A DNA stretch of 64,000 nucleotides, taken from assembly GCF_000422285.1 (NCBI RefSeq), contig NZ_AULM01000006.1, positions 124,001 through 188,000 on the forward strand, in the 5' to 3' direction. The notes under the pieces are model-generated. The model did not search any database. It saw nothing but the letters and a program-made list of their open reading frames with translations, and was not told the DNA's origin. Origin of the DNA: Desulfatiglans anilini DSM 4660 (GTDB lineage Bacteria > Desulfobacterota > DSM-4660 > Desulfatiglandales > Desulfatiglandaceae). Below, one piece after another: positions 1 through 64,000 of the stretch. Within the stretch, counting starts at the first letter, position 1, and each line of letters starts with the position of its first letter. Position numbers and translations under genes: made by a program.

Positions 1-1
1 C

Positions 2-889
2 TACGAACGGTTCATGAGCGAGACCGGCGCTGGCGATGAGATTCGGAAGTATGTGGAAGAGGCGGGAGAAAGCCTGCGCAAGGTGGAAAAACAGGTCGAG
101 GCCGGCCGTGTGATCCGCAACATCATTGAATCGAAGGACATGCCCGAGGCGATGAAAGCGGAGCTTTACGGCTTTTACGACGAACTGTGCGAGACGGTCG
201 GCAAGCCCGATGTGGCGGTCGCAACGCGGTCGAGCGGTGCGGTGAGCATGCCCGGGCAGATGGAGACCTATCTGAACGTGAAGGGAAAGCGGGAAGTGGT
301 CCGGAAGGTGATCCGGGTGTGGAGCAGTGCCTTTACGACGCGGGCCATCGCCTTCCGGCTCGAAAAGGGCATGGACATGGCCAAGGCCCCCATCGGAGTT
401 GCGGTCCTCAAGATGGTCAGTGCCCGGTGCGCCGGGGTCACGCTGACGGTTCAGCCCACGACAGGGGATTTGAGCAAGGTGGTGGTCGAGGGCAACTGGG
501 GACTTGGCGAGAGTGTCGTGTCCGGTGAGATCACTCCGGACAGCTTCGTGATCGACAAGGAGACCAAAGAGGTTGTTTCGTCCACGATCAGCCAGAAGCT
601 GCGCATGGTCGTGTTTCGCAAAGACGGGATTGCGATGGTCAGCGTTCCGAAGGAGCTGCAGGGAAAGCCCTGTCTCGAGGAAAAGGAACTGCAGGAGATC
701 GTGCGGATCGCCCTCAAGGTGGAGTCGTACTTCGACATGCCCCAGGACATGGAGTGGGTCATAGACGATGATATGTCCTTCCCTGAAAATCTGTTCTGGG
801 TTCAAACCCGACCGGCCAAGTTCTCGAAGAAGAAGGAGGACGATTCCGAGTACCTGGCCGAGTTGATGACGCGGATCTTCAAGATGTGA
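2..889 (+). CDS. PEP synthase/pyruvate-phosphate dikinase N-terminal (ATP-binding) domain protein, 5' partial
   Basis: The frame is open to the window edge, so the start is missing; an internal ATG lies at 14. The visible part matches the ATP-grasp nucleotide-binding domain of PEP synthase and PPDK: an ATRSSGAVSMPGQMETYLNV-like segment (usually RSSA...GQ.ETYLNV), then TTRAIAFR, then the GNWGLGE..VSGEITPD motif and a terminal WVQTRPAKF strand. It stops right after this domain, so the swivelling histidine domain and the PEP/pyruvate barrel of full PEP synthase are absent. Stand-alone versions are known in multi-subunit systems such as phenylphosphate synthase of anaerobic phenol degraders, where partner subunits carry the other domains. 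No such partner is visible here, so substrate and pathway are unknown. The gene for a duplicated 219-residue protein follows 60 bp downstream and may be co-transcribed. Confidence 0.75.
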   Translation, partial: YERFMSETGAGDEIRKYVEEAGESLRKVEKQVEAGRVIRNIIESKDMPEAMKAELYGFYDELCETVGKPDVAVATRSSGAVSMPGQMETYLNVKGKREVVRKVIRVWSSAFTTRAIAFRLEKGMDMAKAPIGVAVLKMVSARCAGVTLTVQPTTGDLSKVVVEGNWGLGESVVSGEITPDSFVIDKETKEVVSSTISQKLRMVVFRKDGIAMVSVPKELQGKPCLEEKELQEIVRIALKVESYFDMPQDMEWVIDDDMSFPENLFWVQTRPAKFSKKKEDDSEYLAELMTRIFKM

Positions 890-949
890 CCGTCATAACG
901 CCCCCTTCTTCAACAGGAACCCGGTGTTCCTGATTCAGGGAGAACGCTC

Positions 950-1609
950 ATGACCATTTTGTTCAGCCAGTACTGGGACGTCAACCCAGGCGAATACGAT
1001 GACTACTCCCGGTTTATTTCTGAGGAGTTCAATCCGGCGCTCGAAAAGCTGGGGATCAAACTAGTAGGCGGGTTCTACGTGGCCGTCGGTGGAGGGCCGA
1101 GGATCGTGGCGGTGGCCACCGTGAAAAACGACATGGGCCTGCTCGCCGCCCTTGCGTCCAGAGAATACCGCCAGGTAGCCACGAAGCTGATGCAGCATGT
1201 CTACAACTACGGAAGCAAGCTGTGGATCCCCACGGGCATGTTCAGGGATCAGGCCTACAGCATCCAGACCGGAGCCTGGAAATTCAACCAGTATTACGAT
1301 ATCGTTCCGGGCAAGGAGACGGAGCACAACCGGTTCGTGGTCGAAGAGGCCATCCCTGCGATGAAGGAGATGGGGGTGCCCGTGACCCACGGGTGGCGCC
1401 TTTCCGTCGGAGTCGGCCCCCGTATCCTGGCGGAGTGTACCGCCCGCAGCCTGGCGGACATCGCCAAGGCGATCGACACCTCCGAGTATCGCAAGCTCTC
1501 GCGGACCATGAAAAAACTGTACACGACGAATTTCAGCAGCCGCATCCTGGCCCCGACCGGCCGATTGGAGGTGCCCTACCTGATCATGAGCATGATGAAG
1601 AATTTTTAA
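950..1609 (+). CDS. Unknown protein made of two tandem copies of a ~100-residue domain
   Basis: I do not recognise this 219-residue protein. It is built from two clearly homologous halves: QYWDVNPGEYDDYSRFISEE...GGGPRIVA...SREYRQV...LWIPTG in the first (about residues 7-97) and QYYDIVPGKETEHNRFVVEE...GVGPRILA...TSEYRKL...RILAPTG in the second (about 113-205). The short alternating strand/helix pattern and an internal duplication of about 100 residues resemble dimeric alpha-beta-barrel (ferredoxin-like) proteins, which often act as small enzymes or accessory subunits. No signal peptide, membrane segment or cysteine cluster is present. The start ATG is preceded by an AGGGAGA ribosome-binding site. 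It follows the PEP-synthase-like fragment by 60 bp, which suggests a shared operon and possibly a shared complex, but this is inference. Confidence 0.75.
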   Translation: MTILFSQYWDVNPGEYDDYSRFISEEFNPALEKLGIKLVGGFYVAVGGGPRIVAVATVKNDMGLLAALASREYRQVATKLMQHVYNYGSKLWIPTGMFRDQAYSIQTGAWKFNQYYDIVPGKETEHNRFVVEEAIPAMKEMGVPVTHGWRLSVGVGPRILAECTARSLADIAKAIDTSEYRKLSRTMKKLYTTNFSSRILAPTGRLEVPYLIMSMMKNF

Positions 1610-1659
1610 GCCCCGTTGCAGGCATGGAAGCTGCGTCCGGTGAGGAGATCTTTGCCCGG

Positions 1660-2529
1660 TCAGGGTTCGGACAGGGCGACGACGAAACGGCCCTGGGGTA
1701 CGCCGAGCTTCTGCGACAAAGGGCCGCACTTGATCTTCAGCATGTAGATCACGGGTTTCCCCATGCCTTCTTCGTAGGTGGCTTCGATGTTGAAAGTGCC
1801 TTTGGCGAGGATCAGATCGCACTCGGTGATGGCGCGCTCGAGTTCGGGCGTGCTTCTGCCGGGGACCAGAAGCGTCTTGACGCTCAGCATGCGCTCGCTC
1901 AGATTCTCGAGGCCGAAAAAGTGGGCATCGGCGCGGGTGGCATCCTCGAAAAACGGCGCTTCCTTGAGGACGAGCGTCACGGCGGCGCCCATGGCCTCGA
2001 GCTGCTCGATCAGCAACGAGTCGAAGCCGACCTCGCCCGCGTTGTCGAAGAGATAGAGAACCCGTTGCCGATCGCGGGCCGCCTCGTACACGTCCCCCAT
2101 GAGGACGGGAGATTCGGTTTGACCCGCCATCAGGGCCTCGGTTTCGGTGAATGTCAACCCGCCGCTCGGGGCGGCAAGCGGTGAGACATTGCCGGTGGCC
2201 GCGAGGAAACAGGCCCGCTCGAAGCGCTCCTTCGGGGTCATCCCCTCGGCGATGAAGCGTCTGGCGGCCGGCAGCAGGGCCTTGACCGCCTCGTTGCTCT
2301 CCTTCTTGATCTTATCGTAAATGCCGGCGGCGGCGACCACCTGAGGCGTCACGGCATCGAGCGTCTCTCTGGCGGCAAAACCCAAGTTCTCCCTGGCATC
2401 GAAGGTTTGGTGAAAGACACCGAGGAGGGTCTGGATCAATTCGAGCCTCCCGGGTTCGTCCAAAGAGGACGCCGTCCTCCCGAAGATCCATTCGAGGGTG
2501 CAAAGGGCGCAGTCGGCAAGGGGCTTCAT
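1660..2529 (-). CDS. DUF89 family protein (metal-dependent damage-control phosphatase-like)
   Basis: About 289 residues from the ATG giving MKPLADCALC; a longer in-frame start at 2571 is possible. The N-terminal CxxC (C7, C10), the YLFDNAGEVGFDSLLI motif in the middle and the late LAKGTFNIEA motif are hallmarks of DUF89. Members studied elsewhere are divalent-metal-dependent phosphatases or carboxyl methyltransferase-like proteins that remove damaged phosphometabolites; the DNAGE and KG.xN segments hold the metal ligands. The true substrate here is unknown. It is the last gene of a minus-strand operon that begins with another DUF89 gene (3835-4746). The two paralogues are only distantly similar, so they probably act on different compounds or form a heteromer. 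Confidence 0.85.
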   Translation of the reverse strand: MKPLADCALCTLEWIFGRTASSLDEPGRLELIQTLLGVFHQTFDARENLGFAARETLDAVTPQVVAAAGIYDKIKKESNEAVKALLPAARRFIAEGMTPKERFERACFLAATGNVSPLAAPSGGLTFTETEALMAGQTESPVLMGDVYEAARDRQRVLYLFDNAGEVGFDSLLIEQLEAMGAAVTLVLKEAPFFEDATRADAHFFGLENLSERMLSVKTLLVPGRSTPELERAITECDLILAKGTFNIEATYEEGMGKPVIYMLKIKCGPLSQKLGVPQGRFVVALSEP

Positions 2530-2600
2530 GACGTTCGATCCTTTCCAGCGGGCTTCAGCAGAGAGTTCCAACGGCTGCTTGTCGCCTGCCTAGGTGTGTT

Positions 2601-2861
2601 CTATTTCTCCGGAATCCGCTTGAAACGGCTCTCCTTGATCTCCTCCGCCTCCAGATAGGCCTCCAGAGGGATCCGGTCATGTTCCGCGATCGCGCGGATC
2701 TCGATGACCTCATGAACCGTGAGGCCCAGGCGGGATGCGATTTCCTGGTCGGTCAGTCCGCGGTTCTGCTCTCCGGGGACGAACCGTTGGACGCGGTTGG
2801 TCCACTCCCAGACCTGCCGGCCGTAGCGCTGATACAATTCCGGTGAAACGGGTCGTGGCAT
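2601..2861 (-). CDS. Small helix-turn-helix-like protein of unknown function
   Basis: 86 residues starting MPRPVSPELY, chosen because AGGAG sits seven bases upstream of this ATG; an upstream in-frame start at 2942 lacks that and would overlap the preceding gene. The middle of the protein (LTDQEIASRLGLTVHEVIEI) reads like a helix-turn-helix: a short helix, a turn at RLGL, and a second helix. No enzyme motif, signal or membrane segment is seen. It lies 11 bp after the QueG-like gene and 71 bp before the second DUF89 gene, in the same direction, so it is almost certainly co-transcribed. It could be a small regulator of this operon or a subunit; the sequence does not decide. Confidence 0.7.
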   Translation of the reverse strand: MPRPVSPELYQRYGRQVWEWTNRVQRFVPGEQNRGLTDQEIASRLGLTVHEVIEIRAIAEHDRIPLEAYLEAEEIKESRFKRIPEK

Positions 2862-2872
2862 GGGACTTTCTC

Positions 2873-3724
2873 CTATTGCGGCGGGGTGTGCGGATGAAGT
2901 CTTCTCGGGATCAGGGGGCACCGTTTCAGGCAGTTGAAGCACTGGGCCGACAGTTCGGTCGAATAGGCGATGCCCCGGACCGCCCTCGTAAAGTGACTGC
3001 CGAAGAGGATGGTCTTGCGGCGGTCCTTGTCCTCTTCGTTGACGACCTCGAGCAGGAGCTTCTGAAAAACATCCCGCGCGGCGGTCTGCGCCCGGGGGTA
3101 GCAGCCCTCCTGGCGGTATTCCATCCAGCTGATCAGGCCATCCTTCAACTCACCGGACAGGCAGTCCGGGCAGGCAGACAGACAGGGCGTCGTTTGCTTC
3201 TTTTCCCACAGCCGGACGCAGGACGGATGGGGACACACAGGCTTCTCCAGGGGGCCGTCGCCCGGTAGCGGCATCGTGGTGATGACGCCGTTGAAGTAGA
3301 GCAGACCGTAGACGGGGTTGAGGATGATCCCGGCCGCCATGCTGCGCGTGCCGAGGCCGGCCATCTCCGCGCAGAGCTTCAGACTCAGGTACGGGTAGTG
3401 CCCGTTCCGCTCCCCGGTGGGAATCGGTATGGTGTAATGACCATACTGCGCTTCGATGAAATAGGCGAGCTTGCGGGCTGCGCTGCCCGTTTCGCCCCGG
3501 CTGTACCCGATGCTTCCGAGGACACGGTTGGTTCCTGATCGCCACGCGCCGGCCGTGGGTTGGCCTCCGCCGAGCAGCACCACGCTCCTGGCGCCCTTCA
3601 GGAGGTCATCCGGGCGGTGCCCCGCCGGGGCGTACTGGTTGATGGCCTCGACCGAGGCGATGCCGACCGCCTGGGCGCCGAGCGACAAGGCCTTTTCCTT
3701 GATGGTTGCAACTGCTTCCGTCAT
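2873..3724 (-). CDS. QueG-like iron-sulfur protein (epoxyqueuosine reductase family relative)
   Basis: 283 residues from ATG at 3724, which has a perfect AGGAGG box; the frame is open further upstream but without support. The N-terminal part (KEKALSLGAQAVGIASVEAI, then GARSVVLLGGG) matches the opening of epoxyqueuosine reductase and reductive-dehalogenase-like corrinoid proteins. Cysteines occur as CPHPSC, CLSACPDC and a C-terminal CFNCLKRC. They resemble ferredoxin clusters but lack the regular CxxCxxCxxxCP repeats of true QueG, and the protein is about 60-80 residues shorter. I therefore call a relative rather than QueG itself. It lies between two DUF89 genes in one operon, suggesting a redox step acting with metabolite-repair phosphatases; the reaction is unknown. 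Confidence 0.7.
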   Translation of the reverse strand: MTEAVATIKEKALSLGAQAVGIASVEAINQYAPAGHRPDDLLKGARSVVLLGGGQPTAGAWRSGTNRVLGSIGYSRGETGSAARKLAYFIEAQYGHYTIPIPTGERNGHYPYLSLKLCAEMAGLGTRSMAAGIILNPVYGLLYFNGVITTMPLPGDGPLEKPVCPHPSCVRLWEKKQTTPCLSACPDCLSGELKDGLISWMEYRQEGCYPRAQTAARDVFQKLLLEVVNEEDKDRRKTILFGSHFTRAVRGIAYSTELSAQCFNCLKRCPLIPRRLHPHTPPQ

Positions 3725-3834
3725 GGGGCCTCCTGTGCTTCCGTCCAAGAACGGCTTTTCCCGACAGAGCGGGTTCCTGGTTCCCCGCTTGTTGAAGAGG
3801 GGGTGTCGTCCCGGGATCGGAAGGCATCCATGTG

Positions 3835-4746
3835 CTAAATGTCGATTGAAGAGGGATGTTTCCTGCCCGTGAAGGTTTCGAGAACGGGTTGAAACAGCGG
3901 AACACCGAATTCTTCGTAGTAGGGATAACATTTCGACACGAGGAGATAAGCGATCTTGCGGGTGACGTCCTCCCGTTCCTCGCTGAGGGAGTCGTAGTTT
4001 CCTCCGCCTTTCGAAAGGATCAGATCGGCCTCCTCGACAAGGCTGTTCACCTCGGCTGAACACCGCTCCAACCGCGTGCCGGGAAACGGCCCGTCCATGC
4101 CGTTCGGGATGACGGGCACGAGCGCGTCGATGCCCACGGCCCGCGCCTCCTCGAGGGTGGTGTCGTTCAGGGTGGGGCGCTGCCTGACCACGACGGTGAT
4201 GTCTGCTTCGAACCGCTCCTTGAGGATGCCGATGAGCACTCTATCAAAGACGATCTCTCCGGCGTTGTCGGCGAAGTAGACCACTCGCTTCGCCCTTGAG
4301 AGCCCCTCTTCGAGGCGGCCGAACCGTTCCGGCGGGATGGGGGCCTGAAGCTTTTCACGGATGAGGTGTTTGATGTCCGGCGGGTTCTCTCCGACCATGA
4401 AATCGATGTTGTTGCCCAGGATGGCGAGTTTGACGGCCGTGAGAAGCGGGTTGGGATCTTCGCGAACAAGCGTTTCGAGGTAAGGGAGCACGTCAATGAT
4501 CATCTGGTTCTGGGTTCGTTTGATTGCATGGAATGGATCCTCTTCCTGCCGGGCCTGCAGGATGATGTCCATCACCTGTTCGATGATTTCCGGACTGGTA
4601 TAGTTCCACCGGCCGCCCTGTAAGGAGGGCAGGGCCGCGATGCGGCCGTACAACACTCTGCTTTCGTCTTTGTCGAACTGCAAGGCACGCATAACATAGA
4701 CAGCCATTTTCAAGATGCAGGGGATACAGTCGGGCTGAATCAGCAT
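3835..4746 (-). CDS. DUF89 family protein (metal-dependent damage-control phosphatase-like), first gene of operon
   Basis: 303 residues. The N-terminus MLIQPDCIPC carries the CxxC typical of prokaryotic DUF89 proteins (C7, C10). Around residue 160-175 is VVYFADNAGEIVFDRVLI, the metal-site motif, and near residue 245 LILSKGGGNYDSL, the second metal/phosphate motif. The family is known as divalent-metal phosphatases acting on damaged or unwanted phosphometabolites; the substrate here cannot be read. A strong promoter lies about 65 bp upstream (4812-4841). The following gene in the operon is the QueG-like protein 110 bp downstream. The C-terminus (FTGRKHPSSIDI) is not conserved. Family assignment is secure, function is not. 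Confidence 0.88.
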   Translation of the reverse strand: MLIQPDCIPCILKMAVYVMRALQFDKDESRVLYGRIAALPSLQGGRWNYTSPEIIEQVMDIILQARQEEDPFHAIKRTQNQMIIDVLPYLETLVREDPNPLLTAVKLAILGNNIDFMVGENPPDIKHLIREKLQAPIPPERFGRLEEGLSRAKRVVYFADNAGEIVFDRVLIGILKERFEADITVVVRQRPTLNDTTLEEARAVGIDALVPVIPNGMDGPFPGTRLERCSAEVNSLVEEADLILSKGGGNYDSLSEEREDVTRKIAYLLVSKCYPYYEEFGVPLFQPVLETFTGRKHPSSIDI

Positions 4747-4811
4747 GGTGTGGTTTCCTCTGTGACGCGCAAGGGCTGAGAGGTGGAAGAAATAGTGGAA
4801 ATATGATGCTG

Positions 4812-4841
4812 ATTGTAGAGGTTGAAGGGGGATGCTGTCAA
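4812..4841 (-). promoter_or_regulatory. Sigma70-type promoter of the DUF89/QueG-like operon
   Basis: Read on the minus strand: TTGACA (4841-4836), an 18-bp spacer, then TACAAT (4817-4812). The -35 is perfect and the -10 differs from consensus by one base. It lies about 65 bp upstream of the first DUF89 start, so transcription should begin near 4805. Confidence 0.7.
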
Positions 4842-5348
4842 TGTCTGATCCGGAGGAAATGCGGAAATGATATGGTTTTTAGGCGGACCTTCCGAAGCAC
4901 GAAGATGGCTGGACAGATTTTTAAGAGGGAAATGAACGGCGCGAGGCCGGGAAAGGCTTGTCAGCCATCCTGATGACAAAAATCGCATCCGGGCCCGCTG
5001 GAAATCCGCCCCGGCAGGATCACAATCAGGTGTTTGAAACGATGCAGTAATCATGTAATATATACCGTGAAGACGTGAAACGGGTGGGGCATTCCTTTCT
5101 TCCCTCCCCGGGGCTCCGGAAAGAATGGTCGCTTCCGAAGGAAGACGCTTCCGAGCAGACCGGTCCCAGTGGGCCGCCGAGATGAAGGTCAACGGGGTTG
5201 TCGGAGGAGGGCAATCCCGGCTGTTTTGGAGATTGCGCGGCCGCCTTGGGATAAAGGCCCCGGTTGTTTCGCAGATGCGTGGACTCCGGTGCTTCGGCCT
5301 TGCTCCCTGGAGGCCGCCGATGCCCCGAATGATCGAGGAGAGAGGGTC
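4842..5348. other. Intergenic region with a candidate plus-strand promoter and a long leader
   Basis: No gene is supported in this stretch. A possible plus-strand promoter is TTGAAA (5034-5039), a 16-bp spacer and TAATAT (5056-5061). This would give a leader of roughly 280 nt before the ThiS-like gene. Within it, GGGGCAT at 5086-5092 can pair with ATGCCCC at 5320-5326, which could close a large fold. No known riboswitch was recognised. Confidence 0.4.
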
Positions 5349-5555
5349 ATGGCGTTGAATATCACGGTGGATGGGACGGCTAGAACACTACCCGGCGTGC
5401 TCACCATCCGCGAATTGATCGAACAGTGCAACAAAAAGGACCCCCATCTGATCGTCGAGCGCAACGGGGCGTTCGTCTATCCTCAGGATTATGCCCATGT
5501 CAGGGTTGAAGACGGCGACCGGATCGAACTCATCATCCCCGATTTCGGCGGGTGA
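5349..5555 (+). CDS. ThiS/MoaD-family sulfur carrier protein
   Basis: 68 residues, a beta-grasp ubiquitin-like protein ending in PDFGG; the free terminal Gly-Gly is the site that is adenylated and thiocarboxylated in this family. The LTIRELIEQ segment, the VERNGAFVYPQDYAHVRVEDGDRIELI pattern and the length all fit. The start is the ATG with GGAGAGAGG upstream; a longer frame from 5169 exists but shows no conserved sequence. No E1-like adenylyltransferase, thiazole synthase or molybdopterin synthase gene is adjacent, so it may serve thiamine, a tungsten/molybdenum cofactor, tRNA thiolation or another sulfur transfer. The next gene is pdxA, 64 bp downstream. Confidence 0.8.
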   Translation: MALNITVDGTARTLPGVLTIRELIEQCNKKDPHLIVERNGAFVYPQDYAHVRVEDGDRIELIIPDFGG

Positions 5556-5619
5556 ATCCTTCTGCGGCCGTGCGCCCGAATCCCGTTCCTTGAAAAATCC
5601 GTGCGGAGCGCATAACGAC

Positions 5620-6657
5620 ATGGCAAAGACGCCTTTTTTACCTCTGATCGGCATCACGATGGGCGATCCGGCGGGCGTGGGGCCGGAGGTTATCGCCCGG
5701 GCCCTCGCGGATCCTGATGTTTACCGTGGGTGCCGACCTTTTGTTCTGGGGGATGCCGAGGTGATGCGGGAGGCCCTTCCGCCGGGGATGGCGGTTCGGA
5801 CCATCGAAGATCCGGCCGAAGCCGGGGGCCTTGCCGGGCGGGTCGACCTGTTGCCGCTTTCCCATCTCCCGCCGTCCTCACGCGTTCCGGGAAGGCCCAC
5901 GGTGGAGGGCGGGCGCGCCATGGTGGGGTATATTCTCGAAGCGGTCGAACTCGCCCGGAAGGGGCGGATCGACGCCATGGTGACAGCCCCCATCAACAAG
6001 GCCCTGATGAACGCGGCGGGTTTTCACTACGAGGGCCACACCCCGTTGATCGCCGAGCGGACAGGGGCACGGGACTATGTCATGATGCTGGCCGGGGAGC
6101 GGCTGCGGGTGACGCTGGTGACGATCCACTGCGCCTTGAAAGAGGTGCCCGGCCTGTTGGATGCATCCGCCATCCGCCGCACCATCTCCGTGACGCATCA
6201 GGCCCTGAGGCGGGATTTCGGGATCGAGCGGCCCCGGATCGCTGTGGCGGCCCTGAACCCGCATGCCGGCGAGGAGGGCCTTTTCGGCGATGAGGAGGCA
6301 CGGGTGATCGGCCCCGCCGTGCAGGCCGCCCGGGCCGAAGGGATGGAGGTCGCGGGGCCGCTGCCTGCGGACACCCTCTTTTTCCACGCGGCGGCCGGCC
6401 GCTACGACGTTGTGGTCTGCATGTATCATGATCAAGGGCTGATTCCCCTGAAACTCCTCCATTTTGCCGACGGTGTGAATGTAACGCTGGGGCTGCCCAT
6501 CGTGCGGACGTCCGTGGACCATGGTACGGCCTATGACATCGCGGGAAAAGGCCTTGCCGATCCTTCCAGCTTGATGGCCGCGCTTCGCATGGCGGCATCC
6601 ATGGTCAGGCATCGGGCCGCCGCGGGTGAAGCGGCCGCGATCGACAGAGATCCATGA
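5620..6657 (+). CDS. pdxA: 4-hydroxythreonine-4-phosphate dehydrogenase
   Basis: 345 residues. PdxA oxidises 4-phosphohydroxy-L-threonine with NAD and the product decarboxylates, feeding pyridoxal phosphate synthesis with PdxJ. The N-terminus ([17 protein letters not shown]), the [20 protein letters not shown] segment with metal-binding histidine, and [12 protein letters not shown] near residue 270 followed by [15 protein letters not shown] are diagnostic. The ATG at 5620 places the conserved GITMGDPAG at the normal position; the in-frame extension to 5491 overlaps the ThiS-like gene and is not conserved. The stop overlaps the uvrA start (ATGA), so the two are translationally coupled. Confidence 0.95.
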
Positions 6658-9512
6658 CCCACAGCTGCATCAAGATCAGGGGCGCCCGCCAGCACAACCT
6701 CAAGAACATCTCTTTGGATATCCCGAGAGATCAGTTGGTTGTCATCACGGGCCTTTCGGGCTCGGGGAAGTCCTCCCTCGCCTTCGACACCATCTTCGCC
6801 GAAGGCCAGCGCCGCTATGTGGAGTCCCTTTCGGCCTATGCGCGGCAGTTCCTCGAGCAGATGGACAAGCCGGACGTGGACGCCATCGAGGGCCTTTCAC
6901 CCGCCATCTCGATCGAGCAGCGTTCTTCGAGCCGAAATCCGCGCTCGACGGTCGGGACCGTCACGGAGATCTATGATTACCTGAGGCTCCTCTACGCCCG
7001 CATCGGCCTGCCTTTTTGTCCGGCCTGCAATCTGCCCATCCGCTCCGAGACCGCCGAAGAGATCATCGACCGGGTCATGGCCCTTGGCGAAGGGGCGCGG
7101 ATCCAGATTATGGCCCCTCTCGCTCCCGGGCCCAAAGGGGCTTACCGGCAGGTCTTTCAGCGGCTTCGCAAGGAGGGGTTTACGCGCGTGCAGGTCGATG
7201 GGAGGACCCGCATGCTCGATGAAGAGATCAATCTCGACAAGACAGGGGACCATGAGGTCCTGGTGGTGGTGGACCGGCTGGTCATTCGCGACGGCATCCG
7301 TCAGCGTTTGAGCGATTCCATGGAACTGACGCTTTCCATGGGAGAGGGCAAGGCGGTGGCGGCGGTTCAGGAAGGCGAGGTGTTTTCCTTCAGCCAGGCG
7401 GCGGCCTGTCCGCGATGCGGCTACCGTGTGCCGGAGCTCTCGCCGCAGGCCTTCTCCTTCAACAATCCGCAAGGGGCCTGCGAGGCCTGCAATGGATTGG
7501 GGACCCGGAGGCACTTCGACCCCGTGCTGATCGTGCCGGACCCCGGCCTTTCGCTGCGGGAAGGGGCCATCGCCCCCTGGGCCGGCCGGGATTCGGTCTA
7601 TTTCCAGCAGATGCTCGATTCCCTCTGCGACCATTACCAGGTCAGCGTCTACACGCCTTTCGGCGAACTCCCGTCCGAGATCCAGGAGGCCTTTCTCTAT
7701 GGCTCCGGGGACGAAGAGATCGCTTTCTTTTTTGAACGGGAGGGGCGCCGGCATGACTACACCCGGCCGTTCGAAGGCGTGATCCCGAATCTGGAGCGGC
7801 GCTACCGCGAGACCGGCTCCTACCAAGTGAGGGAGGAGATCGAGAAGTACATGAGTGTACGCCCCTGCCACGTCTGCCGCGGCGGGCGACTCAAACCGCC
7901 TGTCCTGGCGGTTCGGGTCGGTGGGAAGGCCATTCACGAGGTCACGGCGCTTTCAATCGCCGCCGCCGAACGGTTTTTTGACCGGTTGGAGCTGGGCCCG
8001 AGGGAGGCGGCCATCGCCTCCCGGGTGACCCGGGAGATTCAGGCGCGGCTTACCTTCATGAAAAGCGTCGGGCTGGGCTACCTGACCCTCGACCGCCCCT
8101 CGGCGACGCTTTCAGGGGGGGAGGATCAGCGGATCCGGCTGGCCACCCAGATCGGGTCGGGGCTTGCCGGGGTCCTGTACGTGCTGGATGAACCGAGCAT
8201 CGGCCTTCATCAGCGGGATAATCTGCGCCTGCTCGAGAACCTGAAGCGGCTGCGGGATCTCGGGAACAGCGTGCTGGTGGTGGAGCACGACGCCGAGACC
8301 ATCCTGGCGGCCGATCATGTCGTCGACATGGGGCCGGGGGCCGGCAGCAACGGGGGGGAGGTGATCTTCGAAGGCCCGCCTTCGGCGCTGATCGAGGACG
8401 GCCGCTCCTTGACGGGGGCCTATCTTTCCGGCCGCCGGTGCATTCCCGTGCCCGCTGCGCGCCGCAAGGGAACAGGCCGGAGCATCGTGATCGAAGGGGC
8501 GCGGCAAAACAACCTCAAGGATATCACGGTCCGGATACCCCTCGGGACGTTCACGTGCATCACCGGGGTCTCCGGGTCCGGGAAGAGCAGCCTTTTGAAC
8601 GGGATCCTGTACCCGGCCCTCGCCCGGGATCTCTATCGGGCGAGCGGCCCGGTGGGGGCGGTCAAGGCCGTGAGCGGGACCCGCCACATCGACAAGGTCA
8701 TCCATATCGATCAGAGTCCGATCGGCCGGACCCCGCGATCCAACCCGGCGACCTATACCGGCGTGTTCACGGACATTCGGGATCTGTTCGCCCAGCTGCC
8801 CGAAGCGCGGATGCGCGGCTACAAACCGGGCCGCTTCAGCTTCAACGTCCGCGGCGGCCGCTGTGAGACCTGCCAGGGGGATGGCATCATCAAGATCGAG
8901 ATGCACTTCCTTCCGGATGTATACGTGACCTGCGAGGCCTGCAAGGGTCTTCGGTACAACCGGGATACGCTGGAGATCCGCTACAAGGGGTTGAACATCG
9001 CCGAGGTCCTCGATATGACCGTCAACCAGGCCTATGGGTTCTTCGAGAATATCCCGGCGATCCGGAAGACCGTCCAGACCCTTCTGGATGTCGGGCTCGG
9101 GTATGTCAAGCTGGGGCAGTCCGCCACGACGCTTTCCGGCGGCGAGGCGCAGCGGATCAAGCTTTCGCGGGAACTGAGCCGGCGCAGCACCGGCCGGACG
9201 CTTTACATCCTGGATGAACCGACGACGGGGCTGCACTTCGCGGACATTCAGAAGCTTCTGGAGGTCCTGAATTATCTGGTGGCTCAAAAAAACACGGTGG
9301 TGGTGATCGAGCACAATCTCGACGTGATCAAGACCGCAGACTACATCATCGATCTCGGGCCGGAGGGCGGCGAAGAAGGGGGAGGCTATCTGGTGGCGTC
9401 CGGTACGCCGGAGGAATTGTCCAGGGTGCCCCAATCCCACACCGGAAGGTTTCTTGCGAAGGTGCTCAAGGCTTGTTCTTGCTCAGATGATAGGCCAGAT
9501 TCTCCAGCTTGA
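6654..9512 (+). CDS. uvrA: UvrABC excinuclease subunit A
   Basis: 952 residues, normal length for UvrA, the ATPase that recognises bulky DNA lesions and loads UvrB in nucleotide excision repair. The first ATPase half has GLSGSGKSS (about residue 33) and the second GVSGSGKSS (about 638). Zinc-binding cysteines occur as CPRCGY...CEACNGLG and CETCQGDG...[10 protein letters not shown]. The first ABC signature reads [10 protein letters not shown] where SGGEAQRI is usual; the second is the normal [10 protein letters not shown]. It begins inside the pdxA stop codon. Its 3' end overlaps the convergent rex gene by 47 bp, so each coding end is antisense to the other. Confidence 0.97.
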
Positions 9513-10110
9513 CCGTTATGTCCACGTTTTCGATCAGACAGCACTCCGGGATCCGGAGCCTTACCGGCGTGAAGTTCAGCAGGGCCCTGACCCCCGCCTT
9601 CATGAGGAGATCCGCCGACCGTTTGGCTTCCTCGGGGCGGGTGGTGATGACGCCGATCTCGATGCCAAGCTCCCGGACGAGCTTTTTAATGCTGCGCATC
9701 GGCTCGACAACGAGGCCGCAGGGCAGGACCTTGCCGACCCTCCGTTGGTCAGGATCGAAGGCCGCAACGAAGTGATAGCCGCGCCGGCGAAAATTTTCGT
9801 TTTCGACCAGGGCGGTGCCCAGATAGCTCATTCCCACAATGCAGAGCTTCCAGACACGGTCTGTGGCAAGGATCTTCTTGATGGCTTTCAGGAGGTCTTT
9901 GACATCGTAGCCGACCCCGCGGATGCCGAACTCGCCGAAGTAGGCGAGGTCCTTGCGGACCTGCGCCGAATTGACGCCGCACAGTGCCGCCAGCCTTTCG
10001 GAGGAGATCACCTGCGAAGCACCGTCGCCGAGCCCCTCGAGAGGGCGCGAGTACAGAGCGAGTCGCTCGATGGTCGGTTGAGGAATTTTGGACTCTTTGA
10101 TCATCGGCAT
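9466..10110 (-). CDS. rex: Redox-sensing transcriptional repressor Rex
   Basis: 214 residues from [17 protein letters not shown] (the alternative MIKES start is two codons later). Rex senses the NADH/NAD ratio and represses energy-metabolism genes. The N-terminal winged helix ([15 protein letters not shown]...[34 protein letters not shown]) is highly typical. The Rossmann fold follows, but the glycine motif reads VGMSYLG instead of the usual VGxGNLG, with serine at the second glycine. The domain-swapped C-terminal helix is present. A sequence matching the Rex operator lies upstream at 10232-10249, pointing to autoregulation. The gene is downstream of the atp F0 genes but separated from them by a terminator. 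Confidence 0.93.
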
Positions 10111-10231
10111 CCGAAAACGTCCTGGAGGCAGCCCGAGAAAGGAGCCCGGGGGCGTCATCGTGCAGTCGACCTCAGGTGGTCTTCCCGACCATGGCGTTGA
10201 GGACCGTGGAGCAGCGAGGTCAACCGTGATT

Positions 10232-10249
10232 TTGTGAAATATTGCACAT
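10232..10249 (-). promoter_or_regulatory. Rex operator upstream of rex
   Basis: TTGTGAAATATTGCACAT is an inverted repeat (TTGTG...CACA) close to the Rex consensus TTGTGAAATATTTCACAA. It sits 120 bp upstream of the rex start and just beyond the atp terminator, so Rex most likely represses its own gene here. Confidence 0.75.
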
Positions 10250-10256
10250 GTCTGCG

Positions 10257-10291
10257 AAAAAAAAGAGGGCCTTGTGCAGGCCCCCTTTTTT
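10257..10291. terminator. Bidirectional intrinsic terminator after atpE
   Basis: Stem GGGCCT (10267-10272) pairs with AGGCCC (10278-10283) around a five-base loop, with eight A on the left and six T on the right. It can end transcripts on either strand; on the minus strand it closes the F0 ATP synthase operon 12 bp after atpE. Confidence 0.85.
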
Positions 10292-10302
10292 CAAGAGGAC
10301 CC

Positions 10303-10668
10303 TTACGCGCCTATAGACTTCAGCATGACTTCGATATCTGGAATCTTGAAGACCAGGATGAAGCAGATGACCAGCGCATAGATACACAGCGACTCGATCA
10401 GGGCGAGACCGATGATCATGGTGGTCATGATCTTACCGCCCGCTTCCGGGTTCCGAGCCGTACCCTGCAGCGCACCGTTGATGGCGTTACCCATACCGAT
10501 GCCGGTTCCCAGGGCGGCGACGCCGATGCCGAAACCGCAAGCGACGGCGATCCCGAAGAATACCCAGAACGCTGCCGCCTGTGCCTGGCCGTCAGCGGCC
10601 ATGGCCATCGATGTCATACCCAGAACCATAAGAGCTGTGAGAACCCCAACGACTGTTTTTTTGGACAT
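10303..10668 (-). CDS. atpE: ATP synthase F0 subunit c
   Basis: 121 residues. After an N-terminal cleavable-looking signal (MSKKTVVGVLTALMVLGM then SMAMAADG) come two membrane helices. The first has the GxGxG packing motif (AALGTGIGMGNAINGAL), then the polar loop ARNPEAGG, then the second helix with the ion-carrying glutamate (LALIESLCIYALVI). In sodium-binding c rings the first helix supplies a glutamine; here that position is methionine (GIGMG), while Glu-Ser is retained, so proton coupling is more likely though not proven. A signal sequence on subunit c is unusual outside a few groups including Desulfobacterota. Start chosen at the GGAGGG-preceded ATG. Last gene of the F0 operon. Confidence 0.95.
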   Translation of the reverse strand: MSKKTVVGVLTALMVLGMTSMAMAADGQAQAAAFWVFFGIAVACGFGIGVAALGTGIGMGNAINGALQGTARNPEAGGKIMTTMIIGLALIESLCIYALVICFILVFKIPDIEVMLKSIGA

Positions 10669-10737
10669 ACGAACCAACCCTCCTTTCCACAAATGATGTT
10701 TGAACGCGGCCTTCTTCCCAAAAAGCCTTCCACTACG

Positions 10738-11424
10738 CTAGTGGGCGTGTTCCATGGCACCCACGAAATACATGATGGACAAGAGCATGAACACCAGGGC
10801 CTGAATGAAACTGACGAGGATGCCCAGGAAAAGGATCGGCAGCGGCGCCAGATAGAGCCCGGCCAGGCCGAACAGGATGCCGAGCACCATTTCCTTCCCG
10901 AAGATGTTCCCGAAAAGCCGTACACTCAGGGACATGATCCGGGCGAAGTGACCGATGATTTCGATCGGCAGCATCAACGGGGTGAGCCACCAGACCGACC
11001 CGGTGAAATGCTTGATATATTTGATGCCGTGAAAGCGGATGCCGATGATGTGCGTGTAGACGAAGGTGCACAGGGCCAGGGCCAGCGTGGTATTGAGGTT
11101 CGCCGTCGGTGAGAAGAACCCGGGAACGAGGCCGAGCAGATTCGAGACCAGGATGAAGAGGAAGACGGTGGCGATGAACGGGAAAAAGAAACGCCCTTCG
11201 GGCCCGCTGATCTCCACCATGAAACTCTCCAGCCCGTCCACGACGACCTCGAAGAAATTCTGGCCCTTTTTCGGCAGCAGCTGAACGCCCCTGGCAAAAA
11301 GCAGGGCGCTCAGGATGAGCAGCAGCATGACGAGCCACATATGCGTAACGTGCGTAAAATCCGCAGGATGGTGAAAACCGAAGGATTCAAGCAGTGAATC
11401 GATGAAAAAGATCGGATGCTCCAT
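10738..11424 (-). CDS. atpB: ATP synthase F0 subunit a
   Basis: 228 residues with about six hydrophobic helices. Subunit a forms the ion half-channels beside the c ring. The essential arginine lies in ARIMSLSVRLFGNIFGKEMV and the last helix is LPILFLGILVSFIQALVFML, both diagnostic. It starts 3 bp after the AtpI-like gene ends, and is followed by atpE 69 bp later, so the order is atpZ-atpI-atpB-atpE. The b and F1 subunits are not in this window, so they must be encoded elsewhere, as in many relatives. Confidence 0.96.
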   Translation of the reverse strand: MEHPIFFIDSLLESFGFHHPADFTHVTHMWLVMLLLILSALLFARGVQLLPKKGQNFFEVVVDGLESFMVEISGPEGRFFFPFIATVFLFILVSNLLGLVPGFFSPTANLNTTLALALCTFVYTHIIGIRFHGIKYIKHFTGSVWWLTPLMLPIEIIGHFARIMSLSVRLFGNIFGKEMVLGILFGLAGLYLAPLPILFLGILVSFIQALVFMLLSIMYFVGAMEHAH

Positions 11425-11427
11425 AAT

Positions 11428-11817
11428 CTAGACAACCTCCCCAGAAGATGTTTTCCAGACGAGACGCAAGGCCAGTTGGATGATGCTGATGACGACGATC
11501 GACAGCCCTACGGCCAGCCCGACAGGGCTCACCAGGTCCCGCGTGATCAGGACGTACATCAGAAAACCGATGGCCAGAAGGCGCAGATAAAATTTGACAA
11601 TGATGGACCTGCGGCTGACCTGCAGGGTGCCTTCCGATGAAAATCCGCACCGGATCGTGTGCTGCAGGACGTTGAAATTGGCGATGATCAGCAGACCGCC
11701 GATCAGGACGCCCAACGTGAAATGAGGGCTCATGAGGAAAAAACTGGCCCCCCCGAGCAGCATCAGAATGAGCCAGTTCTGGATTCTCAAGGTTTTAAAA
11801 AGGCTGTCCCACTCCAT
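11428..11817 (-). CDS. atpI: AtpI-like ATP synthase assembly membrane protein
   Basis: 129 residues with four predicted membrane segments (IQNWLILMLLGGASFFLM, FTLGVLIGGLLIIANFNVL, FYLRLLAIGFLMYVLI and VGLAVGLSIVVISIIQLAL). Size, topology and position just before subunit a fit the ATP synthase I chain, thought to help assemble the c ring or transport magnesium. Its ATG overlaps the stop of the preceding small gene (TGATG), so translation is coupled. Sequence conservation in this family is weak, so the name rests on topology and context. Confidence 0.75.
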   Translation of the reverse strand: MEWDSLFKTLRIQNWLILMLLGGASFFLMSPHFTLGVLIGGLLIIANFNVLQHTIRCGFSSEGTLQVSRRSIIVKFYLRLLAIGFLMYVLITRDLVSPVGLAVGLSIVVISIIQLALRLVWKTSSGEVV

Positions 11818-12035
11818 CAAAGGTCCTTGGCTTTCTTGTAAAGGATCTGCAGATTTCTGAAAGCCGCTGCAATTCCGAATCCGAGAAAGATGTAGAAGAA
11901 CCACGGTTCGGTGTCGAACTTCTTGTCGATATAGTTCCCGATCAAGGCGCCGAGGCCGATCGAAAGGGCCATGGCAAGGCCTACGGTGCTGATGTAACCC
12001 AAGGCCTTGACCGTTCTTTTCAGGTCTTCATCCAT
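11817..12035 (-). CDS. AtpZ-like small F0 accessory membrane protein
   Basis: 72 residues from MDEDLKRTVKALGYISTVGL. Two membrane helices (STVGLAMALSIGLGALIGNYI and WFFYIFLGFGIAAAFRNL) joined by the loop DKKFDTEPW match the AtpZ/AtpI small-subunit family, whose second helix typically ends in an aromatic-rich GFG..AGFRN motif. It opens the F0 operon and its stop overlaps the next start. A promoter candidate lies at 12088-12117. The in-frame extension to 12107 would run into that promoter and lacks conservation. Confidence 0.75.
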   Translation of the reverse strand: MDEDLKRTVKALGYISTVGLAMALSIGLGALIGNYIDKKFDTEPWFFYIFLGFGIAAAFRNLQILYKKAKDL

Positions 12036-12087
12036 GATACTTGCGGCCCCTCCTGCCGGGTGCGCCGACGGCTTCGAGACCGCTAGG

Positions 12088-12117
12088 TCTTTAGCACACG
12101 TTTTCAAAGGAAGTCAA
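12088..12117 (-). promoter_or_regulatory. Sigma70-type promoter candidate for the F0 ATP synthase genes
   Basis: On the minus strand: TTGACT (12117-12112), 18-bp spacer, TAAAGA (12093-12088). It lies between hemL and atpZ, about 50 bp upstream of atpZ, so the F0 genes can be transcribed independently of hemL. Confidence 0.5.
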
Positions 12118-12122
12118 TCTTT

Positions 12123-13409
12123 TTAGTGCAGTTTATCGAAGGCCGCGGCGGCACAGGCGATGGTTTTTTCCAGGCTTCCCGGATCGTGGGCGAGCGAGAC
12201 GAAGGCCGCTTCGAAAGGCGAAGGCGCCAGGTAAATGCCGCAGTCGAGCATGCGCCGGTAATAGGCCACGAATCGGTCTTTGTTGCATTGGAGGGCCGTC
12301 TCGAAACTCGTTACCGGGCTGCCGGTGAAAAACAGGCTTCCCAACGAACCCACGCGGTTGACAACGACGTCTATCCCCGCGGCTTTGGCCGCCTGGGCAA
12401 GCCCTTGGAACAGTTTGGCGCCGGCTGCTTCCAGCCTTTCGTAGACGCCCGCCTCCCCCAGCAGTTCGAGGGTCGCCAGGCCTGCGGCCATAGCCAGCGG
12501 ATTGCCGGACAGGGTTCCGGCCTGATAGACGCTTCCTTCCGGTGCAATGCCGCACATGATCTCTTTACGGCCGCCGTAAGCCCCGACCGGCAGCCCGCCG
12601 CCGATGATCTTCCCGAGGCAGGTCAGATCCGGCAGAACGCCGTAAAGCTCCTGCGCGCCGCCCGGAGCCACCCGGAAGCCGCTGATGACCTCGTCGAAGA
12701 TGAGCAGGCTTCCGTACGTCTCGGTGATCGTGCGCAGACCTTGGAGGTATCCGTCGTGCGGGAGAACGACCCCCATGTTCCCGGGGACCGGTTCGACGAT
12801 CACCGCGGCGATCTCGGGCCCGTATTTCAAAAAGGTCGCTTCGACGGCGTCCAGATCATTGAAGGGGAGCGAAAGGGTATGCCGGGCGATGTCGGCTGGC
12901 ACCCCCGGGCTGCCGGGGATCCCCAAAGTGGCCACTCCGGAACCCGCCTCCACCAGCAGGCTGTCGGCATGGCCGTGGTAACACCCGTTGAACTTGACCA
13001 GCTTGTCCCGGCCCGTGTGGGCCCTGGCCAGGCGGATGGCGCTCATCGTCGCCTCGGTGCCGGAGTTGACCATGCGCACCATTTCGATCGATGGAATCCG
13101 GTCGACAATGGCGCCGGCCATCGCGACCTCTAGCGGCGTGGGTGCGCCGTAGCTGGTCCCGCGCTGCAAGGCCTTTTCGATGGCTTCGACGACCTTCGGA
13201 TGCCGGTGCCCGAGGATCATGGGGCCCCACGACCCGACGTAGTCGATGTACTCGCGTCCTTCGACGTCCCAGACGCGGCATCCTTCCGCGCGCTCGATGA
13301 ACAGGGGGGCCGCCAGTCCGACGGCCTTGCAGGCCCGGACCGGGCTGTTGACGCCGCCCGGGATATAGGTTTGCGCTTGCCGGAACCATTCGGTCGAGTT
13401 TCGCTCCAT
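12123..13409 (-). CDS. hemL: Glutamate-1-semialdehyde 2,1-aminomutase
   Basis: 428 residues, the usual length. This PLP enzyme makes 5-aminolevulinate, the first committed tetrapyrrole precursor in the C5 pathway. Start [27 protein letters not shown] is the standard N-terminus; a GTG 54 bp upstream is possible but unneeded. [18 protein letters not shown] holds the PLP-contacting aspartate, the catalytic lysine lies in [17 protein letters not shown] (about residue 265), and [14 protein letters not shown] follows. It lies 57 bp after the siroheme-decarboxylase-like gene on the same strand, forming a tetrapyrrole operon. Confidence 0.97.
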
Positions 13410-13466
13410 GCTGCGGATAGCCTCCCTCCCTGTGTGACAGGACCTCTTCGGGGATGTCGACACGGG

Positions 13467-13931
13467 TCAAAAATAAGCCATGCTGGTTTTCTTGAATTCC
13501 TTTTCGCTGAACAACAGGGTGTAATCCCGAATCTGGACGGCCTCCGACATCTCGCGCGCCATCCGGCGGCATTCTTCCCGGCTGCTCCCGTGAACCATCG
13601 TGTACAGGTTGAAAGGCCACTCGCCCTGAGGCGGTCTGTGATAGCAATGCGTTACCGCCGGGAACCGCGCCAGCGCTTCTCCCACCTCGTCGATGCGCTC
13701 ATCGGGCACGCGCCAGGCCACCATGGCATTGGCGCCGAACCCGGCCTCCTGGTGGCGGAGGGTGGCGCCGAAGCGGCGGATGGTTCCGTGCGCCTTCAGG
13801 CGGCGGATCCGCTCGAGCACTTCAGTCTCCTGGATGCCAAGCCGCGCCGCGATGGCAGCGAACGGCCGCGCCTCCAAGGGGATGTCTCCCTGGATCTGGG
13901 CGATGATTTTTTTGTCGAGCGGGTCGATCAT
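13467..13931 (-). CDS. ahbB: Siroheme decarboxylase subunit (AhbA/AhbB type, Lrp/AsnC-like)
   Basis: 154 residues from MIDPLDKKIIAQIQGDIPL. The N-terminal half is an AsnC/Lrp-type winged helix (AAIAARLGIQETEVLERIRRL). The rest carries RRFGATLRHQEAGFGANAMV and THCYHRPPQGEWPFNLYTMV, the signatures of siroheme decarboxylase. AhbA and AhbB together remove two acetate carboxyls of siroheme to give 12,18-didecarboxysiroheme in the alternative heme pathway of sulfate reducers and archaea. Only one subunit is seen here, so whether it is A or B is not certain from sequence alone. An upstream TTG at 13982 could extend it. Pairing with hemL supports tetrapyrrole synthesis rather than a regulator. Confidence 0.82.
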   Translation of the reverse strand: MIDPLDKKIIAQIQGDIPLEARPFAAIAARLGIQETEVLERIRRLKAHGTIRRFGATLRHQEAGFGANAMVAWRVPDERIDEVGEALARFPAVTHCYHRPPQGEWPFNLYTMVHGSSREECRRMAREMSEAVQIRDYTLLFSEKEFKKTSMAYF

Positions 13932-14303
13932 ATCGGCTTCCACAAACCGGGTCCACAGGGTCTCTGCCCGTGGCAAAGGCAAAAAGGTTGAATATCATGG
14001 GAATAACCGACGGGGCAGGCCGTTGTCAAGCCGGATATGTCTGCGGGCTGGGTGCAGCCTGCGGCGATTTGGCTTGAAATCCGAACGAAATTTGTATAAT
14101 AAGGTAACCGAGCATCTTCATCGTCCGATCTCCTAATCCAAGAATGATCTATATTCCCTCCCGGGAAAGCTGATCCCCCTGGATCGGGGCGGACGCGAAA
14201 TGCGCACCGTTTCGAAGATTACATGCTCGAACCCCGCGTCCTGGGGATTCCCGCCCGGGCATGCATCCTTTTTCCATCGTGAAGGAGCGTTTTTCGCACG
14301 CCT
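13932..14303. other. Divergent intergenic region with a plus-strand promoter candidate
   Basis: Separates the minus-strand heme genes from the DUF1992 gene. A perfect -10 (TATAAT, 14095-14100) is present on the plus strand; upstream TTGAAA is spaced only 15 bp, or GCTTGA at 17 bp. That would give a leader of about 200 nt. A small GATCCCCCTGGATC hairpin lies near 14171. No gene or known RNA was recognised. Confidence 0.45.
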
Positions 14304-14675
14304 ATGTTTGGATTCGACAAGATCGCCGAGCGGCGCATTCAGGAAGCCGTGGACCGGGGGGAGTTCAAAGATCTGCCGGGCCGCGGCAAACCCCTCCAAC
14401 TCGAGGATGACAGCGGCATCCCCGAGGACCTCAGGATGGCCTACAAAATTTTGAAAAACGCCGATTGCCTCCCGCCGGAATTGCAGCTCAAGAAGGAAAT
14501 CCGGCAGATGGAAGATCTGTTGGAGGGCATCCCTGACGAGAGGGAGCGGTACAAGCTCATCAAGAAAATCAATTACCAGATCATGAAACTCAACATGATG
14601 GGGCACAAGTCGCCCCTGCTGGAGGAGACGGAGATATACTATCATAAAGTCGCCGACAAACTAGCGGGGAAGTGA
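14304..14675 (+). CDS. DUF1992 family protein (YhdN/DnaJ homolog C28-like)
   Basis: 123 residues. The opening FDKIAERRIQEAVDRGEFKDLPGRGKPLQLEDDSGIPEDLRMAYKILKNADCLPPE is the full DUF1992 signature: an amphipathic helix ending in GEF.DLPG.GKPL, then the P.DLR.ayk.LK.ag..P.E motif. The family is small, soluble and of unknown function; eukaryotic relatives are fused to a J domain. The remainder is helical and charged. A GAAGGAG ribosome-binding site lies upstream. It precedes the liv transporter genes by 115 bp; no functional link is evident. Confidence 0.85.
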   Translation: MFGFDKIAERRIQEAVDRGEFKDLPGRGKPLQLEDDSGIPEDLRMAYKILKNADCLPPELQLKKEIRQMEDLLEGIPDERERYKLIKKINYQIMKLNMMGHKSPLLEETEIYYHKVADKLAGK

Positions 14676-14790
14676 ATGCCCGCGGGCCGTTCGAAACCGG
14701 CCCTGCGCGTACACCCGGCATCTTGTCACCGTTTCTGCTCTGCACGTTCATTCGACTTCCGAGACCTGGATCATTAGGGAGTACCCGCAT

Positions 14791-15840
14791 ATGGACATGA
14801 AGAGGGATTACTATGAGGATGTACAGCTGTTCAGTTCCGGCGTGGTCGTTTTCTGGTTTCTTTGTCTGATCGCCTTCCTGGTCCTTTTCCCGTTATTCGC
14901 TAAAAACTACTACATCTACATGGCCAACTACATGGCCATCAACATCCTCGTGGCGGTCGGTCTGAATCTCCTGGTCGGGTACACGGGGCAGATCTCGCTG
15001 GGGCATGCTGGGTTCTTCGCCCTGGGCGCCTATGGCACCATCATCCTGATGGCGGAGGTCCATCTCCCTTTCATCCTGGCGCTCCCCGCCGCGGCGCTCG
15101 GCGCGGCGCTCTTCGGATTTCTCCTGGGCCTCCCGGCCCTGCGCCTGGAAGGCCCCTATCTTTCGATCGCGACCCTCGGTTTCGGCCTGACGATCACCCA
15201 GGTGATCGGGCGGATCGAGCTGTTCGGGGGGCGGCAGGGGCTGCACACCCCGGACCTCGTCATCGGTCCCTGGCACCTGGACTCCGACCGCGATTTCTAC
15301 TATCTGCTGGTGATTATCACGGTCCTCCTGACGCTGGCCGCACGCAACATCATCAAGACGAAAGTGGGCCGCGCCTTCATCGCCCTGCGCGATGCGGATG
15401 TCGCCGCTGAAACGATGGGTGTGAATCTGACGCTCTACAAGACGCTCGCCTTCGCCGTGAGCGCCTTTTACACCGGCATCGCCGGGGGGCTGTACGCCTT
15501 CGTCCTCCGGTTCATCGAGCCGGAGATGTTCGGTCTGCTCATGTCCATCATCTTTCTGGCCATGGTGGTCGTTGGAGGGCTCGGGTCCATCTTCGGGTCG
15601 ATCGCGGGGGCGTGTCTCCTCAGTTGGCTCGATCTCGAACTGCGCAACATCCTGAGCATCCCCTATCTGGGGGAATGGCTTCAGGTGCTTTCGCAGAGCT
15701 ATTTTTCGATCACCGGTGTTTCAAACATCCAGTTCATCGTCTATGGACTGATCATGGTCCTGATCATGCTCTTCGAGCCGCTCGGGATCTACGGGTTCTG
15801 GATTCGAAGCAAGCTGTACTGGCGCACCTGGCCCTTCTAG
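14791..15840 (+). CDS. livM: Branched-chain amino acid-type ABC transporter permease (LivM family)
   Basis: 349 residues with 8-10 hydrophobic helices. The motif GLNLLVGYTGQISLGHAGFFALGAYG near residue 55-80 and AMVVVGGLGSIFGSIAGA near residue 255 are the LivM signatures. LivM pairs with LivH in the membrane; HAAT-type systems carry branched-chain amino acids, urea, amides or aromatic acids. It is followed by LivH, a binding protein, two ATPases and an acyl-CoA synthetase, which hints that the cargo is a carboxylic acid to be CoA-activated. An intergenic structured repeat of about 280 bp separates it from livH, unusual within a transporter operon. Confidence 0.93.
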   Translation: MDMKRDYYEDVQLFSSGVVVFWFLCLIAFLVLFPLFAKNYYIYMANYMAINILVAVGLNLLVGYTGQISLGHAGFFALGAYGTIILMAEVHLPFILALPAAALGAALFGFLLGLPALRLEGPYLSIATLGFGLTITQVIGRIELFGGRQGLHTPDLVIGPWHLDSDRDFYYLLVIITVLLTLAARNIIKTKVGRAFIALRDADVAAETMGVNLTLYKTLAFAVSAFYTGIAGGLYAFVLRFIEPEMFGLLMSIIFLAMVVVGGLGSIFGSIAGACLLSWLDLELRNILSIPYLGEWLQVLSQSYFSITGVSNIQFIVYGLIMVLIMLFEPLGIYGFWIRSKLYWRTWPF

Positions 15841-15897
15841 CTCGTTTCCATCCGGAAAGGGTCTTTTTGACCAATCTCGGCGTCAATCTGCACGTTT

Positions 15898-15934
15898 GCT
15901 TGTGCGGCGACCTGCAGGTCGCCTCCGCACAAGC
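15898..15934 (+). repeat. Conserved long hairpin in the core of copy A
   Basis: Ten perfect base pairs (15898-15907 with 15925-15934) enclose an inner seven-pair palindrome (15908-15921). The copies at 29.5 kb and 35.7 kb keep both stems despite sequence changes; for example the third copy has TCTGCAGA at the centre. Confidence 0.8.
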
Positions 15935-15957
15935 GTTTGATTTCCTTGATCTTGGCC

Positions 15958-16061
15958 AAACCGGGACCCGCCGCGAAGCGGTGGGACTGAGCACCCGAAG
16001 GGTGTGAAGAAACCGGGACCCGCCCCGCAGGGGTGGGACTGAGCACGCGCAGCGTGTAAAG
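15958..16061 (+). repeat. Two tandem 52-nt units, each with two hairpins
   Basis: Unit 1 is 15958-16009, unit 2 is 16010-16061. First hairpin: CCCGCCGC-GAA-GCGGTGGG in unit 1 and CCCGCCCC-GCA-GGGGTGGG in unit 2. Second hairpin: GCACCC-GAA-GGGTGT and GCACGC-GCA-GCGTGT. Each stem differs by one flipped base pair, both sides changed. Confidence 0.85.
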
Positions 16062-16134
16062 AAAAATCCTCATTTCCGGATTGAAAACTGGGTTCTACGG
16101 GGAAATCATTCTTTTCCGGAAGCAGGAGAAGGAT

Positions 16135-17010
16135 ATGCTCGATTTTCTGCAGATGCTCGCGAGCGGTGTGGCCGTGGGGAGTTCCTACGCCCTGATGGGC
16201 CTCGCCATGGTCATCATCTACAAGACGAGCGAGGTGGTCAATTTCGCGCAGGGGGAGATGGCGCTCCTCTCCGTCTTCATGACCTACATGGGGCTCGAGT
16301 TTTACGGCGTCCCCTTCTACGCGGCTTTTCCTGCAGCGCTCCTGTTCGCCCTTTTCCTCGGGTTTTTTCTCGAGTTTGCGGTCCTGCGCCGTGCCAAAGA
16401 GCCGAATACCCTCGGGATGATCATCATCACCATCGGCCTCGAGATGATCCTGATGGGGCTGGTTTCCTGGAAGTTCGGGGCGGACCCGAAGACCATGCCC
16501 TTTCCGGTCTCGCCCTACGAAAGCCTGATGATCGGCGATGTCTTCATCAGTGCGCTCGAAGGGTTGACGTTCGTGGTGGCCCTGACGGTCATGGCGGTGC
16601 TCTTTCTCTTTCTGAGATATTCCAAGCTGGGCGTGGCCATGAAGGCCACCCAGCAGAACCCCGTCGCCGCGCGCCTGATGGGCATCCGCACCAACCGGAT
16701 CCTCATGATCACCTGGGGGATCTCGTCGGTGGTCGGCGGCCTCGCAGGGATTCTGATAGCGCCGACCACCATGCAGCCCTACATGATGTGGGACCCCATG
16801 CTCAAGGGCTTTGCCGCGGCCGTCCTCGGAGGGATGACGTCGCTGCCGGGGGCCGTGTTCGGCGCTTACCTGATCGGAGTCATCGAGAACCTCTTCGGCG
16901 GATACGTCTCGATCGAGTTCAAGTCCTCGGTCGCTTTTTTCATCATCGTCCTGGTCCTCTGTTTCAAACCGAGCGGTCTGTTCGCCCGGCATTATGTGAA
17001 GAAGGTGTGA
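16135..17010 (+). CDS. livH: Branched-chain amino acid-type ABC transporter permease (LivH family)
   Basis: 291 residues with eight or so membrane helices. GVAVGSSYALMGLAMVIIYKTSEVVNFAQGEMALL at the start and AVLGGMTSLPGAVFGAYLIG near residue 240 are LivH hallmarks. The ATG at 16135 has AGGAGAAGG upstream; the frame extends back to a TTG at 16081, but that stretch is part of the interspersed repeat and should not be translated. It forms the membrane pore with LivM. Confidence 0.94.
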   Translation: MLDFLQMLASGVAVGSSYALMGLAMVIIYKTSEVVNFAQGEMALLSVFMTYMGLEFYGVPFYAAFPAALLFALFLGFFLEFAVLRRAKEPNTLGMIIITIGLEMILMGLVSWKFGADPKTMPFPVSPYESLMIGDVFISALEGLTFVVALTVMAVLFLFLRYSKLGVAMKATQQNPVAARLMGIRTNRILMITWGISSVVGGLAGILIAPTTMQPYMMWDPMLKGFAAAVLGGMTSLPGAVFGAYLIGVIENLFGGYVSIEFKSSVAFFIIVLVLCFKPSGLFARHYVKKV

Positions 17011-17056
17011 TGTGAGGCTTCATTGGGATAGACGAAACACTAAAAAGGAGGGAACC

Positions 17057-18253
17057 ATGCTGAAGAAAGTCTTGGGGATGGGGTGTCTGGCGGCGTGTCT
17101 GGTCCTGGCTCTGGGTTTTTCGGCCGCTGCCGAAGAGGGCGTCACGGATACGGAGATCCATATCGGGCAATGGGGCCCTCAGACCGGACCGGCTGCGCCA
17201 TGGGGCGCGGTGGCCCGGGGGACGGGTGTCCTGTTCGACATGATCAATGCCGAAGGGGGCATCCACGGCCGGAAGATCGTTTATCACATGTTCGATGACG
17301 GGTACAACCCGGCCAAGACCAAGGCGGGCGTGAAGGAACTGCAGGAAAGCGTCGGGATCTTCGCCTGGGCCTGCGGTGTGGGGACGGCCTGCGGGCTTTC
17401 GGTCAAGGACTATCTGATGGAGAGGAAGATCCCCTGGGTGGGCCCGGCGGCCGGTTCGCTCCACTGGATCAGCCCGCCCGAAAGGGAGCTCTTCGCCGTC
17501 TATCCGCTCTATTACATCGAGGCCAAGGCCCTGTGCAACTACGCGGTCGACATCCTCGGCAAGAAGCGCGTCGCCATCGCCTATCAGAATGACGATTACG
17601 GCAAGAACGGGCTCGAGGGCGCCAAGAAGGAACTGGCCAAATTCGGTCTGGATCTGGTCGCCGCCGTGCCAGTCGAAAAGGGCGATACGGACATGAAGCC
17701 CCATGTCATGGCGCTCAGGAAGGCCGAGGCCGATACGGTGCTCCTGTGGGTGACTCCCGTCCACGCGGTGAAGATCCTCGGCACGGGGACGGCCATGCAG
17801 TTCAAGCCGCAGTGGATGAGCACGAGCACCTGCTCCGACTTTCCGCTCATGTACAACATCAGCAAGGGGCTCTGGAAGGACGTGATCGTCGCGAACTTCG
17901 CGGAGCTGCCCGGGTCGGGCGATCCCCTGATGCTGAAGTACCGCGAGGCCTACTCCAAGTTCGCCGCCAAGGACGAGCGCTGGGGGGTCTTTTTCTATGC
18001 CGGGATCGGTTTCGTCGAACCGATGGTCGAGGGGATCAAACGCTGCGGCCGTGATTTGACCCGGGAGCGGTTCGTGAAAGAGATGGAGGGGATTCAGAAC
18101 TTCAAGGGCATTTTTGGTCAAATCGCCTACAAGCCCTACGACCGCAACGACCCGATGAGCCGTCAGGGGCAGAAGGAAGTGTTCCTGAGCCAGTGCCTCG
18201 CAAATGGAGAATCGAAGCAGTTGACCAACTGGTACGCGCCTTCGATGGATTAG
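17057..18253 (+). CDS. livK: ABC transporter substrate-binding protein (LivK/peripla_BP_6 family)
   Basis: 398 residues. A signal peptide (MLKKVLGMGCLAACLVLALG then FSAAA) precedes the mature TDTEIHIGQWGPQTGPAA..G, the typical opening of HAAT binding proteins. NAEGGIHGRKIVYHMFDDGYNPAKTKAGVKEL is the family's domain-1 signature. It lies in the periplasm and delivers ligand to LivHM. The start has AAGGAGG. The usual branched-chain pocket residues cannot be confirmed by eye; in relatives with adjacent acyl-CoA synthetases the ligand is often an aromatic or fatty acid. Confidence 0.93.
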   Translation: MLKKVLGMGCLAACLVLALGFSAAAEEGVTDTEIHIGQWGPQTGPAAPWGAVARGTGVLFDMINAEGGIHGRKIVYHMFDDGYNPAKTKAGVKELQESVGIFAWACGVGTACGLSVKDYLMERKIPWVGPAAGSLHWISPPERELFAVYPLYYIEAKALCNYAVDILGKKRVAIAYQNDDYGKNGLEGAKKELAKFGLDLVAAVPVEKGDTDMKPHVMALRKAEADTVLLWVTPVHAVKILGTGTAMQFKPQWMSTSTCSDFPLMYNISKGLWKDVIVANFAELPGSGDPLMLKYREAYSKFAAKDERWGVFFYAGIGFVEPMVEGIKRCGRDLTRERFVKEMEGIQNFKGIFGQIAYKPYDRNDPMSRQGQKEVFLSQCLANGESKQLTNWYAPSMD

Positions 18254-18351
18254 CATTCGGGCTGAAACGGACGTCCCGCCGCCCCCATGCCGCCCGGGCG
18301 CGGCATGTCCATTTGGCGGCGGGACTTATTCAACCAAGCGATGGAGCGTGC

Positions 18352-19176
18352 ATGCCCTTTTTCTGCGTAGAACACCTCTCGATTGCCTTCGGGGGTCTGC
18401 AGGCCCTGGAGGAGGTGGGCTTCGAGATCCCGAAGGGGTCCATTTTCGCCGTTATCGGCCCGAACGGCGCGGGGAAAACGACCCTTTTCAACTGCATCAA
18501 CGGCATTTACCGCCCCGATGCGGGACGGATCCTCTTCAAGGACACCGAGATACAGGGCAGGAAGCCGGATCGCATCGCCCGGCTGGGCATTGCCAGGACC
18601 TTCCAGAACATCGAGCTCTTCTCGCGCATGACCACGATGGAAAACCTCATGCTGGGCCGGCACATCTTCATGAAAACCGGCCTGTTCAGGGGGGCCTGGA
18701 TGTGGGGGCGTCGATCGTTCGCGGGCCGTGAGGAGGTCAAACACCGCCGCGCGGTGGAGGAGATCATCGATCTGCTGGATCTTCAGGCCGTGCGCAACAA
18801 ATTCGTGGGGGCCCTCCCTTACGGGACGCAGAAGCAGGTGGAGCTCGGACGGGCGCTGGCCCTCGAACCCGAGTTGCTGCTGCTCGACGAGCCCTGTGCG
18901 GGGATGAACTCCGAGGAAAAGCAGGACATGATCTTCTGGATCAAGGATATCCAGGATGAACTCGGGGTGACGATCCTGTTGATCGAACACGACATGAAGA
19001 TGGTGATGGACATCTCCGAGCGCATCCTCGTGATCAATTTCGGGCGTCCGGTCGTCGAGGGCTCCCCGGATGAGGTCACCAACCACCCCGAGGTCTTGAA
19101 GGCGTATCTCGGGGAGGGCGAGCCGGAGATCGGAGGCGGGATGGCGGGTGCCGGAACGGGCGTGTCACCCTCCTGA
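18352..19176 (+). CDS. livG: ABC transporter ATP-binding protein (LivG family)
   Basis: 274 residues. Walker A GPNGAGKTTLFNCI, a Q-loop (RTFQNIELFSRMTTMENL), a signature that reads LPYGTQKQVELGRAL (LivG proteins have LPYG.QR..EIARAL rather than LSGGQ), Walker B LLLLDEPCAGMN and switch histidine LIEHDMKMVM are all present. The GMN and the C-terminal NHPEVLKAYLGEGEP tail mark LivG. The ATG at 18352 is chosen because it begins the conserved strand just ahead of Walker A at the usual distance; an upstream frame overlaps livK. Drives import with LivF. Confidence 0.94.
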   Translation: MPFFCVEHLSIAFGGLQALEEVGFEIPKGSIFAVIGPNGAGKTTLFNCINGIYRPDAGRILFKDTEIQGRKPDRIARLGIARTFQNIELFSRMTTMENLMLGRHIFMKTGLFRGAWMWGRRSFAGREEVKHRRAVEEIIDLLDLQAVRNKFVGALPYGTQKQVELGRALALEPELLLLDEPCAGMNSEEKQDMIFWIKDIQDELGVTILLIEHDMKMVMDISERILVINFGRPVVEGSPDEVTNHPEVLKAYLGEGEPEIGGGMAGAGTGVSPS

Positions 19177-19214
19177 AATGCGTCATCAATGACGGGTTCC
19201 ATACGAGGCGTCCT

Positions 19215-19982
<768 letters not shown>

Positions 19983-19986
19983 CGCA

Positions 19987-21795
19987 TTGACCGAGCAGAC
20001 AGTCCCGGCCGTATTCAAGGCGACGGTCGAACGCTACGGCCCTCGAGTGGCCCTCAGGCAGAAGGAGTACGGCATCTGGCACGACATCTCCTGGGACGAG
20101 TACTATCGGAGGGCCACCCAGGTGGCGGCCGCCCTCATCGCGATGGGGCTTGAGAAAGGGGAGTGCGTCTCCATCATCGGCGACAACTGCCCTGAATGGG
20201 TGATCATCGACCTGGGGATTCAATGCGCGGGCGGGGTCGCGGTGGGGGTCTATTCGACCAATGCCTGGCCGCAGGTGGAATACGTGATCGAGCACTCCCA
20301 GTCGCGCTGCTTCTTTGTCGAAAACGAGGAGCAGCTTGATAAGTGGCTGAATTTTCGTGATAAAACAACGCGCCTCGAAAAGGTCGTGGTGTGGGATCTG
20401 GAGGGTCTCCGGCACTTCGAGGACCCGATGGTGGTGACCTTCGAGGAGTGGCTCGAACAGGGGAAGGGGGCGCTCGCCGGGGATCCGCAGATGGTGGAGC
20501 GCCGGATGCGCGAGGTGACCCCCGAAGACCTCTCGGTGCTCATCTACACCTCCGGGACCACCGGGCCGCCCAAGGGGGCGATGCTGACCCACCGGAACGT
20601 CATGTGGATGGGGAGGACGATCACGACCGACAACCCGATGTTCGACACGGATGAGGTCATGTCCTTCCTGCCGCTCTGCCACATCTTCGAGCGCATCTTT
20701 TCGGTCTTCGCCCAAGTCACTTACGGGTACACTGTCAACTTCATCGAGAACCTGGACACCGTCACCGACAACATGATGGAGATCTCGCCCACGGTGGGGT
20801 ACGCCGTCCCCCGCATCTGGGAAAAATACTACTCGGCCATCTACATCCGGATGTCGGATGCCACCTGGTTCAAGCGCATCGTCTTCGGGTTGGCCCTCAA
20901 GATCGGCAAGAGGCGGGCCGACCTGCGCATGGACTTCCAGAAGGTGCCGGGTTACCTGGAGCTGCTCTATCGCCTGGCCTATCTGGCCGTTTTCAGGAAG
21001 CTCAAGGAGCGCCTCGGCTTCGACCGGTTGCGCGTCGCCTATTCCGGGGCGGCGCCCATTTCGCCGGATGTCCTCAAGTTCTTCCAGTCGATCGGCGTGA
21101 ACCTGATCGAGGGGTACGGGCAGACGGAAGGGACGGGGGTCACCTGTGTCTCCAGGGTGGGCCGGGTCAAGTTCGGCACCGTCGGCCCGCCGCTGACGGG
21201 GACGGATGTGCGCATCGCCGATGACGGCGAGATCCTCGTCCGCTCGCCGGGGGTCTTCAAGGGGTATTACCGTGACCCGGAGGCGACGGCCGCCACGCTC
21301 AAAGACGGCTGGCTCTACTCGGGGGACGTGGGCGAGCTCGACGAGGACGGCTATCTCAAGATCACGGACCGCAAAAAGGACATCATCGTCACGGCCGGGG
21401 GAAAGAACATCACGCCGCAGTACATCGAAAACAAGCTCAAGTTCAGCCCCTATATCAACGACGCGGTGGTGATCGGCGACAAGCGGAAGTTCATCAGCGC
21501 CCTCGTCATGATCGACGAGGACAACGTGGTCAAATACGCCCAGGACCACAAGGTCCAGTTTTCCACCTACGGCGACCTCACGAAGGATCCGCAGATCATC
21601 AAGCTCATCCAGGGGGAGGTGGACGCCGTCAACGAGACCTTGGCCCGCGTGGAGCAGGTGAAGAAGTTCACCATCCTGCCGAAGAAGCTCTACGAGGAGG
21701 ACGGCGAGGTCACGCCGACCATGAAGGTCAAGCGCAAGTATGTCAACGAGGCCTTCAAGGACCTGATCGAGGCCATGTACCGCAAGAGCGGCTGA
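19987..21795 (+). CDS. Long-chain acyl-CoA synthetase / AMP-binding ligase (FadD15-like)
   Basis: 602 residues from a TTG start. The ATP/AMP motif LIYTSGTTGPPKGAMLTH (about residue 183) and the downstream YGQTEGTG and GWLYSGDVGELDEDGYLKITDRKKDIIVTAGGKNI motifs define the adenylate-forming family; the ending VKRKYVNEAFKDLIEAMY is typical of long-chain acyl-CoA synthetases. It forms acyl-CoA from a carboxylic acid, CoA and ATP. Four bases separate it from livF, so uptake and activation are probably coupled. Chain length or aromatic specificity cannot be read. Confidence 0.92.
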   Translation: MTEQTVPAVFKATVERYGPRVALRQKEYGIWHDISWDEYYRRATQVAAALIAMGLEKGECVSIIGDNCPEWVIIDLGIQCAGGVAVGVYSTNAWPQVEYVIEHSQSRCFFVENEEQLDKWLNFRDKTTRLEKVVVWDLEGLRHFEDPMVVTFEEWLEQGKGALAGDPQMVERRMREVTPEDLSVLIYTSGTTGPPKGAMLTHRNVMWMGRTITTDNPMFDTDEVMSFLPLCHIFERIFSVFAQVTYGYTVNFIENLDTVTDNMMEISPTVGYAVPRIWEKYYSAIYIRMSDATWFKRIVFGLALKIGKRRADLRMDFQKVPGYLELLYRLAYLAVFRKLKERLGFDRLRVAYSGAAPISPDVLKFFQSIGVNLIEGYGQTEGTGVTCVSRVGRVKFGTVGPPLTGTDVRIADDGEILVRSPGVFKGYYRDPEATAATLKDGWLYSGDVGELDEDGYLKITDRKKDIIVTAGGKNITPQYIENKLKFSPYINDAVVIGDKRKFISALVMIDEDNVVKYAQDHKVQFSTYGDLTKDPQIIKLIQGEVDAVNETLARVEQVKKFTILPKKLYEEDGEVTPTMKVKRKYVNEAFKDLIEAMYRKSG

Positions 21796-21815
21796 GGCCG
21801 CGCCGGAACCGCGCC

Positions 21816-23114
21816 ATGACCAAAAGGATACGAGTGGCATCGGGGGTCGAGGATCTCGACCGGTTGCTCGGCGGGCTGTTCATCGGCGACAATGTCGTCT
21901 GGCATGACGACGCCGGAAGCCTGGCCTCCGTCTTCTGCCTCAATTTCATCCAGGCGTCCCAGGCCCAGGGCCGTCCGATCATCTACGTCAGCTTCGACCG
22001 GTCGCCGAGAAACCTCCTCGACAAGCTGGGTCCCCTGGCGGAAAGCCCATACCTGACCATCCTCGACTGCTTCACCTATGGGAAAGGCGATGGCTCCGAC
22101 GTCTTCCTCCGCTTCTACGACCGGCCGGAGGCGGAAGGGCCGTGCCGCATCATTTGCGTCCGGGAGCCCCGGGAGGTCGAACGGGTGAAGGATGCCTTCT
22201 ACGGGGTGCATGCCCCGATGGAAGGCGACGTCCGGTTCGTCTTCGAAAGCCTGACCGGGATGCAGGAGTTGTGGGGCGGCGAGGAGCACATCCGCGAGTT
22301 CTACAGCCATTCCTGCCCGCGCTTGTATGAATTGAACACGATCGCCTACTGGATCATGGAGAAGCGTGCCCATTCCGCGCGCCTCAGGGCCCAGATCAAC
22401 CAGATCGCCCAGGTCGCGATCGACCTCTCGGTCAAGCGGGGCAGAACCTCGCTGACGGTCCTGAAGGCGGAAAAGCGCAATCTGGACACCCTCGACAAAC
22501 CCTTTTCCTATTGGTCCAGGGACCTGACGGTCACCTTCGAGTCGGAGCGGCGATCCACCGGGGGCTTGGATATCGGCCCACGGTTGAAAGAACTCCGGAC
22601 GCGGCGCGGTTTCTCGCAGACCGAACTCGCCAAGATGGTCGGTGTGACCCCGAGCACCATTTCGCAGGTGGAAAGCAACCTGATCTACCCCTCGCTTCCG
22701 GCGCTGCTGAAAATGGCCGAAGTCCTGTCCGTCGAGATTGCCGCCTTCTTTCGCGGCGAAGGCGAGGAGGACCACCCGGTGGTCTTCCGGGGGGCGGAGG
22801 GCCTGGATGTGAGGCTCGCCGACCTGCCGGAAGGCCATGTGACGGCGAAGCTCCTCACTCCGCTCGACCTGGAGCCGAAGGCCGAGCCCTATCTGCTGGA
22901 GATCCAGCCCAGGGCGAGCATCCATACCCATTTCATGATCCACAAGGGCGAAGAAATGGGCTACCTCCTCTCCGGGAGGCTCGAGTTCGCCCTGGGCAAA
23001 AGTGTCCACACGGCGGAGGAGGGGGATGTGATTTATTTGAGGGGCGGGATGCCGAGCCAGTGGAAGAACCCCGGGCCCGAAACGGCCCGCCTGCTGTGGG
23101 TCAAGATTCGCTGA
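21816..23114 (+). CDS. Fusion: degenerate KaiC-like ATPase domain, XRE helix-turn-helix, cupin
   Basis: 432 residues in three parts. Residues 1-235 look like a KaiC/RadC-type RecA fold (GVEDLDRLLGGLFIGDNVVWHDDAGSL), but where the P-loop GxxGxGKT should be it reads WHDDAGSLASVF, with no lysine or catalytic threonine. About 250-310 is an XRE HTH (RLKELRTRRGFSQTELAKMV, then STISQVESN). About 330-432 is a cupin with IHTHFMIHKGEEMGYLLSG and GDVIYLRGGMPSQWKN. XRE-cupin proteins are ligand-responsive regulators; the front domain may be a dead ATPase used for binding. It begins 20 bp after the acyl-CoA synthetase and may regulate the liv/ligase operon. A strong terminator follows. Confidence 0.85.
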   Translation: MTKRIRVASGVEDLDRLLGGLFIGDNVVWHDDAGSLASVFCLNFIQASQAQGRPIIYVSFDRSPRNLLDKLGPLAESPYLTILDCFTYGKGDGSDVFLRFYDRPEAEGPCRIICVREPREVERVKDAFYGVHAPMEGDVRFVFESLTGMQELWGGEEHIREFYSHSCPRLYELNTIAYWIMEKRAHSARLRAQINQIAQVAIDLSVKRGRTSLTVLKAEKRNLDTLDKPFSYWSRDLTVTFESERRSTGGLDIGPRLKELRTRRGFSQTELAKMVGVTPSTISQVESNLIYPSLPALLKMAEVLSVEIAAFFRGEGEEDHPVVFRGAEGLDVRLADLPEGHVTAKLLTPLDLEPKAEPYLLEIQPRASIHTHFMIHKGEEMGYLLSGRLEFALGKSVHTAEEGDVIYLRGGMPSQWKNPGPETARLLWVKIR

Positions 23115-23128
23115 GAAGCTGGAGCCGC

Positions 23129-23180
23129 AGAGCCGAGAAAAAAGCCGGAGCGCATGCACTCCGGCTTTTTTCTCGGCTCT
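23129..23180. terminator. Strong bidirectional intrinsic terminator
   Basis: A perfect 22-bp inverted repeat (23129-23150 with 23159-23180), GCCGGAG...CTCCGGC flanked by six A and six T and then by GAGCCGAG...CTCGGCTC. It ends the liv/ligase operon and, from the other strand, the glutamate-synthase-like gene. Confidence 0.92.
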
Positions 23181-23247
23181 GTCTGGCCGTTGCGGCGGAA
23201 CACCCGGAGGCGCCCGCCGGAACGGTTTATCATCCTTTTCCGGGCGA

Positions 23248-24831
23248 TCAGGCGTCGATGACGGCCAGGGCCTCGTCCCGGTACGCGTTCATGATGTAGG
23301 GGATCCCCGTCACCTGGGCGGCCTCTTCGGTCAGGGAGGCCAGGTCCCTGCGGTTGATCAGGTCGACGCGCCACTTGCGGGCGCCGGCCATGAGCTGCTG
23401 GAGCCCCACGCGCAGCTTCTCGCCGGCGCTGTAGATCCCGATGGCCCCCAGCGGGAACTGCTCCACTTCCTTCCCGTAGGTGGCCTTGAGGTCTTCGTAG
23501 CAGACGAAGATCTCTTCCTTGGTGGAGCCGTACTTCGAGACGGTCGAGGGGAGCCCTCCGTCCTCGCCCTGCAGCCAGCGGCCGATGTTCTTGCCCACCA
23601 TGCCCGGGATCATCAGGGCGCGGCCCATGCAGACGGCCTTGCAGTAGGGGGCGCCAAGGGCCAGGGCCTTGAAGATGTGGTCTTCGCTCGAGAACCCGCC
23701 GGCGAAGGCGATGTCCGGCGCCGGGCGCCCGTTCTTGGCCAAGCGCTCGCACAGTTCGTAGGCCATGGCATGCAGATAGATGGACGGAACGCCCCACTCC
23801 TCCATCATGCGCCAGGGGCTCATGCCCGTTCCGCCGGGCGCGCCGTCGATGGTCAGCAGGTCGATCCCGGCGTCCGAAGACCAGCGGATGGCCATGGCCA
23901 GTTCCCGCATCGGGTAGGCACCGGTTTTCAGGGTGACCCGTTTGGCGCCCAGCTTCCGCAGCCGTTCGACCTCCCTCATGAACCCCTCCTGGTCGACGAA
24001 GCCCAGGCGCGAGTGGCGTTCGAACTCCTTGATGGCCCCGTCTCTGAAAGCCGCCTGGTTGGAGGGGCTTTCGGGGTCGGGGGTGACGATGTAACCGCGC
24101 TTCTTGAGCTGGATGGCCCGCTCGAGCGAATTGACCTTGATTTCACCGCCGATGCACTTGGCGCCCTGGCCCCACTTGAGTTCGATGGTCTCGACGCCGA
24201 GTTTGTCGATGACGTACTCGGCCACGCCAAGCCGCGTGTCCTCGACGTTCATCTGGACGAGGATGTCGCCGTAGCCGTTGTGATACCGGCGGTACTCCTC
24301 GATTCGCCGCCGCATGTCGGGGGCCTCTTTCACCTTCCCGTTCGCGTCGAATTCGAGGCCGGGGTCGATGCCGCAGACATTTTCACCGCACACGAGGCTG
24401 ATGCCCGTGATGGCCGCGCCGATCGCGAAGTGCTCCCAATTCTTGCGCGCGATCTCCGTGCTGCCGAGGGCGCCCGTGAACATGGGGATCTTCATCCTGA
24501 CCTTGTCGCTCGTCCCGAAGGCCGTTTCGGTGTTGACGCTCGGAAAGGTGGCGTGGTCCGGGTCCGCCACGGTTCCTTCGGCCCCGAGGGCGTATCCCAT
24601 GATGTTCAGGTGGGAGTAATCGACCGGATAGTCCTTGCCGGAACCGGCGGTGATATCCCCGAAGGGCGTGGGATACAGGAGTTCACGGCTGCGGAAGGTG
24701 GCGTTGAAGAGGTCGCAGTTGCCTTTGCACCCGTCCACGCAGCGGGTGCAGATCCCCGATTGGGGCGCCACGTCGCGGGAGCGGTTTTTGGTCTGAAGGG
24801 ATTCGTTGGAATTCGGTGTGCACAGGTTCAT
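23248..24831 (-). CDS. FMN-binding glutamate synthase family protein
   Basis: 527 residues. An N-terminal cysteine motif CTRCVDGCKGNC (C28, C31, C35, C39) precedes the glutamate synthase FMN barrel: IELKWGQGAKCIGGEIKV, then LRKLGAKRVTLKTGAYPMRELAMAI and DLLTIDGAPGGTGMSPW, then AFAGGFSSEDHIFKALALGA..CKAVCMGRA. In authentic GltB this barrel receives ammonia and aminates 2-oxoglutarate; here the glutaminase domain and the GXGXG domain are missing, so a role in ammonium assimilation is likely but unproven. Start has GGAGG. The leader (24840-24996) contains an ANTAR-type attenuator and the upstream gene encodes a GAF-ANTAR protein. Confidence 0.88.
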   Translation of the reverse strand: MNLCTPNSNESLQTKNRSRDVAPQSGICTRCVDGCKGNCDLFNATFRSRELLYPTPFGDITAGSGKDYPVDYSHLNIMGYALGAEGTVADPDHATFPSVNTETAFGTSDKVRMKIPMFTGALGSTEIARKNWEHFAIGAAITGISLVCGENVCGIDPGLEFDANGKVKEAPDMRRRIEEYRRYHNGYGDILVQMNVEDTRLGVAEYVIDKLGVETIELKWGQGAKCIGGEIKVNSLERAIQLKKRGYIVTPDPESPSNQAAFRDGAIKEFERHSRLGFVDQEGFMREVERLRKLGAKRVTLKTGAYPMRELAMAIRWSSDAGIDLLTIDGAPGGTGMSPWRMMEEWGVPSIYLHAMAYELCERLAKNGRPAPDIAFAGGFSSEDHIFKALALGAPYCKAVCMGRALMIPGMVGKNIGRWLQGEDGGLPSTVSKYGSTKEEIFVCYEDLKATYGKEVEQFPLGAIGIYSAGEKLRVGLQQLMAGARKWRVDLINRRDLASLTEEAAQVTGIPYIMNAYRDEALAVIDA

Positions 24832-24862
24832 GATGATGTCCTCCGTTCAATAAGGTGAAAAA

Positions 24863-24901
24863 CAAAAAAAGGCGCCTCCCCGCGAAGGGGTAGACGCCTT
24901 T
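24863..24901 (-). terminator. Leader attenuator (intrinsic terminator) of the glutamate-synthase-like gene
   Basis: On the minus strand AAGGCG pairs with CGCCTT and CCCC (24890-24887) with GGGG (24881-24878), followed by seven T. It lies in the 5' leader, 32 bases before the start codon. Its left arm overlaps the hairpin at 24892-24905, so the two are mutually exclusive. Confidence 0.85.
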
Positions 24902-24905
24902 GTCT
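24892..24905 (-). promoter_or_regulatory. ANTAR target, second hairpin
   Basis: Minus strand AGAC-AAAGGC-GTCT: a four-pair stem with a six-base loop that has A at position 1 and G at position 4. It shares sequence with the 5' arm of the attenuator. It is separated from the first hairpin by 14 nt. Confidence 0.75.
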
Positions 24906-24919
24906 TTATTATGGTGCAA

Positions 24920-24939
24920 CCCGCACGCCATTGTGCAGG
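24920..24939 (-). promoter_or_regulatory. ANTAR target, first hairpin
   Basis: Minus strand CCTGCAC-AATGGC-GTGCGGG: a seven-pair stem (one G-U) with a six-base loop carrying A1 and G4, the conserved loop bases of ANTAR RNA targets. It begins about 20 bases after the predicted transcription start. Confidence 0.78.
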
Positions 24940-24967
24940 TTTCATCCATGCTTTAAAATGTTCAACT

Positions 24968-24996
24968 ATCTTAGTAAGAGTAACGCCTCCTGTCAA
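24968..24996 (-). promoter_or_regulatory. Sigma70-type promoter for the attenuated glutamate-synthase-like gene
   Basis: Minus strand TTGACA (24996-24991), 17-bp spacer, TAAGAT (24973-24968). Ideal -35 and spacing and a good -10. Transcription should start near 24961, just upstream of the two ANTAR hairpins. Confidence 0.8.
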
Positions 24997-25017
24997 GAAT
25001 TTTTTGCTTGAAGACGG

Positions 25018-25049
25018 CCGGTTTTTTCAGTCCTGCTGAAAAAAACCGG
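25018..25049. terminator. Hairpin between the GAF-ANTAR gene and the glutamate-synthase-like promoter
   Basis: CCGGTTTTTTCAG (25018-25030) pairs with CTGAAAAAAACCGG (25036-25049) around a five-base loop. The T tract is inside the stem, so it is an atypical terminator for the GAF-ANTAR transcript, if it is one. Confidence 0.5.
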
Positions 25050-25138
25050 ACCCGAGCCGGCAGCGGTGCGCAGCGCGGGAAGGAACTCCGGAGAGGGCGG
25101 CTGCTTTTTGCTTGAGGATGGGAACGGCGGGGGGGCGT

Positions 25139-25849
25139 CTACAGTTCGTCCGAGAGGAGGACCGCTTCGGCGACGTAGCGGATGGACTTCCGGCTGTCCA
25201 TGCTCCGCTTTTGCAGCCAGCGATGGGCCTCGTCCGCCTTCATGTTGCGGCGCCGCATGACCACTTCCTTGGCCCGTTCCAGGAGCTTGCGCGTCTCGAG
25301 CTCCTCCTGGATCACCTTTGTCTGGACCATCAGTTCGGTGTTCATGATCGCGACGGCGGCCTGGTTCGCGACGGCGGTGATGAGGTTCACCTCGGTCTGC
25401 GAGAAGTCGTGCGGTTCGGAGGTGAAGCAGTTCAAGACGCCGATGACCTGTTGATCCTTTCCGTGCATAGGGATGCCGAGCATGGACACGAGCCCGAGTT
25501 TGCGGGCCATCTCCTTTTCTTTGAAGCGCGGCTCCTTGAGCACGTCACGCAGGATCAGCGGCTGTCTGTGGGTGGCGACGTAGCCCACGACCCCTTCGTC
25601 CATGCCGAGGGAGCGGTCCTTGACATAATCCGGATCGATGGCCTGGGTGGCCTTCAGGCGGATGATCGGCGGAGTGACGCCTTCGTCGACCATCCAGAGG
25701 GAGCAGATCTCCACCCCGGTGACCTTGGCCGTCACCATGACGATGAGCTTGAGGATATCCTCCAGGTAAAGATCGGAGGTGATGGCCCGGCTGATATCCG
25801 TCAGGCCCTTGATGTATTTTTCATAGGTTTCCGGGGTGATTTTTTCCAT
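25139..25849 (-). CDS. GAF-ANTAR transcription antitermination regulator
   Basis: 236 residues. Residues about 20-170 are a GAF sensory domain (LYLEDILKLIVMVTAKVTG..ICSLWMVDE...GMDEGVVGYVATHRQPLIL..V). Residues 175-230 are an ANTAR domain (ELETRKLLERAKEVVMRRRN then ADEAHRWLQKRSMDSRKSI), a three-helix bundle that binds paired RNA hairpins and prevents termination. The conserved AK..vM, A and MD positions are intact. GAF domains in these proteins bind small ligands; the signal here is unknown, though nitrogen status is likely since the next gene is a glutamate-synthase-like enzyme with a matching RNA target in its leader. No receiver domain is present. Confidence 0.93.
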   Translation of the reverse strand: MEKITPETYEKYIKGLTDISRAITSDLYLEDILKLIVMVTAKVTGVEICSLWMVDEGVTPPIIRLKATQAIDPDYVKDRSLGMDEGVVGYVATHRQPLILRDVLKEPRFKEKEMARKLGLVSMLGIPMHGKDQQVIGVLNCFTSEPHDFSQTEVNLITAVANQAAVAIMNTELMVQTKVIQEELETRKLLERAKEVVMRRRNMKADEAHRWLQKRSMDSRKSIRYVAEAVLLSDEL

Positions 25850-26393
25850 CGATCCATTGTCGGGTTTCGGGCGGGGTTTCCTACGCAGCCTCAGCCCTCG
25901 AGTCGAGAAGCCGTTGCCGGGAACACAGGGCGGGCGGTGTTCTTATCGGCGCTTCACATACGCGGCCCGGTATCCCGCTTGTTGACCACCCTCGTTCGAA
26001 ACGGTTCTCATCGGGCGCGGGCAGATTGACAAACTCTATATATACACCCTAAGAGCGTGTGGTTCAATCCTCTTGATGGGTGCGAGCGGTCGGATGCCTC
26101 CCGCTGCTTTCGATTGACGGCGCATGGATCGGCTCCCTATAATCCAGCCGGACGGAGCAGGCCGTCAGGGGAGCGCATCTGCAGCGTCCGGCTCATACCC
26201 GCCGGTGCGGCGCGCTTGGATGCGGGCCTCATTCCATGGGAATTTAAGGGCCTTGCATCTGGACACTTTTTCTCTGCCTGTGAACATCCCGTTGTTCGGC
26301 GCGCTGAGAGACGCCATGAGCCAGGCGGCGGGTGGGCCGGAAACGCCCGGGCAGGCTCACGCCCATCGCGTGAAGTTGAAAGGGAGGTCAAGC
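25850..26393. other. Intergenic region, 544 bp, no convincing gene
   Basis: Divergent region between the GAF-ANTAR gene and the NUDIX gene. A weak plus-strand promoter candidate is TTGACA (26025-26030) with CTAAGA 17 bp further on. The A+T-rich stretch around 26030-26045 contrasts with its surroundings. Open frames here show no recognisable protein sequence. Confidence 0.4.
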
Positions 26394-26981
26394 ATGAACA
26401 GAGAAGATCGACCGGTGACCGTCACTAGCCATGAGGAAATCTACCGGTGCCGCGTGTTCAGACTGGAGCGGGAGCAGGTGGTCCTCGGCAACGGCACCGA
26501 AGTGAGCCTCGATATCATCCGTCATCCGGGCGCTTCGGCGATTCTGCCGCTGACCTCGGATGGGCGGCTTCTGATGCTGCGGCAGTACCGCCATGCGGTC
26601 GGCGGCTTCATCTGGGAGATTCCGGCCGGCACCTTGAACCCCGGGGAAGACCCTCTGGCCTGTGCCCACAGGGAACTGGCGGAGGAGACGGGCTTCAGTG
26701 CGCGCAGCATGGAGAAGATCGGCGAGATCACACCGCTTCCGGGTTATTCGGACGAGCGGATCCATCTGTATGTCGCCGCCGATCTGACGCCGGCCGAACA
26801 GCGGTTGGACGAGGACGAGTGGCTCCACGTGGAGGCGCTGCCGATCGGCCGGGTGATGGAAATGGTTCGGGAAGGGGCGATCCAGGATGGAAAGACCCTC
26901 TGCTCGCTGCTCTTCCTGGAGCACGGGGCGGGCCGGAACCTTCATCCTGCGGCCGTGAAGAGGATCCGGGGGGAAGGCTGA
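26394..26981 (+). CDS. NUDIX hydrolase, ADP-ribose pyrophosphatase-like
   Basis: 195 residues. The Nudix box reads GTLNPGEDPLACAHRELAEETGF, matching GX5EX7REUXEEXGU with all catalytic glutamates. The preceding LPLTSDGRLLMLRQYRHAVGGFIWEIPAG and the later P.PGYSDERIHLYVA...DEDEWLHVE segments are typical of ADP-sugar/ADP-ribose hydrolases. The ATG with AGGGAGG at 26394 is chosen; the frame runs 270 bases further upstream without conservation. Its stop overlaps the start of the GHMP kinase gene (TGATG), so they are coupled. Substrate not proven. Confidence 0.92.
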   Translation: MNREDRPVTVTSHEEIYRCRVFRLEREQVVLGNGTEVSLDIIRHPGASAILPLTSDGRLLMLRQYRHAVGGFIWEIPAGTLNPGEDPLACAHRELAEETGFSARSMEKIGEITPLPGYSDERIHLYVAADLTPAEQRLDEDEWLHVEALPIGRVMEMVREGAIQDGKTLCSLLFLEHGAGRNLHPAAVKRIRGEG

Positions 26982-28084
26982 TGCCCAGCGAAACCGTGTT
27001 CAGGAACGCTGTCCGAAATCTGCTCGAGGAACAGACCTTCAAAGCCACCGCTCCCTGCCGCGTCGATGCGGGCGGCACCTGGGACATCAAGGCGATGGCG
27101 CTTCCTTTCGAGAAGGAGGAGCCGACGACCGTCAACATCGCGCTCGATCTGAGGACCTCCGTCACGGTGTCGGCGCATCGCGAAGGCTTCGTCAAAATCA
27201 CCTCCCGGGGCTTCGAGGGGGCGGTCGAGGCCGAGAGCGGGCGCTTTGCGCTGAGGCCGCCCTTCGGGGCCTATTTTGCGGCGGCGGCCCACTTCGGGCT
27301 GGACGGGCTCCTGATCCACATCGACTCGGCCTCCCCTGTCAAATCGGCCCTGGGGGGATCGAGCGCGGCGCTGGTCGCCCTGATCCGGGTGCTGGGCGCC
27401 CTTTCACGAAAGGCGTCAGCCGGACGCGCACCCAAACGTCAGGAGACGCTGCTTCTGGCCTACCATCTGGAGGACGCCCTGCAGGGGGGCTGCGGCGGCA
27501 TGCAGGACCAGGCGGCGGCGGTTTTCGGGGGCGTGTCGGGGTGGCGCTGGACTTACAGCCGTCCGGCAAGGCCGTTTGCGCGGACGCGCCTCCTGGACGG
27601 CCCGGGGTGCGAGGCCCTGAGCCGCAGGATGTTGGTCGCTTTCAGCGGCAAAGAGCACGTCTCGGTCGTGACCAACCGCCAATGGGTGGAGGATTTTCTG
27701 GAAGGAAAGACGCGGCGGGCCTGGCTCGAGGCGAACCGGGCCGTGTCGGCTCTCGCCCGCGCGATCGAAGGGCGCAAGTGGGCGGAGGCGGCCCGTCTGG
27801 TCCGGCGCGAGATGGCCACCCGGCGCGACATTACGCCGGAGGCGCTCATACCGGAGACGGCGGCCCTGATCGACGAAGCGGAGGCGTGCGGCTGCGGCGC
27901 CCGGTTCGCCGGGGCGGGGGCCGGCGGATCCCTTTGGGCGATCGGCCCCGAGGAGGCCATCGACAGGCTGCGGACGGGCTGGAGGAAAAGGCTCTCGGGC
28001 ATCCCGGGGGGCCGGATCCTGGACTGCGGGGTGGATCCCCGGGGCGTCCGGCTGGAGACGGCCCGTTTGCCTAAACCTCGGTGA
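26981..28084 (+). CDS. GHMP-family sugar kinase
   Basis: 367 residues. Three GHMP motifs are visible: the substrate strand near residue 25 (APCRVDAGGTWDI), the phosphate loop SALGGSSAALVALI near residue 120, and FAGAGAGGSLWAIG near residue 310. The RVD.GG.WD form and DALQGGCGGMQDQAAAVFGG segment place it near D-glycero-D-manno-heptose 7-phosphate kinases and L-fucose kinases, but the substrate is not determined. It is co-transcribed with the NUDIX gene. Its 3' end overlaps the convergent pilT gene by 14 bp. Confidence 0.85.
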   Translation: MPSETVFRNAVRNLLEEQTFKATAPCRVDAGGTWDIKAMALPFEKEEPTTVNIALDLRTSVTVSAHREGFVKITSRGFEGAVEAESGRFALRPPFGAYFAAAAHFGLDGLLIHIDSASPVKSALGGSSAALVALIRVLGALSRKASAGRAPKRQETLLLAYHLEDALQGGCGGMQDQAAAVFGGVSGWRWTYSRPARPFARTRLLDGPGCEALSRRMLVAFSGKEHVSVVTNRQWVEDFLEGKTRRAWLEANRAVSALARAIEGRKWAEAARLVRREMATRRDITPEALIPETAALIDEAEACGCGARFAGAGAGGSLWAIGPEEAIDRLRTGWRKRLSGIPGGRILDCGVDPRGVRLETARLPKPR

Positions 28085-29153
28085 AATCGGCAGGCGGGTG
28101 GTTCAAGAAAGGCAGAAACCGCGATTTGTCGATCGATTTCGAATACGCATCTTCGGGATGGATGATCTTCCGATTGAGCAGGTTCATGATGGCGTCGTCG
28201 AGGGTCTGCATCCCGTATTTTTTCCCCATCTGCAGCATGGACGGGATCTGAAAGGTCTTCCCCTCCCGGATGAGGTTCCGCACGGCGGGCGTGGCGATGA
28301 GGACCTCGATGGCCGCCGCGCGGCCCGATTGGTCGGTGCGTTTCAGGAGGGTCTGGCTGACGACGGCCCGCAGGTTGTCCGCCAGGGTGTTGCGGATCAG
28401 CTCCTGTTCGTTTTCAGGGAAGACCTCTATCATCCGGTCGACGGTCTTGGATGCATTCGGGGTATGGAGGGTGCTGAGGACCAGATGGCCCGTCGAAGAC
28501 GCCTCGATGGCCAGGGCCATGGTTTCCAGATCGCGCATCTCCCCGACCATGATGACGTCCGGGTCCTCGCGCAGCGCCCCCCGGAGGGCGACGGAAAAGG
28601 AACGGGTGTGCCGGCCGACTTCCCTGTGGTTGATGATCGCCTTGTCGCTCTGGTGAACGAACTCGACAGGATCTTCGATGGTCAAGACGTGGTCCTTGCG
28701 GGTGCGGTTCACTTCGTCGATGATGGCGGCCAGGGTGGTGGATTTTCCGCTGCCGGTCGGTCCGGTGACCAGGACGAGCCCGTTCGGGAGCGAGGCGAGT
28801 CTGCGTATCACCGGCGGCAGCCCGAGCTCCTGGCAGTTCAGGATCCGTGACGGGATCGCACGAAACACGGCGCCGATCCCGTTCCGATGCAGGAAAAAAT
28901 TGGCGCGGTAGCGCGCCGTCCCGGAAATTTCATATCCGAAATCGACATCTCCGGTCTCTTCGAATACCTCGATCTTGTCCTTTGGCGCGATTTCATAGAG
29001 CATGGTCTTGAGGGCGTCGTTGTCGAGAAGGCCGTATCGGATCCTTTCGAGATCTCCATTGATCCGCATAACAGGCTGTTGACCCGCAATCATGTGGAGA
29101 TCCGATGCCCCCTGTTCGTTCATCAATTGAAAAAAAGCGTCGATGCGAGTCAT
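28071..29153 (-). CDS. pilT: Twitching motility retraction ATPase PilT
   Basis: 360 residues. The secretion ATPase core is clear: Walker A GPTGSGKSTTL, Asp box TIEDPVEFVHQSDKAIINHREVG, Walker B LREDPDVIMVGEMRD and His box GHLVLSTLHT. The C-terminal AVRNLIREGKTFQIPSMLQ motif is that of PilT and not PilU or PilB. PilT depolymerises type IV pili at the inner membrane base. No other pil gene is nearby. The ATG at 29153 (GGAG upstream) gives the standard N-terminus; the frame is open for another 430 bases into the repeat element without meaning. Confidence 0.95.
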   Translation of the reverse strand: MTRIDAFFQLMNEQGASDLHMIAGQQPVMRINGDLERIRYGLLDNDALKTMLYEIAPKDKIEVFEETGDVDFGYEISGTARYRANFFLHRNGIGAVFRAIPSRILNCQELGLPPVIRRLASLPNGLVLVTGPTGSGKSTTLAAIIDEVNRTRKDHVLTIEDPVEFVHQSDKAIINHREVGRHTRSFSVALRGALREDPDVIMVGEMRDLETMALAIEASSTGHLVLSTLHTPNASKTVDRMIEVFPENEQELIRNTLADNLRAVVSQTLLKRTDQSGRAAAIEVLIATPAVRNLIREGKTFQIPSMLQMGKKYGMQTLDDAIMNLLNRKIIHPEDAYSKSIDKSRFLPFLNHPPADFTEV

Positions 29154-29354
29154 TGCAGGTCTCCTGTTGAAAGCGTTCGCCATAATGCCCCTAAGGTCCA
29201 TCATACCATCATATACACGCGTGATTTGCTGGTCGGCAACCCTAAAAAGGGACGCGCCGCGGATATTTTGATGTCCTCCCGGCCCCGCCTTTAAAGGTTG
29301 ACAACGCAATGCTCTTGACATAGACGTGATACAGGGGAGACGGCGAAGAATTCG

Positions 29355-29586
29355 TATCCATCCGGAAACGATTTCGCGGTATAACCGGGTTTCCATTTGG
29401 AATGGAGGTTTTTTCCCTCCCTTTGGGTGCGCAGTCCCGCCGTTTAGCGGTGGGTCCAGGCCTGGCTGATATCTATGAAATAAAACGTTTGCGCGGAAAC
29501 GACCTGGTGGTCGCCGCACAAGCATACGTGCAGATCGATGCCGAGATTGGCAAAAAAGAGCATTTCCGGCTGAAAACGAAGTCGAC
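29355..29586 (-). repeat. Interspersed structured element, copy B
   Basis: In reverse complement this matches copy A closely: the core (CAATCTCGGCATCGATCTGC, then GCTTGTGCGGCGACC), the long hairpin, one two-hairpin unit (CCCACCGC...CGGCGGG and CACCC-AAA-GGGAGG) and the end CCGGTTATACCGCGAAATC. The terminal sequences are TATCCATCCGGAAA and TTTCCGGCTGAAAA. It lies between the divergent pilT and panB genes. The rest of 29154-29656 is non-coding. Confidence 0.85.
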
Positions 29587-29656
29587 AACTAAAATACAGG
29601 GATAGCGACGAAGAGGGCCTTGGCGGCCGCCGAGAGCTCATCGAGAGGAGGAACCG

Positions 29657-30490
29657 ATGGAACAGAAGAAAGTGACGATTGCAGATTTGCAGGCCAGGAA
29701 GGCGGCGGGGCAGAAGATCACCATGGTGACGGCTTATGACTACCCGTCCGGTGCGCTGGCGGACCAGGCCGGGATCGACACCATCCTGGTGGGCGATTCC
29801 CTGGGCATGGTCATGCTGGGGTATGATTCGACGGTCCCCGTGACGATGGACGAGATGATCCATCACTGCAAGGCCGTGCGCCGGGGCGTGAAGCGCGCTT
29901 TCATCCTCGGGGATATGCCCTTTCTCTCGTATCAGGTGAGCGAGGAGAAGGCCGTTGAAAACGCCGGCCGGTTCATCAAGGAGGCGGGGTGCGAGGCCGT
30001 CAAGCTCGAGGGCGGAAGCGAGATGGCAGGCGTGATCCGGGCGATTGTAACCGCCGGCATCCCGGTGTGCGGGCACATCGGCCTCACGCCGCAGACGGCG
30101 ACCAAGCTGAGCGGCTTCAAGGTCCAGGGCAAGGACGCCGAGGGCGCCCGCGAGCTGGTCCAGGCGGCCAAGGACATGGAGGCCGCCGGCGCTTTCATGC
30201 TCGTGATGGAATGCGTCCCGGACGTCCTGGGAGCCCGCATCACCCGCGAACTCCGCATCCCCACGATCGGGATCGGCGCCGGCCCCGACTGTGACGGACA
30301 GGTCCTGGTTTATCACGACGTCTTGGGGCTCTTCGAACGCTTTACACCGAAATTCGTCAAACAGTACGTCAACCTGGCGCCCCAGATTCGAGAGGCGCTC
30401 GCCCAATACAAGCAAGATGTCGAGAGCGGCGCCTTCCCCGGCCCCGAGCATGTTTTTTCGATGAGTGCCGAAGAGGCCGATAAGATTTGA
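29657..30490 (+). CDS. panB: 3-methyl-2-oxobutanoate hydroxymethyltransferase
   Basis: 277 residues. PanB transfers a one-carbon unit from methylenetetrahydrofolate to 2-oxoisovalerate, giving ketopantoate for CoA synthesis. VTAYDYPSGALADQAGIDTILVGDSLGMVMLG near the N-terminus carries magnesium ligands, HIGLTPQ near residue 136 and the catalytic glutamate in MLVMECVP (about residue 182) are present, and the C-terminal GIGAGPDCDGQVLVYHDVLGL is typical. It has a strong GAGGAGG ribosome-binding site. panE follows 10 bp downstream. Confidence 0.97.
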   Translation: MEQKKVTIADLQARKAAGQKITMVTAYDYPSGALADQAGIDTILVGDSLGMVMLGYDSTVPVTMDEMIHHCKAVRRGVKRAFILGDMPFLSYQVSEEKAVENAGRFIKEAGCEAVKLEGGSEMAGVIRAIVTAGIPVCGHIGLTPQTATKLSGFKVQGKDAEGARELVQAAKDMEAAGAFMLVMECVPDVLGARITRELRIPTIGIGAGPDCDGQVLVYHDVLGLFERFTPKFVKQYVNLAPQIREALAQYKQDVESGAFPGPEHVFSMSAEEADKI

Positions 30491-30500
30491 GGGTTTGCCC

Positions 30501-31448
30501 ATGAAGATCCTGGTCGTAGGTCCCGGGGCGGTGGGGTGCCTGTTCGCAGCCCGTTTCCGCAAGGCCGGTTATGAGGCGACGCTGCTCGATTACCGGCCGG
30601 AGCGGGCGGATCGCATCAGTAGAGAGGGGATTCGCATCGAAGGGGTCCTCGGCGAGTACAGGGTCGAGGTGCCTGTCGTCACACCCGGGACGCCTTCGAG
30701 GCCCGACCTGGCGTTGATCTGCGTGAAGTCCAACCAGACCCGGCAGGCAGCCGAAGAGATTGCGGACTGGCTGCCGGATGACGGGAGGGTGCTCACGCTG
30801 CAGAACGGTCTCGGCAACTTCGAGGTTCTCCAGGAGGTCTTCGGTGCGGAGCGGGTGCTCGGGGGGATTACGGCGGAGGGCGCGACGGTGCTGGGCCCCG
30901 GCCGGATCCGGCATGCCGGCCGCGGGGATACGGTCATCGGCCCTGATCCGGGTGGTGACGAAACGATCGAGCGCATCGTCGAGGCCTTCAGGCAGGCCGG
31001 CTTCGCGGTGCGGACGGCCGAAAGGGTCGATCAGTTGATCTGGGGGAAGTTGATCGTCAATGTCGGGATCAATGCGCTGACAGCGCTGCTGAGGGTCAAA
31101 AACGGCCGACTGCCGGAGCTTCCGACCGTCGCGCGGCTGATGGACGATCTGGTGAGGGAGGCTGTGGCCGTGGCGTCCGCCCGGGGGATCGACCTTCCCT
31201 ATCCCGACCCGCTCGGCCGCGTGATGGAGGTGTGCCGTGCGACAGCGGACAACGTGGCGTCCATGCTGCAGGACGTCCTCAGACAGCGCCCCACGGAGGT
31301 CGCGCATATCAACGGGGCGATCGTGAGGGAAGGGGAGCGCTGCGGGGTCCCCACCCCGGTCAACCGGGCCTTGACCTGGCTGGTCCAGGGGCTCGAGAAC
31401 AGCTACGCGGAACGGGTCCCGGACCCGCCGGCTTCGACAGGTGAGTGA
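30501..31448 (+). CDS. panE: 2-dehydropantoate 2-reductase (ketopantoate reductase)
   Basis: 315 residues. PanE reduces ketopantoate to pantoate with NADPH. The N-terminal dinucleotide motif VVGPGAVGCLFAARF, the VKSNQT segment near residue 75, LTLQNGLGN near 100, and the catalytic lysine in LIWGKLIVNVGINALTALL near 185 all fit. The start at 30501 is the conserved one; a slightly longer frame overlaps panB. With panB directly upstream this forms a pantoate operon. The stop overlaps or nearly abuts the epimerase gene. Confidence 0.95.
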   Translation: MKILVVGPGAVGCLFAARFRKAGYEATLLDYRPERADRISREGIRIEGVLGEYRVEVPVVTPGTPSRPDLALICVKSNQTRQAAEEIADWLPDDGRVLTLQNGLGNFEVLQEVFGAERVLGGITAEGATVLGPGRIRHAGRGDTVIGPDPGGDETIERIVEAFRQAGFAVRTAERVDQLIWGKLIVNVGINALTALLRVKNGRLPELPTVARLMDDLVREAVAVASARGIDLPYPDPLGRVMEVCRATADNVASMLQDVLRQRPTEVAHINGAIVREGERCGVPTPVNRALTWLVQGLENSYAERVPDPPASTGE

Positions 31449-31459
31449 ACGGGGTTGTC

Positions 31460-32419
31460 ATGAAGATCATGGTGACGGGCGGGGCCGGGTTCATCGGCTC
31501 CAACGTGGTGGATGGGTATCTGGCCGAGGGGCATCAGGTTTCGATCATCGACGATCTGTCGAGCGGCAGGCTTGCCAATGTCAACCCGGGCGCCCGCTTT
31601 TACGAGGCCGACATCCGCTCCCCGGAGATCTCCGGGATCTTCGAGCGCGAAAGGCCGGACATCCTGAACCACCACGCCGCGCAGATCAGCGTGCCCGCAT
31701 CGGTGGATGACCCGGTCGCGGACGCCGACATCAACATCAAGGGGCTTCTGAACCTCCTCGAGGCTGCGGTGCGGTTCGGGGTCCGGAAGGTGATCTTCAT
31801 CTCCTCGGGCGGGGCGATCTACGGCGAAGCCGGGGAGTATCCAACCTCCGAGGCATGCCCGCCGAGGCCGCTTTCCCCCTATGCGGTCGCCAAATACGCC
31901 TCGGAGCACTACCTCGCCTTTTACCGCCACCAGTACGGCCTGGATTACTGCGTGCTCCGATACGCCAACATCTATGGGCCGAGGCAGATCCCGAAGGGGG
32001 AGGCCGGCGTGGTGGCCATCTTCATGAACAACCTCCTCAAAGGGGAGCCCTCGCTGCTCTTTCACTTCCCCGGCGAGGAAGACGGAATGGTCCGCGACTA
32101 CTGCTTCGTCGGCGATGTCGTCAAGGCCAACATCGCCGCCCTTTCGCACGGAGGGGGCGGTTGTTTCAATATCGGTACGGGTGTCGAAACCCGCACGCGC
32201 GATTTGTACCGTACGATCTTCGAGCGCCTCGGCGCGTTGCGGGGGCCGCTAAACCCGCGGCTGGCAACCCCTCTCCCGAGGGAGGCCCGTGCCGGCGATC
32301 TTAGCCGGAGTTGCCTGCAGATCGGGAAGGCGGCGGAAAACCTGGCATGGGCCCCGCTGACACCCCTTCCGTTCGGCATCCAGGAGACCTGGTCCTGGCG
32401 GTTGAGCCAGCCTCTGTGA
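31460..32419 (+). CDS. NAD-dependent sugar epimerase/dehydratase (extended SDR)
   Basis: 319 residues from MKIMVTGGAGFIGSNVVD; a GTG at 31445 would overlap panE. The Rossmann TGGAGFIGS motif, D at the end of the second strand (IIDDLSSG), the catalytic ISSGGAIYGE and YAVAKYASE (YxxxK) motifs and the RYANIYGPRQ segment match UDP-glucose 4-epimerase-like enzymes. It interconverts or modifies NDP-sugars, probably for surface polysaccharide; substrate not certain. It directly follows the pantothenate genes, with which it has no obvious metabolic link. Confidence 0.9.
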   Translation: MKIMVTGGAGFIGSNVVDGYLAEGHQVSIIDDLSSGRLANVNPGARFYEADIRSPEISGIFERERPDILNHHAAQISVPASVDDPVADADINIKGLLNLLEAAVRFGVRKVIFISSGGAIYGEAGEYPTSEACPPRPLSPYAVAKYASEHYLAFYRHQYGLDYCVLRYANIYGPRQIPKGEAGVVAIFMNNLLKGEPSLLFHFPGEEDGMVRDYCFVGDVVKANIAALSHGGGGCFNIGTGVETRTRDLYRTIFERLGALRGPLNPRLATPLPREARAGDLSRSCLQIGKAAENLAWAPLTPLPFGIQETWSWRLSQPL

Positions 32420-32447
32420 TCTTTTTCTTTTTTTCCTTTCCGGTCTC

Positions 32448-32475
32448 TTGACAAAACGCAACGCCGTATTAGTTT
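32448..32475 (+). promoter_or_regulatory. Promoter candidate for groES-groEL
   Basis: TTGACA (32448-32453), 16-bp spacer, TAGTTT (32470-32475). The leader to groES is then about 250 nt. No CIRCE inverted repeat is present in 32420-32729, so HrcA control is not supported. No gene is seen in this 310-bp gap. Confidence 0.5.
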
Positions 32476-32729
32476 AGAGCGTCGTTTGAATTGGGCGCCG
32501 CGGAGGGGCCACCCCTCCTTCTATTGCCGGAGAGCGGCTGGCAGGGCGCTGGAATGCTCCTGGGTTGCTACCTGTTCAAACAGGCTTCCTGAAAAGGCCG
32601 TGTAAAAAGGCGCCGATCGCATGCAGCAGGTCGAGCGGGTGCCTGACGGGGATGGAAGCTTTTTGCTTTAAGGGGCCGGTGAAGGTCTCTTCGAATTTCG
32701 ACAAAAACTGAAACGGGAGGAAATGGAAG

Positions 32730-33017
32730 ATGAATGTAAGACCACTGCATGACCGCGTCATCGTGAAACGGGTCGAGGGCGAAGAAATGACCAAAGGCGG
32801 AATCATCATTCCGGATACCGCGAAAGAAAAACCGATCGAGGGTGTGGTCGTCGCCGTCGGCAACGGCAAGATCCTCGAGAACGGAACGAAGATGCCCCTG
32901 GAAGTGAAGGCGGGCGACCGCATCCTTTTCGGGAAATACGCCGGCACCGAGATCAAGATCGAGGGCGAGGAACATCTCATCATGCGGGAAGACGACATCA
33001 TTGCCATCGTGCAATAG
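32730..33017 (+). CDS. groES: Co-chaperonin GroES
   Basis: 95 residues. The beginning [15 protein letters not shown], the mobile loop [17 protein letters not shown], and the end [16 protein letters not shown] are standard GroES. It forms the heptameric lid of the GroEL folding chamber in the cytoplasm. ATG preceded by GGGAGGAAA. groEL follows 59 bp later. Full length and undisturbed. Confidence 0.98.
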
Positions 33018-33025
33018 CATCCTGA

Positions 33026-34720
<1,695 letters not shown>

Positions 34721-34740
34721 GCGCCGCGCATCGCTCTACC

Positions 34741-34822
34741 CTGCAATCCGGCGCATCGAACCGCCGGTTGCAGTTCGTCATATAGACCCGTTGCGGGAGG
34801 CGAGCGCCTCCTGCAACGGGTC
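34741..34822 (+). terminator. Two hairpins downstream of groEL
   Basis: First: CTGCAA-CCGGCG pairs with CGCCGG-TTGCAG (34741-34773). Second: GACCCGTTGC...GGAGGCG pairs with CGCCTCC...GCAACGGGTC (34785-34822), followed by TCTTGCTTTCC. The second is the likelier terminator; the T tract is poor. Confidence 0.6.
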
Positions 34823-34874
34823 TCTTGCTTTCCAGGTCCTTACCCTCTTCTGTGGACGGCTTCCCCGCCCCGTT

Positions 34875-35372
34875 TCACCTCAGCGTCAGATCGAAGCGCT
34901 GCTCCTGGATGGTCTGCCCCCATTGCGCGACCGTGTGCTCCTCGGTCAGGGTGAAGCCTGACTGCCGGTAGAGGCGAAGAGCGGCATCGAGGCCGCGAAA
35001 GGTCCAAAGATAGAGGCTTCGAAAGCCCGCCGCCCGGCTGAAAGACAAGGCGGACCCGATCAGTTGCCTGCCCAGGCCTTCGCCCTGAGAGAAGGGTTCG
35101 ACGATGAACCACCTCAGCCGGGCCGAGCCGGGCTCCACCGGTCTGCCGTCCACCGCGATGCTTCCGGCGAAGTGCTTTCCCTGCCATGCGATCCAGAGCC
35201 CGTCGCGCCCCGTCTGAAAATTCCGCACAAAGTCTGAAAGTTCTCCCCCCACCTGGGTTTCGAAGGAAACGTCGAATCCCCACCGATCATGGTAGTAAAC
35301 CGCGTGGAGTTCAGTTATCTTACCTACAGCGCCGGGGAAATATCCCGTTATGGCCGCCTCGTTCATAGTCAT
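34875..35372 (-). CDS. GNAT family N-acetyltransferase
   Basis: 165 residues. ARLRWFIVEPFSQGEGLGRQLIGSAL is the acetyl-CoA pyrophosphate loop (Q/RxxGxG/A as QGEGLG), and LYLWTFRGLDAALRLYRQSGFTLTEEH is the usual motif B and C-terminal strand. The substrate is unknown. The start could be either of two near ATGs (35372 or 35366). It stands alone, divergent from tamA with a repeat element between. Confidence 0.88.
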   Translation of the reverse strand: MTMNEAAITGYFPGAVGKITELHAVYYHDRWGFDVSFETQVGGELSDFVRNFQTGRDGLWIAWQGKHFAGSIAVDGRPVEPGSARLRWFIVEPFSQGEGLGRQLIGSALSFSRAAGFRSLYLWTFRGLDAALRLYRQSGFTLTEEHTVAQWGQTIQEQRFDLTLR

Positions 35373-35387
35373 GCTCCCGAGTGCTGT

Positions 35388-35797
35388 TCAGGAAACTGGG
35401 TTGTACCGGGAAATCATTTCCGGATGGAAACGAGTCTCGCTTGGATACGGGTTCTTTGTTGATCCGAAGCGTGTGTCCTCGTTGGAGGCGGCAGGTGCAT
35501 AGTCCCACCGCTCAGCGGCGGTTACCGGTTTCTTGACTCGCTTTGCGCGCTCAGGTCCACCCTGGAGGGGTAGGTCCCGGTTTCTGCATACGCTTTGCGT
35601 GCTCAGCCCCACCCCTCCGGGGAGAGACCCGGTTGTTTGACAAGCTCCGGGTGCCGAGTGCCACCCTTGCGGGGAGGGGCCCGATAGGCCTATATGAAAA
35701 AGCCAAGGGCCTGCGCGAAGGGGATCTGCAGACCGCTGCACAAGCAAACGTGCCGATGGAAGCCGAGGCCGGCAAAAAAGCGTCATTTCCCGATGGA
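35388..35797 (-). repeat. Interspersed structured element, copy C, with about four two-hairpin units
   Basis: The largest copy. On the plus strand it starts with the end segment GAAACTGGGTTGTACCGGG, then TTTCCGGATGGAAA (35417-35430), then four divergent two-hairpin units (about 35480-35690) and finally the core in reverse (35695-35780). Loops and stems vary but pairing is largely kept, for example TCTCCCC-GGA-GGGGTGGGG. Unlike copies A and B, the end segment is inverted relative to the core. It lies between the divergent GNAT and tamA genes; 35373-35835 holds no other feature. Confidence 0.8.
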
Positions 35798-35835
35798 CGT
35801 GAGTGAATCGGCAGAAATCTTCGCAGCGTGTCACG

Positions 35836-37743
35836 ATGTTCGAAATCCTGATGAAGATTCATATTAACATCCTGAATTCCACCAGTGAAAGAAGAAATTG
35901 CGCCGGCGCCGCGCCGGATACTGCGCGGCGCCCGGTTCTGCTTGCATGCTGCCGCGGGCTCCTCATCACAGGACTGCTCGCGGTTTTTTTTCTCCAGGGG
36001 TTGTCTGTTTCCGTCCGGGCTGAAACCGGGAGGGAGGGGGTCGAGTACGTCCTCCATATCGAAGGCATCGAGGATTTTGCGCTGAAGCGCCTGGTCGAGG
36101 CGTCATCGGTCACCCTACAGGAGCGCAAAAGCTATCCTCCCGCCACGATCAGGCTGCTGCGCCGGCGCGTCGAGGAAGACATCCCCAGGCTGAAGGCGGT
36201 CATGCGGTCCGAAGGATATTACGACGCACAGTTCGGCTTCGAGTTGGATGACAAGGCGGCGCCGGTCAAGGTGCTCTTCACGGTGACACCCGGTCCGCTC
36301 TATACCCTGAGACGCATAGAGGTCGAACCGGCCGACGGCTCGATGCTGCCGAAGGAGCGGATGCCCTCGGCCGGGGACATCGGGCTTCACCCCGGCAAGG
36401 CCGCCAGGGCGCGCGCGGTCGTCGATGCGGAGGCCGCCCTTCTTCGCCTGGTGCGCGGGATGGGATACCCTTATCCCGAGATCGCTGAGCGGCGGGTTCA
36501 GGTGCAGCATGGTGCGCGTGCCATGGATGTCCTGTTCGTCCTCGATTCAGGACCGCTTGCCCGCTTTGGCAAGGTCGAAATCACGGGCCTGGAGCGCCTG
36601 GACGAACAGGTGGTACGGGATCTGATCCCCTGGAAGCCGGGGGATCCTTACGATCCCGCTCCGGTCACGAAGTTCCAGGACCGGCTGCGGGAGACAGGTC
36701 TGTTATCGGTCATCCGGGTGGAGAAGGGTACGGTTTCCAAGACCGATGGAGAAATTCCCCTCAAGGTGGTGTTGACCGAGAGAAAACCCCGGACGATCGC
36801 CACGACCCTCTACTACAGAACCGATGAGGGCTTTGGAGGGCGGTTTTCCTGGCAAAACCGGAACCTCTTGGGAGGGGGTGAACGCCTGGGCTTTACAGGA
36901 ACCCTTTCCCGCTTCGAGCAGGGAGGCGAGTTCAGCTTCCGCAAGCCGTGGTTCCTCCGCCAGGATCAACGGCTGGAGGCGACTCTGCGGCTGGCCGATG
37001 ACCAGCCGGACGCCTATGAGGCGCGCAGTTACACCGGCCGGCTCCTGATCGGCCGGAAGCTGTGGGAGACCCTCGAACTGGGCGTCGGAGTGCAGGCCAA
37101 GGCCTCGACGGTGACGCAGTTCGAGGAGAAGAAGCGCTTCAAATACCTTTCCTTCCCGGTGTCTCTTTCGTGGGACGGGACAAGGGACCTGCTGGATCCG
37201 CAGCGAGGGGGCCGTCTTGCGTTGGAGGCATCCCCGAACCTGGACCTCGAACGCCGTGAGACGGATTTTCTGAAGATACTCGGCACGCTGACCCACTACG
37301 TTCCGGTCATCCCGAACCGGCGCCTCATCCTGGCAGGCAGACTTTCAGCGGGCGTCGAGCCGGGGCCCGATGTCCTCGAGATTCCCGCCGACGAGCGTTT
37401 CTATGCCGGAGGAGGCGGCTCCATCCGGGGGTATGCCTACCAGTCCGTGGGTCCTCTCAGGGACGGTTCTCCCGTCGGGGGCAAGGCGTTGCTGGAGATG
37501 TCAGTGGAGGCCCGGTTCGGCGTGACGGATACCATCGGTGCCGTTCTGTTCCTGGACGGAGGCAGTGCCTTTTCCGACCGGATTCTGGATGACAGCGCCG
37601 ATGTCCTGTGGGGGACGGGCGTCGGCCTGCGCTATGTCACGCCCATCGGGCCGCTGCGTCTGGACGTGGGCATCCCCCTCAACCGCCGATCGGACATTGA
37701 CGATCCCTTTCAGGTCTATATCAGCCTGGGGCAGGCTTTTTGA
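35836..37743 (+). CDS. tamA: TamA, outer-membrane Omp85-family translocation protein
   Basis: About 635 residues. A hydrophobic signal (ITGLLAVFFLQGLSVSVRA) is followed by three POTRA-like domains to about residue 320, then an Omp85 barrel with the diagnostic (GGGGSIRGYAYQSVGP) lid-lock motif near residue 530 and a final strand ending in GQAF with C-terminal phenylalanine. TamA sits in the outer membrane and works with TamB. The exact start is uncertain: ATGs at 35836 and 35851 and a GTG at 35803 all precede the signal; ribosome-binding sites are weak. tamB follows 12 bp after the stop. Confidence 0.88.
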   Translation: MFEILMKIHINILNSTSERRNCAGAAPDTARRPVLLACCRGLLITGLLAVFFLQGLSVSVRAETGREGVEYVLHIEGIEDFALKRLVEASSVTLQERKSYPPATIRLLRRRVEEDIPRLKAVMRSEGYYDAQFGFELDDKAAPVKVLFTVTPGPLYTLRRIEVEPADGSMLPKERMPSAGDIGLHPGKAARARAVVDAEAALLRLVRGMGYPYPEIAERRVQVQHGARAMDVLFVLDSGPLARFGKVEITGLERLDEQVVRDLIPWKPGDPYDPAPVTKFQDRLRETGLLSVIRVEKGTVSKTDGEIPLKVVLTERKPRTIATTLYYRTDEGFGGRFSWQNRNLLGGGERLGFTGTLSRFEQGGEFSFRKPWFLRQDQRLEATLRLADDQPDAYEARSYTGRLLIGRKLWETLELGVGVQAKASTVTQFEEKKRFKYLSFPVSLSWDGTRDLLDPQRGGRLALEASPNLDLERRETDFLKILGTLTHYVPVIPNRRLILAGRLSAGVEPGPDVLEIPADERFYAGGGGSIRGYAYQSVGPLRDGSPVGGKALLEMSVEARFGVTDTIGAVLFLDGGSAFSDRILDDSADVLWGTGVGLRYVTPIGPLRLDVGIPLNRRSDIDDPFQVYISLGQAF

Positions 37744-37755
37744 TATGAGCGGTCT

Positions 37756-40700
37756 ATGTCGATGAAGTCTTTTGCCATCAGAGCGGCCAAATGGGGCCTG
37801 GCTGCGCTCGCCCTGGTGATTGTCCTGGCCGGCGGAATCTTTACGGTGCTGCAGACGCCGTGGGGCAAGGACCGGCTCATCGAGGTCGTCCAGTCGGCCT
37901 CGCGTGTCGACGGCGTGCCGGCGGTCTACATCGAGGGATTGACAGGGCTTCTCCCCTTTGACTTCGCTGTTGGCGCCATCGAGCTTCGGGACCGTGAAGG
38001 CCCCTGGCTCCGGATCGAAGCCCTCGACTTCCGCCTGGGGAGGGTGTGGCCCTTGTTCGCAGGGAGGCTTGAGGTCGAACACTGCCGCGCCCGGGAACTC
38101 AGGATTTTGCGTGCGGTCGTTTCCGAACCCGAACCGGCACCCAAAGAGCCGGGCGATCCCCTGAAGGCCGTCGAGGATCTCCTCAGCCGTCTTGCGGTCG
38201 GCGAGCTGCGGATCGATCGCCTGAGCCTGCAGGAGGCCGTCATGGGCGAGCCGGCGGTCTTCGCCCTGAATGGCGCTTTCGGAGAGGCGGGTGCCGATCG
38301 CGGCCGCGGGATCCGGATCCTTTTCGAACGGGTGGACGACGGTCCGGCGACCCGTCTCGAAGGCGAGGCCTTCGCATGGCCGGATACCGATCGGCTGCGC
38401 GTGGCGTTTTTGTTTCACGAGGACCCGGGAGGGCTTCTGGGAAAGATGGCCTCCATTCCGGACGGGATCGAGATCCAAATGGACGGCGACGGCGAAATGG
38501 ATGCCTGGAAGGGCAGGCTGAGCGCCGCAGTGGGCGCTTGGGGTTCCGCCGCGTTTCTGTTGGGGCTCGAGATCGGTGATGCCGCCCGCCTGTCCCTCGA
38601 AGGCGTTTTGCAGCCGGGCGACGGGGTTCTGCCCGTGGAGTGGGCCGGATGGTGTCTCAAGGCGCCGGAGATCGCTGCGGCCGTGCGGATTGACGGCTTC
38701 GACAGGGCGGCGATCGATCACCTGCGGATCGACACGGGGGCGGTGCATCTCGAGGGGGCCGGGTCGTTCGATCTTGAAAAGCGCCGGATGGAGGCGGGTT
38801 TCGATCTGCTCGCTCCGGACCTCTCCCCGTTGGATGCCCTTACGGGCGGCGGCCCGAAAGGGAGGTTGACCCTCTCGGGCGCGATCGAAGGGCCTTTCGA
38901 CCGGCTGACGGCCCGATTCCGCCCTGTCCTCGAATCGTTCCGAATGGCGGAGCTGGGGGTCGGCCGGTTTGCGGGCGACCTCGAGGCGGAGCTGATACCC
39001 GCAGCCGAGGGGGCGTCTTACGGACTGCGGCTGGCCGGAGAGGGGGCGATCGAGGCCGTTACGGTGGCGGGCGAGCGGCCTCTCGGGGATTCGCCGCTCG
39101 GCTGGAAGATCTTACTTTCCGGGCCGACCGCTGCCGGTTGGGGGATCGAAACGTTCGAACTTGCCGCCGAGGGGCAGCGGCTGAAGTTGTCCGGATCCTT
39201 CGATCCGGAGGGGGTGCGCGGCGAGGCGCGGGTCGTCCTTTCCTCCAGGGATCTGGGCCCCTTGAGCGCCCCCTGGGGCCTGGCTCTTCCGGGGCGTGCC
39301 GACCTCCAACTCCGTATCTCGGCGGATGGGCCTGAGGATGTCGATGCCGTTCTCGAAGGAACGCTGTCGGTGCCGACCGCGGATCTTCCGCCCGGGATCC
39401 CGCCTGCTCTCGGGGGCCGATGGGCGGTTGCCGGCGTCTGCCGCCTCGATGCCGGGAGGCACTTGACCTTCGAGAATGTTCGATTCGAAGGGGAAAGGGA
39501 GACCGTCAGCGCATCGGGCACCCTCGATCTTGCAAGCAGAAGGGTCGATATCACGGCCGGGCTTCGTTCCGACGACATCGCCGCTGTAGGACGCGGCCTC
39601 GACCTGCCTCTTTCGGGTGCGCTGGCGGCCTCCGCCGTGATGACAGGGACGCTCGACGTGCCCGAAATCAGCCTCGAGACGGCCGGGAGCGAATTCACGG
39701 CGTGGGGGCTTTCCTTCCCGGACCTGCGCCTGGAAGGCTCCCTCAAAGGGCCTCTTGCCGCGGCGACCGGCGAGGCCAGGCTTTCCTTTACGAAGGAGAC
39801 GGGGTTGTATGCCGTCGCGGGGGCTTACGCCTTCGGGGCGGAGCGGATCACGGCCGACGGCATCCGGGTGAGCGCCCCCGGGTTTGCAGCGGAGGGCCGA
39901 TTTCACATCGCAGGGGGATCCATCGGGGGGGATCTGGCGGGAAAGGCCCAGGATTTCATGTTTCTGACCCCTTTCGTGGGTGAGGAGCCGGCCGGTGTGA
40001 GCGGGTCCGCCGATTTCCGATTCGTGCTCGATCCGTCCCCGGAGGGCGGCACGCTCACGGGGGAGATCGCCGGAGAGGGGATCCACGGATCGTTCGGAAC
40101 GATCGATGCGTTCCAGGCATCCGGCCGGGTTCTTCGGCCGCTGGGACAACCCGCGGGAGAAGCGCGTCTGGAACTGAAAGGCTTCCGCCAGGCCGGATTC
40201 GACGTCGCATCGCTGACATTGGACCTGATGGCGGACTCCTCAGGTTCGTTGTTCGAAGGACGGATCGAAGGGGCGTATGGAGAGCCCTTGGCGATCGAAC
40301 TGGGCGGCGCCCTCGGCTACGGAGCCGGGCCTCTCTGGATGAGGATCGAGCGGTTGAACGGGCGCTACGGGGCCTATCCCGTTCTGCTGGTCCGGCCTCT
40401 GACGGTCGAACGGGAAGGCGCTTCGCTCACTGTGGATGACCTGGCGCTGCGCTTCGGCTCCGGTTTGCTGCAGGCAACCGTGCATCTCGATGCGGAGCGT
40501 TTGGAGGGGAAGGGGGCTCTCATCGAATGGCCGTTGGAGTCCCTCCCGCCTTTCCAGTCCGCCAACCTGAGGGGAACGGCCGAGGTCGACGCGGTCCTGG
40601 ACGGGTCCCTCGAAAGGCCGATCTTCGAAGCGGATTTCAACGTGAAGGACCTGAGGTCGGCGGATCCCGATTTTTCAGGGATGCCGTCGGTGCAGATCGC

Positions 40701-42147
40701 CGGATACGCCAGGAGCGCGGAAGGAGGCATCTCGGCCGCCGCCGGCATGCGCACGCAGGATCGCGAGGTTCTGACCGTCGAGGCCCTGGCGCCCTATGCG
40801 GTCTCCTTCTCACCGGCCGGCGCGCGCAGGATCGACGGGCGGGAGTGGTCCGGGCGGGTGGAGGCGGACATCGATCTCGCGATGTTCAACGGCTTGGTCG
40901 ACTGGGAGGACCAGGTCCTGTCGGGGGTCTTGACCGCAGACATGCGCCTCGGAGGCGCCGGGGAAAACCCGTTGCTGGCCGGCGGGATGAAGGTCGTCGA
41001 CGGGGCCTACGAAAATCTTCGAACGGGGACCGTCCTGAAGGATCTGTCCCTGGAAGCCGCCTGCGGCGCGGAGCGGATCGATATCACCTCGGCGCAGGCG
41101 AGCGACGGGGGCGAAGGGAGGCTCTCCGCTGCAGGCTGGGTGGCGCTCGATCCGGAGGGAGGCTTCCCGCTGCAGGTGGATCTGACCCTCGCCAATGCCA
41201 CCCTGGTCCGGCGTATCGACGCCACGGTCGCAACGGATGGGGTGGTGCGCCTGACGGGGGCGCTGCGCGACATGCTGCTCGCGGGCCGGGTCGTTGTCGG
41301 TCCGGCGGATCTGCGGATACCGGAGAGTCTGCCGCCCGAAGTGGTTACCCTCGATGTGGTCGAGATCAACGGCGTGCAGGACGGACCGGCGGTCCCGGAA
41401 AAGAAAGAGAGCACAACGGAATCCCCGGGCCTTCGGCTGCGGTTCGATCTGGCGGTTTCGAGCCCGGGCCGGGTCTTTGTGCGCGGCCGGGGCCTCGACT
41501 CCGAATGGGAGGGAAACCTGACCATCAAGGGCTCGGCGGACGCCCCTGTGCTGGCCGGCCGTCTGTCGCTCGTCAGGGGGCGGTTCGACTTCCTCGGTAA
41601 ACCGTTTCAGCTCACCAGGGGGGTGATCACCTTCGACGGCTCCGTGCCCCCGGATCCCTCTGTCGACGTGGTGGCCGAGGCCTCGACCGGGGATGTCACG
41701 GCCCGGGTGAGCCTCGCCGGGACGCCGTCGACCCTCAAGCTGGCGCTTTCTTCGGACCCGCCGCTGCCTCCGGACGAGATCCTCTCCTATATCCTTTTCA
41801 GGCGCACCGCCTCGCGGCTGAATGCGGCCCAGGCGCTTCAGCTCGCAGCCGCCGTCCGCACCCTGGCCGGGGGCGGCGGAGGCCTCGATTTCATGAGCCG
41901 GACGCGGCGGCTTCTGGATGTGGACCAACTCCAGATCAGGACCCCTGAAAACGGCCAGGGCGACACGACCCTGGCGGCCGGCAAGTATATCAATGAAAAG
42001 GTCTACCTGGAGGTCGAGCGGGGGTTGGGCCCGGAGAGTGGAAGGATAAGCGTCGATGTAGAGATTACGCCCAGCATCACCTGGGAGGCCGACGTCGGTG
42101 AGAACTCCGAAGGCGGCATCGGCATCAAATGGCGGCGGGATTATTGA
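37756..42147 (+). CDS. tamB: TamB, inner-membrane anchored translocation/lipid-transfer protein
   Basis: 1463 residues. One N-terminal membrane anchor (KWGLAALALVIVLAGGIFTV) is followed by a very long beta-rich periplasmic region with many Leu-x-Gly repeats, and ends in the conserved DUF490 domain: RGVITFDGSVPPDPSVDV, PPLPPDEILSYILF, LNAAQALQLAAAV, KYINEKVYLEVERG, GIGIKWRRDY. TamB spans the periplasm and helps insert outer-membrane proteins or move phospholipids. The terminal aromatic-containing strand fits TamA binding. Adjacent tamA confirms the pair. Confidence 0.95.
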   Translation: MSMKSFAIRAAKWGLAALALVIVLAGGIFTVLQTPWGKDRLIEVVQSASRVDGVPAVYIEGLTGLLPFDFAVGAIELRDREGPWLRIEALDFRLGRVWPLFAGRLEVEHCRARELRILRAVVSEPEPAPKEPGDPLKAVEDLLSRLAVGELRIDRLSLQEAVMGEPAVFALNGAFGEAGADRGRGIRILFERVDDGPATRLEGEAFAWPDTDRLRVAFLFHEDPGGLLGKMASIPDGIEIQMDGDGEMDAWKGRLSAAVGAWGSAAFLLGLEIGDAARLSLEGVLQPGDGVLPVEWAGWCLKAPEIAAAVRIDGFDRAAIDHLRIDTGAVHLEGAGSFDLEKRRMEAGFDLLAPDLSPLDALTGGGPKGRLTLSGAIEGPFDRLTARFRPVLESFRMAELGVGRFAGDLEAELIPAAEGASYGLRLAGEGAIEAVTVAGERPLGDSPLGWKILLSGPTAAGWGIETFELAAEGQRLKLSGSFDPEGVRGEARVVLSSRDLGPLSAPWGLALPGRADLQLRISADGPEDVDAVLEGTLSVPTADLPPGIPPALGGRWAVAGVCRLDAGRHLTFENVRFEGERETVSASGTLDLASRRVDITAGLRSDDIAAVGRGLDLPLSGALAASAVMTGTLDVPEISLETAGSEFTAWGLSFPDLRLEGSLKGPLAAATGEARLSFTKETGLYAVAGAYAFGAERITADGIRVSAPGFAAEGRFHIAGGSIGGDLAGKAQDFMFLTPFVGEEPAGVSGSADFRFVLDPSPEGGTLTGEIAGEGIHGSFGTIDAFQASGRVLRPLGQPAGEARLELKGFRQAGFDVASLTLDLMADSSGSLFEGRIEGAYGEPLAIELGGALGYGAGPLWMRIERLNGRYGAYPVLLVRPLTVEREGASLTVDDLALRFGSGLLQATVHLDAERLEGKGALIEWPLESLPPFQSANLRGTAEVDAVLDGSLERPIFEADFNVKDLRSADPDFSGMPSVQIAGYARSAEGGISAAAGMRTQDREVLTVEALAPYAVSFSPAGARRIDGREWSGRVEADIDLAMFNGLVDWEDQVLSGVLTADMRLGGAGENPLLAGGMKVVDGAYENLRTGTVLKDLSLEAACGAERIDITSAQASDGGEGRLSAAGWVALDPEGGFPLQVDLTLANATLVRRIDATVATDGVVRLTGALRDMLLAGRVVVGPADLRIPESLPPEVVTLDVVEINGVQDGPAVPEKKESTTESPGLRLRFDLAVSSPGRVFVRGRGLDSEWEGNLTIKGSADAPVLAGRLSLVRGRFDFLGKPFQLTRGVITFDGSVPPDPSVDVVAEASTGDVTARVSLAGTPSTLKLALSSDPPLPPDEILSYILFRRTASRLNAAQALQLAAAVRTLAGGGGGLDFMSRTRRLLDVDQLQIRTPENGQGDTTLAAGKYINEKVYLEVERGLGPESGRISVDVEITPSITWEADVGENSEGGIGIKWRRDY

Positions 42148-42265
42148 GGTGGCTGGATGCCCCGCGCTGCCACGTCCGGCCGGGGATATCCGCCACAAGC
42201 AGGCGGCGCTCGTCAGGAAACGACTGCCCGGTAGGACCAGGGTTCCCATCTGCCAACAGCCCTTC

Positions 42266-42330
42266 TCGGGCAGCTAGACGTCGATCGGCGCGTTTGCTGG
42301 TTCGGCGGTCGACAAGGCCCCTCCGGCCAA
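42266..42330 (+). repeat. Possible degenerate core of the interspersed element, copy D
   Basis: The stretch GTCGATCGGCGCGTTTGCTG at about 42281-42300, continued by GTTCGGCGG, resembles the element core (GTCAATCTGCACGTTTGCTT, GTGCGGCG) but no ends or two-hairpin units are seen. It lies between convergent tamB and the MFS gene; the rest of 42148-42382 shows nothing else. Confidence 0.4.
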
Positions 42331-42382
42331 ACACCTCCCGCTAGCCCGAACCCCGCAGTTTTTTTTCCGAAGGGTGCCCTTC

Positions 42383-43573
42383 TCAATCAGATCCGCTGCG
42401 CTTGCCTGTGGTCATGGCCAGCGCAAGGGTGGCGGACCCGCCGGCGATGTAGAAGAGCAGCCTGAATTCGGCGCCGAACGAGATGAAGACCCCCCCGAGG
42501 TACGGGGTGCAAAAGTAGGCGAGGTCCATCGTGAAGAGGGCCAGATTGGTGTTGAGTCCTTTGAGAGCGGGCGGGGAGGCTGAGAAGAGCAGGGCGTTGA
42601 GCAGCGGCAGTCCTACGCCCATACAGGTCCCGTAGACCGCCGCCAGGACGTAATAGAGGATGCTCGTTGGAACGTGCGGCAGAAGGACCACACAGGGGAT
42701 GAGCAGGGCGAGCGCCTTGCGGAGGGTCGAGCGTTTGTCCAGCCGGTCGAAAAGGGTGGTCCCCGTCAGGCGCACGACCAGCATCATGATCATCGAAACG
42801 CTGAAAAACAGGCCTACCTCTCCGGTGCCGATCTGGACGGTGAGGTTCTTTAGAAAATAGAAGAAGGTCGCATGCGTGAAATAGATCAGGAACAGCATGA
42901 AGAGCAGGGTGGCCACCGGCCGCCGGCGAAGGTTTTCACGGATTTCCGGCCAGGTGAGCCGGCGCATCAGCGCCGTGTCGAGCCCTTTTACCGCTGCGCC
43001 GATCCGGCCGCGCGCGGCGGCCAGAAGCAGGAGGGAGAGGATGGAAAAGATCGAAACCGCCGCATAGATGTCGGCTTCGTTCCGCAGGCGCGGCAGGAGC
43101 GCCTCCGAGAGGGGCGGTATGACCGCGTAAGGGATGATCGACGCGATGCTGATGACGCTGAAGCCCTGACCGCTCCTTTCCTGAGGGATGAAGATCACGG
43201 CGAGGGCGATGAGGGCCGAGGTGAGCAGAACGAACACCCCGCCGTGGATGATCCGCAGGACGATCATGCCGGCGACTGAATCCACCCACAGGTAGGCCCA
43301 GGAGGCGGCGGTCAGAAGAAGGAGCCCGGCCAGGACGATGCGCATGGCATTGCGCACGTTCAGCCAGGGCAGCACCACCAGGCGCAGGATGAAGGCGGAC
43401 ATCGGTTCGAGGCCTACGAGGAACCCCCGCCACGCCGTGGGGATGCCGATCGTTTCCAGATAGTGATAAAAGCTGTAGAAGACGCTGATATTGCAGAAGG
43501 CGGCCCCCATGATCAGGCAAAGGGAGGTGAATTCGGCCGTCATGAGTTTCGGCGGTGGGGCTGGGTCGTTCAT
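42383..43573 (-). CDS. MFS transporter
   Basis: 396 residues with about 12 hydrophobic segments in two six-helix bundles, separated by a polar central loop (RGRIGAAVKGLDTALMRRLT...IRENLRRRP). The typical first-loop pattern is weak, and no substrate-specific motif is recognised. The family exports or imports small molecules using the ion gradient. Start chosen at MNDPAPPPKLMTAEF, with GAGGA upstream; the open frame continues 190 bases upstream. No partner gene nearby suggests a substrate. Confidence 0.85.
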   Translation of the reverse strand: MNDPAPPPKLMTAEFTSLCLIMGAAFCNISVFYSFYHYLETIGIPTAWRGFLVGLEPMSAFILRLVVLPWLNVRNAMRIVLAGLLLLTAASWAYLWVDSVAGMIVLRIIHGGVFVLLTSALIALAVIFIPQERSGQGFSVISIASIIPYAVIPPLSEALLPRLRNEADIYAAVSIFSILSLLLLAAARGRIGAAVKGLDTALMRRLTWPEIRENLRRRPVATLLFMLFLIYFTHATFFYFLKNLTVQIGTGEVGLFFSVSMIMMLVVRLTGTTLFDRLDKRSTLRKALALLIPCVVLLPHVPTSILYYVLAAVYGTCMGVGLPLLNALLFSASPPALKGLNTNLALFTMDLAYFCTPYLGGVFISFGAEFRLLFYIAGGSATLALAMTTGKRSGSD

Positions 43574-44130
43574 GGATCCTCGTCTCAGATCGGCGCAGTT
43601 CCGCAACATTTGGCAGCCGGCGTTTCGTTCCGCCCGCGGCTGCGGTTTTCTCCCCGGGTGTTGCATACCCCAAGACAGATGAATGCGGTGAGAATAAACC
43701 CGGAGGATTGGAAAAACAATCCCGGTTGCGGCCTGAGGGGATCTTTTTGGATGTTTTGTCATCCGTTGCGGGCCGTGACTCTAAAAAAACCGGATTTCCT
43801 TAGCATAAAAAAGGATCCCCGGAATGTCCCGGTTTCGCGGGCGCGCCTTTAGCGTTGAACGAACGAGGGCTTTGTGCTATGCACTTGCGCAAACCGCCCC
43901 TCTTCGCGATGCAGCGGCAATCGATGCCGCAGCCGGCAAGGCGGAGAGCGGACCTGCGGCGGGCTCTCCAAAAAGCCCTGAAGGTGCTGGGACGGCGGCC
44001 CCGGCCTATCTGAGGATGGACGAAGCCTTTGCCCGGTTCCGCTGATTCTTTGCATCTATGATTTCCACTGTGGACTTTTGTAGTGTGATGGAGGGCATCC
44101 CTGGATGCCGGCCATCGAAGCGGGCAGGGC
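43574..44130. other. Intergenic region, 557 bp, no convincing gene
   Basis: Between the divergent MFS gene and the molybdenum hydroxylase operon. Short frames exist (43824-44045 plus, 43800-44144 minus) but lack conserved sequence and good ribosome-binding sites. An A+T-rich stretch with AAAAAA tracts lies near 43780-43815. No promoter is clear. Confidence 0.4.
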
Positions 44131-46440
44131 ATGAGCCAGGACATTCCCAGAATCGGACGACCTTTTGTCCGTCCGGACGCGGCATCAAAGGCCGCGGGTG
44201 CGGAAAAGTACGCCGCCGACCACTATGGCGAAGGCCTGCTGTGGGCCGGGGCCAAGCGCGCCGGGGTGGCCCACGGGCGTATCCGGGCTGTTGACATCGG
44301 GGCGGCAGCGGCGCTGCCGGGGGTGGTCGCCGTCCTGACCGGCCGGGATGTGCCGGGGACCAACCGGCAGGGGATCGTCCACAAGGATCAGCCGGTCCTG
44401 TGCGACGACGTCGTGCGGCACTGCGGCGATCCGGTCGCACTCGTCCTCGCGGAAGACCGCCTGGTGCTCCGGAAGGCCCTGGACCTGATCCGGCTGGGCA
44501 TCGAGCCGCTGCCCGGCGTCTTCGGGATCGACGAGGCGCTCCTCCCGGACGCGCCGCTCGTCCACGAAGGCAGCCCGAACGGAAACATCCTCCTCCAGGC
44601 CGCGCTCCGCAAAGGCGACGCAGAGGCGGCCTTGCGGTCCAGCCCCGTCGTCGTCGAGGGGATCTTCGAGGTCCCTTTCATCTCCCACGCCTTCCTGGAG
44701 ACGGAAAACGGGGTCGCCTGGCAGGAGGCCGACGGCCGGCTCGTTCTGGTCGTTTCCACCCAGGCCCCCTTCCGGGACCGCTGGGAGATCGGCCATGCCC
44801 TCGGCATCCCGATGGACCGGATCCGGATCATCGGGCCATACCTGGGGGGCGGCTTCGGCGGAAAGGACGGCGCCACGGTCCAGTGCCTGCTGGCCTTGGC
44901 GGCCTTGCATGCCGGGGGGCGGCCGGTGAAAATGTGGTGGCCGCGCGAGGAGAGCTTCCTGGCAGGGTACAAGCGCCACGCGGCGCGCATGCACTACCGG
45001 ATCGGGGCATCCGAAAATGGTGAACTCCAGGCGCTCGACTGCCGCCTGTCCTATGACACGGGGGCCTACGCGCACCTGGGCGGCGAGGTTATGGCCCTCG
45101 GGATGGAGCATGCCTCCGGACCCTACCGCATCCCGCACACCCGCATCGAAGGCGTGTGCGTCTACACGAACAACCCCATCGGGGGCGCCATGCGCGGGTT
45201 CGGGGTGGCCCAGGTGAGCTTTGCCGTCGAGCGGATGATGGACCGGATGGCGGCGCGGCTGGGGATCGACCCTTTGGCCCTGCGGCGCAAAAACGCCCTC
45301 GAACAGGGCGATACGAACGGGTGCTGCGTGCGGCTGACGCAGTCCACCGGCATCCGCGCCTGTCTTGAAACTCTGCAAAAGCATCCCCTGTGGCGCGGGC
45401 GGGAGGCCTGGAAGGCCGCGGCGGGGCCGTTCAAGAAGCGGGGCGTCGGCATGGCGGCCCTCTGGAATGCCATGGGATACGGCCGCGGGCTGCCTGACTC
45501 GGCCATTGCCAAGGTGGAACTGACGCGCGAAGGGGCCATCCGGGTCTATAACGGGGTCAGCGACATGGGCCAGGGGAACACGAGCGCGCTCTTCCAGATC
45601 GCCGGTGAGATCCTGCGCCAGCCTGAAACGCGCATCGAGGGGGTGCAGCCGGATACAGAGCGGACATACCCGTCGGGCTCCGCGGCGGCGGGCCGCACCA
45701 CCTACACCTATGGAAACGCCCTGATCCAGGCCTGCGAGGAACTCCGCCGCCGGATTCTGGGCTGGGCGGCGCTGATGCTCTTCGCTGACACGCTCGACGA
45801 CCTCGAGCTGCTTCCGGAGCGGGTGCGATACGCGAAGGCGAAAAAAGAGGTCTCCCTCCGCGACATAGCCGCCATGATGCGGGACGAGGCCCGTGTCTGC
45901 ATCAGCCAGTTCATCATGCCGGTCGCAGCCGATGCCCCGGATACGGGGAAGGAATTCGTGATCGGGTTTCCGCACCTCCTATTTTCCCACGCCGCCCATC
46001 TCGCGCTTGTCGAGGTGGACGAACTGACGGGGGCCGTCGAGGTCAAACGCTATCTTGCGGCAACGGAGGCGGGGAGGGTGCTCAACCCGCAGACCTTTGA
46101 GCAGCAGGTCGAGGGGGCCGTCGCCCAGGGGATCGGCTACGCGCTGAGCGAGGCGGTGCGTCTGGAAAAGGGGCGCATCCTCACCCCCGATTTCGCGACC
46201 TACATCATCCCGGGCGCACTGGACGTGCCGGAGATTGTCTCCATCGCCGTGGAGGCTCCGGAGGCGACGGGCCCCTTCGGGCTGAAGGGCGTCGGGGAAG
46301 TCGGGATGAACGGTCCCCTCCCGGCCATCGCCAATGCGGTATCGGACGCCTGCGGCATCGAACCGAATCATGCGCCTCTCACGGGGGAAAAGGTCCTCGC
46401 TTTGATCCAGGGCAAAGGCGCAGCATCTCATGCGGAGTGA
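44131..46440 (+). CDS. Molybdenum hydroxylase, molybdopterin-binding large subunit (xanthine dehydrogenase family)
   Basis: 769 residues. The GRPFVRPDAASKAAGAEKYAAD start, the molybdopterin loop IGPYLGGGFGGKDGATVQ (about residue 237), the GGAMRGFGVAQ motif (about 350), AAGRTTYTYGNA and the C-terminal LKGVGEVGMNGPLP with the catalytic glutamate are all of the xanthine dehydrogenase/aldehyde oxidoreductase family. No AYRCSFR-type loop of CO dehydrogenase is seen. It hydroxylates an unknown purine, aldehyde or aromatic substrate. It overlaps the 2Fe-2S gene, so the enzyme is encoded in order Mo, Fe-S, FAD. Confidence 0.92.
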   Translation: MSQDIPRIGRPFVRPDAASKAAGAEKYAADHYGEGLLWAGAKRAGVAHGRIRAVDIGAAAALPGVVAVLTGRDVPGTNRQGIVHKDQPVLCDDVVRHCGDPVALVLAEDRLVLRKALDLIRLGIEPLPGVFGIDEALLPDAPLVHEGSPNGNILLQAALRKGDAEAALRSSPVVVEGIFEVPFISHAFLETENGVAWQEADGRLVLVVSTQAPFRDRWEIGHALGIPMDRIRIIGPYLGGGFGGKDGATVQCLLALAALHAGGRPVKMWWPREESFLAGYKRHAARMHYRIGASENGELQALDCRLSYDTGAYAHLGGEVMALGMEHASGPYRIPHTRIEGVCVYTNNPIGGAMRGFGVAQVSFAVERMMDRMAARLGIDPLALRRKNALEQGDTNGCCVRLTQSTGIRACLETLQKHPLWRGREAWKAAAGPFKKRGVGMAALWNAMGYGRGLPDSAIAKVELTREGAIRVYNGVSDMGQGNTSALFQIAGEILRQPETRIEGVQPDTERTYPSGSAAAGRTTYTYGNALIQACEELRRRILGWAALMLFADTLDDLELLPERVRYAKAKKEVSLRDIAAMMRDEARVCISQFIMPVAADAPDTGKEFVIGFPHLLFSHAAHLALVEVDELTGAVEVKRYLAATEAGRVLNPQTFEQQVEGAVAQGIGYALSEAVRLEKGRILTPDFATYIIPGALDVPEIVSIAVEAPEATGPFGLKGVGEVGMNGPLPAIANAVSDACGIEPNHAPLTGEKVLALIQGKGAASHAE

Positions 46441-46921
46441 AGTCGTGGAAATCCGCTTTGTCTTGAACGGAAAAGAAACGCAAGTGAGCACGGCGCCCGA
46501 CCGGCGGGTGGTCGACCTCCTGCGGGAGGACCTGGGGCTGACGGGGACGAAAGAGGGCTGCGGCAGCGGAGAGTGCGGGGCCTGTGCGGTTCTGGTGAAC
46601 GGCGAAAGCCGCCTGAGCTGCCTCATGCTCGCCGCGCAGCTGGATGGAAAGGCGCTGACGACCATTGAAGGCGCTCCAGAGGACGGCCGCCTGCAGGCCC
46701 TCCAGGAGGCCTTCGTCCGGTGCGGGGCGGTGCAGTGCGGCTTCTGCTCCCCCGGCATGATCATTGCTGCCGCGGACCTCCTCGGGGCGCGCCCGGACAC
46801 CGGCCGGGAGGCGATCCGCGAGGGGCTTAGCGGCAACCTCTGCCGCTGCACGGGGTACGCCAAGATCGTGGATGCCGTTCAGGCCGCGTTCGAGAAGCTG
46901 CAGGGAGGCCCCACCCCATGA
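46430..46921 (+). CDS. Molybdenum hydroxylase, 2Fe-2S small subunit
   Basis: 163 residues. The plant-type ferredoxin cluster is GCGSGECGACAVLVNGESRLSC and the second cluster is CGAVQCGFCSPGMI plus CRCTGYAKIV, together the two 2Fe-2S centres that pass electrons from Mo to FAD. Length and order are normal. It overlaps the large subunit gene by 11 bp and the FAD subunit gene by 4 bp, so all three are translationally coupled. Confidence 0.95.
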   Translation: MRSEVVEIRFVLNGKETQVSTAPDRRVVDLLREDLGLTGTKEGCGSGECGACAVLVNGESRLSCLMLAAQLDGKALTTIEGAPEDGRLQALQEAFVRCGAVQCGFCSPGMIIAAADLLGARPDTGREAIREGLSGNLCRCTGYAKIVDAVQAAFEKLQGGPTP

Positions 46922-47766
46922 GAGAGGTTTTTTCCCCGGAGAGCCTGGAGGCGCTCTGGCCCCTGTTGGAGGCGCCGTCATGGGCGCTGCTTGCCGGCGG
47001 GACGGACCTCCTGGTAAAGATGCGGGCCGGTCGGAGCGATCCCGCCGCCTTCATCTGCCTCGAACGGATCGCCGAACTCCGCGGGGTGCGCGAGGGGGAA
47101 ACGGATCTCTGGATCGGGGCCTGCACGTCCCATGCGGAGCTGATCTGCCATCCGCTCGTCGAGCGGCACCTTCCGGTGCTTCACCAGGCGCTGCGAACGC
47201 TCGGCTCCCCGTTGATCCGCCGGATGGGGACCCTCGGCGGTAATATCTGCACCGCCTCCCCTGCAGGGGACACGCTCCCGCCGCTATATGTCCTCGATGC
47301 GGTTCTGGAGCTTCGAAGCCAGAGCGGGATGCGGCGTGTGCCGATCGGGGAGTTCATTACAGGGCCGGGGAGGACAGGCCTCGAACAAGGTGAGATCCTG
47401 GCAGGTGTTCGGGTGGAGAAGCCGGGAGGGAGGCAGGTGCACCATTTCGAGAAGGTGGGGCAGCGCAAAGCCATGGCCATCGGGGTGGCGAGCATGGCCG
47501 CCCTGCTGCGCCTCTCCGTGGACGGGGAAATTTTTTCGGCGCGGTTTGCGTGGGGAAGCGTCGGCCCGACCGTTATGACCTGCGCCCCGGCGGAGGCGTT
47601 GCTGGCCGGCAAGCGGCCCTCGCGGGGGGTGTTCGAGCAGGCCGCCGCAGTTGCGATGGCGGCCGTGGCACCGATCGACGATGTTCGTGCATCGGCCGAA
47701 TACAGGCGCAGGGTTTCGGGCAACCTCCTGCTGCGGCTTTTCCCCGAAGGATCGACCCTCACCTGA
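46918..47766 (+). CDS. Molybdenum hydroxylase, FAD-binding subunit
   Basis: 282 residues. LLAGGTDLLVKMRAG binds FAD diphosphate, then IRRMGTLGGNICTASPAGDTLPPLYVLDA is the second FAD motif. No extra 4Fe-4S loop like that of 4-hydroxybenzoyl-CoA reductase is present. Start overlaps the preceding stop (ATGA). It completes the three-part enzyme. The operon converges on the aminotransferase gene with a 26-bp gap. Confidence 0.94.
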   Translation: MREVFSPESLEALWPLLEAPSWALLAGGTDLLVKMRAGRSDPAAFICLERIAELRGVREGETDLWIGACTSHAELICHPLVERHLPVLHQALRTLGSPLIRRMGTLGGNICTASPAGDTLPPLYVLDAVLELRSQSGMRRVPIGEFITGPGRTGLEQGEILAGVRVEKPGGRQVHHFEKVGQRKAMAIGVASMAALLRLSVDGEIFSARFAWGSVGPTVMTCAPAEALLAGKRPSRGVFEQAAAVAMAAVAPIDDVRASAEYRRRVSGNLLLRLFPEGSTLT

Positions 47767-47792
47767 AAACCCGAAAATCCTTCGTCCTTCCT

Positions 47793-48932
47793 TCAGCGCG
47801 CGGTTTTCCGGTTCCTCAGACCCGGGAGTTTGAGGATCTTTTCAAGGGCCTCCACGAGGGCCTCCAGGGCCTCCATGCGGGAGAGGGTGATGCGGATGCA
47901 GTTCGGGAACCGGAACCCGGTCATCGTCCGGACCATGACGCCCTCCGCCATGAGCCTTCGATAGGCGAGCGTGTCGCTGATGGGCAGCCTCACCATCATG
48001 AAATTCCCTTCCCCCACCACGACGGGCAGGTGCATCCGCGCGAGCTCGCGGCCGAGGAAGTCCTTGCCCTGCCGCACCATCGAGCGGGTCCGTTCGACAT
48101 GCTCCGCGTCCCGGATGGCCGCCTGCGCCGCTTCCTGGGCCAGGACGTTGACGGAGTAGACGGTCATGGTTTTCCGGATGGTTTGAACCACCTCCGGGCT
48201 TCCCGCCAGGTAGCCGATGCGGAGCCCAGCCAGGCCGTACATCTTCGAAAAGGTCCGGAAGACGACCAGATTGGGGTAGTCCTCCATCAGCGACATTCCG
48301 TCCGGGTAGTCCGGCTGGTCCACGAACTCGCAGTAGGCCTCGTCCACGACGACGATGCGCCGGCCGTCGACGGCATCCAGAAAGGCCCGCATCCGTTCTG
48401 TGTCCCAGTAGGAGCCGGTCGGGTTGTTCGGATTGCAGACGAAGGCGATCTTGGTGCGGTCGTCCATCCTTTCCAGCATGGCCTGATCGTCGAATTCGAA
48501 ATCCTTGAGCGGAACGAGCCGCGCCTCGAGCCCCGAGAACTCGGCCACCCACTCGTAGACGGCGTAGGTCTTGTCGGCCGTGACGATGTTGTCCCCCTGC
48601 TGGCAGAAGGTCTTGATCACGCAAGTGATCACTTCGTTCGCGCCGTTGCCGACGATGAACTGGTCGGGGTGCTTCCCGAAGGTTTCCGCGAGCGCTGTCC
48701 GGAGGTAGTAGCAGTCCCCGCTCGGGTAAACCGCAGCGGCGGGCGGAGGGAAGCGCTGGATGATCCGCTGCGCCTCCGGCGGCGGGCCGAGGCAGTTTTC
48801 GTTGTTGTTGAGGCGGTAGAGGCGGTCGCACCCATAGAGCTTCTTCAGCTCGGGGTCCGGCTTGCTCGGGATGTAGGCCTCGAAGCGCCGGATGTAGTCG
48901 GGGACGAGTTGCTGCAGGGCCACCCCGCTCAT
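47793..48932 (-). CDS. Histidinol-phosphate aminotransferase-like PLP enzyme
   Basis: 379 residues, fold-type I. LNNNENCLGPPPEA, GNGANEVITCVI, FVCNPNNPTGSYW, VVDEAYCEF and the PLP lysine motif FRTFSKMYGLAGLRIGYLAGS match HisC. No other his genes are here, and its start is coupled to an RsbW-like/GNAT fusion gene (ATGA overlap), so it may be a HisC paralogue in another pathway, such as aromatic or phosphonate amino acid synthesis. I leave the symbol blank for that reason. Confidence 0.85.
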   Translation of the reverse strand: MSGVALQQLVPDYIRRFEAYIPSKPDPELKKLYGCDRLYRLNNNENCLGPPPEAQRIIQRFPPPAAAVYPSGDCYYLRTALAETFGKHPDQFIVGNGANEVITCVIKTFCQQGDNIVTADKTYAVYEWVAEFSGLEARLVPLKDFEFDDQAMLERMDDRTKIAFVCNPNNPTGSYWDTERMRAFLDAVDGRRIVVVDEAYCEFVDQPDYPDGMSLMEDYPNLVVFRTFSKMYGLAGLRIGYLAGSPEVVQTIRKTMTVYSVNVLAQEAAQAAIRDAEHVERTRSMVRQGKDFLGRELARMHLPVVVGEGNFMMVRLPISDTLAYRRLMAEGVMVRTMTGFRFPNCIRITLSRMEALEALVEALEKILKLPGLRNRKTAR

Positions 48933-50251
48933 TTGGGGGCCCCCTTTCGCGGATGCTGAAAGAGCAGGAGGTCGGACGCGCCGCCGTAGGGCATGACGAT
49001 GCGCGGCTCGAAGCCCTGCCTGAGCAGCATCGGGGTGAACCGCACGTGCCAGGGGCTTCCGAGATCCATGGCGAACAGGATGTTCGAGAGGGATTCCTTT
49101 TCGAGCAGCGCGAGATGGTCGGCCAAGTTCTGCTCCGCGTCTTTATTCCACCAGACCGGGCGAAGAATCGCCTCTTCGTGAAACGGGTCGAGCGTTACGA
49201 AGATCACCGAATAAGGAGAGGGGGTTTCCCCGAGGTCGCTGACGGTGCGGATGTGGCGGGCCAGCCCCAAACGGGTGTACTCTCCCGAAAGATAAGCCTG
49301 CAGGTCCGGGTGACACCAGACCGCCGTTCCGAGATCCTCCTCTATCTGCCGGTAATAGAACGGGTTGGATCGGACCTTTCCGTCTTCCCCCCGGGGCTCC
49401 AGCGTCCCCAGCAATTCGAACCATCCTTCCGGGATGTGCCGGGTCGGGTGGCGCAGAATCAGCCCGATCTTGCCGGTCCGGGCCAGGGAGGCGATGCAGG
49501 CCTCGATCAACTCCGCGGCCATCCGGGAGGGGTCTTCCTGCCCGAAGATGTAGGGGCCGGCGGCTTCGACCACCTGGTTTTGAGAGATGTGAAGGAGGAT
49601 GCCTCCGCCGATGTTTCCTTTCTGGTCCGTCGCGATCAGGACGGTGAACTCGCCGGCGGCGGCCATGTCCACCACCTTGCCGGGGAAACGGAAGGCGAGG
49701 GGGAGTTGGGCGGTTTGATAGAAGGTCAGGGCCATGTGGACGAAGGTCTTCAGTTCTTCCGAATCGGGGGGACGGACCGAAAACGATTCAAGGGGCTTTG
49801 CGGTTCCGCTCCAGTCACCGGAGAGCTCCGGATAGGCCTTTTCCTTGATGAGCGTCAACATCAGGCCTTCCGGCATGCTTTTCAACCGGAACCCGTCGAC
49901 CATGCGCGAGGCGATGATGAGGCCGGTCTCTTCGAGGCTGGATTCGTCCTCAGGCGAGACGCGTGCCGTGAGGTTGAAGGCCCGCAGGTCGAGGTTGCGG
50001 TCCGGCAGCAGGAAGGCCTCCTCGACGCAGTACACCCTTTCCTTGCAGAGGATCTCGATCTCGCCGCCTCTCGCCGCCGTCCTCGATAGGTGTTCCACGA
50101 GTTCTTCCGTGGCGAGCGTCAGGGCGAGGACGCTTTTTTTGTCCAGCTTGAAGGCGGCGGCGGATTGCTCCGCGAAGGCGGCCGCCAGGTGAATCAGATC
50201 GGGGTCGACGGTCATACGCAGCGCCACCTGGCGCATCGGCTTCGGCTTCAC
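48929..50251 (-). CDS. Fusion of anti-sigma-factor-like (HATPase) domain and GNAT-like domain
   Basis: 440 residues from a GTG with AAGGAG seven bases upstream; a longer ATG frame to 50305 is possible. Residues 1-150 resemble RsbW-type serine kinases (AAAFAEQSAAAF, LALATEEL then GLIIASRMVDGFRLK..PEGLMLTLIKEK), but the N-box asparagine is not obvious (TEELVEHL), so kinase activity is doubtful. The remainder (about 165-440) has GNAT-like strands: FPGKVVDMAAAGEFTVLIATDQKGNIGGGILLHIS, then a repeat of SPYSVIFVTLDPFHEE with a final MLLRQGFEPRIVMPYGG. Coupled to the downstream aminotransferase gene. Biological role unknown. Confidence 0.65.
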   Translation of the reverse strand: MKPKPMRQVALRMTVDPDLIHLAAAFAEQSAAAFKLDKKSVLALTLATEELVEHLSRTAARGGEIEILCKERVYCVEEAFLLPDRNLDLRAFNLTARVSPEDESSLEETGLIIASRMVDGFRLKSMPEGLMLTLIKEKAYPELSGDWSGTAKPLESFSVRPPDSEELKTFVHMALTFYQTAQLPLAFRFPGKVVDMAAAGEFTVLIATDQKGNIGGGILLHISQNQVVEAAGPYIFGQEDPSRMAAELIEACIASLARTGKIGLILRHPTRHIPEGWFELLGTLEPRGEDGKVRSNPFYYRQIEEDLGTAVWCHPDLQAYLSGEYTRLGLARHIRTVSDLGETPSPYSVIFVTLDPFHEEAILRPVWWNKDAEQNLADHLALLEKESLSNILFAMDLGSPWHVRFTPMLLRQGFEPRIVMPYGGASDLLLFQHPRKGAPK

Positions 50252-50615
50252 GGGTCGCTCCTTCCAGCCCTCCAAGGGGCGCCGCCCTGTCAGGGGCGAT
50301 GGCAAAAAGCAGGGTCTCGGTTCCGATCCCTTTTCGAAGAGGGAACGTTCATGCCCAAAACGTCGACTCGCCGGTGCTCAAGAAACGCGTGCGAGGAGAA
50401 TCATTGGAGGAAGAAAATAAGATGGACTCGATCGAAAAATCATGTAATTTCTAAAAAGACCCTTTTTACCGGAGGGGCTATAGGCGGGGTCTTTCCTGTC
50501 TTGTTCACCCTCTAGGGATGCCGGCTGATTGGCCGGCCGTGCCATCGTGCGGCGTCCTGCCGATTTTTAGCTGAAAAACCCTCGATTGTCCACTGTTTTG
50601 CCAGCGTTTACCGCC
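50252..50615. other. Divergent intergenic region, no gene
   Basis: Between the RsbW-like/GNAT gene and the SNF2 gene. AAAGACC (50455-50461) can pair with GGTCTTT (50488-50494), and the interval is A+T-richer than its neighbours. No clear promoter or open frame of interest. Confidence 0.4.
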
Positions 50616-53309
50616 ATGAAGAATGATCAGGACACACTGCAGATCCGGTTGACCAGACGGGGCTTTTTGCGGTTGGAGCCGCAGGAGGCCTCGCCGCCGT
50701 CCCGGGCCTGGGAGGCGCTGCAACGCTCCTTCGAGGCGGACTGGCGTTCGGGGCTTTTCTTGCTGGCGGCGGAAAAGCTCTCCTGCGACGGCCGGCTGAC
50801 CTTGCGGTTCTGGCAGGATTGGGCCGCACGGTATCTGACGGCCCTGTGTCACGTCCCTGCGGAGATGGCGACCTTCGCAGTCGATCCGCCCTCGGATGAC
50901 GTGTGCGAGGCGCAGGCCCTGGCCGCCCCGCCCATGCGCGGCGGGGAGTATCTCACGGCCGCCGTCCTCCGGGGCGTGTGGCTCGAACTGGACGGCTGGG
51001 TCCGGAACGAACTCGAAGGCGGGGAGGGGCTCGAGGCCTTCTTGACCACCCGTGCGCCCCAGTGGCGGCAGGTCGGAAGGGTCTGTTTCCATCTGGCCGA
51101 AAACAGGCAGGATGAGCGGCGCCCTTTCGCTTTTATGGCGACCTTCTCCACGGGTTTCGGCGCCGCCGGTCAACTGAAACACCTGGCCCTCGGCAAGGCC
51201 CTCGAACAGTATGCCGGGGCTGGAAACCGGCCGGTTCTCATCAAGCTGCTCGCCCCGGTGCAGCGGGCGGGGGAAACCTGCGTGTGGGTGAGGGAACTAA
51301 CGGCGTCCCGGCGGATCTACCAGCCGATGGCCTGGTCGGCGGAGCAGGCCTACACCATGCTCCGGAGCGTGCCGCTGCTGGAGGATGCCGGGCTTTCGGT
51401 CCGGCTGCCCAACTGGTGGAAGAAGCGCGCCCGCCCCCGGGTGAGCGTGAAGATCGGCGAAACCCGAACGACGCTCGGGACCCGGGCGCTCCTCGATTTT
51501 GATCTTCAGGTCGCACTGGGGGATCGAACGCTCTCGCCCGAAGAGCTGAACGCGATCCTCGATGGAGCCGACGGGTTGGTCTTCATCAAGGGCCAATGGG
51601 TGGAAGTGGACCGGGCGAGGCTCCGGGAGGCGATGGCCCATTGGGAAAAGGTGCGGAGATCGGCCGGAAAGGATGGGATCTCTTTTATCGAAGGGATGCG
51701 TCTGCTCGCGGGGGCCTCGGCGGATCTGAAGCATGAAGAGGAGGCGGAACGGCACCGGCCGTGGTCGGAGGTCGTCGCCGGCGATGCCCTGCGGGGCATC
51801 CTGGCGGGCCTGCGGGATCCGGGCCGATTGGCTCCTGTGGATACGGGCGGTGCGCTGAGAGCCGATTTGCGGCCTTATCAGCGGGAGGGGCTCAGTTGGC
51901 TGCGGTTTCTGAGCGGACTCGGGTTGGGGGCGTGTCTGGCCGACGATATGGGGCTCGGGAAGACGATCCAGGTCCTGGCCCTGCTGATCTGTGCGGTGCA
52001 AGAACCTGCCGGAGCGCAGCGGCATCCGGCGCTGCTCGTGGTGCCCTCCTCGCTCCTCGGGAACTGGCGGCAGGAGGCGGCGCGCTTTACGCCGGATCTG
52101 CGGCTCGTTTTTGTGCACCCGGCCGAGACCGACCGCCGCACGCTCGACCGGATCGCCCGCGAGCCGGCCCGCCTGGCCGAAGCCGACCTGGTGGTGACGA
52201 CCTATGCCATGGTGCACCGCCAGCCGTGGCTGGCCGATCAGCATTGGCGCCTGGTGATCCTGGACGAGGCCCAGATGGTCAAGAACCCCGCAACGCTTCA
52301 AAGCCGGGCGGTCCGAAGGCTTTCGGCCGATGCCCGGATCGCCCTGACCGGGACGCCGATCGAGAACCGGCTGGCGGACCTCTGGTCCCTCTTCGATTTT
52401 CTGAATCCGGGCCTCCTGGGGTCCGCCGGGGTCTTCCGGACCTTTGTCAAGGGCCTGGAGGCGCGCCCCGAGAACCCGTTCGAGCCGCTCCGCCGCTTGG
52501 TAGGGCCCTATATCCTGCGCCGCCTCAAGACCGACCGGCGCGTGATCGCCGATCTCCCGGAAAAGACTGAAATGCCGTGCTATTGCACCTTGACCCGGCA
52601 GCAGGTCGCCCTCTATGAGAAGACGGTCCAGGACCTGAGGGGGGCGTTGAGCATAGTGGAGGGGATAGCCCGCCGTGGGCTGGTCCTTCAAACGCTCCTC
52701 CGTTTGAAACAGATCTGCAACCATCCAAGCCAGGTCACCGCCGACGGCGATTATCGGGCGGAGCGGAGCGGGAAGTTCGTGCGTCTTTCCGAGATCGCCG
52801 GCGAGATCGCCGAGCGTCAGGAAAAGGCCTTGATTTTTACGCAGTTCCGGGAAATTATTCCGGCGTTGGCGGATGTGCTTGCAGCGGTTTTCGGCCGGCC
52901 CGGGCTGGTCCTGCACGGCGGAACGCCCGTCAAGCATCGCAAAAGCCTGGTGGCGCAGTTCCAGGACGAGGACGGCCCCCCGTTTTTCATCCTTTCGCTC
53001 AAGGCGGGTGGTACGGGGCTCAACTTGACGGCCGCCTCCCATGTGGTGCACTTCGACCGCTGGTGGAATCCGGCGGTGGAAAATCAGGCCACCGACCGGG
53101 CGTTCCGCATCGGTCAGTCCTGCAATGTTCTCGTGCATAAGTTCATCACGCGCGGCACCGTGGAGGAGCGCATCGACGTCTTGATCGCCGAAAAACGGCA
53201 GTTGGCCGAAGAGGTCCTTTCCCCGGAGGGCGAGGTGAATCTGACCGAACTCTCCGACGATGCCCTGATCGAACTGGTCCGTCTGGATATCAGCCGGGCG
53301 GCTGCCTGA
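50616..53309 (+). CDS. SNF2-family DEAD/DEAH ATPase
   Basis: 897 residues; an upstream TTG at 50586 is possible. The first 430 residues are the bacterial SNF2-associated region. The ATPase core follows: LRPYQREGLSWLRFL, Walker A LADDMGLGKTIQV, DEAH-box variant VILDEAQMVKNP, ALTGTPIENRLADLWSL and the C-terminal motifs SLKAGGTGLNLTAAS and DRWWNPAVENQATDRAFRIGQ. Such ATPases translocate on DNA and remodel protein-DNA complexes. A gene for a SWIM zinc-finger protein follows 160 bp downstream, the usual partner in bacteria. Part of a repeat element lies between the two. Confidence 0.93.
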   Translation: MKNDQDTLQIRLTRRGFLRLEPQEASPPSRAWEALQRSFEADWRSGLFLLAAEKLSCDGRLTLRFWQDWAARYLTALCHVPAEMATFAVDPPSDDVCEAQALAAPPMRGGEYLTAAVLRGVWLELDGWVRNELEGGEGLEAFLTTRAPQWRQVGRVCFHLAENRQDERRPFAFMATFSTGFGAAGQLKHLALGKALEQYAGAGNRPVLIKLLAPVQRAGETCVWVRELTASRRIYQPMAWSAEQAYTMLRSVPLLEDAGLSVRLPNWWKKRARPRVSVKIGETRTTLGTRALLDFDLQVALGDRTLSPEELNAILDGADGLVFIKGQWVEVDRARLREAMAHWEKVRRSAGKDGISFIEGMRLLAGASADLKHEEEAERHRPWSEVVAGDALRGILAGLRDPGRLAPVDTGGALRADLRPYQREGLSWLRFLSGLGLGACLADDMGLGKTIQVLALLICAVQEPAGAQRHPALLVVPSSLLGNWRQEAARFTPDLRLVFVHPAETDRRTLDRIAREPARLAEADLVVTTYAMVHRQPWLADQHWRLVILDEAQMVKNPATLQSRAVRRLSADARIALTGTPIENRLADLWSLFDFLNPGLLGSAGVFRTFVKGLEARPENPFEPLRRLVGPYILRRLKTDRRVIADLPEKTEMPCYCTLTRQQVALYEKTVQDLRGALSIVEGIARRGLVLQTLLRLKQICNHPSQVTADGDYRAERSGKFVRLSEIAGEIAERQEKALIFTQFREIIPALADVLAAVFGRPGLVLHGGTPVKHRKSLVAQFQDEDGPPFFILSLKAGGTGLNLTAASHVVHFDRWWNPAVENQATDRAFRIGQSCNVLVHKFITRGTVEERIDVLIAEKRQLAEEVLSPEGEVNLTELSDDALIELVRLDISRAAA

Positions 53310-53353
53310 GGATTGGAAGGGACGTTGTTCAAGGGTTCCTGATTGTCAGCTTG

Positions 53354-53403
53354 TTTCCATCCGGAAAAGAGTGTCCGGCACGACAAAGTTTCCAGTCCGG
53401 AAA
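53354..53403 (+). repeat. Terminal motifs of the interspersed element, copy E
   Basis: Two copies of the end motif in tandem: TTTCCATCCGGAAA at 53354-53367 and TTTCCAGTCCGGAAA at 53389-53403. No core is present, so this may be a remnant. It lies between the SNF2 and SWIM genes. Confidence 0.55.
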
Positions 53404-53470
53404 CGGGCTTGTCTTCACAAGCGCCTGAACGGTGGAAAGTTCGATAGTGGTCAGGAGGACGTGGTTACCG

Positions 53471-54658
53471 ATGGCGAGAAGAGGAAGAAGATATACCAGT
53501 TACTGGCCGCCCTACGTGCCGGTCGCGGAAAAACGGGCCAAGGCCGCCCGGCAGGCGCAGAAGCTGATGAAGAAAGGGATGCGGATCGACCCCGTCGAGA
53601 TCGAGGGGCGCACCATTACGCGAAGTTTCTGGGGCAACGGCTGGTGTGAGCACCTGGAATCCTTTTCTGATTACAGCAATCGCCTGCCTCGGGGACGGAG
53701 CTATGTCCGGAACGGGTCTGTCTGCCATCTCGATGTTCTCCCCGGCCGCATCGATGCCCTGGTGAGCGGAAGTTCCCTTTACTCCGTTTCAATCTCGATC
53801 AAGGAATTGCCGGCCCGGGCCTGGAAGGAGATCAAGAACCGTTGCGTGGGGCAGATAGGTTCCATGCTCGAACTGTTGCAGGGGAAGCTTTCCGATGAGG
53901 TCATGCGGATTGTGACGGATAGAGAAAAGGGCCTCTTTCCTGGCCCCAGGGAGATCACGTTCCGCTGCAGCTGTCCGGATTGGGCGGTCATGTGTAAACA
54001 TGTGGCCGCAGTCCTCTATGGTGTCGGGAATCGGCTAGACAACCGGCCTGAACTCCTTTTTCTCCTCCGCGGCGTCGATCCCGAGGAGCTGATGGGCGCC
54101 GGGGTTGCGCTGCCAGCCGCCGTAGCTGAAGGAGAAGGCGGGTTCCTCGCCGAGGAGGATCTGGGGGATATCTTCGGAATCGAACTCGATGCATGCGACC
54201 CGAAACCCCGATCCGCAGAGTCTAAGAGGCGTGCGACGGGAAAGGGCGGCGCTTCGGCTCTTCCGGCTGCCCCAGGTAAGAAGGCGCGGCGCCCGAGACC
54301 TGCTGCTCGTTCCGCGCGGGCCAAGTCCTCCACAAAAACTCCGCCGAGATCCGCCTCAGCGCCGGCTAGCGTTGAACGTCCCGCCCCAGCCGCGAAGTTG
54401 AAGCAAGGAAGGGTGCCGCCGCCCGGGAAGACGCCCTTGCGTACTCCTCCGCCCCCGGCTCTTCCCCGGCTTCGCCCGTCCGGTCAGTCGGTCGCCCGCC
54501 TGCGCCGGACCTTGAAGATGACCCCTGCCGAGTTCGCGGAGCGGCTCGACGTAACAACCGCCACCGTCTACCGCTGGGAGTCCACCACCGGCCGCCTCAA
54601 ACTCAAGGACCGCAGCCTGCAGGCCCTTCGCATTCTGGCCGCTCTGGCAAACAAGTAA
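53471..54658 (+). CDS. SWIM zinc-finger protein with C-terminal helix-turn-helix
   Basis: 395 residues. The N-terminal half (SYWPPYVP...FWGNGWCEHLESFSDYSNRLPRGRSYVRNGSV) leads to the SWIM motif FRCSCPDWAVMCKHVAAVLY (CxC...CxH). A long Ala-Pro-Lys-rich low-complexity linker (about 245-335) is followed by an XRE-type HTH in the last 60 residues (LRRTLKMTPAEFAERLDVTT then VYRWESTTGRLKLKDRSLQAL). SWIM proteins bind DNA or proteins and pair with SNF2 ATPases. The extra HTH suggests direct DNA binding by this partner. ATG at 53471 restores the conserved start. Confidence 0.85.
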   Translation: MARRGRRYTSYWPPYVPVAEKRAKAARQAQKLMKKGMRIDPVEIEGRTITRSFWGNGWCEHLESFSDYSNRLPRGRSYVRNGSVCHLDVLPGRIDALVSGSSLYSVSISIKELPARAWKEIKNRCVGQIGSMLELLQGKLSDEVMRIVTDREKGLFPGPREITFRCSCPDWAVMCKHVAAVLYGVGNRLDNRPELLFLLRGVDPEELMGAGVALPAAVAEGEGGFLAEEDLGDIFGIELDACDPKPRSAESKRRATGKGGASALPAAPGKKARRPRPAARSARAKSSTKTPPRSASAPASVERPAPAAKLKQGRVPPPGKTPLRTPPPPALPRLRPSGQSVARLRRTLKMTPAEFAERLDVTTATVYRWESTTGRLKLKDRSLQALRILAALANK

Positions 54659-55216
54659 GCGGATCGGGCGCCAGACCCGGACATATCAGGCACGCCGGTA
54701 AATGGTTGGCGGATCTTCGCCTCGATGCTTTGCCGGAGCAAAACTCCGAAAGAAAGGCGAAAAGATTACTTTCCCGATGCCTCTGTTCGGGAGGGAGTCA
54801 GTTGAGCGGGTAGACCCCCCCGTAGTGGAACAGAGATTTTTCTTGACGATCTATTCCATATTGGAATACTACATAATGCATTAAAAGGCCGCAGTGCTTC
54901 GGATCTTTGCATATTCCCCATTGTGGGACAGAAGAGGACCTCTGATCACGCCTGCCTTGCGGATGCGGAACAGGCGTATGGCGTCGAATGAGCCCGTTTC
55001 CATGCGGAGAAAAGCTTTTTGCCGGATATGAGACAAGAATCCTTCCTCCTCGACTGAAAACTTGGTTGTCCCCAGTCGATCATTTCCGGATGGATACGAA
55101 GCCTTTCAAGGCATTCGACGCTCGATGGCGCAATTCTTGTTAGTGGAAAATATAATCATATAAATCTTAATCATTTATGCATGTCTTGAACGAGACGACC
55201 TGAAAGGAGATTCGAG
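54659..55216. other. Intergenic region, 558 bp, with a repeat remnant
   Basis: Contains the element remnant at 54998-55096. The rest, including a frame at 54702-54884, shows no recognisable gene. Base composition turns A+T-rich toward 55150, just before the TonB-dependent receptor. Confidence 0.45.
54998..55096 (+). repeat. Interspersed element, copy F, remnant of both ends
   Basis: The left-end part TTTCCATGCGGAGAAAAGCT, continuing TTTTTGCCGG, resembles the left end of copy C, and GAAAACTTGGTTGTCCCCAG with TTTCCGGATGGATA (55083-55096) resembles the right end. The core and two-hairpin units are missing, leaving about 100 bp. Confidence 0.6.
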
Positions 55217-57457
55217 ATGAAACGGTTGTTCCTGGCGGCGCTTTCGATGGGTTGTATGCTGTTGAACGGCTGGGCGTTTTCAGCGGAAGAGGTTATTTCC
55301 CTTCCTGATATCATCGTACAGGGCGAGTTCGAAGAGGCAGATTTTGTGGGGCCGATGTTTACAGAAACCAACACCAAAACAAAAATTACGGAAAAAGCGA
55401 TGGATGTCCTCGGAACAGGATCCACGATGTCCGTACAGAAAACCATCAATCTCATGCCCTCGGTGAATCAACAGAGCGTTGATCCTTTCGGTCTCGGGGA
55501 TATCAGCAATTATCATGAATCGTTCAGATTCAGAGGGGTGGAGGCAACCAGTGGCGGCAACCCCGCCTCCCCGGTCAATGTGGAAAACATCCCTGTCAGT
55601 GGGAGGCCGGGGGGAGGAGCCAACATCTACGATATGGAAAATTTCAAAAGCGTATCGATCTACAAGGGAGGGCTTCCTGCAGATAAGGCTTTCGGTTTGA
55701 CAAGCATCGGCGGAAAAATTGATCTGGAGGTTAAGAGGCCTTCGGAAGAATTCAGCTTCGATTTCAGGCAGGCGTTGGGAAGTCATGACGCAAGGAGAAG
55801 TTTCCTTCGCCTCGATACGGGATTACTGCCTTCCGATACCGCCGGATTTTTGTCGTACTCCAACACGAATGTAGACAAGTGGAAAGGCGAAGGACATTCC
55901 GGCAGGAACAATGCTATGGCTGGGTTGACACATAAACTAGGCGAAAAATTCGAAATCGAAGCATTCTCCATCTATAACAATGCAAAAGTAAACACATACA
56001 GGCCGCTCAATTATAAGCAGGCATCTTCTCTGGATAAAAACTACAATTTAGAATACACAAATGATAAAAATGATTATTTTTACTATGATTACAACAAGAA
56101 CGATTTCGTTGATTTCAATTTTTTTATAAATGCAAAATATAATATTTCAAATGATGCTAAAATAAATTTAAAACCATTCTACTGGAATGATCATGGATAT
56201 TACTCTGAAACAATCACCATGAAAAATGGACAAAACAGAATCAGAAGATGGGATACAGATCACGATATCGTAGGCGCTCTGGCGGAGTATAATCAGAAAA
56301 TTCGATCATTCGATTATACAATAGGTTATTTTTACCTTGAACAGGAGAGGCCGGGTCCGCCCACATCCTGGAAATTGTATAAACTCGATTCCGGAGAACT
56401 GGTTTTCGACAAGTGGCAAATTCTTTCCAATTCTTCAAAACATCGTCAGCATGCTCCGATTGCGTCAGGGAAATATTCTTACGGTCGATTGACACTGGAA
56501 GGGGGTGTCAGATATCTGCGCTATTCGATGCCGGACATAACCACCTACGATGCAACCGGCATCCCGGATGTAAGCTATGAGGAAGCACTTAATTTGACGA
56601 CGTCCATCGAATCGAAGGCGAGTGCGCCTTCAAAGGATTTTGATAAGATTCTTCCCAATTTTGGTTTGAATTACAAATTCAAAGATTCTTTGAGTGCCTA
56701 CTTTTCTTATGGCAGGAATTTCGGCATGAGCGTCGCTCTTTATCCTTATTATATTTCTCAGAAAAGCGAATTTTACAAACAAGGCATAACACTTCAAGAT
56801 CTATGGAATAAACAGGAGCTCGAAATAGCCGATAATTTCGATCTCGGCTTGAGATACATCTCTGAAAAGCTCTATATTGTTCCAACGATCTATTATGCCA
56901 AACACAAAAACAAGGCTGCCACTTATTATGACGACTCGCTCGGGGTCAGTTTTCCTGCAACCATTTTCGATGCCGAGGGGTACGGGTTCGAGCTGGAAGC
57001 GGGCGCCGTTCCTACCAGGAATCTGTCTCTGTATGCATCCTTTTCTTACAACCGGTTCTATTTTTCTCAGAATATCTATAATCAGGGGGGGGCCGTTGTA
57101 CCGATCGACGGGAATCAGGTGCCTGACGCCCCGGAATTTCTGGCCAAAGCGCTGCTGAGCTACAGAATCGGCAATTTTTCACTGTCTCCAATCCTGAGAT
57201 ACACATCGAGCAGGTACGGAGACATTTTGCAGACGGAAAAAGTGGATGAAGCACTGATAGTCGATTTCGACATTACGTATACGACAGCGATCCCCAAAAT
57301 AAACGTCCGCGAATTGGATGTTTCTCTGTCGTTCTACAACCTGATGGATAAAGAATATATCAGCATTATCAACACCTCCGATTATCAGACGCTTGGCTCC
57401 ACGTATCAGTCCGGCGCCCCTTTTACCGTCTTCCTTTCTGCCGCCGTTCATTTTTAA
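55217..57457 (+). CDS. TonB-dependent outer-membrane receptor
   Basis: 746 residues. A signal peptide (MKRLFLAALSMGCMLLNGWAFSA) precedes a plug domain (INLMPSVNQQSVDPFGLGDI...RFRGVEATSGGNPASPVNVENIPVSGRPGG..NIYDME..SVSIYKG) and a 22-strand barrel ending in phenylalanine (AVHF). Such receptors import siderophores, cobalamin, nickel or sugars with TonB energy. The coding sequence is strikingly A+T-rich compared with neighbours, with long A/T runs near 56060-56180, suggesting recent transfer. No adjacent TonB/ExbBD or transporter genes. Substrate unknown. Confidence 0.9.
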   Translation: MKRLFLAALSMGCMLLNGWAFSAEEVISLPDIIVQGEFEEADFVGPMFTETNTKTKITEKAMDVLGTGSTMSVQKTINLMPSVNQQSVDPFGLGDISNYHESFRFRGVEATSGGNPASPVNVENIPVSGRPGGGANIYDMENFKSVSIYKGGLPADKAFGLTSIGGKIDLEVKRPSEEFSFDFRQALGSHDARRSFLRLDTGLLPSDTAGFLSYSNTNVDKWKGEGHSGRNNAMAGLTHKLGEKFEIEAFSIYNNAKVNTYRPLNYKQASSLDKNYNLEYTNDKNDYFYYDYNKNDFVDFNFFINAKYNISNDAKINLKPFYWNDHGYYSETITMKNGQNRIRRWDTDHDIVGALAEYNQKIRSFDYTIGYFYLEQERPGPPTSWKLYKLDSGELVFDKWQILSNSSKHRQHAPIASGKYSYGRLTLEGGVRYLRYSMPDITTYDATGIPDVSYEEALNLTTSIESKASAPSKDFDKILPNFGLNYKFKDSLSAYFSYGRNFGMSVALYPYYISQKSEFYKQGITLQDLWNKQELEIADNFDLGLRYISEKLYIVPTIYYAKHKNKAATYYDDSLGVSFPATIFDAEGYGFELEAGAVPTRNLSLYASFSYNRFYFSQNIYNQGGAVVPIDGNQVPDAPEFLAKALLSYRIGNFSLSPILRYTSSRYGDILQTEKVDEALIVDFDITYTTAIPKINVRELDVSLSFYNLMDKEYISIINTSDYQTLGSTYQSGAPFTVFLSAAVHF

Positions 57458-57512
57458 ATAAATCAATCGAGTTTTTGGTCCGATTCGCCTGGCGCATGGG
57501 AAGTCATGGGAT

Positions 57513-60500
57513 TCATTCATTTCCATCCGAGCACGGGGCGGTGGGCCTAGCCGGTTCGAAGGCGAGTTGAAACAGGCCGGTGTACCAGGGGGCGCTGCGG
57601 GCGCCCGGGATCGGGATGCGCGGGGCGTCCTTTTCCCGGCGGGCGACGGCGGCCAGGAAGCGCAGTCTGCGCAGCCGCAGCCCTTGGGCGAGGATGCCCT
57701 CGTACCGGGCCTCGCCGCGGGCCGAAAGCCGCGCGATGGGGGTCAGGTCGTAGCTGATGAGATAGTAGCGGCCGGGCTTGACCAGGGTGAGGGACTCCGC
57801 GGCCCCCGGCTCGATCCGGCGCAGGATCGGCTGGGCCTGCTTGATGAAGCCGGGAAGAGACGGGAACGAGATGACCACGTCGCGCAGATCCAGGTCCCAG
57901 AGGCGCGTGTGGTAGTCCCGCTCGTCTTCGGCGTCGAGCGGCGGGTCCGCCTCCCGGTAGACGACGGCTTCGGGCCCGGCTCCGGCCAGTTCGGGGATGA
58001 AGGGGTGCGGGTCCCGGCGCTCGTAGAAGACCGTCAGGTGCCGCATGGCGCGGGTCACCGCCACGTAAAAGAGGCGGCGTTCCTCCTCGTGCCCCGCTTT
58101 GTTCCGGACGGGCTGCCCGGCGATGATGACGGCCGGGAACTCGAGCCCCTTGGCGGTGTGCAGGGTGGCCGCCAGGACGCTTCCCCGGTCCGTCTGATAC
58201 AGCTGGCGGACGTCGCGTGAGGCGTCGTAGACATAATCGATGAAATCGGCGACCGGCAGGTCTCTTCCCATGGTTTCGTGCAGGTGGTTTTCGAGGATCG
58301 AGCGGAACATCCCGACCCACATGTTCTGCGGGGAGTAGCCGCTTTCGGACGTCAGGTCCTCGACCAGGCCCCTCAGGGCGGCCGCGCTCATCACCTCCTT
58401 GCGGCAATCGTTCAGCGTGTCCAGGAACAGCCGGAACTCCCGGACCGCCGTCAGCGGCAGCCGGCGCCCCCTCAGACCGCGGAGGGGGAGCCCCAGCCGC
58501 CGCGCCAGCATGAGGAGGGTGTCCAGTTCGCGGTTGGTGCGGCAGAGGATGCTCACATCCCCCGGGGCCAGCTCCGGGTCCTCGGAGAGCAGCCTTTGGG
58601 CCTCCAGGATCGCGCCTTTGAGGCAGCTCAGATGGTCGGGGGCGCCCACCAGCCCCACCCGGTGAGGGACGGCGCGGTTCGGCTCGTTCTCGGCGCAGAC
58701 GATCGGGGCCGACTTGATCCGGTCCTGGTTGCGGGCGATCAGGGCATTGGCGGCCGCTACGATGGCCGGGCTCGACCGGTAGTTCCGGGAGAGCTCCAGG
58801 GTCTCGGCGCCGTAATCCTCCTGGAAGCGGCGGATGAACCGGACGTTGGATCCCTGCCAGCTGTAAATGTTCTGATCGTCGTCGCCGACCGCGGTCAGGA
58901 CGGGCCTGCGGTCCGCGTCGCTCTCCTGCCTCCCGGCCAGGAGGGAGACGAGCCGGTACTCGAGCTCGTTGATGTCCTGGTATTCGTCCACCAGGATGTG
59001 GCGCAGGCCGGGCAGGAAGGTGTCCCGCCAGGGCCTGAGGCCGCTGTCGTCCCGCGCGGCCGCCTCGAGCATCCGCACCGCCTCCTGGAGCACATCCTTG
59101 AAGTACCCGGCTTCCGGGTCTTCCGTCCCCTGAACCGGGCCCGGGTCGAAGATGCGCCCCGTGAGGAACATGGCCAGGCTGTGGTAGGTGCGCACGCGCA
59201 CCCAGGCGCCCTCGGGGCCGAGGAGCTCCCGCAGCCGCAGCTTGAGCTGGGTGACCGCGTTGCGGTTGAAGGCGAGGGCCAGGATGCGCTGGGGCTGGAT
59301 GCGGTGGATCCGCACGAGGTAGGCGATGCGGTGGACGATCAGGCGCGTCTTGCCGGAGCCGGGCCCCGCCACGACGAGGATGTTGCGCCCTTTGGCCGCC
59401 GCCACGGCCTTTTCCTGCACCGGATTCTGGAGGTCCGCAACGATCCGGCGCCACGATTCGGGCGTCGTGGGGATTTCGAGCTGCTTGTACTGGCCCTTGA
59501 AATAGAGCTGTTTGAAGGGTTCCCGCAGCAGGTTGAAGTAGTCGGCCACGAACCTCCCGGCCTCTTTGACCGAGTCGAGGGCCAGGGCCACGTAACGGTC
59601 CATGATGTGGATCTGGGCGATCCGCTCCTTGTAGTGATCCTCGAGCGGCAGCAGCTCCTCCTTGTAGAAGCGGTCCTCCTTGCCGGCCAGGACGCGGATC
59701 GTGAGCGCGGGGCGGAAGACCGTCAGGCCGCTCTGCAGGGCGATGGCCTGGATGGCGTGCAGCGCCAGCAGGCCGTGTTCCATGTGCTGGTTCAGATCCT
59801 TCAGGTAGCTGGTCGTGAGGTTGTTCTTGAGGGCGGCGATCAGCTCCCCGCTCCGGAAGGCGGCCAGAAGGTCCTTGCCGCGGGCGTTGGTGGGGAGTTT
59901 GCGGATGAGCGCCTCCAGGATGACCCCGCAGACGGCCCCGCGCTCGGCGACCTGCCTCCGCAGCGTCTCCCAGTCCGTCTTGAAGGCGAGGCCGCAGGTG
60001 TCCTGGCTGATCTGCCGGCGCCTCGCCAGCTTGTCCTGGATGAGCACGTCCAGCACCCGCATCAGGCGGTCGGGCCGCGCCTCTTCGATCCCCCTTTCCT
60101 TGAGGGTCTGCGACATGCGGCGCACCCCGAGGATATAGGGGGTGTCGCCGCCGATGTCCGGTTCTTCCTCCTCCATCAGGGAGAGGAGGGCCTTTTCCAG
60201 GTGCAGGAACCCTTCGAGCCGCCGCCTGGAGTCGTTCACCACACCCACGTGCACGTAGGCGGTCAGGTTGAGGTCGTGGTTCAGGAGCCCCGCTTCGCGC
60301 ATGGATCTCAGGGTGGCGACGAGGCTCCTGGGCTCGAGGCCCGTGGCTTGGCTCAACCGGTCGGTGTTGAGGAGTTCCTTGGGGTCGCTTTCGAGAAGCA
60401 CCTGCAAGAGGGCCCGCCAGGCCGCCTTCCGGTTCTCCGACAGGCCCAGGGCGGCCATCCGCCCCTCGGCTTCCGACAGACTCCGCACCAGGACTTGGCC

Positions 60501-62669
60501 CTGGATGACGCTCGTGCGGTTGTCGCCCCGTTCGAGCTTCCCCTGCCGCTCGAGCCAGGCGAGGGCCGTCCGGGTGCGGATGTCGTAGGAGGGGTCTTCG
60601 AGCGTCAGGTTCTCGAGCCCCTGCTCCTCCACGGCCTCGCTCCCGAGGAGTTCGCCGGCCGTCACCACGATCGTCCGCTCCGGGTGCCGCTCGGCCAGGT
60701 GCTTGAGCCCGGTCAGGAGGCCCGATATGTCGCGCCACTCGAGCCAGCTCTGGGCGCTCAGCCAGAATTGGGTTTCGAGGTCTTCGGGGGTGAAGAGCAG
60801 ACAGCAGACGGCCGGCTTTTTGTCCCGTCCGGCCCGGCCCGCCTCCTGGAGGTAATTCTCGAGGGAGCCCGGCACGCTGTAGTGGATGACGGCCCGCACC
60901 TCGGGCTTGTCCACCCCCATGCCGAAGGCGTTGGTGGCGGCGATCACCTGCAGTTCGCCCTCCAGGAAGCGCTCCTGCACGCTCCGCTTGTCCTCGGGGC
61001 TGCGCCCGCCGTGGAAATAGTCCGCCAGCCACGAGCGCTCCCGCAGCCCCTCCGCCACCCGCTCGGCGGCGCTGCGCGTGGCCGTGAAGACGATGCACCC
61101 GTCCCGCGGCCCGCTCGCCTGGAAGATCTCGCGCAGGAGCTGGTCCACGAGGTCGATCTTCTCGTTTTCGGAGGCCGCCTCGACGCTGAACCGGAGGTTC
61201 GGCCGCTCGTGCCCCCCCTCGAAGACCTCCAGCTCCAGCCCGCCTTCCTCCCGGAAATACCCGCAGATCTCTTCGATGACATCCTTCTTGGCGGTGGCGG
61301 TGAAGCAGGCGATCTGGGGCAGGTCCGCCGCCCCCTCCGGGAGGAGTTCCCTCAGAAACTTGACGATGAAGAGGTAGTCCGGGCGGAAGTCGTGCCCCCA
61401 CTTGCTGAGGCAGTGGGCCTCGTCGATGACGACCAACCCGATTTCACGCTGCTTGAGGGTGGCTTTGACGGTCGTGTTGCGCATCTGCTCGGGGGCGATC
61501 CAGACCAGATCGATGTCGCCGAGGCGGATGCCTTCCAGGGTCCGGGCGCGCTCGAGCATGGTCAGGAGGCCGTTTACGGTCCCCACGTTGGCGATGCCGC
61601 GCCGCCTGAGGCTGTCCACCTGGTCCTTCATGAGGGATTGGAGCGGGGAGAGGATCAGCGTCAACTGGTTGCGCTGACGGGCCCGCATGAGGGCGGGCAG
61701 CTGAAAACAGAGGGACTTCCCGGAGCCTGTGGGCATGACCGTGAGGCAGTTCCGGCCCGCCAGGATGCGCTCCACCACCTGCTGCTGGAGCGGCGGGTCC
61801 TCGCCCCGCACCGGCAGGAAGCGCTCGAAACCGAAGAACCGCTGCAGGGCCTTCCCGGCGTGGTGATGTTCGGCGCAGTAGGCGCAGCCGGGATCGCCGC
61901 AAGCCGACGCCCGCAGTTCGTCCAGGTGCACCGGGATCACGGGGAACCGCCGCCGCACCCAGGGCGGCAGCACGGAGTTGCCGTCCGCCACCCCTAGCCA
62001 GGCGGCGATGTAGGCCAGGGCGGCCGCCGTCTGCGGGTCGCGGAAAAGCTGTTCGAAGACCGCTTCGCCCCGCCGGAGGCAGACCCTGCCGGCCGCGATC
62101 TCCATCCACGCGTCCTTGATCGCGGCCTCCTCCAAAGGCGGCGCACCGCAGAGCGCCGCGAAGAACCGCGCGTAGAAGTCCGCCGGGAAGGTCCGGTCCA
62201 GCAGGCCGCCGAAAAGCCCGAGGGTCCGCGGCGCCATCCGGCCGAAGGCCTCGACCTGGTCGGCGAAGAGGGAGGCCGCGCAGGCGGCGTCTCCCACCGG
62301 GTCGTTGGCCGACTCCCGGATGATCTTGTAGTCCTTGACCAGGCGGTGATAGGGGTTTTGCGGGAAGGCGAGCGGCGAGAGAAAAAGGGTGTCGAGCAGG
62401 GGCGATTGCAGCAGCCGCAGGTCCGGGTGGCGCCGCCGCAGATAGGGGATATCGTGACAGGCGAGGTTGTGCCCCAGCAGAAAATCGGCCCCCTCGCAGA
62501 AGGCGTCCAGCTCCGCCAGCGCCCTTTCGAGGCTGCTTCCACCTCTGCGGGCGAAGGTGCGCGTCCCGTCGGCGGTGACGGCGCCAATCTGGAGGATGCG
62601 GTCTTCGCCGGGATGGATTTCGAGGTCGATCGCAACGAAGGAGAAGCGGGGGGGCACGCTGATGCTCAT
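57513..62669 (-). CDS. Giant fusion: DEDDh exonuclease, RecQ helicase, UvrD/PcrA helicase
   Basis: 1718 residues. About 10-170 is a 3'-5' exonuclease-like domain (VAIDLEIHPGEDRILQIGAV, LLGHNLACHDIPYL). A cysteine/histidine cluster (CGDPGCAYCAEHHH, about 257-270) is followed by a RecQ core with Walker A VMPTGSGKSLCFQLPAL (about 312), DEAHCLSKWGHDFRPDY, and GMGVDKPEVRAVIHY. From about 1090 comes a UvrD-type helicase: VVAGPGSGKTRLIVHRIAYL, LVDEYQDINELEY, GDDDQNIYSWQGSNVRF, ATLHTAKGLEFPAVII and FYVAVTRAMRHLTVF. Two helicases with a nuclease in one chain suggest a repair or nucleic-acid processing machine; a defence role is only speculation. Start at 62669 lacks a strong ribosome-binding site. Confidence 0.9.
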   Translation of the reverse strand: MSISVPPRFSFVAIDLEIHPGEDRILQIGAVTADGTRTFARRGGSSLERALAELDAFCEGADFLLGHNLACHDIPYLRRRHPDLRLLQSPLLDTLFLSPLAFPQNPYHRLVKDYKIIRESANDPVGDAACAASLFADQVEAFGRMAPRTLGLFGGLLDRTFPADFYARFFAALCGAPPLEEAAIKDAWMEIAAGRVCLRRGEAVFEQLFRDPQTAAALAYIAAWLGVADGNSVLPPWVRRRFPVIPVHLDELRASACGDPGCAYCAEHHHAGKALQRFFGFERFLPVRGEDPPLQQQVVERILAGRNCLTVMPTGSGKSLCFQLPALMRARQRNQLTLILSPLQSLMKDQVDSLRRRGIANVGTVNGLLTMLERARTLEGIRLGDIDLVWIAPEQMRNTTVKATLKQREIGLVVIDEAHCLSKWGHDFRPDYLFIVKFLRELLPEGAADLPQIACFTATAKKDVIEEICGYFREEGGLELEVFEGGHERPNLRFSVEAASENEKIDLVDQLLREIFQASGPRDGCIVFTATRSAAERVAEGLRERSWLADYFHGGRSPEDKRSVQERFLEGELQVIAATNAFGMGVDKPEVRAVIHYSVPGSLENYLQEAGRAGRDKKPAVCCLLFTPEDLETQFWLSAQSWLEWRDISGLLTGLKHLAERHPERTIVVTAGELLGSEAVEEQGLENLTLEDPSYDIRTRTALAWLERQGKLERGDNRTSVIQGQVLVRSLSEAEGRMAALGLSENRKAAWRALLQVLLESDPKELLNTDRLSQATGLEPRSLVATLRSMREAGLLNHDLNLTAYVHVGVVNDSRRRLEGFLHLEKALLSLMEEEEPDIGGDTPYILGVRRMSQTLKERGIEEARPDRLMRVLDVLIQDKLARRRQISQDTCGLAFKTDWETLRRQVAERGAVCGVILEALIRKLPTNARGKDLLAAFRSGELIAALKNNLTTSYLKDLNQHMEHGLLALHAIQAIALQSGLTVFRPALTIRVLAGKEDRFYKEELLPLEDHYKERIAQIHIMDRYVALALDSVKEAGRFVADYFNLLREPFKQLYFKGQYKQLEIPTTPESWRRIVADLQNPVQEKAVAAAKGRNILVVAGPGSGKTRLIVHRIAYLVRIHRIQPQRILALAFNRNAVTQLKLRLRELLGPEGAWVRVRTYHSLAMFLTGRIFDPGPVQGTEDPEAGYFKDVLQEAVRMLEAAARDDSGLRPWRDTFLPGLRHILVDEYQDINELEYRLVSLLAGRQESDADRRPVLTAVGDDDQNIYSWQGSNVRFIRRFQEDYGAETLELSRNYRSSPAIVAAANALIARNQDRIKSAPIVCAENEPNRAVPHRVGLVGAPDHLSCLKGAILEAQRLLSEDPELAPGDVSILCRTNRELDTLLMLARRLGLPLRGLRGRRLPLTAVREFRLFLDTLNDCRKEVMSAAALRGLVEDLTSESGYSPQNMWVGMFRSILENHLHETMGRDLPVADFIDYVYDASRDVRQLYQTDRGSVLAATLHTAKGLEFPAVIIAGQPVRNKAGHEEERRLFYVAVTRAMRHLTVFYERRDPHPFIPELAGAGPEAVVYREADPPLDAEDERDYHTRLWDLDLRDVVISFPSLPGFIKQAQPILRRIEPGAAESLTLVKPGRYYLISYDLTPIARLSARGEARYEGILAQGLRLRRLRFLAAVARREKDAPRIPIPGARSAPWYTGLFQLAFEPARPTAPCSDGNE

Positions 62670-62861
62670 GTCAGGTGGTCGGTCTCCGATCGTTCAGGAT
62701 TCTGCCGGCGCCCGGGACGTTCGGTCAGGAAAACCTCCCAAAAATTACAACCATACATCACCCGGCCCGAAGATTCAAGTTCTCCGGTAAGCGGTCCGGA
62801 AAGCCGATGCCGAAGCCTCTTGAAAAGGTGCCGGCTTGCTTCTCGTTCCGCCTCCTATTAC

Positions 62862-62889
62862 TTGACAAACACCATAGTTGTTGTGCAAT
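62862..62889 (+). promoter_or_regulatory. Promoter and possible operator of the toxin-antitoxin pair
   Basis: TTGACA (62862-62867), 16-bp spacer, TGCAAT (62884-62889). Overlapping it is the inverted repeat GACAA (62864-62868) and TTGTC (62889-62893), which could be the antitoxin binding site for autorepression. Confidence 0.55.
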
Positions 62890-62918
62890 TGTCTAAAAAT
62901 CCGTTTTAAAGATTTGCC

Positions 62919-63311
62919 ATGGATATTGTAATCGACACATCCGCTTTGATTGCCGTTTTGGTTGATGAGCCGGAACGTGCCAAAATTATAGAAATAACCG
63001 TCGGGAAAGCATTATTTGGGCCGGGTTCAATCCCCTGGGAAATGGGTAACGCATTTTCGGCCATGTTTAAGCAAAACAGATTGGCTCTCAATGAAGCTCA
63101 AAAGGGATTATCAATATTCAGGAGAATTCCATTGAGGTATGTCGAACCAGATTTTGCGAATGTTTTAAAACTATCGAAAACCATCAATATGTATGCTTAC
63201 GATGCATATATCCTGGATTGCGCTATCAGATATAAATCTCCACTACTCACTCTAGATCGTAAATTAACTTTAGTGGCTCAAAGCATTCGTGTCGAAACAT
63301 TGGAGGTTTAG
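62919..63311 (+). CDS. VapC-type PIN-domain toxin
   Basis: 130 residues. MDIVIDTSALIAVLVDEPE opens with the first acidic residue of the PIN nuclease; the later ones are in the P.EMGN (Glu), AYDAYILDCAI (Asp) and LLTLDRKL (Asp) segments. PIN toxins cut RNA, often tRNA or rRNA, in a magnesium-dependent way. The gene comes before its antitoxin, the reverse of most vapBC pairs. The sequence is A+T-rich compared with its neighbours, consistent with lateral transfer. No clear ribosome-binding site. Confidence 0.88.
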   Translation: MDIVIDTSALIAVLVDEPERAKIIEITVGKALFGPGSIPWEMGNAFSAMFKQNRLALNEAQKGLSIFRRIPLRYVEPDFANVLKLSKTINMYAYDAYILDCAIRYKSPLLTLDRKLTLVAQSIRVETLEV

Positions 63312-63312
63312 A

Positions 63313-63531
63313 ATGCAAGTATATACCTATTCAGAAGCTAGACAAAAGCTTGCTTTGGTGCTGGAACAGGCCGAAACTACCGGCAAAGTATTAATTCGAA
63401 GAAAGGACGGCCGAGTTTTCGCACTCATACCGGAAAAGGTGGCCTCATCTCCACTTGATGTACCCTCTATCAAAGCGAAAATCACTACAAAAGAAATCGT
63501 GGATATCATTAGAGAAGGAAGAGGAAGGTAG
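63313..63531 (+). CDS. Phd/YefM-like antitoxin
   Basis: 72 residues. MQVYTYSEARQKLALVLEQA then GKVLIRRKDGRVFALIPE is the N-terminal dimerisation and DNA-binding fold of the Phd/YefM family, and the charged tail (KAKITTKEIVDIIREGRGR) would wrap the toxin. It begins one base after the toxin stop and uses the GGAGG inside the toxin gene's end, so synthesis is coupled. It probably binds the promoter repeat at 62864-62893. Confidence 0.85.
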   Translation: MQVYTYSEARQKLALVLEQAETTGKVLIRRKDGRVFALIPEKVASSPLDVPSIKAKITTKEIVDIIREGRGR

Positions 63532-63814
63532 GTTATTGGCCTTCAGCAGACCGCAGTAAGACCGTCGCCGCTGCTAAGGCAAATGTTATGGCAAGGAACG
63601 ATAGAACAACAGTAGGAGCCATTGCTCCTGCCACCACGCTTCAGTTTCCACAGTTTCGGAGCTACCATGGTTGAATCATCTCAGCAATCGAGGGTGGAAC
63701 CCCCGCTGTCCGTGGGGGCGTGTCTCACCCACATTGACACAGAGGGGGTCTTGCGCAGGCGCACCTTCGTCTGTTTCAACCCCAGAGAAGCGGAACGCCA
63801 GAATCTGCACCGGG

Positions 63815-64000
63815 ATGGCCGTTCGGACGGTCATGATGCGCCTTCTCGCCCTGCAGTCAGCCAGCCGGGACGGCCCCTGGCACACTCTCTTTCGGGAGTT
63901 GCTGGAACGGGCCGATCATCGTGCCCTTCTGGCCGAGATTCAGGGGGACGGATCGGCGCGGGTATCCGAACCATCCGCGGCCTACGACGTCTCACGAATG
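63815..64000 (+). CDS. Unrecognised open frame running off the window, 3' partial
   Basis: From ATG 63815 the frame reads MAVRTVMMRLLALQS...DGPWHTLFRELLERADHRALLAEI and stays open to the edge with codon use typical of local genes. Another frame from ATG 63667 is also open. Neither is recognised and the start has no ribosome-binding site. The 280 bp between the antitoxin gene and this frame shows no gene. Confidence 0.3.
   Translation, partial: MAVRTVMMRLLALQSASRDGPWHTLFRELLERADHRALLAEIQGDGSARVSEPSAAYDVSRM

Follow-up and report, generated by a model that had tools for sequence, protein, structure and literature searches.

Tandem 52-nucleotide hairpin units between livM- and livH-like genes of Desulfatiglans anilini belong to a highly repeated MITE-like element

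Two adjoining 52-nt units lie between co-directional genes of Desulfatiglans anilini DSM 4660 that we take, from knowledge of such sequences rather than from a profile search, to encode LivM-like and LivH-like ABC transporter permeases. Each unit can form two hairpins, and the units differ by changes that affect both members of a base pair. The first-pass annotation concluded that selection keeps the fold in RNA or single-stranded DNA, and it suggested probing the livM-livH transcript. The locus raises the question of whether the fold is maintained and, if so, whether it serves the transport genes or something else. Positions are those of the window, meaning the whole 64,000-nt stretch analyzed, and the features needed first are as follows.

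14791 to 15840, plus strand: LivM-like ABC transporter permease gene, upstream (presumed from its sequence)
15958 to 16009, plus strand: hairpin unit 1, with hairpin A at 15967-15985 and hairpin B at 15991-16005 (sequence, folding)
16010 to 16061, plus strand: hairpin unit 2, with hairpin A at 16019-16037 and hairpin B at 16043-16057 (sequence, folding)
16135 to 17010, plus strand: LivH-like permease gene, downstream, with an ATG start at 16135 behind AGGAGAAGG (presumed from its sequence)

The repeat was recovered as first described: the two units adjoin with no indel between them, and TRF reported a period of 52 at 15958-16064 (2.1 copies, 87% matches). Hairpin A reads CCCGCCGC-GAA-GCGGTGGG in unit 1 and CCCGCCCC-GCA-GGGGTGGG in unit 2, while hairpin B reads GCACCC-GAA-GGGTGT and GCACGC-GCA-GCGTGT, respectively. 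One C-G/G-C flip per stem, as had been noticed, accounts for four of the seven differences between the units. The remaining changes fall mainly in the triloops, as also claimed, affecting the middle base of each (two changes), plus one linker base (16006/16058). When the 104 nt were folded as RNA, exactly the two proposed hairpins formed in each unit (plus strand, -56.2 kcal/mol, z = -5.5, with 0 of 200 shuffles as good), and the DNA fold of the same strand reached z = -4.2. The minus strand folds worse (z = -1.95) because the G.T wobble in each stem turns into C.A there. The repeat and the fold at 15958-16061 are real and well beyond chance. Most other bases are identical between the units, which reflects common descent, and two units alone therefore cannot demonstrate selection.

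The units are not a local feature of the livM-livH gap but part of a larger, highly repeated MITE-like element. When the own genome was searched at the DNA level with 221 bases around the units, at least 44 strong matches were obtained, and their alignment delimits an element of about 270 bp whose left module starts GTTTCCATCCGGAAATGG and whose right module ends CATTTCCGGATGGAnAC. The two ends are inverted repeats of each other in the multicopy alignment (GTTTCCATCCGGAAATG on the left, CATTTCCGGATGGAnAC on the right), with the end pattern GTTTCCATCC...GGATGGAnAC. The window contains the following copies and parts.

15844 to 16125, plus strand: MITE-like element in the livM-livH gap (left module, two units, right module), from the multicopy alignment and the orthologous sister-species site; the right boundary near 16125 is approximate, the right terminal repeat having decayed
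15844 to 15862, plus strand: left terminal inverted repeat GTTTCCATCCGGAAAGGGT, consensus GTTTCCATCCGGAAATGGT, from consensus matches and 8-bp duplications beside other copies
15845 to 15957, plus strand: left module, BOX-A-like, with an internal palindrome around GCGACCTGCAGGTCGC, 75-82% conserved in relatives of the same order
16062 to 16125, plus strand: right module, BOX-C-like, with the decayed right terminal repeat TTCCGGAAGCAG, where other copies end CATTTCCGGATGGAnAC
29355 to 29576, minus strand: further MITE copy with one unit, its unit number equal in the sister species
35492 to 35797, minus strand: old, diverged four-unit MITE copy that the sister species lacks

The terminal-repeat consensus, with up to three mismatches, matched 325 sites in the own genome, some of which are right ends, versus none for the reversed control. 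Sixty left modules in 637 kb extrapolate to approximately 440 per genome. Copies carry 0, 1, 2, 3, or 4 units in the layout left module-(unit)n-right module, and many lack any unit and have the interior TTGGCCAAAAATCC. Copy and unit counts are incomplete where assembly contigs end in or near the element (C1:1, C6:285, C7:1, C21:259). A related element with zero units is widespread in the order, with matches in 27 of 61 genomes, mostly over the first 110 bases and at 75-82% identity. The palindrome of the left module (window positions 15900-15935) shows compensating arm differences between species, GCGACC..GGTCGC here and GCGTAC..GTACGC in relatives. MITE subtypes of about 140 bp in relatives (L257, L259, L260, L262, L263) have the same TGTCCATCC/TTTCCATCC ends around a different palindromic interior, AATAACCACAGG...CCTCGGATTATT, and look as if identical ends repeatedly capture different hairpins.

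Intact-end copies in the own genome and in relatives are flanked by target duplications of 7-9 bp, modally 8 bp and often resembling CTAnnTAG (8-bp examples are CTAGGTGG, CTACTTAG, and CTAAGTAG). Among 89 copies, 53 have four or fewer matching bases and hence no clear duplication, and none is recognizable at the livM-livH copy. Comparison of contig C6 of the own genome (G000) with the syntenic stretch of the sister species (G001), the sole other genome of the genus, revealed two insertions private to one species, the matching site in the other being empty: C6:49725 is absent in G001, and G001:501439 is absent in G000. The livM-livH copy is common to both species. An autonomous element with these ends was found neither in 837 kb of the two genomes nor at ten candidate loci in relatives, and the search yielded only more MITE subtypes with identical ends. 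In G001, a transposase gene that is presumably IS630-like, judged from its sequence rather than from a profile search, immediately adjoins the orthologous livM-livH MITE at its right end (about 558.4k, L199).

Unit number varies between the two species at orthologous sites. The livM-livH MITE holds two units in G000 and zero in G001, an exact 104-nt difference, the junction reading GGCCAA-AAATCCTC in G001 versus GGCCAA[104 nt]AAATCCTC in G000. Exact one-unit differences were found in two of four other inspected orthologous copies (C6:96940, one unit versus two in G001; C6:106475, two versus one). C6:153355 has one unit in both species, and the decayed copy C6:22463 has kept its unit in both.

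The unit also occurs apart from this element. Units were collected in 61 related genomes with a covariance model (R1) built on hairpin A plus flanking sequence. It detected them in 18 of these genomes and in 14 of 40 genera, and it found at least 112 units in the own genome; at a stricter threshold, 19 of 85 genomes of the order contained units. Single units stand alone in G009 and G037, and free tandem arrays with units of roughly 56-62 nt occur in G019 and G057. In G005, G026, G022, and G057, a MITE of this family carries the unit reversed, inserted at ATCAAGG^AAATCAAGG or at the corresponding site, and G005 and G057 also contain the empty MITE version for this insertion. One MITE of G018 holds two different units. 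Unit junctions have no duplication and lie at G^A(A), or at C^AA in the genus studied here, summed as (G/C)^A(A), with no fixed longer motif beyond it. As the unit is found alone, in tandem, or reversed within the MITE, at (G/C)^A(A) and without duplication, it is likely a separately mobile, REP-like module. The exact pattern of the own species had no match in the named genome collection, while the relatives' exact pattern matched MAGs of Desulfobacterales, Desulfobacteraceae, and "Deltaproteobacteria."

Several further arrangements were observed among relatives. A free array of five units between two genes (L103, G019:C72:64279-64540) falls within a long open reading frame that runs on into the downstream gene; GNRA-type tetraloops (GTAA, GCAA) cap its second hairpin, in which tandem G.A pairs are also possible. 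A second unit type of about 48 nt, AAACCGGGGACCCATCC-GGA-GGATGGGGAGTCCGAGCAAAGCGAGGAC, forms tandem arrays in G018 and other genomes (L123, L186, L279) and has the AAACCGGGGACCC start in common with the 52-nt-type unit. Two units of G020 (L109, L177) have the identical left flank GATAACGCCTTGA, and the unit there may belong to a longer repeat.

Whether the fold is under selection was addressed at two depths of divergence. Across genera, 96.9% of the pair cells of hairpin A are standard in 52 distinct sequences, a count that leans toward this structure, as the alignment was fitted to the hairpin model. Two-sided changes occupy 44 cells, compared to 17.5 ± 4.1 in shuffles (0 of 500 reach 44), and the covariation score is 0.276, compared to 0.134 ± 0.012 (0 of 500), with slid controls at 0.052 or below. 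The variable pairs are UA/CG at one position and CG/GC/AU/UA at the other, stem length changes on both arms together between genera, and the strand-specific G.U pair is kept in 38 of the 52 sequences. A small MAFFT alignment of 11 unit types agrees on the covariation of hairpin A. As the shuffles leave relatedness in, this covariation supports, rather than proves, selection on hairpin A across genera. The length and sequence of hairpin B vary from genus to genus, and a hairpin forms in 14 of the 15 unit types folded; the version in G037 is shifted and weak, and L102 of G018 is without one.

Within the genome, the pattern differs. Among 125 indel-free units from the own genome and G001, only a single pair in each stem flips, mainly between two states: in hairpin A, GC occurs with a GAA loop and CG with a GCA loop, and in hairpin B, CG occurs with GAA and GC with GCA. 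All four combinations of A and B states are present (36, 23, 20, and 15 units). The two units of the livM-livH gap therefore record one historical flip per stem and not repeated compensation. The other 12 stem pairs contain 184 mutated cells, of which 173 changed on one side only and 6 are compensated (shuffle mean of 2.3, maximum of 8 in 500). Stem columns are mutated less than unpaired columns (6.5% versus 10.0%), which may reflect some continuing constraint or only composition. The original claim that selection keeps the fold is supported for the mobile family, through the cross-genus covariation of hairpin A, and is weak within the genome, where stem mutations at the other pairs are mostly uncompensated. 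A role of the fold in an RNA or single-stranded DNA mobility intermediate is possible.

These observations bear on two explanations besides the one that we favor and on a narrower version of the latter. The hairpins could be a cis-acting RNA of the liv operon, kept because they tune stability or processing of the livM-livH mRNA. The element indeed lies in the sense direction between its co-directional neighbors and has a strong RNA fold, and BOX, ERIC, and BIME elements can affect cotranscribed genes (PMC3049150). However, the orthologous site in the sister species is free of units, and the hundreds of copies elsewhere are oriented at random to genes (in tandem gene pairs, 11 same and 9 opposite, by a rough gene set), with position classes that, by the same rough set, track the intergenic gaps of the genome. 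A function in this transcript is therefore unlikely. Stem mutations being mostly uncompensated also speaks against it, as does the lack of any Rfam 15 match above the gathering threshold in the window and 20 related loci. No terminator-type U-tract follows the hairpins on the sense strand at livM-livH, and a reading as a transcription terminator was rejected for the same reason. We regard the liv RNA explanation as very improbable. It is unlikely, although less so, that the fold is not selected at all and that copying and gene conversion multiplied two ancestral versions of the hairpins, the flips being two historical events counted many times. The single two-state pair per stem, linked to the loop base, and the decay of other stem positions would fit this, all four A/B combinations are what recombination predicts, and template-switch correction in palindromes could yield such pairs without selection. 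It does not readily accommodate the cross-genus alternatives at neighboring pairs (CG/GC/AU/UA and UA/CG), the paired changes in stem length, or a hairpin B that differs between genera and yet folds in all but one of the unit types tested, weakly and shifted in G037. The fold is conserved between genera while intragenomic copies mostly decay uncompensated, and it therefore probably serves copying of the element, through a single-stranded DNA or RNA intermediate, and not the transport genes or their mRNA.

We consider it likely that the element is a composite MITE with a separately mobile, captured, REP-like hairpin-pair module, in the layout left module-(unit)0-4-right module. Its ends and duplications suggest that the MITE is a short noncoding DNA transposon moved in trans by a DDE-type transposase. 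A REP-like hairpin pair would have been captured by it and then multiplied along with it, and the whole-unit steps point to changes in unit number through recombination, unequal or ectopic, among copies. An enzyme recognizing the folded single strand may move the unit itself, with selection keeping both hairpins at that step. Most simply, one single strand would be selected, as suggested by the strand-specific wobble and by cross-genus covariation together with within-genome decay, and copies would decay largely neutrally once inserted. That selection acts on the copying of the folded strand is, in our judgment, about evenly balanced.

Within the composite-MITE explanation, a Y1 transposase (IS200/IS605-like or RAYT) could move the unit as a REP or PATE element. 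Hairpins with a strand-specific mismatch, duplication-free insertion at a short (G/C)^A(A) target, and tandem arrays speak for this, as do Y1 genes, found in all 15 genomes searched. Nevertheless, neither a GTAG nor a CGTC tag was read at a conserved end of the units, the end hairpins of IS200-like elements look different from the unit hairpins, and no matching Y1 ends were seen. Consistent flanking units were likewise absent from the 34 Y1 loci read, the exceptions being a weak match (L141) and a MITE near the C44 gene, which is missing in the sister species. Y1/RAYT transposases were not retained as mobilizers on the basis of these 34 loci, and we consider this version of the composite MITE doubtful. 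No enzyme mobilizing the MITE or the unit was found in the regions examined. Somewhat less doubtful, but still tentative, is the suggestion that the hairpin pair represents a previously undescribed kind of short mobile element, separate from GTAG/CGTC REPs, in which a putative enzyme would read the two-hairpin fold of one strand on transfer into (G/C)^A(A) sites, with the widespread MITEs as carriers for its multiplication.

The location between livM and livH matters little, as it is one copy among hundreds, and the locus cautions against taking paired flips in two tandem units as proof, on their own, of selection on RNA. Exact gain or loss of units at orthologous sites offers a natural system for asking what moves REP-like hairpins that lack a RAYT. 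REP families are defined by a GTAG or CGTC tag, and the GTAG families are associated with RAYT genes (PMC3733652). Like REPs and BIMEs, the units are short, GC-rich, interspersed hairpin repeats found as singlets and in tandem clusters, sometimes nested in longer palindromes (PMC3733652), but they have no such tag, contain two different hairpins per direct unit, and had no associated RAYT. The element is therefore classed with composite MITEs and not with REPs. With MITEs it shares noncoding sequence, inverted ends, target duplications, high copy number, and empty sites in a sister species; it differs in carrying a variable tandem array and in having no autonomous partner in the regions searched. 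A description of such an element in Desulfobacterota was not found in the literature. The closest architecture is that of the MITE-like BOX elements of Streptococcus pneumoniae and S. suis, boxA-boxB(n)-boxC, and one and the same boxB has different end modules around it in S. suis (PMC3049150). The likeness, in architecture only, lies in terminal inverted repeats, target duplication, and variable tandem hairpin modules between fixed ends, whereas here the unit is 52 nt with two hairpins, other genera have it singly and also inverted, and the target duplication is 8 bp and resembles CTAnnTAG. A composite MITE resembling BOX is thus seen in bacteria remote from the streptococci, and its internal hairpin module was met in other genera as a unit in its own right.
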